Shown: one piece after another, positions 1 through 41,683 of the stretch
Position numbering within the stretch: position 1 is the first letter of the stretch
Layout: each line of letters opens with the position of its first letter
NCBI GenBank assembly: GCA_004213995.1
Contig: SGZJ01000011.1
Location: forward strand, 1 to 41,683
Length of the DNA: 41,683 nucleotides
Source of the DNA: Flavobacteriales bacterium
GTDB taxonomy: Bacteria; Bacteroidota; Bacteroidia; Flavobacteriales; Flavobacteriaceae
Direction: 5' to 3'
Translations under genes and position numbers: made by a program
The notes under the pieces: generated by a model
What the model was told of the DNA's origin: nothing
Seen by the model: the letters and a program-made list of their open reading frames with translations, nothing else
Databases searched by the model: none

Positions 1-1708
1 AATTATCAAACCAAACCTCTCCATAATTTTCTCCCCAAATATAATTTACTATCTCAGGTAAGTCAATAAGTGGGTTTCTGTTATTTTGCCAATTATAAAT
101 AATATTATTTCTATTTTTTTCAAAATCATCAACTGGGTCTAATTCATTCCAAGATAAAATAGTTTGAAGATCGCCTAACTGACCTACTGTATCAGGAAAA
201 CCATCAACAATATCTAAGCCATTATATCTTAAAGACAGAAATAAAACACTTCTTGCTACATCTCCTTTAAAACTATTTAAATTCCCAGTTGGACCATTAT
301 AATCTCCGTAATGCTTATTACCACGGGAACTATTTTCAGGACCATCTGAAGCTCTTATCCCATGAGCATCTGAATTAGCATGTCTTAAAGAGTCTATACT
401 GGTTTGCCAATATTGATCAATTCCATCTGCATATGAATCTGCAGAAATATTATTAAACCCACCTCTAGATCTTGGAAATGTGTGTTCTCTGTTCCATTTT
501 CCAATATTACTTGAAGTTGTTTGAAAATCAATTTTAGATCTAGCCTGTTCGGTATAAACTAACCAAACTTGATTACTGTTTTCAGGGTTAACATCCGCCT
601 GTTTTAATATTTCTTTGATATCTGAATAGCTATGTGCTCTAACTAATTCCGGATTAGAAATTATTTCTTTTAAAGCAATTATTAAATCTTCTCCGGCTAA
701 TCCATTTAAATTTGAATAATAATTTTCAGAAAAAAGGTTATTGACATTTGCATACGTGGGGTTTATTGGAGTCCCGTAATCAGCAATGATAAAATCATTG
801 TCATTCACTCTAATAATTTGATTGTTATTTAATAAAATAAAATTCTCATTTTGAAAATCTAACGACAACATTAGATCCTCATCACCTTCATCAATTTCAT
901 CATCGATAATATCAATTAATACAGATGCAGAATCTTCACCTGACTGAATTGTTACATTGTCAATATCTGAATAGTCGTTAGAATCAAAGTTTTGATATTC
1001 TAGATTAAAAAATATTGTAATCGACTCTTGTAGGGCCTCTTCTGTAGTAAAGTTAATTTGAATCTGATCTCCTTCATTATAAAAATCTTGATCAAAACTG
1101 AAATTTATTCCATTTAAAAAAACTCCATTACCTTCATTTACTTCTCTTGGAGTGGGAGTATCAATAAAATATGAACCATTATTAGACCTTTGAATAGACT
1201 CGAAGTCTTTATTGCCATTTTCATTCTCATTTATCTGAATATTTACACCCAGTAGTTGCATTAAATTTTCATCATCACTATCAGATGTGTCATAAACTAA
1301 AGCGTCAACTAAATTAGTGGTAGTCGCTAGAGTTGAATTAGGAAAATCACTTAAAGGTGCTTGATATATACCTACAGCATCTGCTCCATTTTGAATAGAA
1401 TTATTTGGAACTATAATTTGTGCGGATGGAGACACATTATTATTTCCTATTAAAAATAATCCGTTAAGATCAGTTTGGAATCCATTTAAGTCTATGGCTA
1501 AATAACTACTATCTGAACCATTACTCGATCCATTAAACAACACAATAATGTAACCATCTAAAGAAAAGTTTGGAGATTCTGATTTAATTTCAATAAACTC
1601 TAATTGATCTACAGAATCAGTATCAGAATCAATTTCATTTATAAACAATTGGGAATAGGTATTTATGTAAAAAAATGAAATAAAAATTAATGTTATCGTT
1701 TTATACAA
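1..1708 (-). CDS. Secreted endonuclease I family nuclease, 3' end cut by window
   Basis: Extracellular DNA/RNA endonuclease of the EndA/NucM (endonuclease I) family. About 569 residues are visible; the C-terminus lies beyond position 1. From the N-terminus I read a signal peptide ending in NTYSQ, a lamin-tail-like domain (about 20-175, FINEIDSD start), a Calx-beta-like acidic region (about 195-285, DDEIDEGDEDL), then the nuclease domain from about 300. The nuclease domain shows WNREHTFPRS (W405-S414, with the expected catalytic His409) followed by HANSDAHGIR and RGNKHYGDY, which matches the family metal site. I chose TTG at 1708 because the frame has a stop just upstream, it gives a complete signal peptide and a -7 promoter box sits 12 bases upstream. 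The next ATG is far inside the gene. The missing end probably holds a T9SS sorting domain, but this cannot be seen. Confidence 0.88.
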   Translation of the reverse strand, partial: MYKTITLIFISFFYINTYSQLFINEIDSDTDSVDQLEFIEIKSESPNFSLDGYIIVLFNGSSNGSDSSYLAIDLNGFQTDLNGLFLIGNNNVSPSAQIIVPNNSIQNGADAVGIYQAPLSDFPNSTLATTTNLVDALVYDTSDSDDENLMQLLGVNIQINENENGNKDFESIQRSNNGSYFIDTPTPREVNEGNGVFLNGINFSFDQDFYNEGDQIQINFTTEEALQESITIFFNLEYQNFDSNDYSDIDNVTIQSGEDSASVLIDIIDDEIDEGDEDLMLSLDFQNENFILLNNNQIIRVNDNDFIIADYGTPINPTYANVNNLFSENYYSNLNGLAGEDLIIALKEIISNPELVRAHSYSDIKEILKQADVNPENSNQVWLVYTEQARSKIDFQTTSSNIGKWNREHTFPRSRGGFNNISADSYADGIDQYWQTSIDSLRHANSDAHGIRASDGPENSSRGNKHYGDYNGPTGNLNSFKGDVARSVLFLSLRYNGLDIVDGFPDTVGQLGDLQTILSWNELDPVDDFEKNRNNIIYNWQNNRNPLIDLPEIVNYIWGENYGEVWFDN

Positions 1709-1720
1709 AATGTTTTTTTA

Positions 1721-1728
1721 CAAATATA
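1721..1728 (-). promoter_or_regulatory. Bacteroidota -7 box upstream of the endonuclease I gene
   Basis: On the minus strand the sequence reads TATATTTG, a perfect TAnnTTTG box, 12 bases before the TTG start at 1708. The predicted leader would be under 10 nucleotides. I do not see a TTTG -33 element at the ideal spacing. Confidence 0.5.
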
Positions 1729-1778
1729 CTTTTTAATTAATTTCAACTTCACTAAATTTAATTATTAAAAAAAAATAA

Positions 1779-1934
1779 ATGAAATTAATTTTATTTAAAC
1801 TTATCGCCAAATTAAACAAGTTATTGTTACCCAGCCTTTCCAAAAGAAGAGTTGATCTTACAAAGATTACTATAATCGAAAAAGCTGTTTTAGGTTGGAA
1901 ATTATACATAACTAAAAAAGTAATTAATCAATAA
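1779..1934 (+). CDS. Small conserved-type flavobacterial protein, 51 aa
   Basis: A 51-codon frame that starts ATG and ends TAA, in the gap between the nuclease and the protease. The product begins MKLILFKLIAKLNKLLLPS and continues with a basic linker (SKRRVDL) and a C-terminal GWKLYITKK segment. It is basic and amphipathic (K/L-rich) with no signal peptide or clear transmembrane segment. The pattern of LLPS-x-SK near the middle and a late GWK-x-Y-x-T resembles small proteins I recall from flavobacterial genomes, usually annotated as hypothetical. This recognition is from memory. Function is unknown. It could associate with membrane or RNA through its basic face, but nothing in the sequence proves that. 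Confidence 0.6.
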   Translation: MKLILFKLIAKLNKLLLPSLSKRRVDLTKITIIEKAVLGWKLYITKKVINQ

Positions 1935-2054
1935 TACAAATTCTTTAAAAAAAACATAAACATGCTAAGTTAATTGGTTTTGCTTCTAATAGAATTATTG
2001 AAGTTAAGTTTATGTTAAATCCAAACTCACAATAAATAATTGTTTTGTTTTGTT

Positions 2055-2062
2055 TAAATTTG
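2055..2062 (+). promoter_or_regulatory. Bacteroidota -7 box for the protease-plug operon
   Basis: TAAATTTG fits TAnnTTTG perfectly and lies 20 bases upstream of the ATG at 2083. The upstream DNA is rich in TTTTG repeats (2041-2053), but none is at the ideal 19-base spacing. Confidence 0.5.
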
Positions 2063-2082
2063 AAACTCTAAATCCAAATTAA

Positions 2083-4863
2083 ATGAAATTATTAATCAAT
2101 TACCTCATACTTTTTTGCTTATTAAGCAGTTACAGTTTTTCTCAAAATTATGATGAAGAATTTTTAGACGGAACAATAATGTTTGAGTTAGAAGAAAGTA
2201 TTCTATCATTTGATATTATTAATCAAACTGATAAAAATATATTTAGCAAAGATGAAAATATATCTGATTATCCTGAGCTTGCTACAATATTTAACAACAT
2301 AGATATAGTAAAACTTGAAAGACCAAGTTATTTTAGTAACAAAAGAAATCTTCAAACTATATTTAGAATAGAATTTTCAGATTTTGACAAAATTGATGAA
2401 CTAATTTCCGAACTAGAGCAGTTAAGTATTGTTAAATATGCTGAGAAAGAACCAATCTATAAACTTGACTTTATTCCAAATGATGCTCAACATTTTGGCA
2501 ATAACAAATGGTATCACACACTTGTTGATTCAGAAGAAGCATGGGACATTACATTAGGAAGTAGTAATGTTAAAATAGCAATTATTGATAATGGAGTTGC
2601 AAATAACCACGACGACTTAACTATATACAAACAAAGAGATGTGTCTGACAATGATAATGACGCTTCACCAGCTGTTTATTACAATCAAAATGGAGGTTGG
2701 TCACATGGAACACATTGCGCTGGATTAGCAGCAGCAGATATTAATAACGGAACTGGAATTGCTTCTCTTGGTGGGAATGCAGAAATAATAGCTGTCAAAG
2801 CCACACCTAGCTCGGCCGATGGAGGTTCTATATACAATAGTTATAATGGAATTCAATGGGCCTGTGAAAATGGTGCTAACGTGGTAAGTATGTCTTACGG
2901 CTCAGCAAATCAATCTGAAGCAATTCAAAATCTTATTTACAATTACCCTGATGTAATTTTTATTGCAGCTGCAGGTAATGATAATGTAAGTACAATATTT
3001 TACCCTGCTGGATATCAAAATGTAATTGGTGTAGGATCAGTTGATGGTAATGATTTAAAATCTTCTTTTTCAAATTATAATGCAGGGTTATTCGCATGGG
3101 TCGATATAGCTTCACCTGGTGGATATACTTTTGGTGGTTTGTTGAGTACAGTTTATACTTCTACTGGAAATTCTTATGCAAAGTTTGGTGGAACCTCCAT
3201 GGCTGCGCCATTTGCTGCTGGTTTAGTTGGACAGATGCTAAGTATTAATCCAAGTTTAACACACGACGAGGTGTTGAACTGCTTACAATCTACTGGAGTT
3301 GAGATTGATCAAAATATAGGAAATAGAATTGATGCAGATGCAGCACTTGAGTGTGTTCAAGCTTCTTTAACCGGTGATCCTATTCCATGGTTTAATACCT
3401 CAGAATTAAATATTTACGAAGGTGGTTCAGTCACTTTTACTGATAATTCAATAGGTGGTGGTAATGATATCACTAACTGGGAATGGACATTTGAAGGAGG
3501 TAATCCTTCATCATTTTCTGGTCAAAATCCACCAGATATTTTTTACTCAACTCAAGGTGCATACGATGTAACATTAGAAGTAACTAATTCTCAAAGTTCA
3601 CAAACCTTATTTAAAGAATCACATATTGTAGTTTCAGAAGAGCCTTCTGGAATTTGGATTAGTCAAAATACTTCATTTCCTAATACTAGTACAGGGGTTA
3701 GAAATATTTCAATAGTTGACGAAAATGTAGTCTGGGCAAGTGGGTATGATGGTAGTGGAAGTGGTGCAAACTACCAAGTTTACTCAAGAACAAGTAACGG
3801 AGGATCATCATGGAGTAGTGGAAATATAAATTTAGGTGATACTAACCTTGGAATAGCAATGATTAGTGCTATTAGTTCTACTACAGCATGGGTAGTAGGT
3901 TACCCAACAGCAGCTGGTCAAACTGGTGGTATTTGGAAAACTACAAATGGAGGTAGTAGTTGGACTAGACAAAATACTGCATCCTATAATTCTAGTGGCT
4001 CTTTTACAAACGTTGTTTATTTTTGGGATGAAAATTATGGATTTGCTCAAGGCGATCCAATTGGTGGTGAATACGAACTTTATGTTACTTCTGATGGTGG
4101 AAATAATTGGGAGGCTGTTCCAGGTGAAAATATACCTAATCCAGGTGGTGGAGAATATGGCTATGTAGGCCAAATTGAAGTTGTTGGAGATAATGTTTGG
4201 TATACAACAAACTCTACAACATTATACCACTCAACAGATAGAGGAAATACTTGGCAGGCATATCAATGTCCTGTTAATGACTTTAGTGGAGACGCAATTT
4301 CATTTAGTGACGCTAATAATGGAATAATTGTAAGTGGAACAAATGTTTATAGAACTTATGATTCTGGTGAAAACTGGACTCAAATTGATCCAAATGGACC
4401 AGTTAACAGCATTGGGGTTTCTTATGTAGAAGGAACCGACACTATTTTCTCAACTTCTACTTCTGGATCTTCTCAAAGTTTTGATGGAGGTATTACTTGG
4501 AACCCTATAGATAATGAAACTTTTCTAGGAGTTGAATTTTTAAATTCAACTACCGGATGGGCTGGTTCTTTTAACGGGGATCTTGCTGGAGGAATATGGA
4601 AATGGAGTGACTTTTCATTAAGTCAAGATGAAATATCCAACGAATCTAACTTTAAAATATATCCAAATCCGGTTGATAATATACTTAACATTGACAGTGT
4701 GAATGAGATTAATTCGATCATTTATGATATTACGGGTAAAAAAGTTTTAGAAAGCTATTCAAAAAATATTAACATAGAAAAATTAGCCAAAGGAATTTAT
4801 GTAATTAAAATTAAAGACTTAGTTAATAACATTACCGAATCAATTAAGATTATAAAAAAATAA
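2083..4863 (+). CDS. Secreted subtilisin-like S8 protease with PKD, beta-propeller-like and T9SS sorting domains
   Basis: A 926-residue serine endopeptidase exported through Sec and then the type IX secretion system. Order: signal peptide (1-21, ending SFSQ); propeptide-like region (about 22-130); S8 catalytic domain (about 140-425) with Asp169 in AIIDNGV, His208 in HGTHCAG, oxyanion Asn299 in AAAGND and Ser372 in GGTSMAAP; PKD-like domain (about 434-520, WEWTFEGGNP); a long array of Trp/Gly-rich repeats of YCF48/sortilin type (about 525-850, with TSNGGSSW, TTNGGSSW, TSDGGNNW, STDRGNTW and similar); and a C-terminal sorting domain from about 855 (FKIYPNPVDN). All catalytic residues are present, so an active enzyme is likely. 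The substrate is unknown. The next gene starts 2 bases after the stop, so the two are probably co-translated. Confidence 0.93.
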   Translation: MKLLINYLILFCLLSSYSFSQNYDEEFLDGTIMFELEESILSFDIINQTDKNIFSKDENISDYPELATIFNNIDIVKLERPSYFSNKRNLQTIFRIEFSDFDKIDELISELEQLSIVKYAEKEPIYKLDFIPNDAQHFGNNKWYHTLVDSEEAWDITLGSSNVKIAIIDNGVANNHDDLTIYKQRDVSDNDNDASPAVYYNQNGGWSHGTHCAGLAAADINNGTGIASLGGNAEIIAVKATPSSADGGSIYNSYNGIQWACENGANVVSMSYGSANQSEAIQNLIYNYPDVIFIAAAGNDNVSTIFYPAGYQNVIGVGSVDGNDLKSSFSNYNAGLFAWVDIASPGGYTFGGLLSTVYTSTGNSYAKFGGTSMAAPFAAGLVGQMLSINPSLTHDEVLNCLQSTGVEIDQNIGNRIDADAALECVQASLTGDPIPWFNTSELNIYEGGSVTFTDNSIGGGNDITNWEWTFEGGNPSSFSGQNPPDIFYSTQGAYDVTLEVTNSQSSQTLFKESHIVVSEEPSGIWISQNTSFPNTSTGVRNISIVDENVVWASGYDGSGSGANYQVYSRTSNGGSSWSSGNINLGDTNLGIAMISAISSTTAWVVGYPTAAGQTGGIWKTTNGGSSWTRQNTASYNSSGSFTNVVYFWDENYGFAQGDPIGGEYELYVTSDGGNNWEAVPGENIPNPGGGEYGYVGQIEVVGDNVWYTTNSTTLYHSTDRGNTWQAYQCPVNDFSGDAISFSDANNGIIVSGTNVYRTYDSGENWTQIDPNGPVNSIGVSYVEGTDTIFSTSTSGSSQSFDGGITWNPIDNETFLGVEFLNSTTGWAGSFNGDLAGGIWKWSDFSLSQDEISNESNFKIYPNPVDNILNIDSVNEINSIIYDITGKKVLESYSKNINIEKLAKGIYVIKIKDLVNNITESIKIIKK

Positions 4864-4865
4864 TT

Positions 4866-5270
4866 ATGAAAAAATTATTAGTAGTTTCAATTCTAATCCT
4901 CTCTTTTGGATGTAAATCTTCAACATCCAATTCAACAGATAGAATAAAAAGTTCAGGATATACGATATCCCCAGGTGCAACTTCATTAGCGGACGTAATT
5001 ATAGGTAAGTTTCCTGGAATTAAAGTCGAAGGAGCTAATATGATAAACTCTTCCACAAGGTTTGTAATCAGAGGTGGTACTATGTCAATGAATAATCCAG
5101 CTTATGCTATATTCGATATTGATGGTCAAGTATACACCCAATACCCAGATTTTATTGATCCTCAGAATATTAAAAGCATAGTAATTTTAAAATCAATGAT
5201 TGCAGCAAATAAATATGGGAGTCAAGGTCGTGGAGGAGCCATAGTTATAAAAATGAAATCCAGTCAATAG
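4866..5270 (+). CDS. Free-standing TonB-receptor plug-domain lipoprotein
   Basis: A 134-residue lipoprotein: lipobox ILSFGC with the lipidated Cys16, then a short linker and a single plug-like domain. TSLADVIIGKFPGIKV and RGGTMSMNNPAYAIFDIDG match the plug of SusC-type receptors (the usual form is DALRGRVPGVQV ... IRG ... PLYVIDG). The C-terminal part, IKSIVILKSMIAANKYGSQG then RGGAIVIKMK, matches the plug end. There is no beta-barrel, so it cannot be a transporter alone. It might act as a periplasmic or outer-membrane interaction domain. It follows the S8 protease by 2 bases and shares its promoter. Such stand-alone plugs recur in Bacteroidota, with no assigned function that I know of. Confidence 0.82.
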   Translation: MKKLLVVSILILSFGCKSSTSNSTDRIKSSGYTISPGATSLADVIIGKFPGIKVEGANMINSSTRFVIRGGTMSMNNPAYAIFDIDGQVYTQYPDFIDPQNIKSIVILKSMIAANKYGSQGRGGAIVIKMKSSQ

Positions 5271-5277
5271 AGTTAAT

Positions 5278-5829
5278 TTATTCTGTGTAATTTATTTCAA
5301 TAATAATTTCATTTCTTCTACTAAAAAATTTAAATGGACTGTTATAAGAAACATATGAGGGCTCACCTATAACATCTATATTTTTTTCTTTTAAAATCTC
5401 ATAAAGCTTATTAGTGTTTGATTCAACTTTAAATGAATTAGAATATCCACCGTATTTTAAAGTTGCAAAATAACCGGCTTTAGATTCAATAATCTTAACG
5501 TCATTGTCATTTGGCTCATGTATGTTATCCATATTAAATTTACTAGGCATCACAAAGTCCATTGAGCTTCCATTGGAGTCATTATTCATATAAACAGGTG
5601 TAGTCATAGCAATTTTCTCACTAGTTTTATTATTTCCACTTATATAGCTAAACAGTTTTCTAAAATTATTATTAGAGTTTGAAGTTGAAACGACTCTAGC
5701 TTTTATTGATTTAGGATAATATCTAATTTCAAAATCATCAGATTTATCAATTAAATTATATTTTTGGGTTTCATAGGTTTGAGTAAACATAAATAAAGGA
5801 AAAAGAGTTAATAGAATAAATTTATTCAT
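5278..5829 (-). CDS. SOUL family haem-binding-like protein
   Basis: A 183-residue exported protein with an N-terminal signal peptide (about 1-18, FPLFMFTQT). The family hallmarks are DFEIRYYPKSIKARV near the start, KIAMTTPVYM in the middle (the SOUL AMTTPV signature), and FVMPSKF plus a late GEPSYVSYNSPFKFFSRRNE. SOUL/HBP proteins bind haem or tetrapyrrole in some members; in bacteria the role is mostly undefined. It is the last gene of a four-gene minus-strand operon, 4 bases after the PETase-like hydrolase. The periplasmic location is inferred from the signal peptide. Confidence 0.88.
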   Translation of the reverse strand: MNKFILLTLFPLFMFTQTYETQKYNLIDKSDDFEIRYYPKSIKARVVSTSNSNNNFRKLFSYISGNNKTSEKIAMTTPVYMNNDSNGSSMDFVMPSKFNMDNIHEPNDNDVKIIESKAGYFATLKYGGYSNSFKVESNTNKLYEILKEKNIDVIGEPSYVSYNSPFKFFSRRNEIIIEINYTE

Positions 5830-5833
5830 AGGA

Positions 5834-6928
5834 CTATTTTTTAATAATTTTAAATGTGTTGTTTTTAACTTTTAACATATATATACCTGGCGACAAGTAA
5901 TTTAAATTAATAATTTCAAGATTATTTTTAATTTCTCCATCTAAGACTATTTGACCTAAATTATTTACAATTAGATATTTTTCATTCTTATTAAAATTAC
6001 TTCTAAGAGATATAAAATCTATGACAGGATTAGGGTAAAAATTGATTAATGAATACTGATTATCATTAACACTAAAAGTCTCTAAATTATTTTGATAAAT
6101 AGATGCCTGCTCAGGGTATTCTAAAATAAGGGGGAAATAACAATTATTATCATCTGCAAAATAATTAAGCCATGATAAAACAATTTTTCCCACATAATTA
6201 TTAGCGGTGGAAGGAAATCTTCCAGTTGAATGATTTCCATTTTCAATTTCATAAATTGCCTTTGGTGTTGTATTAGGCGTATAATCATAATGAACATTGG
6301 CATGATTATTCACAATAGCCACTGTATCATCTTGTCCGCTAATAATTAAATGAGGAACTGGATGATTTAAATAATCATAATCTACGACTGATTGTTGAAT
6401 CCAAGGATTTAAGCTAATTACAGATTTTAAACTATTGTCCATAGTGGCAGCAATTTGAGCTCCACCACCACCCATAGAATGACCACCTACTGAAATCTTA
6501 TTTACATCAATTTGTTGATAAACAGGTGAATTTTCTCTATCATTTTCTTCTTGCAATGTTTGAACTGCATCTAATAGTGCATTAGCTCTATCTTCGGGTA
6601 GGTCAGTTAAAGTATTTGTACCTATAGTCATAACAATAATTCCATGAGAGGCTAAATAAGGCCCCCATGTAGATACAGCAAATTCAGGACTAATAAACCC
6701 AGGAACAAGAACTAAACTTGAAAAAGGTCCTTCAGCATCAATTGGATAATACAAAGTTGAACCAAAATAATCAGGTCCATCTCTCATACCATCATTTTCC
6801 ACAATCGTTTCATAAGTATATGGACCAGGATTATTAATATTATCAAGAGAAATAGAATCACAACCTTGAGAAAAGGAGATATAATTGGATAGTAGAAATA
6901 ATAAAATTATATGTAATTTATTATTCAC
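5834..6928 (-). CDS. PETase-like polyester hydrolase (cutinase-like alpha/beta hydrolase) with T9SS sorting domain
   Basis: A 364-residue secreted serine hydrolase. A signal peptide (about 1-21, ending SFSQ) precedes an alpha/beta-hydrolase domain (about 35-265) and a T9SS C-terminal domain (from about 292, NFYPNPVIDF). The core follows the PETase/cutinase-2 layout: LVLVPGFISP (Phe78 at the oxyanion position where IsPETase has Tyr87), YLASHGIIVMTIGTNTLTD, GHSMGGGG with nucleophile Ser151 and Met152, NPW with Trp176, GQDDTVA with Asp201, and NGNHSTGRF with His233. The start codon is GTG; its G is also the last base of the TAG of the upstream 42-aa gene, so the two are translationally coupled. 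Activity on PET or natural polyesters is inferred from family and not shown by sequence alone. Confidence 0.9.
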   Translation of the reverse strand: MNNKLHIILLFLLSNYISFSQGCDSISLDNINNPGPYTYETIVENDGMRDGPDYFGSTLYYPIDAEGPFSSLVLVPGFISPEFAVSTWGPYLASHGIIVMTIGTNTLTDLPEDRANALLDAVQTLQEENDRENSPVYQQIDVNKISVGGHSMGGGGAQIAATMDNSLKSVISLNPWIQQSVVDYDYLNHPVPHLIISGQDDTVAIVNNHANVHYDYTPNTTPKAIYEIENGNHSTGRFPSTANNYVGKIVLSWLNYFADDNNCYFPLILEYPEQASIYQNNLETFSVNDNQYSLINFYPNPVIDFISLRSNFNKNEKYLIVNNLGQIVLDGEIKNNLEIINLNYLSPGIYMLKVKNNTFKIIKK

Positions 6929-7056
6929 TATTTTCCTCTACCAGTTTTTCTTACAGATGTAGTTTTAAAAGAAGTGTTGCTTTTAAATTTTTGTTTCCCA
7001 GCTCGCTTGTCAAGGGATTTATCTTTAGTCTTATTTCCAAAAAATTTACTACTCAT
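6928..7056 (-). CDS. Small basic flavobacterial protein, 42 aa
   Basis: ATG at 7056 to TAG at 6928-6930. The product starts MSSKFFGNKTKDKSLDKRAG and ends SVRKTGRGK. It is strongly basic, with no hydrophobic segment. The MS-x-KFFG start and the RKTGRG end match a small flavobacterial protein type I recall, annotated as hypothetical; the identification is from memory. Its stop overlaps the GTG of the hydrolase by one base (TAGTG). The basic composition could mean RNA or ribosome association, which would be in line with the Smr-like gene upstream, but this is inference. Confidence 0.65.
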   Translation of the reverse strand: MSSKFFGNKTKDKSLDKRAGKQKFKSNTSFKTTSVRKTGRGK

Positions 7057-7095
7057 AGTTTTGAATTTTTATAAATATACTTATATCTAAATTAA

Positions 7096-7341
7096 CTATA
7101 GTTTAATTAACATATTAATAATTAAAGTTCCATTGTTGTAAATAGGAGACTCAGATTTTAAATTATATTCACTTAAAACTTGTTTGACCAGCTCTTTCAT
7201 TCGATCACTATTTCCAGTAATAATTTCAACTTCTTGAGCCTTATCTACTATACATTTACCAATAAAATTATGTACTTTTCCATTTACATCTCTGTAAAAT
7301 GTACCATGTAAATCTAATTTGTAAGATTTATAATTATTCAT
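7096..7341 (-). CDS. Mini Smr-domain-like protein, 81 aa
   Basis: An 81-residue cytoplasmic protein made of little more than one Smr-like fold. Key pieces are the LDLHG motif at residues 9-13, where Smr endonuclease and RNA-binding domains have their conserved DLHG, and VEIITGNSDRMKELV (about 38-52), equivalent to the H-I-I-x-G-x-G strand-helix element, followed by VLSEYNL and an NNGTLII strand. The canonical HGxG is replaced by TGNS, which may reduce nuclease activity. It is the first gene of the operon leading through the 42-aa protein to the hydrolase and SOUL gene, from a -7 box at 7364-7371. Target nucleic acid is unknown. Confidence 0.75.
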   Translation of the reverse strand: MNNYKSYKLDLHGTFYRDVNGKVHNFIGKCIVDKAQEVEIITGNSDRMKELVKQVLSEYNLKSESPIYNNGTLIINMLIKL

Positions 7342-7363
7342 AATTAATTAAAAGATTAAGTAA

Positions 7364-7371
7364 CAAAACTA
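7364..7371 (-). promoter_or_regulatory. -7 box for the Smr-hydrolase-SOUL operon
   Basis: The minus strand reads TAGTTTTG, matching TAnnTTTG, 22 bases upstream of the ATG at 7341. No second box is seen in the 39-base gap before the 42-aa gene, so one transcript for all four genes is likely. Confidence 0.45.
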
Positions 7372-7482
7372 TATAATTTAATTAAAGGTTCACATAATTA
7401 TTAGTATTTAATAAATTGAGTTTCTATAAAAATAATTAAGAAAATGAATTTTGAATATATTTAAATTGTATAAATTTATAAC

Positions 7483-8286
7483 ATGGGAAAATATGCATTA
7501 ATTACAGGTTCATCGTCTGGAATAGGATTTGAAATAGCTAAAATATTAGCTGATAAAGGGTTTAATATTGTTCTTACAGCAAGAAGAAAAGAAAGGTTAC
7601 TTGAAAATTCAAAATATATTATTTCAAATTACAATGTCAATTGTGATTATATAAGCTGTGATTTAAGTGACAAAAGTTCACCAAATAAAATCTTTGATTT
7701 TTGTAAAAAAAACAATTACGATGTTGAAATTCTAGTTAATAATGCTGGATATGCAATCCCCTCGTCGTTTATTAAAACATCTATGGAAGATGAAGAGAAA
7801 TTTTTGAGAGTTTTAGGTATTTCTGTAATAGCACTTAGCAAATTATTTTTACCATCAATGGTTAAAAATAAAAAAGGTAAAATTATGATAATCTCATCAG
7901 TAGCTGCATTCGCACCTCCAACTTCATTTTTATCATTATATGGCCCAGTTAAGATGTTTATGAACAGATTTAGTGATTCAATCAATTCTAACTATAACAG
8001 AAAAGGTATTACATCAACAGCCGTATGCCCTGGTTTTACCTATACTGAATTTCATTCTACTAATGGAGTTCAAAAACAAATGGATAGCATGCCAGGATTC
8101 ATGAAAAAAAGTGCAACAAGAATTGCTAAAGAAGCTATTTCAGATACGTTTAAAGGAAAATCAGTGAGTATTCCTACAAAAACTTACAAACTATTTGTAT
8201 TGGTTTTAAAAGTTACTCCAAAATTTTTATTTCCACTAGTATTTAAAATGCTTTCAAAAACAAGTAATTCTAACAAAAGAGGTTAA
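7483..8286 (+). CDS. Short-chain dehydrogenase/reductase (classical SDR)
   Basis: A 267-residue NAD(P)-dependent oxidoreductase of the classical SDR type, closest in style to the DltE/YqjQ group. The cofactor motif TGSSSGIGF is at 8-16, with an ARRKERL segment after beta-2 that suggests NADPH preference. NNAG follows at about 86-89, the catalytic Ser lies in IISSVAAF (138-139), and Tyr153-x3-Lys157 lies in YGPVK. PGFTYTEFH near 190 is the usual post-catalytic loop. The C-terminus is hydrophobic (LVLKVTPKFLFPLVFKML), which may touch the membrane. Substrate cannot be deduced. The stop interlocks with that of the convergent DinB-like gene (TTAA at 8283-8286). Confidence 0.92.
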   Translation: MGKYALITGSSSGIGFEIAKILADKGFNIVLTARRKERLLENSKYIISNYNVNCDYISCDLSDKSSPNKIFDFCKKNNYDVEILVNNAGYAIPSSFIKTSMEDEEKFLRVLGISVIALSKLFLPSMVKNKKGKIMIISSVAAFAPPTSFLSLYGPVKMFMNRFSDSINSNYNRKGITSTAVCPGFTYTEFHSTNGVQKQMDSMPGFMKKSATRIAKEAISDTFKGKSVSIPTKTYKLFVLVLKVTPKFLFPLVFKMLSKTSNSNKRG

Positions 8287-8798
8287 ATTTTAGAAATTAT
8301 TTTTTCTATCAGAAGTTTATGATGATTATAATGGAAATCATAAAAACTCAATGTAAGTTTTAAATTAATTCTTCCGATAATTGGGTGTCTAAAAAATCCT
8401 TTTTTTTCTAAATTTAAATAATATAATTTAGTTATTAATTCATCAAAACACTTTCTGGTTTCAATCCAATTTAAATTAAGTTTATCAAGATCAATTTCAT
8501 TAGGAAAAGTTGCTGTAATTTTTGGAGCTTTTGCTTTATAACCAAGTTTCCAAACAAAAGGCGTCAGAAAAGATTTAAAATAAGTTAGTAAAGAAACATT
8601 TTTAATGGTTTCTGGGTAAAGAATTTTCTTAGCAATATATTGATTTGCTAATGACTCTACTAGAAAACAATGATATAGATGTTGAAGAATTGACCAACCG
8701 CAAGATTTATTATTTAAATCATCTAAAGAAAGATTAGAAATTGATTTAAAATAAGATAATCTGTCAATTTCAAATTTAGAATCTAGAATTTTTTTCAT
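8283..8798 (-). CDS. DinB/YfiT-like four-helix protein
   Basis: Probably a metal-binding four-helix bundle of the DinB superfamily (thiol-transferase or damage-induced proteins). WSILQHLYHCFLVES supplies the helix-2 His residues, and DFHYNHHKLLIEKI near the C-terminus supplies the late histidines typical of the fold. I place the start at 8798 (MKKILDSKFEID, 171 aa). The frame is open to an ATG at 8888, but that extension is a hydrophobic tail with no family counterpart, and it would run over the divergent promoter at 8864-8871. A near-match box (TTACTTTG) lies just upstream of the 8798 start. Enzymatic role is unknown. Confidence 0.7.
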   Translation of the reverse strand: MKKILDSKFEIDRLSYFKSISNLSLDDLNNKSCGWSILQHLYHCFLVESLANQYIAKKILYPETIKNVSLLTYFKSFLTPFVWKLGYKAKAPKITATFPNEIDLDKLNLNWIETRKCFDELITKLYYLNLEKKGFFRHPIIGRINLKLTLSFYDFHYNHHKLLIEKIISKI

Positions 8799-8863
8799 GC
8801 AACAAAGTAACAAAAAAATAATTATTTTAAATGTAAAGCCTACTTTACTTAAAAAATATTTTA

Positions 8864-8871
8864 TATATTTG
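8864..8871 (+). promoter_or_regulatory. -7 box for the ExbB-like/XRE operon
   Basis: TATATTTG, a perfect TAnnTTTG, 30 bases upstream of the ATG at 8902. It would place the transcript start near 8876 and drive four tightly spaced genes up to 11289. Confidence 0.5.
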
Positions 8872-8901
8872 TAAAGTGCACTTAACATTTTTTATTAACA
8901 T

Positions 8902-9318
8902 ATGAAACTTAAAACACTCAGAATTATGGCAATTATTACAGGAATATTAGGATCAACATTATTTAACAGATTTTTAGAAGGCGGGGCATTATTTATGTCA
9001 CTAATTCTTATTTGTTTATTACTGTCAATTTATTTTATGACAAAAGGCTTTTACAAGATTAACACTAATCCTGAACTATCTAAAAAAATGATATCATTAG
9101 TTAATGATAGCGGTACATTAGGGATATCCCTTGGTTTTTTATCAGCTTTTCTAGGCTTAATAGGAGCATTTGACGTGCTTGAGGCAACTGGAGATGCAAA
9201 TCCTGCGATAATTGCAGGAGGTCTTAAAATAGCTTTATTATCTCCCATTTTCGGAATTTTTACATTCTTAATTTCTAAAATAGGGGTAGTTATCTTGAAG
9301 TTAATTCAAAAAAAATAA
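8902..9318 (+). CDS. MotA/TolQ/ExbB-like membrane protein
   Basis: A 138-residue inner-membrane protein with about four hydrophobic segments. The family feature is the stretch from GTLGISLGFLSAFLGLIG to GALDV-like GAFDVLEATGDANPAI, followed by AGGLKIALLSPIFGIFTF. This is the ExbB/TolQ/MotA pattern of two long helices flanking a loop with Ala-Gly-Leu. It is shorter than canonical ExbB (about 220 residues) and has no ExbD partner beside it. It may be a stand-alone small proton-channel-like protein or have another role. It is the first gene of a four-gene unit: 11 bases to the next membrane protein, then an XRE regulator. Confidence 0.72.
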   Translation: MKLKTLRIMAIITGILGSTLFNRFLEGGALFMSLILICLLLSIYFMTKGFYKINTNPELSKKMISLVNDSGTLGISLGFLSAFLGLIGAFDVLEATGDANPAIIAGGLKIALLSPIFGIFTFLISKIGVVILKLIQKK

Positions 9319-9329
9319 CATAACAAACT

Positions 9330-9755
9330 ATGAATTTTTCTAAAAAAGAGATATCTATTTTAATTGAATTAGTATTCTCCATTTTGTTTATTGTTTTTTT
9401 TATGCCTTATTTTTATGAAAATAGACTTATCTCTTATGATTTTAATTTCATAACAACAAAAATTATTCAAATAGCAATCTTTTCTACAATTTACTTTTCT
9501 CTAGCCTATTCAATGCTAGAGTTTTTTTACAAAAATAAAATGAATAATGATGAAAGAGATGATTTAATAAGCTCTAAGTCTTATAGATTAGCTTATATAC
9601 TTCTAGATCTAGGAATAGTAGTCGTATTAGGTCATCTTTTGTCAGACTCTCCGCTCCAAACAAATGGAACAATAATATTTCTTATAATAACTTTACTATT
9701 AGCAGTGTCATTAATTAAATCATTATTTCAATTGTACTTGTACAAAACATCATAA
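9330..9755 (+). CDS. Four-helix membrane protein paired with XRE regulator
   Basis: A 141-residue integral membrane protein with four predicted transmembrane segments (about 8-26, 43-66, 88-104, 112-134). Between helices 2 and 3 is a cytoplasmic loop, NNDERDDLISSKSYRLAY, resembling the DERD-x-x-I-x-x-KSYR signature of DUF2178-like proteins. Such proteins are often encoded directly before a small XRE repressor, as here with a 4-base gap. The pairing suggests a membrane sensor or antagonist for the regulator, but no mechanism is established. I cannot assign a transported substrate. Confidence 0.7.
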   Translation: MNFSKKEISILIELVFSILFIVFFMPYFYENRLISYDFNFITTKIIQIAIFSTIYFSLAYSMLEFFYKNKMNNDERDDLISSKSYRLAYILLDLGIVVVLGHLLSDSPLQTNGTIIFLIITLLLAVSLIKSLFQLYLYKTS

Positions 9756-9759
9756 TACT

Positions 9760-10077
9760 ATGGAATTAAAAAATAGTATTAAAAAATATCGGCAAGTAAA
9801 AGGGTTTACTCAAGAAGAATTAGCCTTAAAATCTGGTGTTAGTAGGCAAACTATCATATCAATTGAAAGGTATCGATATAAACCGAGTTTAGAGTTGGGA
9901 TTAAAAATATCTTTAGCGTTAGAAACTGATATCAACAAGTTATTTTTCCTAGACTTCAAACAAGAAGAAACAATTAAATCTAAAGAGAGAAAAGAATCTG
10001 AAAAAAAACCAATTAAATTTCAAGACTTTAAAGACAAAGATTGGAAGAAATTATGGGTAAATTTGAAAAAAAAATAA
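9760..10077 (+). CDS. XRE-family transcriptional regulator
   Basis: A 105-residue DNA-binding protein. The helix-turn-helix domain fills residues 3-62: KYRQVKGFTQEELALKSGVS then RQTIISIERYRYKPSLELGL, the standard Cro/CI-type HTH, followed by ALETDINKLFF. The C-terminus (about 66-105) is a lysine-rich tail ending DWKKLWVNLKKK, with no sensor domain. It follows the four-helix membrane protein by 4 bases and precedes the saccharopine dehydrogenase-like gene by 3. It probably controls this operon, though I see no clear palindromic operator at the 8864 promoter. Confidence 0.9.
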   Translation: MELKNSIKKYRQVKGFTQEELALKSGVSRQTIISIERYRYKPSLELGLKISLALETDINKLFFLDFKQEETIKSKERKESEKKPIKFQDFKDKDWKKLWVNLKKK

Positions 10078-10080
10078 TTG

Positions 10081-11289
10081 ATGGATAAAAAATATGATGT
10101 TGTAGTTTGGGGTGCTAGTGGATTTACGGGCAGATTAGTATGTGAATATTTATTTAAAAATTACACATTAAAAGGTAGAGATCTCAATTGGGCTATTGGT
10201 GGTAGAAACTTTAATAAATTAGAGAGAATTAGAACAGATTTTCTTAACGACTCAATTCCAATTATAATTGCAGACAGCGATGATATTGACAGTTTAAATG
10301 AATTAACTAAAAGCACAAAAGTAGTATGCACAACTGTTGGTCCTTATGCAAAATATGGATCTAAACTTGTTCAAGCATGCATTGAGAATAAATCTCATTA
10401 TTGCGATCTTGCTGGAGAAGTTCAATGGATACACAAAATGATTCAAGAAAATCACGAATCTGCAAAAACAAATAAAGTAAAGATTGTAAATTCATGTGGT
10501 TTTGATTCAATTCCATCAGATATGGGAGTATACTTTATACACAAAGAATTAAAAAATAAAAAACAGTCTATCAAAAGTATTGACATGCGTGTTGCTGGAG
10601 TAAAAGGAGGAATTAGTGGCGGAACATATGCGAGTTTAAATAATGTAATTAAGGAGTCTTATGAAGATAAAGAAATATTTAAAATTTTATCTAACCCATA
10701 CAGTCTAAACCCATATGGATATCAGGACGGTAAAGACAGACAAGATCTTAGAAAAGTCATTTACGATAAAGTATCAAAAAAATGGATTGGTCCATTTATT
10801 ATGGCCTCAATTAATACAAAAATAGTAAGAAGAAGTAATGCAATAAGTGGATTTAACTATGGAAAAGACTTTAGATATAGCGAAGCAACTACGGCTGGAA
10901 AAGGGATTAAAGGAAAAATAAAAGGTTATATAAATGCATTTCCATTAATATTTGTTGCAGCTAAACCAAAATCAATATTGAAGATGGTAGCAAATAAAAT
11001 ACTTCCTAAACCAGGACATGGACCATCAAAAAATAATAGAGAGAATGGTTATTACAACCTGAAATTTTATATAAAAACTAATGACAATAAAGAAATGATA
11101 GCAAGGGTAATTGGAGATATGGACCCTGGCTATGGATCTACATCAAAAATGTTAGCAGAATCTGCAGTATGCCTAGCAAAAGACGATTTGAAAGAAAGCT
11201 ACGGAATACTTACTCCATCAACTGCAATGGGTGAATTATTATTGAATAGGCTTCAAGAAAATGCAGGCCTAAGTTTTAAATTTGAATAA
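10081..11289 (+). CDS. Saccharopine dehydrogenase-like NAD(P)-binding oxidoreductase (trans-acting enoyl reductase type)
   Basis: A 402-residue Rossmann-fold protein of the saccharopine dehydrogenase-like group, which includes trans-acting enoyl reductases and SCCPDH. The N-terminus has VVWGASGFTGRLVCEYL (dinucleotide fold), GGRN, TTVGPYAKYGSKLV and HYCDLAGE, then VNSCGFDSIPSDMG and a GGISGGTYAS segment, all typical. In other bacteria such proteins reduce lipid or polyketide intermediates; the substrate here is unknown. I choose ATG at 10081; a TTG directly in front (10078) would add one residue. It is the last gene of the operon, 3 bases after the XRE gene. Confidence 0.85.
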   Translation: MDKKYDVVVWGASGFTGRLVCEYLFKNYTLKGRDLNWAIGGRNFNKLERIRTDFLNDSIPIIIADSDDIDSLNELTKSTKVVCTTVGPYAKYGSKLVQACIENKSHYCDLAGEVQWIHKMIQENHESAKTNKVKIVNSCGFDSIPSDMGVYFIHKELKNKKQSIKSIDMRVAGVKGGISGGTYASLNNVIKESYEDKEIFKILSNPYSLNPYGYQDGKDRQDLRKVIYDKVSKKWIGPFIMASINTKIVRRSNAISGFNYGKDFRYSEATTAGKGIKGKIKGYINAFPLIFVAAKPKSILKMVANKILPKPGHGPSKNNRENGYYNLKFYIKTNDNKEMIARVIGDMDPGYGSTSKMLAESAVCLAKDDLKESYGILTPSTAMGELLLNRLQENAGLSFKFE

Positions 11290-11392
11290 AAAATTAAAAC
11301 ATTATTATCAATAATTATAACTCATAAATTTTTAGTTACAACAATATGATAGCAAAATTTTCATATTTGATATATAACTAAAATATATAATC

Positions 11393-11893
11393 ATGAAAAA
11401 AATTAAATTAACAACATTACTAATAGCAGTCATTGCGCTAAACTTCTCATGCCAAACAACTTCGCCTGAAAGATCTATTGGGTTTACTAACTGGTCTGAT
11501 GATGGAGAAACTTACAAATGGCATCTAGGTACAGAAAAAGCAGTAGATTTAGTAGTTGAATTAGACAAAGTTTGGTCAGCTCAAGATTACACTACAATGA
11601 GAACCTTCTTTGCAGATACAGCAAAATTCTATCATAGAAATGGTAAATTTTTTGACAACACTAATGATTTTATTAATTTTATAAGCGAAGGAGCAAGTGC
11701 TACAGAATGGAAATTTTCTTCTGCATATTCAGTTGATCTTGACCCCTCTAGAGGAGGCGAGCATGTTCAAGCAGGCTTTGAACTTTCGACTAAATCAGGA
11801 GATTCAATAATAAAATCTGAGGTACATGAACAATACTATGTAATAGATAATAAAATTGTTCAATGGAGACAATTTTCACTACCTATGAACTAA
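11393..11893 (+). CDS. NTF2-like (SnoaL-type) lipoprotein, copy A
   Basis: A 166-residue lipoprotein with lipobox ALNFSC (Cys20). The mature part looks like an NTF2-like alpha+beta cone: AVDLVVELDKVWSAQDYTTM is the opening helix, RTFFADTAKFYHRNGKFF the following strands, and VHEQYYVIDNKIVQWRQF the last strands. A homologous protein of equal length lies at 18362-18862, sharing VDLV-x(3)-D-x-W-x(3)-DY and the late Y-x-I-x-x-x-K-x-V-x-W. A near-match -7 box (CATATTTG, 11362-11369) is upstream and a strong terminator follows, so it is a single-gene transcript. Ligand or role is unknown. Confidence 0.75.
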   Translation: MKKIKLTTLLIAVIALNFSCQTTSPERSIGFTNWSDDGETYKWHLGTEKAVDLVVELDKVWSAQDYTTMRTFFADTAKFYHRNGKFFDNTNDFINFISEGASATEWKFSSAYSVDLDPSRGGEHVQAGFELSTKSGDSIIKSEVHEQYYVIDNKIVQWRQFSLPMN

Positions 11894-11911
11894 TAAAAAA
11901 AACATATAGAT

Positions 11912-11945
11912 AAAAAAAAGCACCCTATTAGGGTGCTTTTTTTTT
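11912..11945. terminator. Bidirectional intrinsic terminator
   Basis: A GCACCCT/AGGGTGC stem (11920-11926 with 11930-11936) and ATT loop, flanked by an A-run on the left and nine T on the right. It can stop the NTF2-like gene (plus) and, in reverse, the gene ending at 11966. Confidence 0.92.
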
Positions 11946-11965
11946 AATACACTTGTACTAAATTT

Positions 11966-13156
11966 TTAATTTGAATACTCAAACTGTGTTTCTATTGGAA
12001 CTCCATATAAAGATTCTAATTCAGAAATATTTTCTTTATAAAATTTAGTTTCAGGTGGTAAACTTATATTTTTCCAAAAATTAAGGTCATAAGGAATTTT
12101 AAATAAAGTCATGTCTTTTTGTCCAGTCATACCCGTGTAATCGAACATTTTTTTATCCTCTTCAACTCCAATAACAAAAACTTCGTGGCGATAATCCATA
12201 GGTATATATTTCCTAGATCTTTGACCAGACTGCAACAATAAATTTTTAATTCTCTCTGTTACCTTAACAAAAGCCTTATATTCTCTATTGTGATAACTTA
12301 AATACAACTTTCCATCTAAATTCTTTTTGTAAACATAAATCCCATCCATAGATTTTCCAGTTAATGGGACTTTAGAAAATTCTAATTTATATATCGAATA
12401 GGTATCAAAACCAATAAATAATTTTAAAGACCTTTCATTTCCCCTATCATCTAAACCAGTTCCGTTGAGAATTATTACATCTTCTCCGTCGTAATTAGAA
12501 ACCCCTAATTTTCTCCATTTGTATGATCTTACTGAAATTGATTTCCTAAGTGGGTTATTCCATTCCATGTATCTTAAAGCATGAAGCTTTTGTTCGTTAT
12601 TAACAAATCTATAATCAGCTGAATTTCTAGTTTGAGTAATATTAAAGTCAGAAATATTAGAATAAGGACCTCTATCATTAACATTAATAAAATGTTCAAT
12701 ATAATACCTACAAATATTATCCTCGACAGACCATCTTCTATAGAGTACTTTAAGTTGATGGGGTTTATTTAATGTATTCTCTTTCAGATTTTTTAAGGCA
12801 AGCCTAACATAATCTTCATTACTTTTTACTAATACGTCTGAAAGCTCTGTTACATTTTCTTCTAAAACAATTTTTTTTTCGTTTAATGAAATATAATCTT
12901 TTATTGAAATCTTAAAAGTTTTAAAACCAATACTAGAGATTTCTAAAACATCATTTAACTCTTTATCACTAACTAAAAAATAAAAAGCCCCTTCATCATT
13001 ACTGGAAGTTCCTAAATTTTTGGACAAAATACCTATAGCTGCATAGGGAACTCCATAATTATATTCATCCACTATCACTCCTTCAACTACAGTTTTATTT
13101 TGTGAATAAATAAGAGAGGAAAATACTAATAAAAATAAAGTTAAGTTATATCTCAT
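11966..13156 (-). CDS. Exported carboxypeptidase-regulatory-like (CarboxypepD_reg) domain protein
   Basis: A 396-residue exported protein. The signal peptide ends at about residue 18 (LIYSQ). Residues 24-105 form a CarboxypepD_reg-like beta-sandwich (VEGVIVDEYNYGVPYAAIGI ... NDEGAFYFLV ... LEISSIGFKTFKI), as found at the N-terminus of TonB receptors, ending in ELSDVLVKS. The rest (about 110-396) is a beta-rich region with no barrel-type ending; it resembles the long C-terminal part of DUF5686-type or related hypothetical proteins. It lies downstream of the Oar-like receptor on the same strand, separated by a terminator, with its own -7 box only 5 bases before the ATG. Function unknown. Confidence 0.78.
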   Translation of the reverse strand: MRYNLTLFLLVFSSLIYSQNKTVVEGVIVDEYNYGVPYAAIGILSKNLGTSSNDEGAFYFLVSDKELNDVLEISSIGFKTFKISIKDYISLNEKKIVLEENVTELSDVLVKSNEDYVRLALKNLKENTLNKPHQLKVLYRRWSVEDNICRYYIEHFINVNDRGPYSNISDFNITQTRNSADYRFVNNEQKLHALRYMEWNNPLRKSISVRSYKWRKLGVSNYDGEDVIILNGTGLDDRGNERSLKLFIGFDTYSIYKLEFSKVPLTGKSMDGIYVYKKNLDGKLYLSYHNREYKAFVKVTERIKNLLLQSGQRSRKYIPMDYRHEVFVIGVEEDKKMFDYTGMTGQKDMTLFKIPYDLNFWKNISLPPETKFYKENISELESLYGVPIETQFEYSN

Positions 13157-13161
13157 ATTGT

Positions 13162-13169
13162 CAAATATA
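13162..13169 (-). promoter_or_regulatory. -7 box abutting the start codon (possible leaderless transcript)
   Basis: Minus-strand TATATTTG, a perfect TAnnTTTG, ends 5 bases before the ATG at 13156. Because the -7 box normally lies about 4-5 bases from the transcription start, the transcript would begin at or next to the ATG. Confidence 0.5.
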
Positions 13170-13181
13170 AATAAATAAATA

Positions 13182-13216
13182 AAAAAAAGAGCTATTAAAT
13201 TAATAGCTCTTTTTTA
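13182..13216 (-). terminator. Intrinsic terminator of the Oar-like receptor gene
   Basis: AGAGCTATT/AATAGCTCT stem with an AAATT loop, A-run before and T-run after on both strands. It lies 18 bases beyond the receptor stop and separates it from the gene starting at 13156. Confidence 0.88.
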
Positions 13217-13233
13217 TAAAAATATGCTTTAAA

Positions 13234-16200
13234 CTAGAATATATAACGTAAACCAAATTGCATTTGCCATCTAGACATTAAACTAGAGTCGTAACCAAAT
13301 GTGTTTTGTAAATCAGTACTGTAGGTGTACGTAGGTGATCCATTAGCATCAACACTTACTCCAATTGGTTGAACAGCATTTGGCTGTTGAACCAGTCCCC
13401 ATTCTGAACTAATAAAATTACCGATATTTAAGAAATCAACACTAAATTGAACAGTGTTAGTTTTACCATTTGCTCTTTTAATATGGTAATCTTGTAAAAG
13501 TTTAACATCCCAACGACCTACCCATGGAGATAATGCTCCATAACGCTCTGCATATTGACCACGTCTTTCACTTAAATAATCATCCTGATTAATATATGCA
13601 TCAAAAGCAGCAGCTTGACCAGCACCTGTAAAGTTCATTTGACTAATTTCTTCCGTGGTAGGTATATAAATTAAATCATTTAGCCCTGAACCATCTCCAT
13701 TAATATCTCCTCCGTAAGTATAACTAAATCTGCCTCCTCTGCTATATTCAAAAAATGTTGAGATAGTTGTTCCCCATTTATCATTATCTCCATAGTTCCA
13801 TTTTCTACTTGCAACTCCAATAAAACGATGAGTATCTCCATATTTAGAGTAAGATAAAATATCAGCATTAGCATCTCCTACTACAGGATTAAATGCAAAT
13901 GCATCTCCTGTAATTTCAGCTTCAATTGAATTAACGTCTTTTGAGTCTAAGTAACTATACGCAAAGCTCGTATACAATCCATTATCGAAGGTTTTTTGCG
14001 CTTTAAAAGCAATATTCCAAATTCTTCCTTTATCAGAATTACTAAATGTATAACCATTAGCTTGTGCACCAAAACCTAACCCATCTCCATTCACTAATAC
14101 GTGATCAGCAGAAGTATAAATTGGTCTGTTATCAACCCCAGCTAATGTTCCAGAAGGAGTTAATAAACCCCAGTTTTGAACGTGAGCTCCATTTGTATCC
14201 TTTGAATAAGAAACATCTGCTGTTAAAATTAGTCCGTTATCATACTTATGATCAAGTCCTAAGTTAGTCCTCCAAACTTGAGGGTACTTATAGTCAGGAT
14301 CAACCATTTGATGGAACCACCAGTTTGGATTACCGATTTGATTTCCTAACCAAACAAACGGGATACGACCAGAAAATAACCCTGAACCACCTCTAAATTG
14401 CATAGTACTATCTCCATTTACATCATAGTTAAACCCAACTCTAGGGGAAATAAGCCATGAACTAGATGGCATTTGAGTATTATCTAATAATTGAACACTT
14501 CCATTATTAGGATTAACATAAGGTGTGTTTGGCGCATAATCACCAGTTCCATCAATTACATCTTGGGCTTTCTCATCAGTATCAAAGTATAAAGGTTTGT
14601 CTAATCTTATTCCGTAGGTTAATTTAAAATCGTCGTTAACATCCCACTCATCTTGTAAGTAAAAAGCTAATTGACCTACATTAGTTTCTGCTAGAGACCA
14701 AGTATCTGCGTCAGCTACTGCTTGAGCATTTGCTAAAGCTTCGGATAATAAACCGTTATTACCAGCTGCAACAAAGTCGTCAACAGAAGCAAACGCTCCA
14801 AAGGCTCCCACATAACCATTTTCATTTCCATACCCATAAACTCCTAAATTAAATGAGTTATCAAATTCAAATTTTTCAAAAGAAAAACCTAATGTATAGG
14901 TATGATTAGCTTTTGTGTAAGTTAAATTATTTGAGAATTGAATAACCTTTTGATCTAAAACATTATTTATTGAAAATGGCTCATGTCCAGCAATAATATA
15001 GTTTGAACCAGCACCATCTTGAATGGTAATTGCTGGCATTGGGGATGACATTGGATTTCTGAAATCTTCGAAATGCGAGTATCCAGCTTGGAATTTATTT
15101 GAAACTGCATCAGAAATTGATGAATTAAGTTCTACCTGAACCGAATTTAACTTGTTATTTATCTGATAACCAGAATTTTCAAATTGTAAAACTGATGCAT
15201 TAGGACCTCTAAATCCTAAAGCAGTAGGGTGAGCAGGCTTTTCTTTAGAAGCATCTAGCCAATTATAAATTACGGCTAATTGATTCTTTTCATCAATATT
15301 CCAGTCCAATTTGAATATTCCCTTGGATGATTCAGTTTCGTGCATAAACCCTTCATAAGCACCTGGATCATATCCAATCCCTAATAAAGTATTTTGTACT
15401 AAGATTAAATCACTCTCGTCAACTCTTGATTCGTTAATCGAACCACTATTTCCGTTGGGTAACCAAGATTGACCTAAATCATCTCTTTGATCTTGTTCAA
15501 AGTTTGTAAAGAAGAATAATTTGTTTTTAATAATTGGCCCACCTAAACTAAACCCTCTTTGAGATTGTGATAGTTTTGGAACAAAAATATCTTCTCCATT
15601 AATTTTAGAACCTGTAAGATCTTCATTTCTCATGAAATTATAAATAGTTCCTTTGAGTTCATTAGATCCACTTTTAGTTACAGCATTAACTGTTGCTCCA
15701 GTAAATCCAGATTGAGTAACATCATATGGTGCAGTTGAAACTTGAATTTGATCAATTGCATCTAAAGAAACTGGCTGAGCATCAGTTTGACCTCCAGGTG
15801 TAGCAGCATCTAAGCCGAAAGGGTTGTTAAATATCGCTCCGTCTAAAGAGAAGTTGTTAAATTGATCGTTTCTACCCCCAAAAGAACCATTACTTGCAGT
15901 TGGTTCTAATCTTGTAAAATCAGCTGCAGATCTTGTAATAGAAGGTAAAGTAGTTAATTCTCTACGACCAACGCTGGTTTCAGCACCAGTTCTTTCGCTA
16001 CTAAAAACACTTCTAGAAGTATTTCCTTGAATAACTACAGCGTCTAGTTGTTCAGAGTCTGGAACTAAGCTTAGTGAAACACTTTCAGCTTGACCAAGAT
16101 TAAGAAATACATCTGTAAAAGTTTGATCTTTATAACCAACATAACTAATAGTGATTGTATATGGCCCGCCAACTCTTAGGTTAACCAAATTAAATCTACC

Positions 16201-16383
16201 ATCAATATTAGTAGCTGCACCATAGGTGGTACCAGTGGGATTATGTACAGCGATTACATTAGCGCCGGGTAATTCAGAATTAGTCTCATCTGAGACACTT
16301 CCTTTGATACCAGATGTCGTTACCTGTGATATAGCCATCGTACAAGTAAAAAACAAGATTAAAAAAAAGTTTGATTTTTTCAT
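13234..16383 (-). CDS. Oar-like TonB-dependent outer-membrane receptor
   Basis: A 1049-residue outer-membrane protein. A signal peptide (ending AISQ, about residue 20) precedes a CarboxypepD_reg domain (about 24-112: IKGSVSDETNSELPGANVI ... GRFNLVNL ... TISYVGYKDQ), a plug-like region (about 115-245) with SVGRRELTTLPSITR, NNFSLDGAIF and IDQIQVSTAPYDV, and then a long beta-barrel ending LRYIF with a terminal Phe. SGFTGATVNAVTKSGSNEL and RGFSLGGPIIKNKLFFF are hallmarks of Oar/OmpA-related TonB receptors. Substrate is not known; in some Bacteroidota Oar-like proteins are abundant surface proteins. No clear consensus promoter is seen in the 235-base upstream gap (best: TAAATTTA, one mismatch). 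A terminator follows. Confidence 0.92.
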   Translation of the reverse strand: MKKSNFFLILFFTCTMAISQVTTSGIKGSVSDETNSELPGANVIAVHNPTGTTYGAATNIDGRFNLVNLRVGGPYTITISYVGYKDQTFTDVFLNLGQAESVSLSLVPDSEQLDAVVIQGNTSRSVFSSERTGAETSVGRRELTTLPSITRSAADFTRLEPTASNGSFGGRNDQFNNFSLDGAIFNNPFGLDAATPGGQTDAQPVSLDAIDQIQVSTAPYDVTQSGFTGATVNAVTKSGSNELKGTIYNFMRNEDLTGSKINGEDIFVPKLSQSQRGFSLGGPIIKNKLFFFTNFEQDQRDDLGQSWLPNGNSGSINESRVDESDLILVQNTLLGIGYDPGAYEGFMHETESSKGIFKLDWNIDEKNQLAVIYNWLDASKEKPAHPTALGFRGPNASVLQFENSGYQINNKLNSVQVELNSSISDAVSNKFQAGYSHFEDFRNPMSSPMPAITIQDGAGSNYIIAGHEPFSINNVLDQKVIQFSNNLTYTKANHTYTLGFSFEKFEFDNSFNLGVYGYGNENGYVGAFGAFASVDDFVAAGNNGLLSEALANAQAVADADTWSLAETNVGQLAFYLQDEWDVNDDFKLTYGIRLDKPLYFDTDEKAQDVIDGTGDYAPNTPYVNPNNGSVQLLDNTQMPSSSWLISPRVGFNYDVNGDSTMQFRGGSGLFSGRIPFVWLGNQIGNPNWWFHQMVDPDYKYPQVWRTNLGLDHKYDNGLILTADVSYSKDTNGAHVQNWGLLTPSGTLAGVDNRPIYTSADHVLVNGDGLGFGAQANGYTFSNSDKGRIWNIAFKAQKTFDNGLYTSFAYSYLDSKDVNSIEAEITGDAFAFNPVVGDANADILSYSKYGDTHRFIGVASRKWNYGDNDKWGTTISTFFEYSRGGRFSYTYGGDINGDGSGLNDLIYIPTTEEISQMNFTGAGQAAAFDAYINQDDYLSERRGQYAERYGALSPWVGRWDVKLLQDYHIKRANGKTNTVQFSVDFLNIGNFISSEWGLVQQPNAVQPIGVSVDANGSPTYTYSTDLQNTFGYDSSLMSRWQMQFGLRYIF

Positions 16384-16618
16384 TTTGTATGTTTTGTTAA
16401 GTTAATAGTTAATTAGTTTATTAAATTTAGAAAGTAACACATTACTTTTAGTGAACTATGAGTCATTTTTATTAACAATTCTTTAACATTTATTAAAAAA
16501 TCAAATCTGACAAACGCCAGCCTTCGAATAAAATAATAGCAGACTATTTTGTAATTTTAATTTTTAAAACTCAAGGCCAAATAAATCTAAATCATCTAAT
16601 TTTAATCCAACTTAACAA

Positions 16619-16999
16619 ATGAATAGTAAAGTAAGACCAAATTTAATAAACTTAATAAATTCAAATACTTCTGATATTGAGAGGTTTCAGAATGAAGTAC
16701 TAAGACCTATAATAAAAATGCAAAATAATTTATTAGTTGCGTTTTTTAAAAATTATATAAAAAACAATAAAATTAAATTCAATACACTCAAAGCTGAAGT
16801 TCAGGAAAATAAAATTAATACTATATTGACAAAGGATATAAATTTTAAAAATATTCTAATAGGAAGTATAATAGGCCATTTAGAAGAAAACGAAATTGAA
16901 ATTTACTTCAAATATAAAACAGAAATAAATAAAAGAATTATTCAAATAATAAAGCAGAGATTACATGATAATTTTATAATTCATGATGAAGCGTCATAA
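16619..16999 (+). CDS. Conserved flavobacterial hypothetical protein (often annotated glyoxalase)
   Basis: A 126-residue cytoplasmic alpha-helical protein. RFQNEVLRPIIKMQNNLLVA near residues 22-41, GSIIGHLEENEIEIYF near 81-96 and NKRIIQIIKQRLHDN near the C-terminus match a flavobacterial family that databases often call glyoxalase, although there is no vicinal-oxygen-chelate fold or metal motif visible here. I therefore keep it as unknown function. It is convergent with the S4 gene and overlaps it by 19 bases (16981-16999). Very A/T-rich codons and a high Ile/Asn/Lys content fit the neighbours. Confidence 0.75.
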   Translation: MNSKVRPNLINLINSNTSDIERFQNEVLRPIIKMQNNLLVAFFKNYIKNNKIKFNTLKAEVQENKINTILTKDINFKNILIGSIIGHLEENEIEIYFKYKTEINKRIIQIIKQRLHDNFIIHDEAS

Positions 17000-17352
17000 T
17001 AATCATCAATATCTCTTCTATCCTTTTTAGTTGGTCTGCCTGTACCTTTTTTTCTGTAATAATCTTTTGAATATTTCAATAATTCATTCTTTTGAAACTC
17101 CTCAATTGGAGTTAAATCTTTCATGTATAAATACAGAAGCTTAGCTCCTACTCTACTCTCTGGAATGCCAAGAACTTGTATTTTATAATTAATTTGATTT
17201 TTTCTTATTGAAAAAAAATCATTTATGTATACCTCTCTAGAGGGTTTACAACTTAGGTCATTCATTTTAATATGACCTTTTTTACAATAGTCAGTAGCAA
17301 TACTTCTTGTTTTAAAAAATCTTATTGACCATAGATATTTATCAAGTCTCAT
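16981..17352 (-). CDS. S4-domain RNA-binding protein (Hsp15/HslR-like)
   Basis: A 123-residue RNA-binding protein related to Hsp15, which in E. coli binds stalled 50S subunits carrying nascent chains. The S4 domain starts at once: MRLDKYLWSIRFFKTRSIAT, then YCKKGHIKMN and the late basic tail KKGTGRPTKKDRRDIDDYYD, which is typical of this family. I use ATG at 17352. An in-frame ATG at 17412 would add 20 residues (MILIATKSIPLEFDYFNFLY) that do not fit the S4 family start. The frame is convergent with the preceding gene and overlaps its stop end by 19 bases. Confidence 0.88.
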   Translation of the reverse strand: MRLDKYLWSIRFFKTRSIATDYCKKGHIKMNDLSCKPSREVYINDFFSIRKNQINYKIQVLGIPESRVGAKLLYLYMKDLTPIEEFQKNELLKYSKDYYRKKGTGRPTKKDRRDIDDYYDASS

Positions 17353-17471
17353 ATATAAAAAGTTAAAGTAGTCGAATTCTAAAGGAATACTTTTTGTGGC
17401 AATTAATATCAAAGTATATACCGTTAACGGAAAATTTACTACATCTATAAATAATTTTATTCCACATTACA

Positions 17472-17672
17472 TTAATTGTTTCTAGTAAAATAGTTTGTCT
17501 TCCATAGAAAAAACATTATTAAAAAAGTAGATGTAAAATAATACTGAGAAGGTTCATTAAATGGGTCAAACAAATCAGTTTGATCACTGAAATTTGAAAC
17601 TCCAATTAGAAAAAGAACAATAGCAAAAACAAATAATATGGTTTTACCGTAAGATTTAGTTTTGTTCCACAT
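17472..17672 (-). CDS. Small two-helix membrane protein, 66 aa
   Basis: A 66-residue protein with two transmembrane segments (about 9-26 and 43-58) joined by an acidic loop (SDQTDLFDPFNEP). It starts 9 bases downstream of the 74-aa membrane gene, so they are probably one transcript. No family recognised. The acidic, Asn/Pro-containing loop would lie outside if the basic N-terminus (MWNKTKSYGK) stays in the cytoplasm. Confidence 0.55.
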   Translation of the reverse strand: MWNKTKSYGKTILFVFAIVLFLIGVSNFSDQTDLFDPFNEPSQYYFTSTFLIMFFLWKTNYFTRNN

Positions 17673-17681
17673 AATAATATT

Positions 17682-17906
17682 TTAAAATTTATCTTTAGAT
17701 ATCAAAAATTTTAATAACCAACTTATAAATGCGACAACTGTGCAATAAGCCAGAACAAATGTCATATCAAATACAAAGTTATTTCCTAGTAAATTGAAAT
17801 AGTTCTTAAATATATAAACATATATGAAGAAATCTAAAAGGACAGCTACTCTAAAAAGCATTTTGAATTTTTTAGATAAATAGCCAAAAAAAAATGTATA
17901 CAACAT
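17682..17906 (-). CDS. Small two-to-three-helix membrane protein, 74 aa
   Basis: A 74-residue protein with hydrophobic segments at about 16-36 and 45-67 and basic residues between the first turns (YLSKKFKML). A perfect -7 box (TATATTTG on the minus strand, 17923-17930) lies 16 bases upstream of the ATG, which supports it as the first gene of a two-gene unit with the 66-aa protein. No family recognised. Confidence 0.55.
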   Translation of the reverse strand: MLYTFFFGYLSKKFKMLFRVAVLLDFFIYVYIFKNYFNLLGNNFVFDMTFVLAYCTVVAFISWLLKFLISKDKF

Positions 17907-17922
17907 GTTTGATTTATAACTA

Positions 17923-17930
17923 CAAATATA
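17923..17930 (-). promoter_or_regulatory. -7 box for the small membrane protein pair
   Basis: Minus-strand TATATTTG (perfect TAnnTTTG) 16 bases before the ATG at 17906. Confidence 0.45.
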
Positions 17931-17984
17931 TTAAAGAAATAGAAGAAAAAAATCTAATAATTAGCCAAAATTAAAAATTATGTT

Positions 17985-18281
17985 TTATTCATGATTATCA
18001 TAAAGGTAAAGAGGAAGTGCTAGAGAAAAACCGACAACACATAAACAAAATAAGTATTTTGCTGGGTTTATTTTTTTTGTTTTGGACTGATGTAAAAGAA
18101 AAATTAAAAAAGCTGTAGCTGAGACTATAAGATCCATTGATATCATTGAATTAGGATGTGAAGAAAACATTTCGGTCCAAAATCCGCTCATAGACCAATC
18201 GTTTGAAGAAAGGAATAATATTAGGTGGTAATAGGGTAATGCAATTCCAAGAATGCACATTATTAAGTAAATTTTTTTCAT
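17985..18281 (-). CDS. DUF2834-like membrane protein, 98 aa
   Basis: A 98-residue membrane protein with three hydrophobic segments (about 3-22, 46-62, 77-93). The order Y-L-I-M-C-I-L-G at the start, SHPNSMISMDLIVSATAFLIF in the middle and VGFSLALPLYLY at the end matches the DUF2834 layout, in which a DL-x-VS segment and a terminal GvSlalPLYLY are conserved. Function of the family is unknown. The gene lies between the small membrane pair and the divergent NTF2-like copy B. Confidence 0.75.
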   Translation of the reverse strand: MKKIYLIMCILGIALPYYHLILFLSSNDWSMSGFWTEMFSSHPNSMISMDLIVSATAFLIFLLHQSKTKKINPAKYLFCLCVVGFSLALPLYLYDNHE

Positions 18282-18361
18282 GATGTTTTATTTTTAAAAA
18301 AGATTTAAAAATAAATTTAGTACTATTTTTTATACATTGCGAACTAACTAAAAATATTATT

Positions 18362-18862
18362 ATGAAAAATTATTTATTATTATTCTCGCTTGTGTTACTT
18401 ACATTTTCTTGTAATAACGTTGAGCAAAACTGTGAAGTTGTTTCTAATGGGTTTACTTCTACTGAAGGTGAACAAGTTACTATGGGAAGTCAAGAGTCTG
18501 TAGATTTAGTAATGACTATTGACAGAGCTTGGAAAAAAAGAGATTACGAAATGATAAAATCATTGGTTTCTGATGAAGCTGAATTATCACTAGAAGACGG
18601 AAGAGTTTTAACTGGTGCAGATGCTTTTGTTGAAATGATAGAAGCTGATTATCAAAAATCTGTTGTAGAGGGTGGTGGAGAATGGAATTGGACTGTTAAT
18701 TATGCTTTTGCTGTTAAACCAACATCTGACAAATGGGGTGAATATGTTAATGCAAGATTTACAGGTTCAAATGGAATATTTGAAGAGTGGTATCAAATTA
18801 AAGACGGAAAACTTGTGTCATGGACACAAGCTAAACGTTCTTTAGCTCCTGCTGCAGAATAA
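18362..18862 (+). CDS. NTF2-like (SnoaL-type) lipoprotein, copy B
   Basis: A 166-residue lipoprotein with lipobox LTFSC (Cys17). The mature domain shows an NTF2-like pattern: VDLVMTIDRAWKKRDYEMIK, then SLVSDEAELSLEDGRVLTGA, and the closing EEWYQIKDGKLVSWTQAKR. Equal in length to copy A at 11393-11893 and aligning over the whole mature part, although many residues differ, so the duplication is old. Copy A has a Phe/His-rich centre (FYHRNGKFF) where copy B has an acidic one (ELSLEDGRV), which suggests different ligands. It is followed by its own terminator. Confidence 0.75.
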   Translation: MKNYLLLFSLVLLTFSCNNVEQNCEVVSNGFTSTEGEQVTMGSQESVDLVMTIDRAWKKRDYEMIKSLVSDEAELSLEDGRVLTGADAFVEMIEADYQKSVVEGGGEWNWTVNYAFAVKPTSDKWGEYVNARFTGSNGIFEEWYQIKDGKLVSWTQAKRSLAPAAE

Positions 18863-18881
18863 AAGTTATTTAAATTATTTT

Positions 18882-18915
18882 AAAAAAAGCTTCCCTTTAG
18901 GGAGGCTTTTTTTTT
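18882..18915. terminator. Bidirectional intrinsic terminator between NTF2-like copy B and ppc
   Basis: AGCTTCCCT pairs with AGGGAGGCT (one T-G wobble) with an A-run to the left and nine T to the right. It suits both the plus-strand lipoprotein gene and, read in reverse, the ppc gene ending at 18925. Confidence 0.9.
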
Positions 18916-18924
18916 ATGAATTAG

Positions 18925-21510
18925 TTAAGCAGAATTTCTACTAGCATTAATGTTACCAAATAAAGATCTAGTAACAATCTTATCATAAATAATAATTTCA
19001 TCACTATTTTTGATAGGATCTTTTTTTAATTCTTGTAATTTTTTTAATGCGTGCTGTTGGATTGTTAGAAGCGGCAACACAATTGACTCCCTTGCCTCTA
19101 TTGATAATTTTCCAGCTGGCTCTTCTTTCATTAATTTTTTAGATCCAGTTAACTTATAAAGCATCTCTAAAGTATTATTATACTCATCATATATAATATT
19201 CCAAAAATCTCCATATTCTTTATCATCTGACATATATTTTGTTAGATCTAGAAATGATTTAGAAAGTGACATCATACTATTTTCAATTAAAGTTTTAAAG
19301 AAACTTGATTCTTTGTATAATTTCTTTACTTTATTTAACTGCCCTAAATCATCATAATGTTTGATAGCATGTCCAACTCCGAAGAAACCAGGAACATTTT
19401 GCTTTAACTGACTCCAAGAACCAACAAATGGTATTGCCCTAAGGTCTGAAAAAACCAACTTGTCATCTGAATTTCTTTTTGATGGCCTACTTCCAACATT
19501 AGTTTTTGAATAGTATTTCAAAGTACTCATGTGCTCTAAATACGATAGGAATTTTGGATGACTTTTAAACTTAACATATGCATCATAACTAATTTTAGAT
19601 AAATTATCCATTGTCTCATAACAATCATCAGAGATTGTTAAATCAGTTTCATTTAATTTATTTAAAATTCCTGAACTCATAAGTTGCTCAATATTATATT
19701 TTGAAGAATCTAATGTTCCAAAATTAGAACTTATAGTTTGTCCTTGAATAGTAAGTTGAACTTCTTTAGATTCAATACTTGGACCTAATGAAGCATAAAA
19801 TTTGTGTGTTTTACCACCACCTCTAGCGGGTGGTCCTCCTCTACCATCAAAGAAAATAACATCAATTTTAAATTTTCTGGAAATAGAAGTTAATCTTTGT
19901 TTAGCTTTATAAATAGCCCAATTGGCCATTAAGTACCCCCCATCTTTTGTTCCATCAGAAAATCCTAACATTATATGTTGTTTAAGCTTTCTGTGTTTCA
20001 GATGCGCACTATATGCAGAGTTTTTATATAACACCTCCATAACATCAGATGCATTTTCTAAATCCTCAATTGTCTCAAAAAGGGGACAAATATCAACTGA
20101 CAAATTTTCATTAAAAGCCACAAGTTTTAACATCGCATAGAGCTGCATTACATTCAATGCAGTTTTGTTATTACTAATTATATACCTGTTAGCAGCTTTT
20201 TCTCCGTTGTTAGTTTGAATTTTTTTAATAACCTTAATAGTGTTCAAAGTGTTTAATACTAGTTCATTCGAAAAATAAGAAAGACTAATGTTTCCATTGA
20301 TGTTAGATAAAACTTGGATTTGCTCAGCCTCAGAAAAATCAAAATAGTTTTCTGGAAAAAAGTCCAATTTATTTTCAATAGAAGATTTTACTAATTCGTT
20401 GAATACATTATTATGTACTCTGCTGTCTTGCCTTATATCCATTGAAGCAAAATATGACCCAAATAATTTAACCTTATTTATTAAGCTAACGACCAAATTC
20501 AAATATAGTGACTGATGTTCTTTTATAATTAATTCTTTAATTTCAGAAAGGTCTTCAATTAATTTTTCAGATGAAAAGTTATGATTATCACTATTTATAA
20601 AAATATCATGATGTAATTTTTGCTGAATTAAAGTAAGTTTATCCTCAAGACCTTTAAAAGTTAATCTTCTTTTTAACTCTCGAATATCTCTGTAATAATT
20701 TTTGACAATAGTATGTTTTAGTCTTTGAGCAACTTGGAGTGTTATCTCAGGGGTAACAAATGGATTTCCATCTCTATCTCCACCTGGCCAAAAACCTATA
20801 CTCATTAAGTTATTGTTAAAATCTTTATTGTTGAAAATATTTTCTTGTATATAATTATAAGTGTTGCCAAACGAGTGATAAAAAACATTTTCCAAGTACC
20901 AAATTAAACTTACTGCTTCATTGTAAGGAGTTGGCTTTTCAGATTTAAAAAAAGAAGTCTTTGCTAATTGAGTTAAATAATTTCTGATATCCATTAACTT
21001 ATTGTTTTTAATGGCATCTGTTAAATCAGTTATTATGGCTAAAACATTATCAGGGTAAAATTGTGTTGGGTGAGCTGTTAGTACGATTTTAACATTAAAA
21101 TCCTCTATATATTTTTTTAATTCCTGGATTTTATCATCTGTTATCGCTGACTCTTTAAGGTTTCTTATTGTTCCTACTCCATCCATGTTATTAACTACTG
21201 GAAATGCAGCATCTTCAATAGCATCAAACAAAACAACTTGTCTTTCTATATATTGAATAAACCTAAACAAAAGATTGATTTGACTTTTTTTAGATCTTCT
21301 AGCTTGGTATTTAATAAAAAAATCTTCAACGATTTTTGAAGGATCATTACCATTTTTAAAACCTTTTAAACAGGTCTCGTGAAATAATGGAAGGAGTACG
21401 CCTGTTTTATTAATTCTATCAAAAGGAAGTGTTAAAAAAATACTATTATAAATTTGGAATTTTGAAAGAACACTTTCTTTGAATCTGGTAATTTTTGGTT
21501 TTCCTGTCAT
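18925..21510 (-). CDS. ppc: Phosphoenolpyruvate carboxylase
   Basis: An 861-residue cytosolic enzyme that adds bicarbonate to PEP to make oxaloacetate, replenishing the TCA cycle. Catalytic landmarks are all in place: LTAHPTQ with His147, WPGGDRDGNPF (241-251), GFSDGTKDGG (516-525), FFDGRGGPPARGGGK (553-567, carrying the essential Gly-rich loop), FVGSWSQLK and the C-terminal INASRNSA, close to the usual RNTG end. Length is within the bacterial range. Marine flavobacteria use PEPC for anaplerotic carbon fixation. The gene stands alone: terminator downstream and the tRNA unit upstream on the same strand with its own terminator. Confidence 0.96.
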   Translation of the reverse strand: MTGKPKITRFKESVLSKFQIYNSIFLTLPFDRINKTGVLLPLFHETCLKGFKNGNDPSKIVEDFFIKYQARRSKKSQINLLFRFIQYIERQVVLFDAIEDAAFPVVNNMDGVGTIRNLKESAITDDKIQELKKYIEDFNVKIVLTAHPTQFYPDNVLAIITDLTDAIKNNKLMDIRNYLTQLAKTSFFKSEKPTPYNEAVSLIWYLENVFYHSFGNTYNYIQENIFNNKDFNNNLMSIGFWPGGDRDGNPFVTPEITLQVAQRLKHTIVKNYYRDIRELKRRLTFKGLEDKLTLIQQKLHHDIFINSDNHNFSSEKLIEDLSEIKELIIKEHQSLYLNLVVSLINKVKLFGSYFASMDIRQDSRVHNNVFNELVKSSIENKLDFFPENYFDFSEAEQIQVLSNINGNISLSYFSNELVLNTLNTIKVIKKIQTNNGEKAANRYIISNNKTALNVMQLYAMLKLVAFNENLSVDICPLFETIEDLENASDVMEVLYKNSAYSAHLKHRKLKQHIMLGFSDGTKDGGYLMANWAIYKAKQRLTSISRKFKIDVIFFDGRGGPPARGGGKTHKFYASLGPSIESKEVQLTIQGQTISSNFGTLDSSKYNIEQLMSSGILNKLNETDLTISDDCYETMDNLSKISYDAYVKFKSHPKFLSYLEHMSTLKYYSKTNVGSRPSKRNSDDKLVFSDLRAIPFVGSWSQLKQNVPGFFGVGHAIKHYDDLGQLNKVKKLYKESSFFKTLIENSMMSLSKSFLDLTKYMSDDKEYGDFWNIIYDEYNNTLEMLYKLTGSKKLMKEEPAGKLSIEARESIVLPLLTIQQHALKKLQELKKDPIKNSDEIIIYDKIVTRSLFGNINASRNSA

Positions 21511-21640
21511 GTAAGTTTACGTTACAAATTTTTAACTTTTTATATGAGAATAGTACACATATGAAAGAGGATGACAAAAATACAACAGAATTATCAAATA
21601 GAAATATATAATATGGATTAAAAATAAAAGTTTGATAATT

Positions 21641-21672
21641 AAAAAAGGGAACAACATTTCTGCTATTCCCTT
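21641..21672 (-). terminator. Terminator of the tRNA-Arg gene
   Basis: On the minus strand an AAGGGAA/TTCCCTT stem, with an inner GCA/TGT pairing closed by a GAAA loop, ends in a T-run (21641-21646). It starts 2 bases after the tRNA 3' end. Confidence 0.8.
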
Positions 21673-21674
21673 CG

Positions 21675-21748
21675 TGACCTCGGTAGGATTCAAACCTACA
21701 ACCTCTTGAGCCGTAATCAAGTGCACTATTCAGTTATGCTACGAGGCC
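21675..21748 (-). tRNA. tRNA-Arg (anticodon ACG)
   Basis: A 74-nt cloverleaf. Acceptor GGCCTCG pairs with CGAGGTC (one G-T wobble) and the discriminator base is A. D-stem is GCAT/GTGC. The anticodon stem is CTTGA/TCAAG around loop TTACGGC, so the anticodon is ACG (A34 normally modified to inosine). T-stem is GTAGG/CCTAC around TTTGAAT. The 3' CCA is not encoded. D-loop is AACTGAATA, with G18-A19 where G18-G19 is usual, and the T-loop has T56 where C56 is usual; the tertiary 19-56 pair therefore appears as A-U. A15 and T48 also form an A-U Levitt pair. It has its own -7 box and terminator. Confidence 0.95.
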
Positions 21749-21764
21749 AATTTTAATATGATTG

Positions 21765-21772
21765 CAAATATA
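21765..21772 (-). promoter_or_regulatory. -7 box for tRNA-Arg
   Basis: Minus-strand TATATTTG, a perfect TAnnTTTG, ends 16 bases before the tRNA 5' end, so a short leader to be processed by RNase P is predicted. Confidence 0.5.
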
Positions 21773-21915
21773 AATTTATTTAAATAAATCTGAAATCGAT
21801 TTTAATACTTTATAAATAGTCATAAAAATTATTAATTTTTTTTTAATATCTACAGGTTAAAACAAAGCTTATGTAGAATTATTTTAAATATTATTTAAAA
21901 TTAGTCTAAATAAAT

Positions 21916-21946
21916 TTTGTAAAATTAATATCCTGTAATATATTTG
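21916..21946 (+). promoter_or_regulatory. Consensus Bacteroidota promoter of the DUF4856-imelysin-HTTM-receptor set
   Basis: TTTG (21916-21919), exactly 19 bases, then TATATTTG (21939-21946). This matches both consensus elements at the ideal spacing. The transcript start would be near 21951, giving a leader of about 25 bases to the ATG at 21976. No Fur-type inverted repeat is recognisable by eye. Confidence 0.8.
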
Positions 21947-21975
21947 CTGCTTAATATTTAAAAAACTATAAAACA

Positions 21976-23190
21976 ATGAAAAATTACATAATTTTATTGC
22001 CTTTGGTTCTAATTTCATTCACATTCACATCATGTGATAATGATGACAATGACGATCCGGTTATACCAACTATTCAAGCTCCGGAAACATATTCTTTTGA
22101 AAGAAATGGAGAGTCTACAATCAGCTACTCTGGACAAACAACTAGACTAGAACAAGCAGATGAATTATATGCAGCTTTAAACTCCTCTGGATCTACTGCA
22201 TCTGGATTAGACCTAATGTTTAATGGATCTGACGGTTCCTCAGCAGGGTTTGCTAATGATTTATTAAATGGAACATCAAAAATTATCGGTAGCAAAACAG
22301 CTTCATCTACTTTAGCAGGAAGTGCTACTACCAAGGAAAGATTCAACCAGTATATTGCTGATTTTGCTTCAAATGTAGCTCCAAATTGGAATATGGATGC
22401 GGCTCCAGGAATGCCTGGTTCAATTACTTCACCTGACGGAAGTTCTACATACCAAATTAATGCTATGGGTCAAGAATTAGATCAGTTATTCTTCAAAGGG
22501 TTAATTGGTGCATTTACTTTAGACCAAATAGTTAACAATTATATTCATCCAAATCAATTAGATTCTGGATCAAGAATTGATGACAATGATAATGGTGTAT
22601 TATCTGATGGTAAACCTTATACAGATATGGAACACAAATGGGATGAAGGATTTGGATATTTATATGGACAAGAAGGTGATTTAGATGACGTAGGTTCTAC
22701 TATAGGAAGTGCGCCAGCAGGTTCAGGTAACTTACTTATGAAATATTTTAAAAAAGTAAATGCTGAAGGTGGTTACGAGCCAGGTATTGGTCAAACTGTA
22801 TACGATGCATTTATAATGGGAAGAACTGCAATTGTAAACAGAGATTATGACCTTAGAGAGGCTCAAGCTGACATTATTCAAGTTGAATTATCTAAAGTAA
22901 TTGGATACTATGCAATACATTACTTAAATGATTACATAGCAAAAGTTGATGCTGGTAATATTGCTAAAGCTCATCACTCACTCTCTGAAGCTTATGGTTT
23001 TATATTAAGCCTACAATTTACTAATAATGGTAATGATGAGCCATACATGTCCAAAGCAGATGTTGAAAGTTTTTTAGACACATCTTTAGCTGACTTTCAT
23101 AATGTCAATCAAGCTGATATCATAGCAAATGGTAGTGGAATGATTGATATAATTAAAGCTGCTTACGGAAACACTTTAATGATTGATTAA
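21976..23190 (+). CDS. DUF4856-family lipoprotein of the iron-uptake cluster
   Basis: A 404-residue lipoprotein with lipobox TFTSC (Cys20), followed by an acidic linker (DNDDNDDP). The mature part is largely helical, with YSFERNGESTISYSGQTTRL near 44-63, NNYIHPNQLD near 187, MEHKWDEGFGYLYG near 218-231 and LSEAYGFILSLQF near 340, which matches the DUF4856 family. The domain is often encoded beside imelysin-like proteins, as here, and I infer a related helical-bundle, metal- or haem-linked role at the outer-membrane periplasmic face. Biochemical function is not established. It is the first gene after the consensus promoter at 21916 and is followed by a perfect hairpin. Confidence 0.85.
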   Translation: MKNYIILLPLVLISFTFTSCDNDDNDDPVIPTIQAPETYSFERNGESTISYSGQTTRLEQADELYAALNSSGSTASGLDLMFNGSDGSSAGFANDLLNGTSKIIGSKTASSTLAGSATTKERFNQYIADFASNVAPNWNMDAAPGMPGSITSPDGSSTYQINAMGQELDQLFFKGLIGAFTLDQIVNNYIHPNQLDSGSRIDDNDNGVLSDGKPYTDMEHKWDEGFGYLYGQEGDLDDVGSTIGSAPAGSGNLLMKYFKKVNAEGGYEPGIGQTVYDAFIMGRTAIVNRDYDLREAQADIIQVELSKVIGYYAIHYLNDYIAKVDAGNIAKAHHSLSEAYGFILSLQFTNNGNDEPYMSKADVESFLDTSLADFHNVNQADIIANGSGMIDIIKAAYGNTLMID

Positions 23191-23205
23191 TTTTAACTTT
23201 TTTTT

Positions 23206-23239
23206 AGAACTCAGTATCATTATTTAGATACTGAGTTCT
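23206..23239 (+). terminator. 13-bp perfect hairpin between DUF4856 and imelysin genes
   Basis: GAACTCAGTATC (23207-23218) pairs perfectly with GATACTGAGTTC (23227-23238) around an 8-base loop, with a further A-T pair outside. The T-run after it is interrupted (CTTTATATTT), so it may be a weak terminator, an attenuator or an mRNA-stability hairpin that lowers expression of the next genes relative to the first. Confidence 0.65.
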
Positions 23240-23240
23240 T

Positions 23241-23248
23241 TATATTTG
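23241..23248 (+). promoter_or_regulatory. -7 box abutting the imelysin start (possible leaderless transcript)
   Basis: TATATTTG begins 2 bases after the hairpin and ends 6 bases before the ATG at 23255. It could give the imelysin gene its own nearly leaderless transcript. No -33 TTTG at ideal spacing, because that region is the hairpin. Confidence 0.45.
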
Positions 23249-23254
23249 CAAGCT

Positions 23255-24337
23255 ATGATAAAAAAAATATTTTCATCTTCATTTGTATTAATTTTACTAA
23301 TTTTTTCTTGTAGTTCTGACAGTGATGACAATTCTAGTGAAGTATGGGAACAAAAATCTGAAATGCTTACAAATTGGGCAGATAATTTTATTATCCCCTA
23401 CTATACAACTTTGACTAATAAACTAGAAAACTTAGAGGTATCAGCTAATACATTTACTAGTTCTAGAAATCAACAAAATCTTGAAAATTTAAGAAATAGT
23501 TTTATAAATGCTTATTTATCATGGCAATATGTAGAAATGTTTGATATAGGACTTGCTGAAGAAACCTATTACAAATCTAAAATGAATATTTACCCTACTA
23601 CAGTTTCTAGAATTGAGTTAAATATTCAAAATGGGAATACCAATTTTAATAATAGTAATAATTTTTCAGCACAAGGTTTTCCTGCGCTTGATTACTTATT
23701 ATTTGGTATTGATAATAGCGATGAACTTATTATTTCAAAATATAATTCTGATTCACGATATTTATCTTACCTATACGAAATTATCGATCAAATGCTCCAA
23801 AACACCTACATTATTGTTGATGATTGGGAAAGCTATAGAAACACCTTTATTAGTTCAGTTCGAAATACAGCTACCTCAAGTGTAAATAAAATGACTAATG
23901 ACTTTATCTACTATTACGAAAAAGGATTTAGAGCGAACAAATTTGGTATACCGGCTGGAGTATTTTCTGGAGGTACTTTGCCTGAGAAAGTTGAGGCTTT
24001 TTACAATCAAAATATTTCCAAAGCATTAGCCTTAGAAGGTTTTCAAGCAATTAAAAACTTTTATAATGGTAATGGAGCTGTTAGTTTAAGACAATACATA
24101 TCTGAAGTTTCAACTGAAGAGTATTCTGAATTATCTACAGATATATTAGATCAGTTTAATATTGCTGAGAATTTAATAAATGATCTTAATGAAAATTTTT
24201 ATAATCAAATTTTAACAGATAATATTAAAGTTCTTGAAACATATGATGCAATTCAACAAGGAACTATTTTATTAAAAACAGATATGCTTTCTGTTTTACA
24301 AATCCCAACTGACTATGTTGATGCAGATGGTGATTAA
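23255..24337 (+). CDS. Imelysin-like (peptidase M75/IrpA-type) iron-cluster lipoprotein
   Basis: A 360-residue lipoprotein with lipobox LIFSC (Cys19) and an acidic linker. WEQKSEMLTNWADNFIIPYY, then NAYLSWQYVEMFDIG and GFPALDYLLFG, and the later KGFRANKFGIPAGVFSGG match the two-bundle imelysin-like fold. In this family (IrpA, ICMP, Algp7-like) a GxHxxE motif is expected; here the same place reads G141-F-P-A-L-D146, without the His and with Asp for Glu. An iron-related role is known for relatives, but peptidase activity is doubtful here. I use ATG at 23255; a TTG at 23246 lies inside the -7 box. It sits between two hairpins. Confidence 0.88.
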   Translation: MIKKIFSSSFVLILLIFSCSSDSDDNSSEVWEQKSEMLTNWADNFIIPYYTTLTNKLENLEVSANTFTSSRNQQNLENLRNSFINAYLSWQYVEMFDIGLAEETYYKSKMNIYPTTVSRIELNIQNGNTNFNNSNNFSAQGFPALDYLLFGIDNSDELIISKYNSDSRYLSYLYEIIDQMLQNTYIIVDDWESYRNTFISSVRNTATSSVNKMTNDFIYYYEKGFRANKFGIPAGVFSGGTLPEKVEAFYNQNISKALALEGFQAIKNFYNGNGAVSLRQYISEVSTEEYSELSTDILDQFNIAENLINDLNENFYNQILTDNIKVLETYDAIQQGTILLKTDMLSVLQIPTDYVDADGD

Positions 24338-24366
24338 ATCATATTAAACAAAACAAATTTAATTTA

Positions 24367-24400
24367 AGATTCTCTATCTATAATAGAGAGTCTTTTTTTT
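24367..24400 (+). terminator. Intrinsic terminator squeezed between imelysin and HTTM genes
   Basis: GATTCTCTAT pairs with ATAGAGAGTC (one T-G wobble) around a 5-base loop and runs straight into eight to nine T. Only 5 bases separate it from the ATG of the next gene at 24406, and no promoter box is visible between. Readthrough would be required for HTTM and receptor expression. Confidence 0.88.
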
Positions 24401-24405
24401 TAAAC

Positions 24406-25779
24406 ATGAATTCGAAAATTAATAGTTATATAAATTCATACACCAATGCTAGCCCTTTAGCTGTTTTTAGAATTGGGTTTGGTTTAATGATGCTATATAG
24501 TATACTAAGGTTTTGGAATAAAGGATGGATCTACACACTTTACATAGAGCCTAAATTTCATTTTAAATACTATGGATTTGAATGGGTTAGAGATTTAGGA
24601 GATTTCACTTACATATTATTTGTAATCTGTATAATTAGCTCAATTTTTATAACAATTGGTTATAAATATAGATTTTCCATGATTTTGTTTTTTTTATCAT
24701 TTACCTACATAGAATTAATAGATAAAACAACATATTTAAATCATTATTACTTCATAAGTATTCTAAGTTTTTTAATGATTTTTTTACCTGCTAATGCATA
24801 TTTTTCAGTAGATAATATTTTAAAGAAAAAAAGCTACAAAGAAATTCCCAAATGGTCAATTGATTGCATTAAACTATTACTTTCAATTGTATATTTTTAC
24901 TCTGGTTTAGCAAAAATTAACACAGATTGGTTGTTAAATGCTATGCCTTTAAAATTATGGTTGCCTTCAAAATATGATCTTCCTTTAATTGGTGAAACAT
25001 TTATGCAACAAGAATGGGTTCATTATTTTATGAGCTGGGGTGGTATGTTATATGATTTATCAATACCATTTTTATTGTTATACAAAAAGACTAGAATAAT
25101 TGGATTCGTTCTTGTAATATTTTTTCATCTCTTTACTGGAGTTCTGTTTCCGATTGGAATGTTCCCGTACATTATGATAGTTGGGTCTCTTATATTCTTC
25201 GATTACACTGTTCATGAAAAAATAATTAAATGGATTCAAAAAATAATTGAACCAATTAAAAAACAATTCAAAATTGAAGAAAATATAAAAGAAGAAAAAA
25301 TAATAATAAAAAATAGAAAAATTGTATTATCAATAATTTCTGTGTTTTTTGTAATTCAACTATTTTTACCCTTTAGATATCTCTTATATCCAAGCGAATT
25401 ATTTTGGAGCGAGGAAGGTTATAGATTTTCCTGGAGAGTTATGTTGGTTGAGAAAATAGGTTACACAACTTTTAAAATTAAAAGTAAAAATAGCGAATCT
25501 TACTTTTATGTAAATAATGAAGAGTTTTTAACTTCCTTTCAAGAAAAGCAAATGAGTTTTCAGCCAGACTTTATTTTAGAATATGCTCACTATTTAGGGG
25601 ATTATTATTTGTCTAAAGGCTATGGGAGAGTTGAAGTATATGCAGAAAGTTATGTGTCATTAAACGGTAGAACTAACAAACGGTTTATAAATTCTGAAGT
25701 AGATCTTTACAAAGAGAAAGAATCTTTTAAAAATAAAAAATGGATAATTCCAATAGATGATGAAATTAAGGGTTTTTAG
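24406..25779 (+). CDS. HTTM / vitamin K-dependent gamma-carboxylase-like membrane enzyme
   Basis: A 457-residue integral membrane protein with a horizontally-transferred-transmembrane-type (HTTM) core of about seven or more helices in residues 17-275 and a C-terminal beta-rich domain (about 300-457). YLNHYYFISIL (His113) aligns with the human GGCX segment containing His160, and SGLAKINTDWL (Lys170) aligns with the segment containing the catalytic base Lys218. FHLFTGVLFPIGMFPYIM aligns with the GGCX helix that contains SIGMFSYVM. RYLLYPSELFWSEEGYRFSW starts the C-terminal domain. It overlaps the receptor gene by 23 bases. Substrate and cofactor are unknown; it could carboxylate or epoxidise. 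Known family bacterial members may lack carboxylation, so this is inference. Confidence 0.88.
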   Translation: MNSKINSYINSYTNASPLAVFRIGFGLMMLYSILRFWNKGWIYTLYIEPKFHFKYYGFEWVRDLGDFTYILFVICIISSIFITIGYKYRFSMILFFLSFTYIELIDKTTYLNHYYFISILSFLMIFLPANAYFSVDNILKKKSYKEIPKWSIDCIKLLLSIVYFYSGLAKINTDWLLNAMPLKLWLPSKYDLPLIGETFMQQEWVHYFMSWGGMLYDLSIPFLLLYKKTRIIGFVLVIFFHLFTGVLFPIGMFPYIMIVGSLIFFDYTVHEKIIKWIQKIIEPIKKQFKIEENIKEEKIIIKNRKIVLSIISVFFVIQLFLPFRYLLYPSELFWSEEGYRFSWRVMLVEKIGYTTFKIKSKNSESYFYVNNEEFLTSFQEKQMSFQPDFILEYAHYLGDYYLSKGYGRVEVYAESYVSLNGRTNKRFINSEVDLYKEKESFKNKKWIIPIDDEIKGF

Positions 25780-28186
25780 AATATTTATTTTTGTAAGCTT
25801 ACTCTCAATATATTCCAATGCAAATAATAAAGTTTTTGGAATTATTACTGAAGAAGGCTCCAATACAACAATAAGTAATGTAAATATTTATGATGACGAT
25901 ATTGGTTTAGTTGCAGTCTCAGACTCAAAAGGCTACTACGAATTTTATTCTGATTCTAAATCATTAATTCTATATTACTCAATTGAAGGAAGACCCTTTA
26001 TTGAAAAACAAATTTCATTAGAAAATGATTATAATATTGACATAGTTTTTCCAGCTTCAGTTGAAGAACTTTCTGAAGTTCTCGTGACCTCGATAAATAG
26101 AAAAACTTTTGAATTAAAAAGATTAAATGACGTAGTTGGCACATCTATTTACGCTGGCAAAAAATCTGAAGTTGTTCTGGTCAATCAATCAATGGCTAAT
26201 CTAGCCTCAAACAATTCTAGGCAAATTTATAGTCAGATAGCTGGGTTAAACATTTTTCAAAATGATGATGCAGGCTTGCAAATTCATATAGGAGGAAGAG
26301 GCTTAGATCCAAATAGAACATCAAACTTTAATACACGTCAAAATGGATATGACATGAGTGCTGATGTTTTAGGCTATCCTGAAAGTTATTATTCTCCTCC
26401 AGCTGAAGCTCTTGAAGAAATTCAAATTGTAAGGGGGGCCGCATCACTACAATATGGAACACAATTTGGTGGTCTTGTAAATTTTATAATAAAAAAACCA
26501 GTAAAAAATAAATTTATGGAGGTTATTTCTAGAAATACACTAGGAAGCAATGGCCTGTATACAAACTTTACAAGTGTTAGTGGAACTAATAAAAAACTAA
26601 GCTATTACGCATATGTAAACAGTAAAAAAGGAGATGGTTTTAGAGATAATTCAAGTTACGATTCAACAAACTCACATTTATTTTTAGCATATGATTTTAA
26701 TCAAAAAACAAAACTATCATCCGAGGTAAGTTATCTTACTTATTTGGCTCAACAAGCTGGTGGTCTTTCTGACAATATGTTTAATCAAGATCCATTTCAG
26801 TCTAATAGATCGAGAAATTGGTTTGAATTGAAATGGCTTCTTTACAATATAAAATTAGATCATAAATTTTCTGAAAAAACAAATTTCACATTAAACTTTT
26901 TCGGATTAAATTCACAAAGAAATGCTTTAGGGATTAGATACAATCGAGTTGATCAAATAGATTCGGGCGAAGAGAGAGATTTAATTAAAGGAGATTTTAA
27001 TAATTACGGTTTAGAATCTCGAATATTGCACAATTATAATTTTCTGAACAAGAAATCTATATTCTTGTTTGGTCTTAAATATTATAAATCTGATAACTCA
27101 TCTGTTCAAGGTCCTGGAACTGATGGATTCGGTCCTAATTTTGACTTCCAATACCAAGACTATCCGTACTACAACAATCAATCTAATTATAAATACCCTA
27201 ATCAGAATATATCACTATTCACAGAAAATATATTTTATATTTCAGACAAAATTTCTCTAACTCCAGGGATTAGATATGAAAACATAAGAACAGAAAGTGA
27301 TGGATACTATAGTCAGATTAATTTTGATAATGCAGGAAATGTCATATATGACAATACAGTTTTTGAAAATAAAGTTAGAAACAGATCTTTTTTATTATTT
27401 GGGCTGGGTAGTAGTTATAAACCAAATAAATACATAGAAATGTATGCTAATGCATCACAAAATTACAGGTCTGTGACTTTTTCGGATATCAGTATTTTTA
27501 ATCCTGCATTTGTAATAGATCCAAATATTTCTGATGAAAAAGGATATACAGTCGATCTAGGTATTAGAGGAAATAATAAAAAATTGATTTCATATGATAT
27601 TAGCCTATTTCACTTATTTTACAATGATAGGATTGGTTTTACTCAAATTGTTTCTGATGACGGAAATATAAAAAGTCAAAGAGGAAATGTTGGAAATGCA
27701 GTAATTTTTGGAGTGGAGTCTATTATAGATTTTAATCTAAACAAAATATTTATACGAGATAATAATTTCATTTTTAACTACTTTATAAACACTTCAGTAA
27801 TTGAATCAGAATATATTAAGTCAGAAATCAATGGAATTACAGGAAAGAGGTTAGAGTTTGTCCCAAAGCTAAATATAAAAACTGGAGCAAAAATTGGATA
27901 CAAAAATCTTTTGTTAAATATTCAATACACCTATCTTTCTAATCAATTTACTGATTCATCTAATTCTGTTGAAAGTAATTTAAGTGGGGTTATAGGTCAA
28001 ATTCCAGCTTATGACATATTGGATTTCTCTTCATCATATAAACTTAAAAACTATAAATTAGAATTTGGAATAAATAATATTTTAGACAATCATTATTTTG
28101 TAAGACGAGCAACAGGTTATCCAGGGCCTGGAATTATTCCTTCTCCACCACGCAATTACTACATAACTTTACAGCTTAAATTTTAA
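25757..28186 (+). CDS. FecA-like TonB-dependent receptor of the iron cluster
   Basis: An 809-residue outer-membrane receptor. A short signal peptide (about 1-22, SIYSNA) is followed by a carboxypeptidase-regulatory-like domain (about 24-96), then a TonB-box region and plug. The plug reads SQIAGLNIFQNDDAGLQIHI, then GGRGLDPNRT and the ending LEEIQIVRGAASLQYGTQFG, the classic FecA/FhuA-type plug pattern, before the 22-strand barrel, which ends TLQLKF with a terminal Phe. It most resembles ferric-citrate-type receptors; the actual siderophore is not deducible. The ATG is doubled (ATGATG at 25757) inside the HTTM stop region, so translation is likely coupled. Confidence 0.92.
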   Translation: MMKLRVFRIFIFVSLLSIYSNANNKVFGIITEEGSNTTISNVNIYDDDIGLVAVSDSKGYYEFYSDSKSLILYYSIEGRPFIEKQISLENDYNIDIVFPASVEELSEVLVTSINRKTFELKRLNDVVGTSIYAGKKSEVVLVNQSMANLASNNSRQIYSQIAGLNIFQNDDAGLQIHIGGRGLDPNRTSNFNTRQNGYDMSADVLGYPESYYSPPAEALEEIQIVRGAASLQYGTQFGGLVNFIIKKPVKNKFMEVISRNTLGSNGLYTNFTSVSGTNKKLSYYAYVNSKKGDGFRDNSSYDSTNSHLFLAYDFNQKTKLSSEVSYLTYLAQQAGGLSDNMFNQDPFQSNRSRNWFELKWLLYNIKLDHKFSEKTNFTLNFFGLNSQRNALGIRYNRVDQIDSGEERDLIKGDFNNYGLESRILHNYNFLNKKSIFLFGLKYYKSDNSSVQGPGTDGFGPNFDFQYQDYPYYNNQSNYKYPNQNISLFTENIFYISDKISLTPGIRYENIRTESDGYYSQINFDNAGNVIYDNTVFENKVRNRSFLLFGLGSSYKPNKYIEMYANASQNYRSVTFSDISIFNPAFVIDPNISDEKGYTVDLGIRGNNKKLISYDISLFHLFYNDRIGFTQIVSDDGNIKSQRGNVGNAVIFGVESIIDFNLNKIFIRDNNFIFNYFINTSVIESEYIKSEINGITGKRLEFVPKLNIKTGAKIGYKNLLLNIQYTYLSNQFTDSSNSVESNLSGVIGQIPAYDILDFSSSYKLKNYKLEFGINNILDNHYFVRRATGYPGPGIIPSPPRNYYITLQLKF

Positions 28187-28192
28187 AAAATA

Positions 28193-29152
28193 TCAAAAAT
28201 AGTTAAGACAATTAGGTGGGAAATAAATCAAATCTTCTTTTTCAAAACTTACACAAATGACCTCATCTTTTTTGAAAGGTACAGAGCTAAATAAATTCCA
28301 ATTTTCTTGTCCATGCTTAGCAGTAATATTATACTCTTTACCTTGAAATAATGACTTTTTTACTACAAGTTTAATATCAGATTCTTCAACGATATTTATT
28401 TTTTCAGGTCTAATATAGTAAGGCTTAGTATCCATATCATACTTATTGATATTACCTAGTATTCTTGCACAATAGCAATTTGCTGGCTTACAATACATCT
28501 CAACTGGATCGCTATATTGTTGAAGTTTACCAGCTTTAAAGACTAATATTTTGTCAGCGATATTAAGAGAATCATTAATATCATGTGTTACTAATATTGT
28601 CGTAGTTTTAGTGGTTTTAATTATTTGATAAATCTCATCTCTTATCGAATGCTTTATAGCTACATCTAAATTACTAAATGGCTCATCTAACAGCAATAAA
28701 TCGGGCTCTCTAATTAATGCTCTAGCGATACATGCTCTTTGTTGCTCACCACCTGAAAGTTCATGAGGAAACCTATCGACTAAAGAAGATAAATTTGTCA
28801 AAGACAACATGTATTCTAAATTTTTAATATACTTTTTATCAAGGTTAAAAATTATATTATCTTTTAAATTTAAATGAGGAAAAAGTGGATAATCCTGAAA
28901 AACAAAACCTATTTTTCTATCCTGAGGTCGAACAAAAAAATCTTTATCATTAAGAGTTTTGTTATTTAGAACTATAGATCCAGAATTTATATTTTCCAAA
29001 CCTGAAATACATTTTAAGAAAGTTGTTTTACCTACTCCACTTTCGCCTAAAAAAGAAACAATTTCACCCTTTTCAACTGAGAAATTTAAAGACTCAATAA
29101 GAGGTTCTTTTTTATTATAAAACTTTACAAGATTAGTTACTTTAAGATGCAT
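28193..29152 (-). CDS. fbpC: Ferric iron ABC transporter ATPase (FbpC/FutC-type)
   Basis: A 319-residue cytoplasmic ATPase that powers iron import through the permease. Walker A GESGVGKTT (36-44), Q-loop VFQDYPLFPHL, signature LSGGEQQR (132-139), Walker B LLLLDEP (152-158) and switch His190 are intact. A C-terminal TOBE-like part follows (about 245-319). Before it lies an unusual Cys group, MYCKPANCYCARILGN (Cys221, 226, 228), at a place that usually lacks Cys. It is the third gene in fbpABC order and overlaps the permease by 11 bases, with the downstream end only 6 bases from the convergent receptor gene. Confidence 0.92.
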   Translation of the reverse strand: MHLKVTNLVKFYNKKEPLIESLNFSVEKGEIVSFLGESGVGKTTFLKCISGLENINSGSIVLNNKTLNDKDFFVRPQDRKIGFVFQDYPLFPHLNLKDNIIFNLDKKYIKNLEYMLSLTNLSSLVDRFPHELSGGEQQRACIARALIREPDLLLLDEPFSNLDVAIKHSIRDEIYQIIKTTKTTTILVTHDINDSLNIADKILVFKAGKLQQYSDPVEMYCKPANCYCARILGNINKYDMDTKPYYIRPEKINIVEESDIKLVVKKSLFQGKEYNITAKHGQENWNLFSSVPFKKDEVICVSFEKEDLIYFPPNCLNYF

Positions 29153-30755
29153 TTATCTGTTTGTTAATAACATATTTTAAAAAAACCAACATAACACTAC
29201 CAATTAAAATAATAGCCAACGAATAACTACTTGACTCTAACATCATCTCCTCAATAGCAAACTCATAGGTTTGTGTCGCCAAGGTATCAAAATTAAATGG
29301 CCTTAAAATTAATGTTATTGGTAATTCTTTCAATAAGTCAACAAAGGTAACAATAAATGCAGTTATTAGCGCAAGTCTATTAATTGGAAAATGAATTCTT
29401 TGAAGTATTTTAAATGGTCCTAAACCAAGTGTTTTAGCAGTTTCATCATATGATTCAGGTTGCTTTTCAAGACTAGATTTAATTGGAGATTTACCTACAG
29501 CTAGAAAACGAAAAACATATGCATAAATTAAAACATAGAATGATCCAACTAAGGAATAAGAATTAAGCAATGGTATTTTAGTAAATAACAAAATAACCCC
29601 CAAACCTATTACAGCTCCAGGGATAACATATCCTAAAGATGTAACTTGACTAATAAATGTGTTAAATTTTAATTTAGATATTTTTTCAACATAAAGAAAT
29701 AGTAATGCTGTGACAATTATTAAAACAGTCGAAATTGTTGAAACTTGTATTGAATTTAGACTAAGTTCTATTAATCTGGAAAAGTCAATATTTTTAATAT
29801 TGAGAATACTATTGTTTAGTATGTAAAAAAATGGTATTAAAAAACCTAATAAAAAGGGAAGAGAACATAGACTGTATATATATAAATATTTATCAGTAGT
29901 TGGAATACTTAGTTTTTCTATTTTTGAATTTGCAGAGTAATAAAATTTAGATTTTTTATGACTTAATTTTTCTAAAAACAAAATTGTGAAAACTATAAAT
30001 ATAAGTAGGCACGCAAGCTGAATGGCGGTATTTTCATTTCCCATTGAAAACCATGCTCTAAAAATTCCTGTTGTATAGGTATTAACACCAAAATATTTTA
30101 CAGCTCCATATTCATTTAAAACTTCCATAATAACTAAAAATAAACCAGAAAAAATTGCAGGTTTTGACAGAGGAATAATAACCTTAAAGAATAGTTTTGT
30201 TGAAGAAAGACCTAGATTTTTAGACATATTTATGTATGTTGAACCAATCAGACTAAAAGAAACTCTGGAGGCTGTATATACATATGGATATAATGCTAAA
30301 CCTAATATAATTCCTAAAATTTCTATCTGTAAATAATCCTTATTGAATATGTCTGAAAGATCAGGATAATTATTTCGTAGAAAAGATTGAAATGGACCGG
30401 TATAACTTAACAGATCGCTGTAAGTAAAGGCCATTATATATGTTGGAATTGCTAATGGTAAAAATAGAGCTATATCAAAAAATACTCTAAACTTAAATTT
30501 ATAATTACTTACGTACCATGCTGGAAAAATGCCAAATAATAAAGCAAAAAAACTTGTTATAGCTATTAAATAAAATGTATTAAAACTATAATCTAAAAGA
30601 AGGTTTTTCCATAAATAAACAAAAGCGGTTTGTTCAATTTCAAAAATATTACTAAAAAGAAATATTATAGGTAGAAGTAGGAATAAAGCTATTAAACTAC
30701 TACCAATAATCCATCTCTTATGTTCTAATTGAACAATTTTTTTTATTATTTCCAA
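29142..30755 (-). CDS. fbpB: Ferric iron ABC transporter permease (FbpB-type)
   Basis: A 537-residue inner-membrane protein with two homologous halves and about twelve transmembrane helices, the fused FbpB layout. The first half carries the EAA loop region near FSLIGSTYINMSKNLGLSST, and the second carries the counterpart SYDETAKTLGLGPFKIL, which contacts the ATPase. Both halves have the P-A/P-T-Y-I-M and GAVIGLG segments typical of binding-protein-dependent permeases. Overlaps FbpA by 10 bases and FbpC by 11 bases, so one mRNA is certain from spacing. Substrate Fe3+ is inferred from the binding protein. Confidence 0.92.
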   Translation of the reverse strand: MEIIKKIVQLEHKRWIIGSSLIALFLLLPIIFLFSNIFEIEQTAFVYLWKNLLLDYSFNTFYLIAITSFFALLFGIFPAWYVSNYKFKFRVFFDIALFLPLAIPTYIMAFTYSDLLSYTGPFQSFLRNNYPDLSDIFNKDYLQIEILGIILGLALYPYVYTASRVSFSLIGSTYINMSKNLGLSSTKLFFKVIIPLSKPAIFSGLFLVIMEVLNEYGAVKYFGVNTYTTGIFRAWFSMGNENTAIQLACLLIFIVFTILFLEKLSHKKSKFYYSANSKIEKLSIPTTDKYLYIYSLCSLPFLLGFLIPFFYILNNSILNIKNIDFSRLIELSLNSIQVSTISTVLIIVTALLFLYVEKISKLKFNTFISQVTSLGYVIPGAVIGLGVILLFTKIPLLNSYSLVGSFYVLIYAYVFRFLAVGKSPIKSSLEKQPESYDETAKTLGLGPFKILQRIHFPINRLALITAFIVTFVDLLKELPITLILRPFNFDTLATQTYEFAIEEMMLESSSYSLAIILIGSVMLVFLKYVINKQINAS

Positions 30756-31774
30756 CCTGATTTATCAAATATTTCAATGGCTTTATTTCTAAAAACCCCC
30801 AATTGGTTCAAATCTAGAATATCTTTTTTGAAAGAGCCCCATTTTTTTACAATTTCGTTTGGCTCGACGTTTGGATTAGCTGGATATTCATAACTAGTAT
30901 TAGTGTAAGTTTTTTGAGCAGACTCACTTGTTAAAAATTCCATTAATTTAATCGCATTTTCTTTGTTAGGAGCGTTCTTCGCCAACCCAATTCCAGAAAC
31001 GTTAATATGACTTCCTGATTCTTCTTCACCCTGATTAGGGAAAAAGACACCAACAGAATTACCCGCTTTTATTTCTTCATCATTTTCTGATGAAAGTAAA
31101 AGTCCAATGTAATATGAATTTACTATAGCAAGGTCTCCTTGTCCAGCTGTAATAGCCTTTACTTGATCTCTATCATTTCCTTTTGGGTCTCTAGCAAAAT
31201 TTTTAACAAGTTCACTAGCCCAATTTGTAGCTGCTTCTTCCCCTCTATTGGCTACAATTGAGGATAACAAGGCTTGATTGTATGCGTTAGATGAAGATCT
31301 AACTAAAACTTTATTTTTCCACTTCTTATCTGTTAAATTAGCATATGTAGATAATTCACCTACATCTACCCTGTCTTTACTGTAAACTATAATTCTGGCT
31401 CTATATGTTATTGGTATCCAGTATCCATTAACATCTTTTAAGTCAATATCAACATTTTGATAAATTATTGGTGAAGATATTTTTTGAAGTAAATCTAAAT
31501 CTTTTGCTTTTTGGAGTTTACCAGCATCTACAGTGATAAATAAATCAGCTGGACTATTATCACCTTCATTTTTAAGACGCTCTATAAGTTCATCAGCATT
31601 AGCCTTTACAACATTGACTTTTATTCCAGTTTCTTTTTCAAAAGCTTCATATTGCTTCTCATCAACTTTATAGTGTCTTTGACTGTATAAATTAATTTCA
31701 TCAGACTCCTTAGTAGTCTCAACACAACTTGACAAAACTAAAATCGTCGATATAAATAATATAACTCTTTTCAT
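30746..31774 (-). CDS. fbpA: Ferric iron-binding lipoprotein (FbpA/FutA-type)
   Basis: A 342-residue periplasmic solute-binding lipoprotein with lipobox LVLSSC (Cys17). The mature start INLYSQRHYKVDEKQYEAFE matches FutA/FbpA, where H34-Y35 lie in the iron site; the paired tyrosines Tyr221-Tyr222 in NSYYIGLL are the conserved Fe-ligating pair. SSSNAYNQALLSSIVANRGE and GSHINVSGIGLAKNAPNKEN are also diagnostic. It delivers Fe3+ to FbpB. First gene of fbpABC, under a perfect consensus promoter at 31804-31834. Confidence 0.94.
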   Translation of the reverse strand: MKRVILFISTILVLSSCVETTKESDEINLYSQRHYKVDEKQYEAFEKETGIKVNVVKANADELIERLKNEGDNSPADLFITVDAGKLQKAKDLDLLQKISSPIIYQNVDIDLKDVNGYWIPITYRARIIVYSKDRVDVGELSTYANLTDKKWKNKVLVRSSSNAYNQALLSSIVANRGEEAATNWASELVKNFARDPKGNDRDQVKAITAGQGDLAIVNSYYIGLLLSSENDEEIKAGNSVGVFFPNQGEEESGSHINVSGIGLAKNAPNKENAIKLMEFLTSESAQKTYTNTSYEYPANPNVEPNEIVKKWGSFKKDILDLNQLGVFRNKAIEIFDKSGWK

Positions 31775-31803
31775 CTGATTAAATTTTTAAATTATTAAAG
31801 AGA

Positions 31804-31834
31804 CAAAATTATGTTTATTTAGAACAAATCCAAA
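31804..31834 (-). promoter_or_regulatory. Consensus promoter of fbpABC
   Basis: Reading the minus strand: TTTG (31834-31831), exactly 19 bases, TAATTTTG (31811-31804), both consensus elements. The transcript start would be near 31799, giving a leader of about 25 bases before the ATG at 31774. No clear Fur-type palindrome is seen. Confidence 0.8.
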
Positions 31835-31849
31835 TAAAATAGATACTTT

Positions 31850-32647
31850 TTATAAGATTGATTTTAAACTAAATTTTTCTTTAAAAAATGTAAGAGCTTT
31901 ACCACCGATGATGACTCTTTCTCCTTTATTTTCACATATTAATAATCCACCTCTGTCTGAAAGTTGTAGAGCTCTTAAAGTTTGTTTTTTCAAAATATCA
32001 GACCAGTAGGGGACCAATGAACAGTGTGCAGATCCTGTGACTGGATCTTCTAATATTGAAGATTGTGGAGTAAAAAATCTTGAAACAAAATCAGAACTAT
32101 TTCCCACAGATGTGACACATACACCCCCCGGGTCAAGATTTATTTGATCTAATATTTTTTTATCTACAGAAATATTTTTGATATCAGATTCACATTCATA
32201 AACTAAAATGTAATCTCTAGACTTTAGAACAAATTTTGGTTGAATACTTATAGCTTTTTTTATAATATTGGGAAGTGTAGTTTGTAAAGGAATTCTAGAC
32301 GGAAAATTTAATTGATATACATTTTTTTTCACGTGAACTTCAAGTGTCCCACTTAAAGTTTCAAATATAATTTTATCAGAATTATATTTGAGCTCATTTA
32401 TTAAGCAGTGTGCAGCAGCTAAAGTGGCGTGACCACATAAATCCATTTCAATTTCAGGTGTAAACCATCTTAGTAGAACTTTATTTTTCTTTTTAATTAT
32501 AAATGCAGTTTCTGGAACAGAATTTCTTCTACTTATTTGTAAAAGATCTATATCTTGAAGCCAATCATCCAATGGAACAATACATGCGGTACTCCCTTTG
32601 CAAGATTCACTAACAAAGGCATCAATATGAAATATCTTCAGTTCCAT
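31850..32647 (-). CDS. PhzF family isomerase/epimerase-like protein
   Basis: A 265-residue cytoplasmic protein of the PhzF (DAP-epimerase-like fold) family. The start MELKIFHIDAFVSESCKGST and the segment RRNSVPETAFII hold the conserved catalytic-Glu region (Glu47), then RWFTPEIEMDLCGHATLAAAH, and in the second half SRFFTPQSSILEDPVTGSAH, all typical. Specific substrate is not known; PhzF itself isomerises DHHA, but relatives act on varied substrates. It is separate from fbpABC: 15 bases lie between its stop and the fbp -33 element. Upstream it is divergent with a small membrane gene. Confidence 0.9.
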   Translation of the reverse strand: MELKIFHIDAFVSESCKGSTACIVPLDDWLQDIDLLQISRRNSVPETAFIIKKKNKVLLRWFTPEIEMDLCGHATLAAAHCLINELKYNSDKIIFETLSGTLEVHVKKNVYQLNFPSRIPLQTTLPNIIKKAISIQPKFVLKSRDYILVYECESDIKNISVDKKILDQINLDPGGVCVTSVGNSSDFVSRFFTPQSSILEDPVTGSAHCSLVPYWSDILKKQTLRALQLSDRGGLLICENKGERVIIGGKALTFFKEKFSLKSIL

Positions 32648-32692
32648 TAAATACTAAATTAATTAATCCTTAAATTAGATTATTCAAATAAA

Positions 32693-32896
32693 ATGAAAAA
32701 AATGAAAAAGTTACTATCTATTTTAATGTTAATATTAGCTGTTATATGTTTTATATGGGCTGGTGAGGTAGACCTTGAACTATTTAGTATCGCAGTTATG
32801 ACTATTGGATCTGGAACAACTATCTGGAAAACAATTATATATATTTTATTAGGAATTATTATATTAAAAGTCAGAAAAAAAATTTACAAAATATGA
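32693..32896 (+). CDS. Small membrane protein, 67 aa
   Basis: A 67-residue protein with two hydrophobic segments (about 6-22 and 48-60) and an acidic loop (WAGEVDLELFS). The first could be a signal anchor. The ATG overlaps nothing, but an alternative ATG lies 9 bases in. Its TGA stop overlaps the ATG of the following 45-aa gene (ATGA at 32893-32896), so they are translationally coupled. No family recognised. Confidence 0.55.
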   Translation: MKKMKKLLSILMLILAVICFIWAGEVDLELFSIAVMTIGSGTTIWKTIIYILLGIIILKVRKKIYKI

Positions 32897-33030
32897 TTTT
32901 CTTCAGTTGGCATAAAAAAATGGTAAAAAAAAGTTTAGAATATTGGAAAATGAGTAGTTATACAGCACTGTGGATTTCTTTTTTTAAAGGCCTTGTTATT
33001 GGAGCTATTATTATTTATTATTTTACCTAA
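32893..33030 (+). CDS. Small membrane-anchored protein, 45 aa
   Basis: ATG at 32893 to TAA at 33028. The product begins MIFFSWHKKMVKKSLEYWKM and ends with one hydrophobic helix (WISFFKGLVIGAIIIYYF). The basic half followed by a W-x-S-F-x-KG-x-x-x-G helix resembles small flavobacterial proteins I recall, without assigned role. The start overlaps the stop of the 67-aa gene by four bases. A promoter for the next gene lies just after it. Confidence 0.6.
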   Translation: MIFFSWHKKMVKKSLEYWKMSSYTALWISFFKGLVIGAIIIYYFT

Positions 33031-33038
33031 TAGAATAT

Positions 33039-33046
33039 TATATTTG
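33039..33046 (+). promoter_or_regulatory. -7 box for the MBL-rhodanese gene
   Basis: TATATTTG, a perfect TAnnTTTG, 18 bases upstream of the ATG at 33065. Confidence 0.5.
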
Positions 33047-33064
33047 CATCGCATAAATTAGACT

Positions 33065-34480
33065 ATGAAAATTGAACAGATATATACAAAATGCCTAGCT
33101 CAAGGAGCTTATTATATTGAAAGTGATGGAGAAGCTGCAGTAATTGATCCACTCAGGGAAATTTCCGAATATATTGAATTAGCTAAAAAATCGAGTTCAA
33201 AGATTAAATATGTTTTTGAAACACATTTCCATGCTGATTTTGTTAGTGGACATTTAAGCCTTGCCAAAAAAACAGGTGCATCAATTGTATATGGACCAAA
33301 TGCAGATCCTGATTTTGAGGCAATAATAGCCAGTGATAATGATCAGTTTAAAATTGGTAAAATAACTTTAACAGCAATTCATACTCCCGGTCATACTTTA
33401 GAAAGCACTACATATTTACTAAAAGATGAATTCGGAAAAGATCACTGCATATTTACAGGAGATACTCTATTTTTAGGAGATGTTGGTATTCCTGATGTAG
33501 CTCAAAGATATATGGGTGTTTCAAAAGAGGAACTTGCAGGCATTTTATATGAGTCTGTTAACAATAGAATTAAACCACTTTCAGACGAACTAATGGTTTA
33601 TCCAGGTCATGGAGCTGGATCAGCTTGTGGTAAAAATATGATGAAAGAAACTGTTGACACTTTGGCTAATCAAAAAAAAATCAATTATGCGCTTAATGGC
33701 TCCTTCTCAAAAGTTGCTTTCATAAAAGAACTTACTGACAATTTACCTGAACCCCCAACATATTTTCCGTTAAATGTAAGACTTAACCAAGAGGGTTATG
33801 TAGATTTTGAAACAGTTTTAGAGAAAAACTTAATTCCTTTAGATCTCAATGATTTTGAATTACTTTCAGAAAATAATGATACAATAATTTTAGATGTTAG
33901 AAATCAAAAAGACTTTATAGACGGACACATCCCTAATTCACTTTTTATTGGATTAAGTGGCACATTTGCTCCATGGGTTGGAACTTTAGTTAAAGATATT
34001 AATCAAAAGATTCTTTTAATAACTCCAGTTGGAAAAGAAACGGAGGCTATAACAAGACTCTCTAGAGTAGGATATGACAACTGCATAGGATATTTAAATG
34101 GAGGATTTAAAACCTGGAAGAAAAGTAAAAATAAAATATCAACACTTAAATCTGTTTCAGCTACTTCATTTGTAGACACTTTAAAAGTTAATAAAATTAA
34201 TATTTTAGATGTTAGAAAAGTTTCTGAGTACAATAATAATCATATTGAAGCAAGTCAAAACAAACCCTTAAGTAATATTAAAAATGAATTAGATGATATC
34301 GATAAAGAAGGTGATATTTATGTTCATTGCGCTGGTGGATATCGATCAGTAATTGCTATCTCTATATTGAAACAAAAAGGATTTAAAAATCTAATTGATG
34401 TTGCTGGAGGTTTTGGAGCAATAAAAAAAAGTGACCTTAATAAAAGTTGCTATAACTCTTTTGTAAAATGCTCTGGCTAA
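33065..34480 (+). CDS. MBL-fold persulfide dioxygenase-like protein with two rhodanese domains
   Basis: A 471-residue cytoplasmic enzyme. Residues 1-200 are an ETHE1/CstB-like metallo-beta-lactamase domain with the metal motif THFHAD (His54, His56, Asp58), His110 in HTPGH, Asp133 in TGDT and His182 in PGHG, all present for an Fe(II) persulfide dioxygenase. Two rhodanese-like domains follow: about 263-352 lacks its catalytic Cys (TPVGKE in place of the active loop), while about 365-460 keeps it (Cys422 in HCAGGYR). This is the CstB/BlrB arrangement used in sulfide and persulfide detoxification. It is monocistronic from the 33039 box; its stop overlaps prmA by 4 bases. Confidence 0.92.
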   Translation: MKIEQIYTKCLAQGAYYIESDGEAAVIDPLREISEYIELAKKSSSKIKYVFETHFHADFVSGHLSLAKKTGASIVYGPNADPDFEAIIASDNDQFKIGKITLTAIHTPGHTLESTTYLLKDEFGKDHCIFTGDTLFLGDVGIPDVAQRYMGVSKEELAGILYESVNNRIKPLSDELMVYPGHGAGSACGKNMMKETVDTLANQKKINYALNGSFSKVAFIKELTDNLPEPPTYFPLNVRLNQEGYVDFETVLEKNLIPLDLNDFELLSENNDTIILDVRNQKDFIDGHIPNSLFIGLSGTFAPWVGTLVKDINQKILLITPVGKETEAITRLSRVGYDNCIGYLNGGFKTWKKSKNKISTLKSVSATSFVDTLKVNKINILDVRKVSEYNNNHIEASQNKPLSNIKNELDDIDKEGDIYVHCAGGYRSVIAISILKQKGFKNLIDVAGGFGAIKKSDLNKSCYNSFVKCSG

Positions 34481-35322
34481 GAATTTATTTTAGTAAATTT
34501 TAAAGCAACCCATTGATTTTTAACTTTAGAATCGACCAAAGAAAGATTAGAGATTTCTGCGGCTTTTTCGATACTTTTAATATTTTTTTTATAAAATCCG
34601 CTTACATAAAGTACTCCATCTTTATTTAACATTTTAGAATAAATTGGTATATCAGCTAACAATACATTTAAGTTAATATTAGCAAAAATATTATCATATT
34701 TAAAATGCATTAAATTTTCAATTTTGCCTTCGTATACATTTATATTTTCAGAATTGTTTCTTTTTATATTCTCAATAGAATTTAAGTAACACCAATTATC
34801 AATATCAATTGCATCAATTCTATTTGCACCTCTTTTTTCTGCTAAGATTGCCAATACTGCTGTACCACTACCAATATCACAGACTGAAGAATTATAAAAA
34901 CTATTCGCTAAAATGAAACTTATCATCATTGAAGTTGTTTCATGATGGCCGGTACCAAAACTCATTTTTGGTTCTATGACTAAGTCATATTTAAAATTAC
35001 TCTTTTTATGAAATGGAGCTCGAACACAGCAAATTTTATCAATATATATGGGTTCAAAATTACTTTCCCATTTAATATTCCAATTTTGCTTTTTAACATT
35101 GTTAGATTCGAAAGATATATTAAACTCAGTTGAATTTAAAATTTGAATATCCTGAACTTTAACTGTAGATAAAACAGAAGAATCGATATAAGCGGATATA
35201 CCATCATTATTTTCTTGAAAACTATCAAAACCTAATTGACTTAACTGAGCTATTAAAATTTCACAACCTGGATATAGAGGGTCAACTTTGAAGTCATAAC
35301 AAACAAAAAGACTCTCAGACAT
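34477..35322 (-). CDS. prmA: Ribosomal protein L11 methyltransferase
   Basis: A 281-residue SAM-dependent methyltransferase that trimethylates L11. After a substrate-recognition N-domain (about 1-110) come EPKMSFGTGHHETTS (about 116-130), SVCDIGSGTAVLAILAEKRG (SAM motif I, about 143-162), AIDIDNWCYLNSIENIKRN and ANINLNVLL, where PrmA has its conserved N-I-x-x-x-x-L. Length is normal for PrmA. Its start overlaps the tpiA stop by one base, and its stop overlaps that of the persulfide dioxygenase-like gene by 4, so it is last in the operon. Confidence 0.93.
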   Translation of the reverse strand: MSESLFVCYDFKVDPLYPGCEILIAQLSQLGFDSFQENNDGISAYIDSSVLSTVKVQDIQILNSTEFNISFESNNVKKQNWNIKWESNFEPIYIDKICCVRAPFHKKSNFKYDLVIEPKMSFGTGHHETTSMMISFILANSFYNSSVCDIGSGTAVLAILAEKRGANRIDAIDIDNWCYLNSIENIKRNNSENINVYEGKIENLMHFKYDNIFANINLNVLLADIPIYSKMLNKDGVLYVSGFYKKNIKSIEKAAEISNLSLVDSKVKNQWVALKFTKINS

Positions 35323-36074
35323 TAAAATGAGTTTACGATTGAAAAGAAATCTTTAGATTTTAATGAAGCTCCACCTATCAGCCCTCCATCAACATCTGTC
35401 ATAGAAAATATTTCTTTTGCATTATTAGGCTTTACACTACCACCATATAAAATAGATATTTTTTGTGCTAATTCATTGCTATATTTTTGTGCAATAAAAT
35501 TCCTTATAAAACTATGCATTTCTTGAACTTGATCCGAGCTTGCTGTTTCTCCGGTTCCTATTGCCCAAATCGGTTCATATGCTAAAATAATATTATTCCA
35601 GTCTGAGGAGCTTAAATGAAATAAAGATTCTGAAATTTGATTAGAGATAATATTGAAATGATTATTAGTTTTTCTGTCCTTTAGTTCTTCACCAAAGCAA
35701 AAGATAATTTTGATAGAGTTTTGCAGTGAAATATCAACTTTATTTTTTAATATTTCATGTGTTTCACTAAAATACTCTCTTCTTTCACTGTGACCAATTA
35801 TTGTAGTCTTAATTCCGATACTTGACAACATTTTTGCAGAAACCTCACCAGTATAAGCTCCATCATTACTTTGGTGTACATTTTGAGAAACTACTTCAAT
35901 GTCATTATCGTTTAAAGAATCTATTGCAGTTTTTAGACTTACAAATGAAGGCGCAACCATAACTTCACACCCAGAGTGGTTAGTCTCTGCTAGTAATTCA
36001 TTTATTAAAATTTCTGTTTCTTGTAAACCATTATTCATTTTCCAATTTCCTGCTACAATTTTTTTTCTTGTCAT
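35322..36074 (-). CDS. tpiA: Triosephosphate isomerase
   Basis: A 250-residue cytosolic glycolytic enzyme that interconverts glyceraldehyde-3-phosphate and DHAP. GNWKMN gives Asn10 and Lys12, IGHSERRE gives the electrophilic His94, AYEPIWAIGTG gives the base Glu166 and its flexible loop, and ILYGGSV with IGGASL gives the phosphate-binding loops. Full length and intact. It lies 11 bases after the ABC permease and one base overlaps prmA, so it is part of the five-gene operon that starts at DUF1599. Confidence 0.96.
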   Translation of the reverse strand: MTRKKIVAGNWKMNNGLQETEILINELLAETNHSGCEVMVAPSFVSLKTAIDSLNDNDIEVVSQNVHQSNDGAYTGEVSAKMLSSIGIKTTIIGHSERREYFSETHEILKNKVDISLQNSIKIIFCFGEELKDRKTNNHFNIISNQISESLFHLSSSDWNNIILAYEPIWAIGTGETASSDQVQEMHSFIRNFIAQKYSNELAQKISILYGGSVKPNNAKEIFSMTDVDGGLIGGASLKSKDFFSIVNSF

Positions 36075-36085
36075 TTTTTTATTTT

Positions 36086-37156
36086 TTAATTTAATTTAAC
36101 TCTAGGGTCTAAAAGTCTATATACGAAATCAACTATAATATTAATTGTAATAAACATAAAAGCTATTACAAGTACAGAACCCATAATTACTGGCAAATCT
36201 AATGTATTTAAGGCATTTACTATCTCTTTACCTAAGCCATTCCAACCAAATATATATTCAACAAAGACTGCACCGGCTAACATAGAGGCAAACCATCCTG
36301 AAATTGCAGTTATTACCGGGTTTAAAGAATTTTTTAAAGCATGATATTTAATAATCTGGTATTCAGTAAGACCTTTAGATCTTGCCGTTCTTATATAATC
36401 TTGAGACAAAACATCTAATAATTCATTTCTCATTAGTTGACTAATAACTGCTAGTGGCCTAATTCCTAATACAATTGATGGAAGAATTAGATTTTTTAAC
36501 TTAAATATGTATTCTTCTCCAAAATCATCAAGCTCGTAAATATTTCCTGTCATATTTAGATTAGTATATTCATTTAAAATAAAACCAAATACCCAGGCAA
36601 ATATTATTGCACTAAAAAATGATGGCACACTCATTCCTACTGTACTAATAAATTGAATGAAATTATCAATAAATTTATCTTTATTAAGTGCAGAAATAAT
36701 ACCAAATAAAATTCCAATAACTATAGCAATAAAAATTGAAGAAATTGCTAAAATAAGTGTGTTGGGAAGTGTATTTTTAATAATCTCGCTAACATTTTTA
36801 CCTTGTTTAGTAAAGGATGTTCTTAAATAAGGGAATTTAATAACAAAAACACTTGAGTTAGTTTGAAAAATAGTCTTGTAATTATATTTATTTTTTTCTA
36901 AGAAAGTATAATCATCAATATTTTTAGAGTGAATTGAAAGTGGAGACAAATCATTTATATAAAGTAAGTATTGCTCACTAACAGGTTTATCAAAAGCATA
37001 TTTTTTTTTGATATTAATAAGCTGCTCTGAATTATCATTCTGACCTAACATCATTTGTGCAGGGTCTCCTGGTAAAACACTAAAGAGAAAAAAGATAACA
37101 GTAACAACACCAAATAAAGTAATTATAGAATATAAAAATTTATTTAGTAAGTACAT
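36086..37156 (-). CDS. DppB/OppB-like ABC transporter permease without partner genes
   Basis: A 356-residue inner-membrane permease with six likely helices and a long extracytoplasmic loop after the first (about 30-120). The start FFLFSVLPGDPAQMMLG is the family N-terminus; the EAA-type loop reads QDYIRTARSKGLTEYQIIKY and NSLNPVITAISGWFASMLAG, and VEYIFGWNGLGKEIVNAL and DLPVIMGSVL follow, all of the peptide/nickel-transporter permease (BPD_transp_1, DppB-type) family. No DppC-type partner, ATPase or binding protein is nearby. It begins directly after the BT_3928-like stop (TAA then ATG), so the two are co-translated. Confidence 0.9.
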   Translation of the reverse strand: MYLLNKFLYSIITLFGVVTVIFFLFSVLPGDPAQMMLGQNDNSEQLINIKKKYAFDKPVSEQYLLYINDLSPLSIHSKNIDDYTFLEKNKYNYKTIFQTNSSVFVIKFPYLRTSFTKQGKNVSEIIKNTLPNTLILAISSIFIAIVIGILFGIISALNKDKFIDNFIQFISTVGMSVPSFFSAIIFAWVFGFILNEYTNLNMTGNIYELDDFGEEYIFKLKNLILPSIVLGIRPLAVISQLMRNELLDVLSQDYIRTARSKGLTEYQIIKYHALKNSLNPVITAISGWFASMLAGAVFVEYIFGWNGLGKEIVNALNTLDLPVIMGSVLVIAFMFITINIIVDFVYRLLDPRVKLN

Positions 37157-38260
37157 TTAAAGGTTAGTTAAATTTAAGGCTTGAAAATCATTCCAATGAG
37201 TTTTTTGAATAATTGTACCCTCATGTAATTTTATTGCAGCAGGATTAGATCTAACTATGGTTTTAAGTGCAGTTTCATCACAAAAATAAAAATCAATATC
37301 AATATCATTTTCAGATTCAAAACTATTAACGTCAATTTCTCCAGATGCGGTAAGTCCTATTACTTTGTAATCATTTTTAACAGCTAACTCAACAGTCTCT
37401 TTCAAACCAACTATCGCATCGCTATTTGTTTTTAAAATATTATAAAAAACAAAAATTATTAGTTTTTGTTCTTTCATAAGCACATCTGTATAATCAATAT
37501 CTCCTAATTCCATAGAAAAGTCAAGGATAGGAGGTTCATAGCCTTCTTCGATAAGTTCTGTTTCTACAGAGACAAAAGTTCCTTCCGAATCTGGAAAATT
37601 ACCAGATGTTGATATTACTTTCTTTTCTCCATTAATATTAAATAGCCAATCATATCTAAATACCGCTTTTTTTGAATCTTCAGGAATCACCATATTATCA
37701 ATAATATTAGCTCCCACTTTATAAGGTCTAAAGTCAATTAATGGTAAATGAGATAGTACTTGATTAACAATTACTATGCATAAAATCAAAGAAATTGATG
37801 GGAAAATATATAATAATTTATTATTGAAAAGCGGCTTAATATACTTTAAGCCAATCATAATTATAACGATTAAAACTAGTAGTATTACATCTTTTGTAAA
37901 GGATTCCCAGGGTGTCAATTTAATAGCATCACCAAAACATCCACAGTCAGTAACCTTATTAAAATAAGCAGAATACCAGGTTAAAAAAGTAAAGAAGACT
38001 ATCATTGCAAAAAGACTGTAAATAGTGAATTCTTTTTTTAATCCAATCAAGAGAAATACCCCTAATAAAACTTCTAAAACCACGATAAATATAGCCAATG
38101 GCAATACATAGGGCAGTAAAAAGTCAATATTAAAAACTGTAGGTCCAAAATACTCCTCAAGTTTAAAAGAAAATCCAACAGGATCATTAATTTTTATTAA
38201 ACCTGAGAATATAAATAATAAACCAACGAGGATTCTCGAAATATTAACTAGGTACTTCAT
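37157..38260 (-). CDS. BT_3928-like DoxX/MauE-type membrane protein with thioredoxin-like tail
   Basis: A 367-residue inner-membrane protein. Four helices in the first 170 residues form a DoxX/MauE-like bundle, starting VGLLFIFSGLIKINDPVGFS; a TDCGCFGDAIKLTPWESFTKD loop has the Cys-Gly-Cys motif of this group. The remainder (about 200-367) looks like a thioredoxin-like periplasmic domain (QKLIIFVFYNILKTNSDAIV, then KNDYKVIGLTASGE and SNPAAIKL) but lacks a CxxC, so a redox role relies on the membrane cysteines. It sits 3 bases after DUF1599 in the five-gene operon. Confidence 0.85.
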   Translation of the reverse strand: MKYLVNISRILVGLLFIFSGLIKINDPVGFSFKLEEYFGPTVFNIDFLLPYVLPLAIFIVVLEVLLGVFLLIGLKKEFTIYSLFAMIVFFTFLTWYSAYFNKVTDCGCFGDAIKLTPWESFTKDVILLVLIVIIMIGLKYIKPLFNNKLLYIFPSISLILCIVIVNQVLSHLPLIDFRPYKVGANIIDNMVIPEDSKKAVFRYDWLFNINGEKKVISTSGNFPDSEGTFVSVETELIEEGYEPPILDFSMELGDIDYTDVLMKEQKLIIFVFYNILKTNSDAIVGLKETVELAVKNDYKVIGLTASGEIDVNSFESENDIDIDFYFCDETALKTIVRSNPAAIKLHEGTIIQKTHWNDFQALNLTNL

Positions 38261-38263
38261 ATA

Positions 38264-38800
38264 TTATTTTTTTAAATGTATTAGAGCAAAAACAGCATAA
38301 TTAACAATATCCTGGTAATTCGCATCAATGCCTTCACTTACCAATGTCTCTCCTTTGTTATCCTCAATTTGTTTAACTCTTAAAAGCTTCTGTAAAATTA
38401 AGTCTGTCAATGAACTAACTCTCATATCCCTCCAAGCCTCACCATAATCGTGGTTTTTATTTACCATCAAAGATTTGGTTAATTCACTGTGATTATTAAA
38501 TAAATCTAAGGATTCATCTAAATTTAAATCTGGATGTTCAACAATACCTTTCTCTATTTGAATAAGAGCCATTATTGAATAATTAATTATGCCTATAAAT
38601 TCAGAATATTGTCCCTCATCAACTTTTCTTGTGTCATTTTGTTGTAAACCTCTTATTCGTTGTGCTTTAATAAATATTTGATCTGTTAATGAAGATAATC
38701 TCAAAATCCTCCATGCAGAACCGTAATCTTTCATTTTCTTTGAAAAGAGATCTCTGCACTGGTTAATAACATAATCATATTGTTTTATAGTATTTTGCAT
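38264..38800 (-). CDS. Tandem DUF1599 (nucleotide modification-associated) protein
   Basis: A 178-residue soluble protein built from two copies of one module. Copy 1 (about 20-85) has KDYGSAW, LSSLTD and INYS; copy 2 (about 112-178) has HDYGEAW, VSSLTD and VNYA. This matches DUF1599, also called nucleotide modification-associated domain 1. The two-copy form is the usual flavobacterial state. Role unproven. It is the first gene in the operon with BT_3928-like, permease, tpiA and prmA, and divergent from folP with about 100 bases between. Confidence 0.88.
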   Translation of the reverse strand: MQNTIKQYDYVINQCRDLFSKKMKDYGSAWRILRLSSLTDQIFIKAQRIRGLQQNDTRKVDEGQYSEFIGIINYSIMALIQIEKGIVEHPDLNLDESLDLFNNHSELTKSLMVNKNHDYGEAWRDMRVSSLTDLILQKLLRVKQIEDNKGETLVSEGIDANYQDIVNYAVFALIHLKK

Positions 38801-38900
38801 AACTAAGATGAATTTTACGTAAATTTCGCTTAAATATTTTTAAACTTCAAACATTCAATATTAAACTTTTAAAAGTTATTAATTTTTATATAATCTACAG

Positions 38901-39734
38901 ATGAAAATGAACATAAATTGTAAAGGAAAATTAATTGACATTTCATCACCAAAAGTGATGGGTGTTTTAAATCTTACTCCAGATTCATTTTATGATGGAA
39001 ATAAGTTTAACAATGAAAAAAAAATATTAAATCAAGTTGAGAAAATGTTAAATGATGGAGCAACATTTATTGATATTGGAGCTTACAGTTCAAGACCTGG
39101 GGCAACTCATATTTCTGAAGATGAAGAAAAAAGTAGAATTATTGGTATTGTTGAATTATTGGCTGCTGAATTTCCAGATTCAAATTTATCTATTGATACC
39201 TTCAGAAGCACCATAGCAGATGAATGTTTAAATGCTGGTGCTTCAATTATTAATGATATAACAGCTAGTGAATATGATTCTAATATATTAGAAATTGCAT
39301 ACAAACATAATGCTCCTTACGTGATGATGCATATGAATGGTATGCCTAACAACATGATGAAACAAAATAAATACAATAACTTAATAAAAGATATACTTTA
39401 CTACTTTTCAAAAAAAATAGAAGCTGCTAGAACTGCCAAAATCAATGATATAATTATAGATCCTGGATTTGGATTCTCTAAAAATATTGACCAAAATTAT
39501 GTCTTACTTAAAAATTTAGATTTACTAAAATCTTTAGAATTACCTATCCTTGTAGGTTTGTCAAGGAAATCAATGATTTACAAATTACTAAAAACCACCC
39601 CTGAACTTGCTTTAAATGGAACCACATCATTAAATACTATTGCTCTATTAAATGGTGCTACAATTCTTAGAGTTCACGATGTTAAAGAAGCTATGGAATG
39701 TATAAAGATTACAAACCAATTTAATAAACAATAA
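38901..39734 (+). CDS. folP: Dihydropteroate synthase
   Basis: A 277-residue cytosolic enzyme joining para-aminobenzoate to hydroxymethyl-dihydropterin diphosphate in folate synthesis; target of sulfonamides. GVLNLTPDSFYDG (the signature), FIDIGAYSSRPGA, the SIDTFR strand, INDITASEYD, PYVMMHMNGMP, DPGFGFSKN and GLSRKSM are all in place for a TIM-barrel DHPS. Length is normal. The cdaA gene follows closely and shares the strand, a common pairing in Bacteroidota. Confidence 0.96.
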   Translation: MKMNINCKGKLIDISSPKVMGVLNLTPDSFYDGNKFNNEKKILNQVEKMLNDGATFIDIGAYSSRPGATHISEDEEKSRIIGIVELLAAEFPDSNLSIDTFRSTIADECLNAGASIINDITASEYDSNILEIAYKHNAPYVMMHMNGMPNNMMKQNKYNNLIKDILYYFSKKIEAARTAKINDIIIDPGFGFSKNIDQNYVLLKNLDLLKSLELPILVGLSRKSMIYKLLKTTPELALNGTTSLNTIALLNGATILRVHDVKEAMECIKITNQFNKQ

Positions 39735-39756
39735 TTATGTGTATATTTATCAGTCA

Positions 39757-40542
39757 ATGGATGTTTTTAAAGAAATATTGAATTTTTCTCTGGTTGATTT
39801 TGCAGATGTGTTTTTAGTTGCACTTCTTTTATATTCTTCATATAGACTACTTAGAGGAACTGTAGCTATAAATATATTTATAGGAATTATACTTATTTAC
39901 TTTACATGGAGAATAACAGATTTTTTGAACATGAAGTTATTGAGCATAATTATTGATGGATTTATGAGTGTTGGTATAATAGCTCTTATTGTAGTTTTTC
40001 AGCCTGAAATAAGAAAATTTTTATTAATGATTGGTTCAGCAAATATTTCAAAAAAAGGTTCTATTATAGAAAAATTCAATTTTATAAAAAATCAAGAAAA
40101 TATAGATACTGATATTAACTCTATTGTCAATGCAAGTCAAAATATGGCTGAATCTAAGACTGGTGCATTAATAATTATTGAAAGAAACAACAGTTTAAAT
40201 TTTTTACTCGAAACTGGAGATCAAATGAATATTTCAGTAACTCAACCAATTCTTGAAAGTATATTTTTCAAAAACAGTCCTCTTCACGATGGAGCTGTTA
40301 TCATAGCTAATAATACAATAAAAGCCACTAGAGTTGTACTTCCTATTAATAATGATAAACAAATACCTAATAGATTTGGGTTAAGACATAAAGCAGCTGT
40401 AGGTATAACAGAAAAAACAGATGCATTGGCTATCGTCGTTTCAGAAGAAACAGGACATATATCTTATATAAAAAATGGTGAATTTATTTCTTATGATAAC
40501 CAAAAAACTCTAAGTGATCTAATAAAAGAGGATTTAAATTAA
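39757..40542 (+). CDS. cdaA: Membrane-anchored diadenylate cyclase
   Basis: A 261-residue enzyme making c-di-AMP from two ATP. Three membrane helices (about 14-30, 38-54, 63-83) anchor a DisA_N-type cyclase domain in which SPLHDGAVII and NRFGLRHKAAVG give the essential DGA and RHR-like (RHK) motifs. I prefer ATG at 39757, which gives the typical MDVFKEILNF start; a GTG at 39739 would add six residues. The four-base stop overlap with the convergent exporter gene leaves no room for a terminator. c-di-AMP controls osmotic balance in most hosts. Confidence 0.94.
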   Translation: MDVFKEILNFSLVDFADVFLVALLLYSSYRLLRGTVAINIFIGIILIYFTWRITDFLNMKLLSIIIDGFMSVGIIALIVVFQPEIRKFLLMIGSANISKKGSIIEKFNFIKNQENIDTDINSIVNASQNMAESKTGALIIIERNNSLNFLLETGDQMNISVTQPILESIFFKNSPLHDGAVIIANNTIKATRVVLPINNDKQIPNRFGLRHKAAVGITEKTDALAIVVSEETGHISYIKNGEFISYDNQKTLSDLIKEDLN

Positions 40543-41683
40543 CTTACATTCTTTACTTGAAATTGCACATCATATAATTTTTTATAATAACCATCTAAAT
40601 TACTGATTAACTCTTTATGTGAGCCCTGTTCAATAATATTACCAGAATCCATTACTATAATATTATTAGCTTTTTTAATTGTAGCTAACCTATGAGCAAT
40701 TATAAGAGAGGTTCTATTTTTTGTCAACTTTTCAGTTGCGTTTTGAATTAATATTTCAGATGTAGAATCTATGGATGAAGTAGCTTCGTCCAAGATTAAT
40801 ATTTGTGGATCAGAAACATATACCCTTAAAAATGCAATTAACTGTCGTTGGCCAGAGGATAACATAATACCTCTTTCTTTTACATTATAATAATAATTAT
40901 TCGGTAAACTCATAATAAAGTCATGAACTCCTATTTGTTTGGCTGCAAGCTTAACTTGATCCAAACTAATACTATCATCTTTTAGGGTAATATTATTAAA
41001 TATCGTATCAGAAAATAAAAACACGTCTTGCAATACAATTCCAATATTTTTTCTAAGATTAGATAATTTATAATCTTTTATATTTATTCCATCAATAGAT
41101 ATTTCCCCAGAATCAATTTCATAAAAACGATTCAATAAATTTATAACAGAAGTTTTACCTGCGCCAGTAGAACCAACTATCGCAACAGTTGACCCCTTTT
41201 TTATATTAAATGAAATATTATTTAAGACCTGTGTATTAGGAACATAAGAAAAGTTTACATTTTTAAAACATACATCTCCTTTGAACGTGTTTACTAAGAT
41301 TTCTCCGTTATCAATTATATTAGAGTTAGTATCAATAACTTTAAATACCCTTTCTGCTGCAACCATTCCCATTAATAAAGTATTAAACTTATTAGCTATT
41401 TGATTAAGAGGTCTAAACATCATAGGAATCATCATAATAAATGCCGTCAACTCACCAATTGAAGCAGTATTATCAGTTATGATATTAATTCCGCCATACC
41501 ATACAATAACTCCTAGAGTTAGAGAGGATAAGATTTCTGCAATTGGAAAAAAAATGGAATTATACCAAACTGTTTTTAGCCATCCGTTTTTATGTCTGGT
41601 ATTGATTTTTTTAAATTTTTCAAATTCGACTTCTTCTCTAGTAAATAACTGTAAAATTTTCATTCCTGTGACTCTTTCTTGTA
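40539..41683 (-). CDS. ABC exporter (MsbA-type half transporter), 5' part cut by window
   Basis: Partial gene; about 380 C-terminal residues are visible and the frame is open to the right edge, reading QERVTGMKILQLFTREEVEF, so the ATG at 41663 is internal. The visible part has the end of the exporter membrane domain (about two helices, SSLTLGVIVWYGGINII), then a full ATPase: Walker A GSTGAGKTS, signature LSSGQRQL, Walker B ILILDEATSSID and switch His in IAHR. Likely a homodimeric lipid or drug exporter of the MsbA/BmrA group. Its stop interlocks with that of cdaA. Confidence 0.92.
   Translation of the reverse strand, partial: QERVTGMKILQLFTREEVEFEKFKKINTRHKNGWLKTVWYNSIFFPIAEILSSLTLGVIVWYGGINIITDNTASIGELTAFIMMIPMMFRPLNQIANKFNTLLMGMVAAERVFKVIDTNSNIIDNGEILVNTFKGDVCFKNVNFSYVPNTQVLNNISFNIKKGSTVAIVGSTGAGKTSVINLLNRFYEIDSGEISIDGINIKDYKLSNLRKNIGIVLQDVFLFSDTIFNNITLKDDSISLDQVKLAAKQIGVHDFIMSLPNNYYYNVKERGIMLSSGQRQLIAFLRVYVSDPQILILDEATSSIDSTSEILIQNATEKLTKNRTSLIIAHRLATIKKANNIIVMDSGNIIEQGSHKELISNLDGYYKKLYDVQFQVKNVS

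Follow-up and report, generated by a model that had tools for sequence, protein, structure and literature searches.

Gene content and arrangement of the locus

The window, i.e. the whole stretch of 41,683 nucleotides analysed here, contains two gene arms which converge with a gap of 6 bases between the ends of the receptor gene (28186) and the fbpC gene (28193). One arm codes for a DUF4856 lipoprotein, an imelysin-like lipoprotein, a protein with HTTM and VKGC lumenal domains (referred to as HTTM) and a TonB-dependent receptor; the other consists of fbpA, fbpB and fbpC (Table 1). Gene set, coordinates and strands are all as given by a first-pass annotation of this DNA. The genome of origin (G000) has 1.27 Mb and is 75.6% complete. 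When HTTM sequences are compared, Flavobacteriaceae MAGs (94% and 83%) stand closest to it among named relatives.

Table 1. Genes and regulatory features of the two convergent arms.
Feature	Position	Strand	Evidence or remark
Upstream Fur-box-like site	21871..21889	+	2 mismatches to ATTTAGAATTATTCTAAAT; consensus from PMC5609570
Second Fur-box-like site	21893..21911	+	22 bases downstream of the first, directly 5' of the -33 element
Bacteroidota-type promoter, DUF4856 arm	21916..21946	+	TTTG-N19-TATATTTG; pattern search
DUF4856 lipoprotein	21976..23190	+	Pfam PF16148 E=1.1e-86; invariant Cys20; model pLDDT 90
Terminator-like hairpin, DUF4856/imelysin gap	23206..23239	+	13 pairs
Imelysin-like (M75) lipoprotein	23255..24337	+	Pfam PF09375 E=3.6e-29; profile matches imelysin structures 3n8u, 3pf0, 4ecg
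Terminator-like hairpin, imelysin/HTTM gap	24366..24394	+	12 pairs
HTTM + VKGC lumenal domain protein	24406..25779	+	PF05090, PF22777; homologous to GGCX residues 53–505 (approximately); PDB sequence matches; fold match 9wfc; catalytic residues
FecA/siderophore-type TonB-dependent receptor	25757..28186	+	23-base overlap with HTTM
fbpC, ATPase	28193..29152	-	
fbpB, two-domain permease	29142..30755	-	
fbpA, FutA1-like Fe3+-binding lipoprotein	30746..31774	-	PDB 2pt1 E=7.2e-97
Bacteroidota-type promoter, fbpABC	31804..31834	-	TTTG-N19-TAATTTTG; pattern search
Fur-box-like site overlapping the fbpABC promoter	31817..31835	-	3 mismatches

Conservation of the four-gene unit

The gene order DUF4856-imelysin-HTTM-receptor was exact in 74 of the 80 best HTTM loci from named genomes, the six exceptions being mostly cut contigs or rearrangements, and it persists in distant families of the phylum Bacteroidota. 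Bizionia argentinensis JUB59, a marine strain for which an mliR deletion has been described (PMC9478572), also has the operon (L115). Among 119 relatives, DUF4856 was present in 34, all of which also had the imelysin. An HTTM orthologue (at least 45% identity) occurred in 31 of these 34 genomes versus one of the 85 other relatives; Fisher values count related genomes as independent. Genome G018 (locus L206) contains an HTTM orthologue without imelysin and without DUF4856. Neighbourhood conservation had been named in the first-pass annotation as a check on its view that the four genes form one unit, and the four genes indeed travel together.

Promoters, Fur-box-like sites and internal hairpins

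An exact pattern search confirmed that both arms open with TTTG-N19-TANNTTTG, as had been claimed. The pattern, which in both cases matches the Bacteroidota consensus, occurs exactly twice in the window, once at the start of each arm, and each copy ends about 30 bases 5' of the first ATG. The count alone is unremarkable (two or more copies in 15 of 100 shuffles); it is the placement at both arm starts, not the copy number, that is informative. A scan for sigma-70 promoters was uninformative, with 75 sites found and 75 expected.

For the Fur boxes of Riemerella anatipestifer the consensus ATTTAGAATTATTCTAAAT has been reported (PMC5609570). When up to three mismatches are allowed, the window has four such sites, and three of them overlap or abut the two promoters. 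Counted strand-wise there are six matches versus 0.46 expected, and no shuffle attains six. These sites are absent from the first-pass annotation. At the same threshold, 72 of 76 related loci have a Fur-box-like site within 250 bases 5' of DUF4856, compared with 13 of 483 other genes and two of 380 shuffled sequences; none was found upstream of HTTM or the receptor in the related loci. In a wider set from the phylum, 22 of 27 loci have a site within four mismatches. With a box at its promoter that is conserved in relatives, the operon is a probable member of the Fur regulon.

In R. anatipestifer, the consecutive genes RAYM_09779 (receptor), RAYM_09784 (vitamin K-dependent gamma-carboxylase), RAYM_09789 (imelysin) and RAYM_09794 (hypothetical) have been tabulated together as iron-/Fur-responsive, and these genes with matching annotations are up 2.1–3.1 (as printed) without iron (PMC5609570). 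Gene order suggests that RAYM_09794 corresponds to DUF4856. The reading of the locus as one for iron acquisition is thus borne out by the conserved Fur-box-like sites and by this published iron response. The description of the system as new has to be narrowed: the matching genes already stand in a published table, whereas a search of the open-licence literature found no paper naming DUF4856 and none treating the four genes as one system. We consider it very likely that the iron-import unit is a real, widely conserved and Fur-linked operon.

Two terminator-like hairpins lie within the first arm (Table 1); they, too, are absent from the first-pass annotation. Similar hairpins were found between genes 1 and 2 in 33 of 76 related loci (7.9 in shuffles) and between genes 2 and 3 in 42 of 79 (2.9 in shuffles), while no such recurrence was seen 5' of the receptor across the related loci. 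The stems are kept by paired changes between the window and its sister sequence (L093). The hairpins may indicate stepped expression along the arm.

Linkage of fbpABC to the operon

The minus-strand arm contains all three components of an FbpABC/FutABC system, a Fe3+-binding protein, a permease and an ATPase, and FbpA is nearest to FutA1 (2pt1). The assignment as a Fe3+-type importer could therefore be upheld, and the importer genes recur beside the unit in other genera. The exact adjacency found in the window was seen in its own genus. With flanks of 8 kb, fbpABC was detected in seven of the 80 named loci, in several arrangements. In L140 and L159 the fbp genes follow the receptor collinearly, and in L122, L163, L167, L168 and L033 they are nearby; the arrangements across genera are convergent, collinear or upstream. 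An FbpB of the window's type occurs in seven of the 34 genomes with DUF4856. Where both operon and fbp are present and can be evaluated, they lie within about 12 kb of each other in five of six relatives.

HTTM probably retains the quinol-binding active site of the VKGC family

HTTM contains both the transmembrane (PF05090, E=8.5e-77) and the lumenal domain (PF22777, E=3.5e-57) which define the VKGC/GGCX family. It matches the sequence of human GGCX at 6.5e-44 alone and at 8.3e-67 as a profile (PDB sequences). The predicted fold resembles that of GGCX (Foldseek 1.4e-21), and alignment to 9wfc (VIA) covers 430 residues with a Z-score of 31.7 and an rmsd of 3.1. The region covered corresponds to about residues 42–507 of GGCX, the part beyond about 507 being absent.

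Residues of GGCX were mapped to HTTM from the printed alignment and scored in 125 orthologues. The catalytic base K218, which deprotonates vitamin K hydroquinone (PMC12589487), corresponds to K170, and W223, which like H160 also counts among the residues of the quinone pocket, to W175, both in 125 of 125. N159 and H160, which together with Y395 hold the Glu side chain (PMC12589487), correspond to N112 and H113 (each in 124 of 125), and the Y395 position is Tyr or Phe. The Phe pocket, which accommodates menaquinol-4 in GGCX (PMC12589487), is kept as F240, F248 and F253 (F286, F294 and F299 in GGCX; 124–125 of 125). As these positions are essentially invariant, the quinol-using half of GGCX chemistry is very probably kept. 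N158, K217 and M401 are replaced by L111, A169 and V345. Since K217 is dispensable for catalysis in GGCX (PMC12589487), family membership by homology stands, though the function may differ.

VKOR (PF07884) was not found in the genome of the window, which is 75.6% complete, and is present in just five of 60 relatives; a canonical vitamin K cycle was rejected, as VKOR is mostly absent. A paralogous HTTM clade (about 35% identity) was considered as iron-related and discarded: its genes adjoin ribF-like genes, not iron loci (L210, L211).

The lipoproteins DUF4856 and imelysin

In DUF4856 the lipobox Cys20 is followed by DNDDNDD, which looks like a surface-export signal. At positions +2 to +8, at least three acidic residues are found in 65 of 73 DUF4856 proteins and at least two in 70 of 75 imelysins. 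Because this polar, acidic run resembles the surface-export signals (LES) described for Bacteroidota lipoproteins (PMC5080379), both lipoproteins may be located at the cell surface with the receptor, where they could act as iron catchers.

The imelysin scores 102.7 bits with the M75 Pfam model (cut-off 23.5) and matches 3n8u as a profile at 4.8e-18. The GxHxxE motif of the ICMP/EfeO type is not found in the window imelysin, which has GFPALD instead; the form GFPALDYLL(Y/F) occurs in many of its relatives. The protein ends with DADGD, and a DxDGD tail is nearly universal in the imelysin class of this operon. The tail was rejected as a target of HTTM because it is equally present in hydroxylase-type operons (see below) and in operons lacking HTTM.

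DUF4856 has four invariant Glu residues (Glu167, Glu219, Glu224 and Glu338). The first-pass annotation had suggested that HTTM modifies or tunes a partner, possibly at Glu or Asp residues. Our analysis did not single out a target, because operons with the hydroxylase instead keep the conserved lipoprotein Glu residues as well; conserved acidic residues do not separate the two operon types. When conservation was compared for a Gla site, no lipoprotein Glu was lost where HTTM is absent; the only positions differing with its absence were E107 and D524 of the receptor and D346 of imelysin (numbered from the TTG start; Glu instead in five of 11).

Against solved folds, DUF4856 gave no clear Foldseek match and no recognisable sequence match. 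Its best VIA rows, led by alpha-catenin (Z 7.1), include no imelysin and consist of helical bundles whose significance is doubtful. The idea that DUF4856 is a hidden imelysin found no support, as neither sequence nor fold gave a clear match. The FEA1-related model NF038033 scores 20.5 bits with the window protein, below its cut-off of 250, and gives weak matches in 20 of 54 DUF4856 members (best 1.7e-9).

An unrelated hydroxylase in or beside operons that lack HTTM

In locus L058 the HTTM slot is occupied by a PF04116 membrane hydroxylase, which is unrelated to HTTM. Among 295 genomes searched within the class, 17 relatives of this hydroxylase were found, nine of which adjoin DUF4856-imelysin-receptor units without HTTM. 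The hydroxylase gene is located before the unit in L230, L232, L233 and L235, behind it in L236 and L238, and divergently in L243–L245; in L047 it lies just past the receptor gene. Whole-genome searches of these 11 genomes detected no HTTM at E values up to 1e-5. Some lineages thus seem to swap HTTM for this hydroxylase. Both enzymes occur in Tenacibaculum dicentrarchi (L168), where the slot holds the hydroxylase and HTTM follows the receptor. Genome G037 (L033) has the operon with neither an HTTM orthologue nor a hydroxylase nearby, so the oxidative step would not be essential everywhere. In four hydroxylase-type operons a Fur-box-like site separates the hydroxylase gene from DUF4856; although linked, the hydroxylase may in these cases be transcribed separately and not belong to the Fur unit.

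Enzymes of the PF04116 family have hydrocarbon chains as substrates and characteristically hydroxylate lipids. The swap narrows the probable chemistry of HTTM to an O2-dependent step in the membrane.

HTTM is also the last gene of imelysin-DHOR-imelysin-HTTM operons (L207–L209) without DUF4856 or receptor, DHOR being assigned by Pfam in L207 and by position and length in L208 and L209. Fur-box-like sites with two to four mismatches are found 5' of the first gene. Because HTTM closes these operons too, an imelysin ending in D-x-D-G-D is the most frequent common element of HTTM contexts and the most constant partner of HTTM. DHOR/EfeB (PF06537) was not found in the incomplete genome of the window. 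That HTTM simply replaces DHOR was rejected, as the two coexist in L207–L209.

Proposed function and alternatives

As a whole, the locus is best explained by Fur-repressed iron import combined with an oxidative step carried out by HTTM, an explanation which we favour on balance. When iron is scarce, Fur would leave both promoters. The first arm would then yield DUF4856 and imelysin in excess, with HTTM and the TonB receptor in smaller amounts because, as we propose, the internal hairpins damp transcription. At the surface, the lipoproteins would bind iron, or a ferric complex, and pass it to the receptor, and in the genus of the window FbpABC would carry Fe3+ across the inner membrane. HTTM, as an inner-membrane enzyme of the VKGC type, would bind menaquinol and use O2 for one oxidative step needed by the imelysin class, most likely the maturation of imelysin or another exported partner. 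In other lineages the PF04116 (diiron-type) membrane hydroxylase would meet the same need. Elsewhere, imelysins nearly always occur with a haem peroxidase as partner (PMC3143127); this lends support to a requirement of the protein class for a redox enzyme. That HTTM acts in the maturation of an exported partner is a tentative proposal. Its fullest form, in which surface iron-capture proteins undergo O2-dependent maturation by a menaquinol-driven VKGC-type enzyme that has been repeatedly exchanged for the hydroxylase, is more doubtful still.

HTTM could instead be a true gamma-glutamyl carboxylase, which would convert Glu residues of imelysin or DUF4856 to Gla, thereby creating a tighter Fe3+ site. 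The catalytic Lys, the Asn-His pair of the Glu pocket and the quinone pocket are all conserved, the predicted fold is complete including the lumenal domain, menaquinol is used by GGCX (PMC12589487), and DUF4856 offers its invariant Glu residues. These are, however, also kept in hydroxylase-type operons; N158 of the Glu pocket has become Leu and K217 Ala, the region past residue 507 or so is missing, and VKOR was found neither in the window's genome nor in 55 of the 60 relatives, which makes carboxylation rather unlikely in our view. We would likewise not expect HTTM to couple menaquinol and O2 to a periplasmic oxidation of iron or of an iron ligand, in an EfeB/DHOR-like role without protein modification. 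The near-constant pairing of imelysin with haem peroxidase (PMC3143127) would fit this, as would the failure to find DHOR in the incomplete genome and a slot fillable by another O2 enzyme. Yet HTTM and DHOR coexist in three operons, and the hydroxylases that take its place act on hydrocarbon chains. We also know of no metal site in VKGC enzymes. The swap pattern, the integral membrane nature of both enzymes and the lipid hydroxylation characteristic of PF04116 would agree with modification of a lipid, e.g. the lipoprotein acyl anchor or a lipid of the outer membrane needed by the complex. This appears quite improbable, given that HTTM has retained the Glu-binding Asn-His pair and that several of the hydroxylase genes may not be part of the Fur unit; nor, to our knowledge, does VKGC chemistry act on lipids.

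Two further alternatives concern the locus rather than the enzyme. The fbpABC pairing might be a chance gene arrangement of a single genus, as the strict adjacency seen there and the small share of DUF4856 genomes with a window-type FbpB would allow. The collinear and nearby arrangements elsewhere, the linkage in five of six evaluable relatives and the Fur-box-like site 5' of fbpA speak against it and leave it little probability. It is least probable that the operon, under Fur control, imports not ferric iron but a different cargo, e.g. haem or some other metal. Genes with a PF14376 haem-binding domain adjoin the operon in several genomes, but imelysin and FEA1-like relatives are linked to iron, and FbpA of the FutA type binds Fe3+.

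Bacterial HTTM/VKGC proteins are common, and here one is tied to iron uptake across the phylum by gene order and Fur-box-like sites; in the open-licence literature we found no paper giving such a protein a function in iron uptake. An O2-using chemical step in bacterial iron uptake thereby becomes testable, and the swap offers a clean genetic test. Such a system would account in part for the acquisition of scarce iron by marine Flavobacteriaceae.

Comparison with known systems

The protein families are already known, and for one species there is a published iron response. Judged by the open-licence literature, what appears to be new is the description at the level of the system, together with the intact active site of the vitamin K type, the link to DHOR and the swap with the PF04116 hydroxylase. 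In R. anatipestifer, the genes RAYM_09779–RAYM_09794 show the same consecutive set of TonB receptor, VKGC, imelysin and hypothetical protein under iron/Fur regulation; they are listed there in a table only, and the hypothetical protein is not identified as DUF4856 (PMC5609570).

The imelysin-DHOR operons (Pseudomonas PA4370–PA4373, EfeUOB-like; PMC3143127) are similar in being Fur-controlled and in combining imelysin lipoproteins with a redox enzyme. In contrast, the window operon has neither DHOR/EfeB nor EfeU, its imelysin lacks the GxHxxE motif, and it contains DUF4856, a VKGC-type HTTM and a TonB receptor instead. With human GGCX, HTTM shares the fold of residues 42–507 (approximately), the catalytic Lys, the Asn-His pair and the quinone pocket. 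It differs by lacking the C-terminal part and by the replacement of N158, K217 and M401, and neither a propeptide-bearing substrate nor VKOR is known for it. Like the ferric importers FutABC and FbpABC, the second arm encodes a binding protein, a two-domain permease and an ATPase, whereas its convergence with a TonB receptor operon and the lipoprotein signal of its binding protein are distinct. In the SusCD-type pairs of Bacteroidota, too, a TonB receptor is encoded together with lipoproteins of the surface type; here there is no SusD, the lipoproteins are DUF4856 and imelysin, and a membrane enzyme is added.

Internal hairpins and the imelysin tail

Two conserved terminator-like hairpins lie inside the four-gene operon (Table), suggesting that its expression is stepped, with the two lipoproteins made in excess of the HTTM enzyme and the TonB receptor. 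The imelysin class of this operon ends in D-x-D-G-D at its extreme C-terminus, in the window and almost universally among the relatives. A scan of the related loci found this ending in 106 imelysins and in no other ORF.

Features of the window
Feature	Position	Strand	Remarks
Fur-box-like site (further)	7326-7344		3 mismatches to the Riemerella anatipestifer consensus; upstream of short-chain dehydrogenase gene at 7483
tRNA-Arg(acg)	21674-21748	-	separates PEP carboxylase from the operon; accompanied by a terminator-like hairpin
Terminator-like hairpin	23206-23239		conserved; inside operon
D-x-D-G-D	24323-24334		imelysin C-terminus
Terminator-like hairpin	24366-24394		conserved; inside operon
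MauE/DoxX-type membrane protein	37157-38260		

Genomic context in other genomes

Directly downstream of the operon at four related loci (L103, L106, L116 and L128; at 11–16 kb) lies a convergent cluster, consisting of an imelysin with the DGD tail, an ORF of about 470 residues and a second imelysin. The intervening ORF is probably a haem peroxidase of the DHOR type. A gene for a PF14376 haem-binding-domain protein or a ferritin-like gene often adjoins the operon (L032, L034, L036, L040, L047, L116). DUF6607 is adjacent in L049 and L122, and a similar protein occurs in L163.

The relative genome G018 retains an HTTM orthologue (51%) at the usual chromosomal site (L206), next to the gene for an outer-membrane barrel protein of 918 residues; neither imelysin nor DUF4856 was found in this genome. 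A second HTTM/VKGC-like clade (about 35% identity; L210, L211), which is frequent among Flavobacteriaceae, adjoins ribF, encoding FAD synthetase/riboflavin kinase. Its members also carry the catalytic Lys and Asn-His, the equivalents of K218 and N159-H160 of human GGCX.
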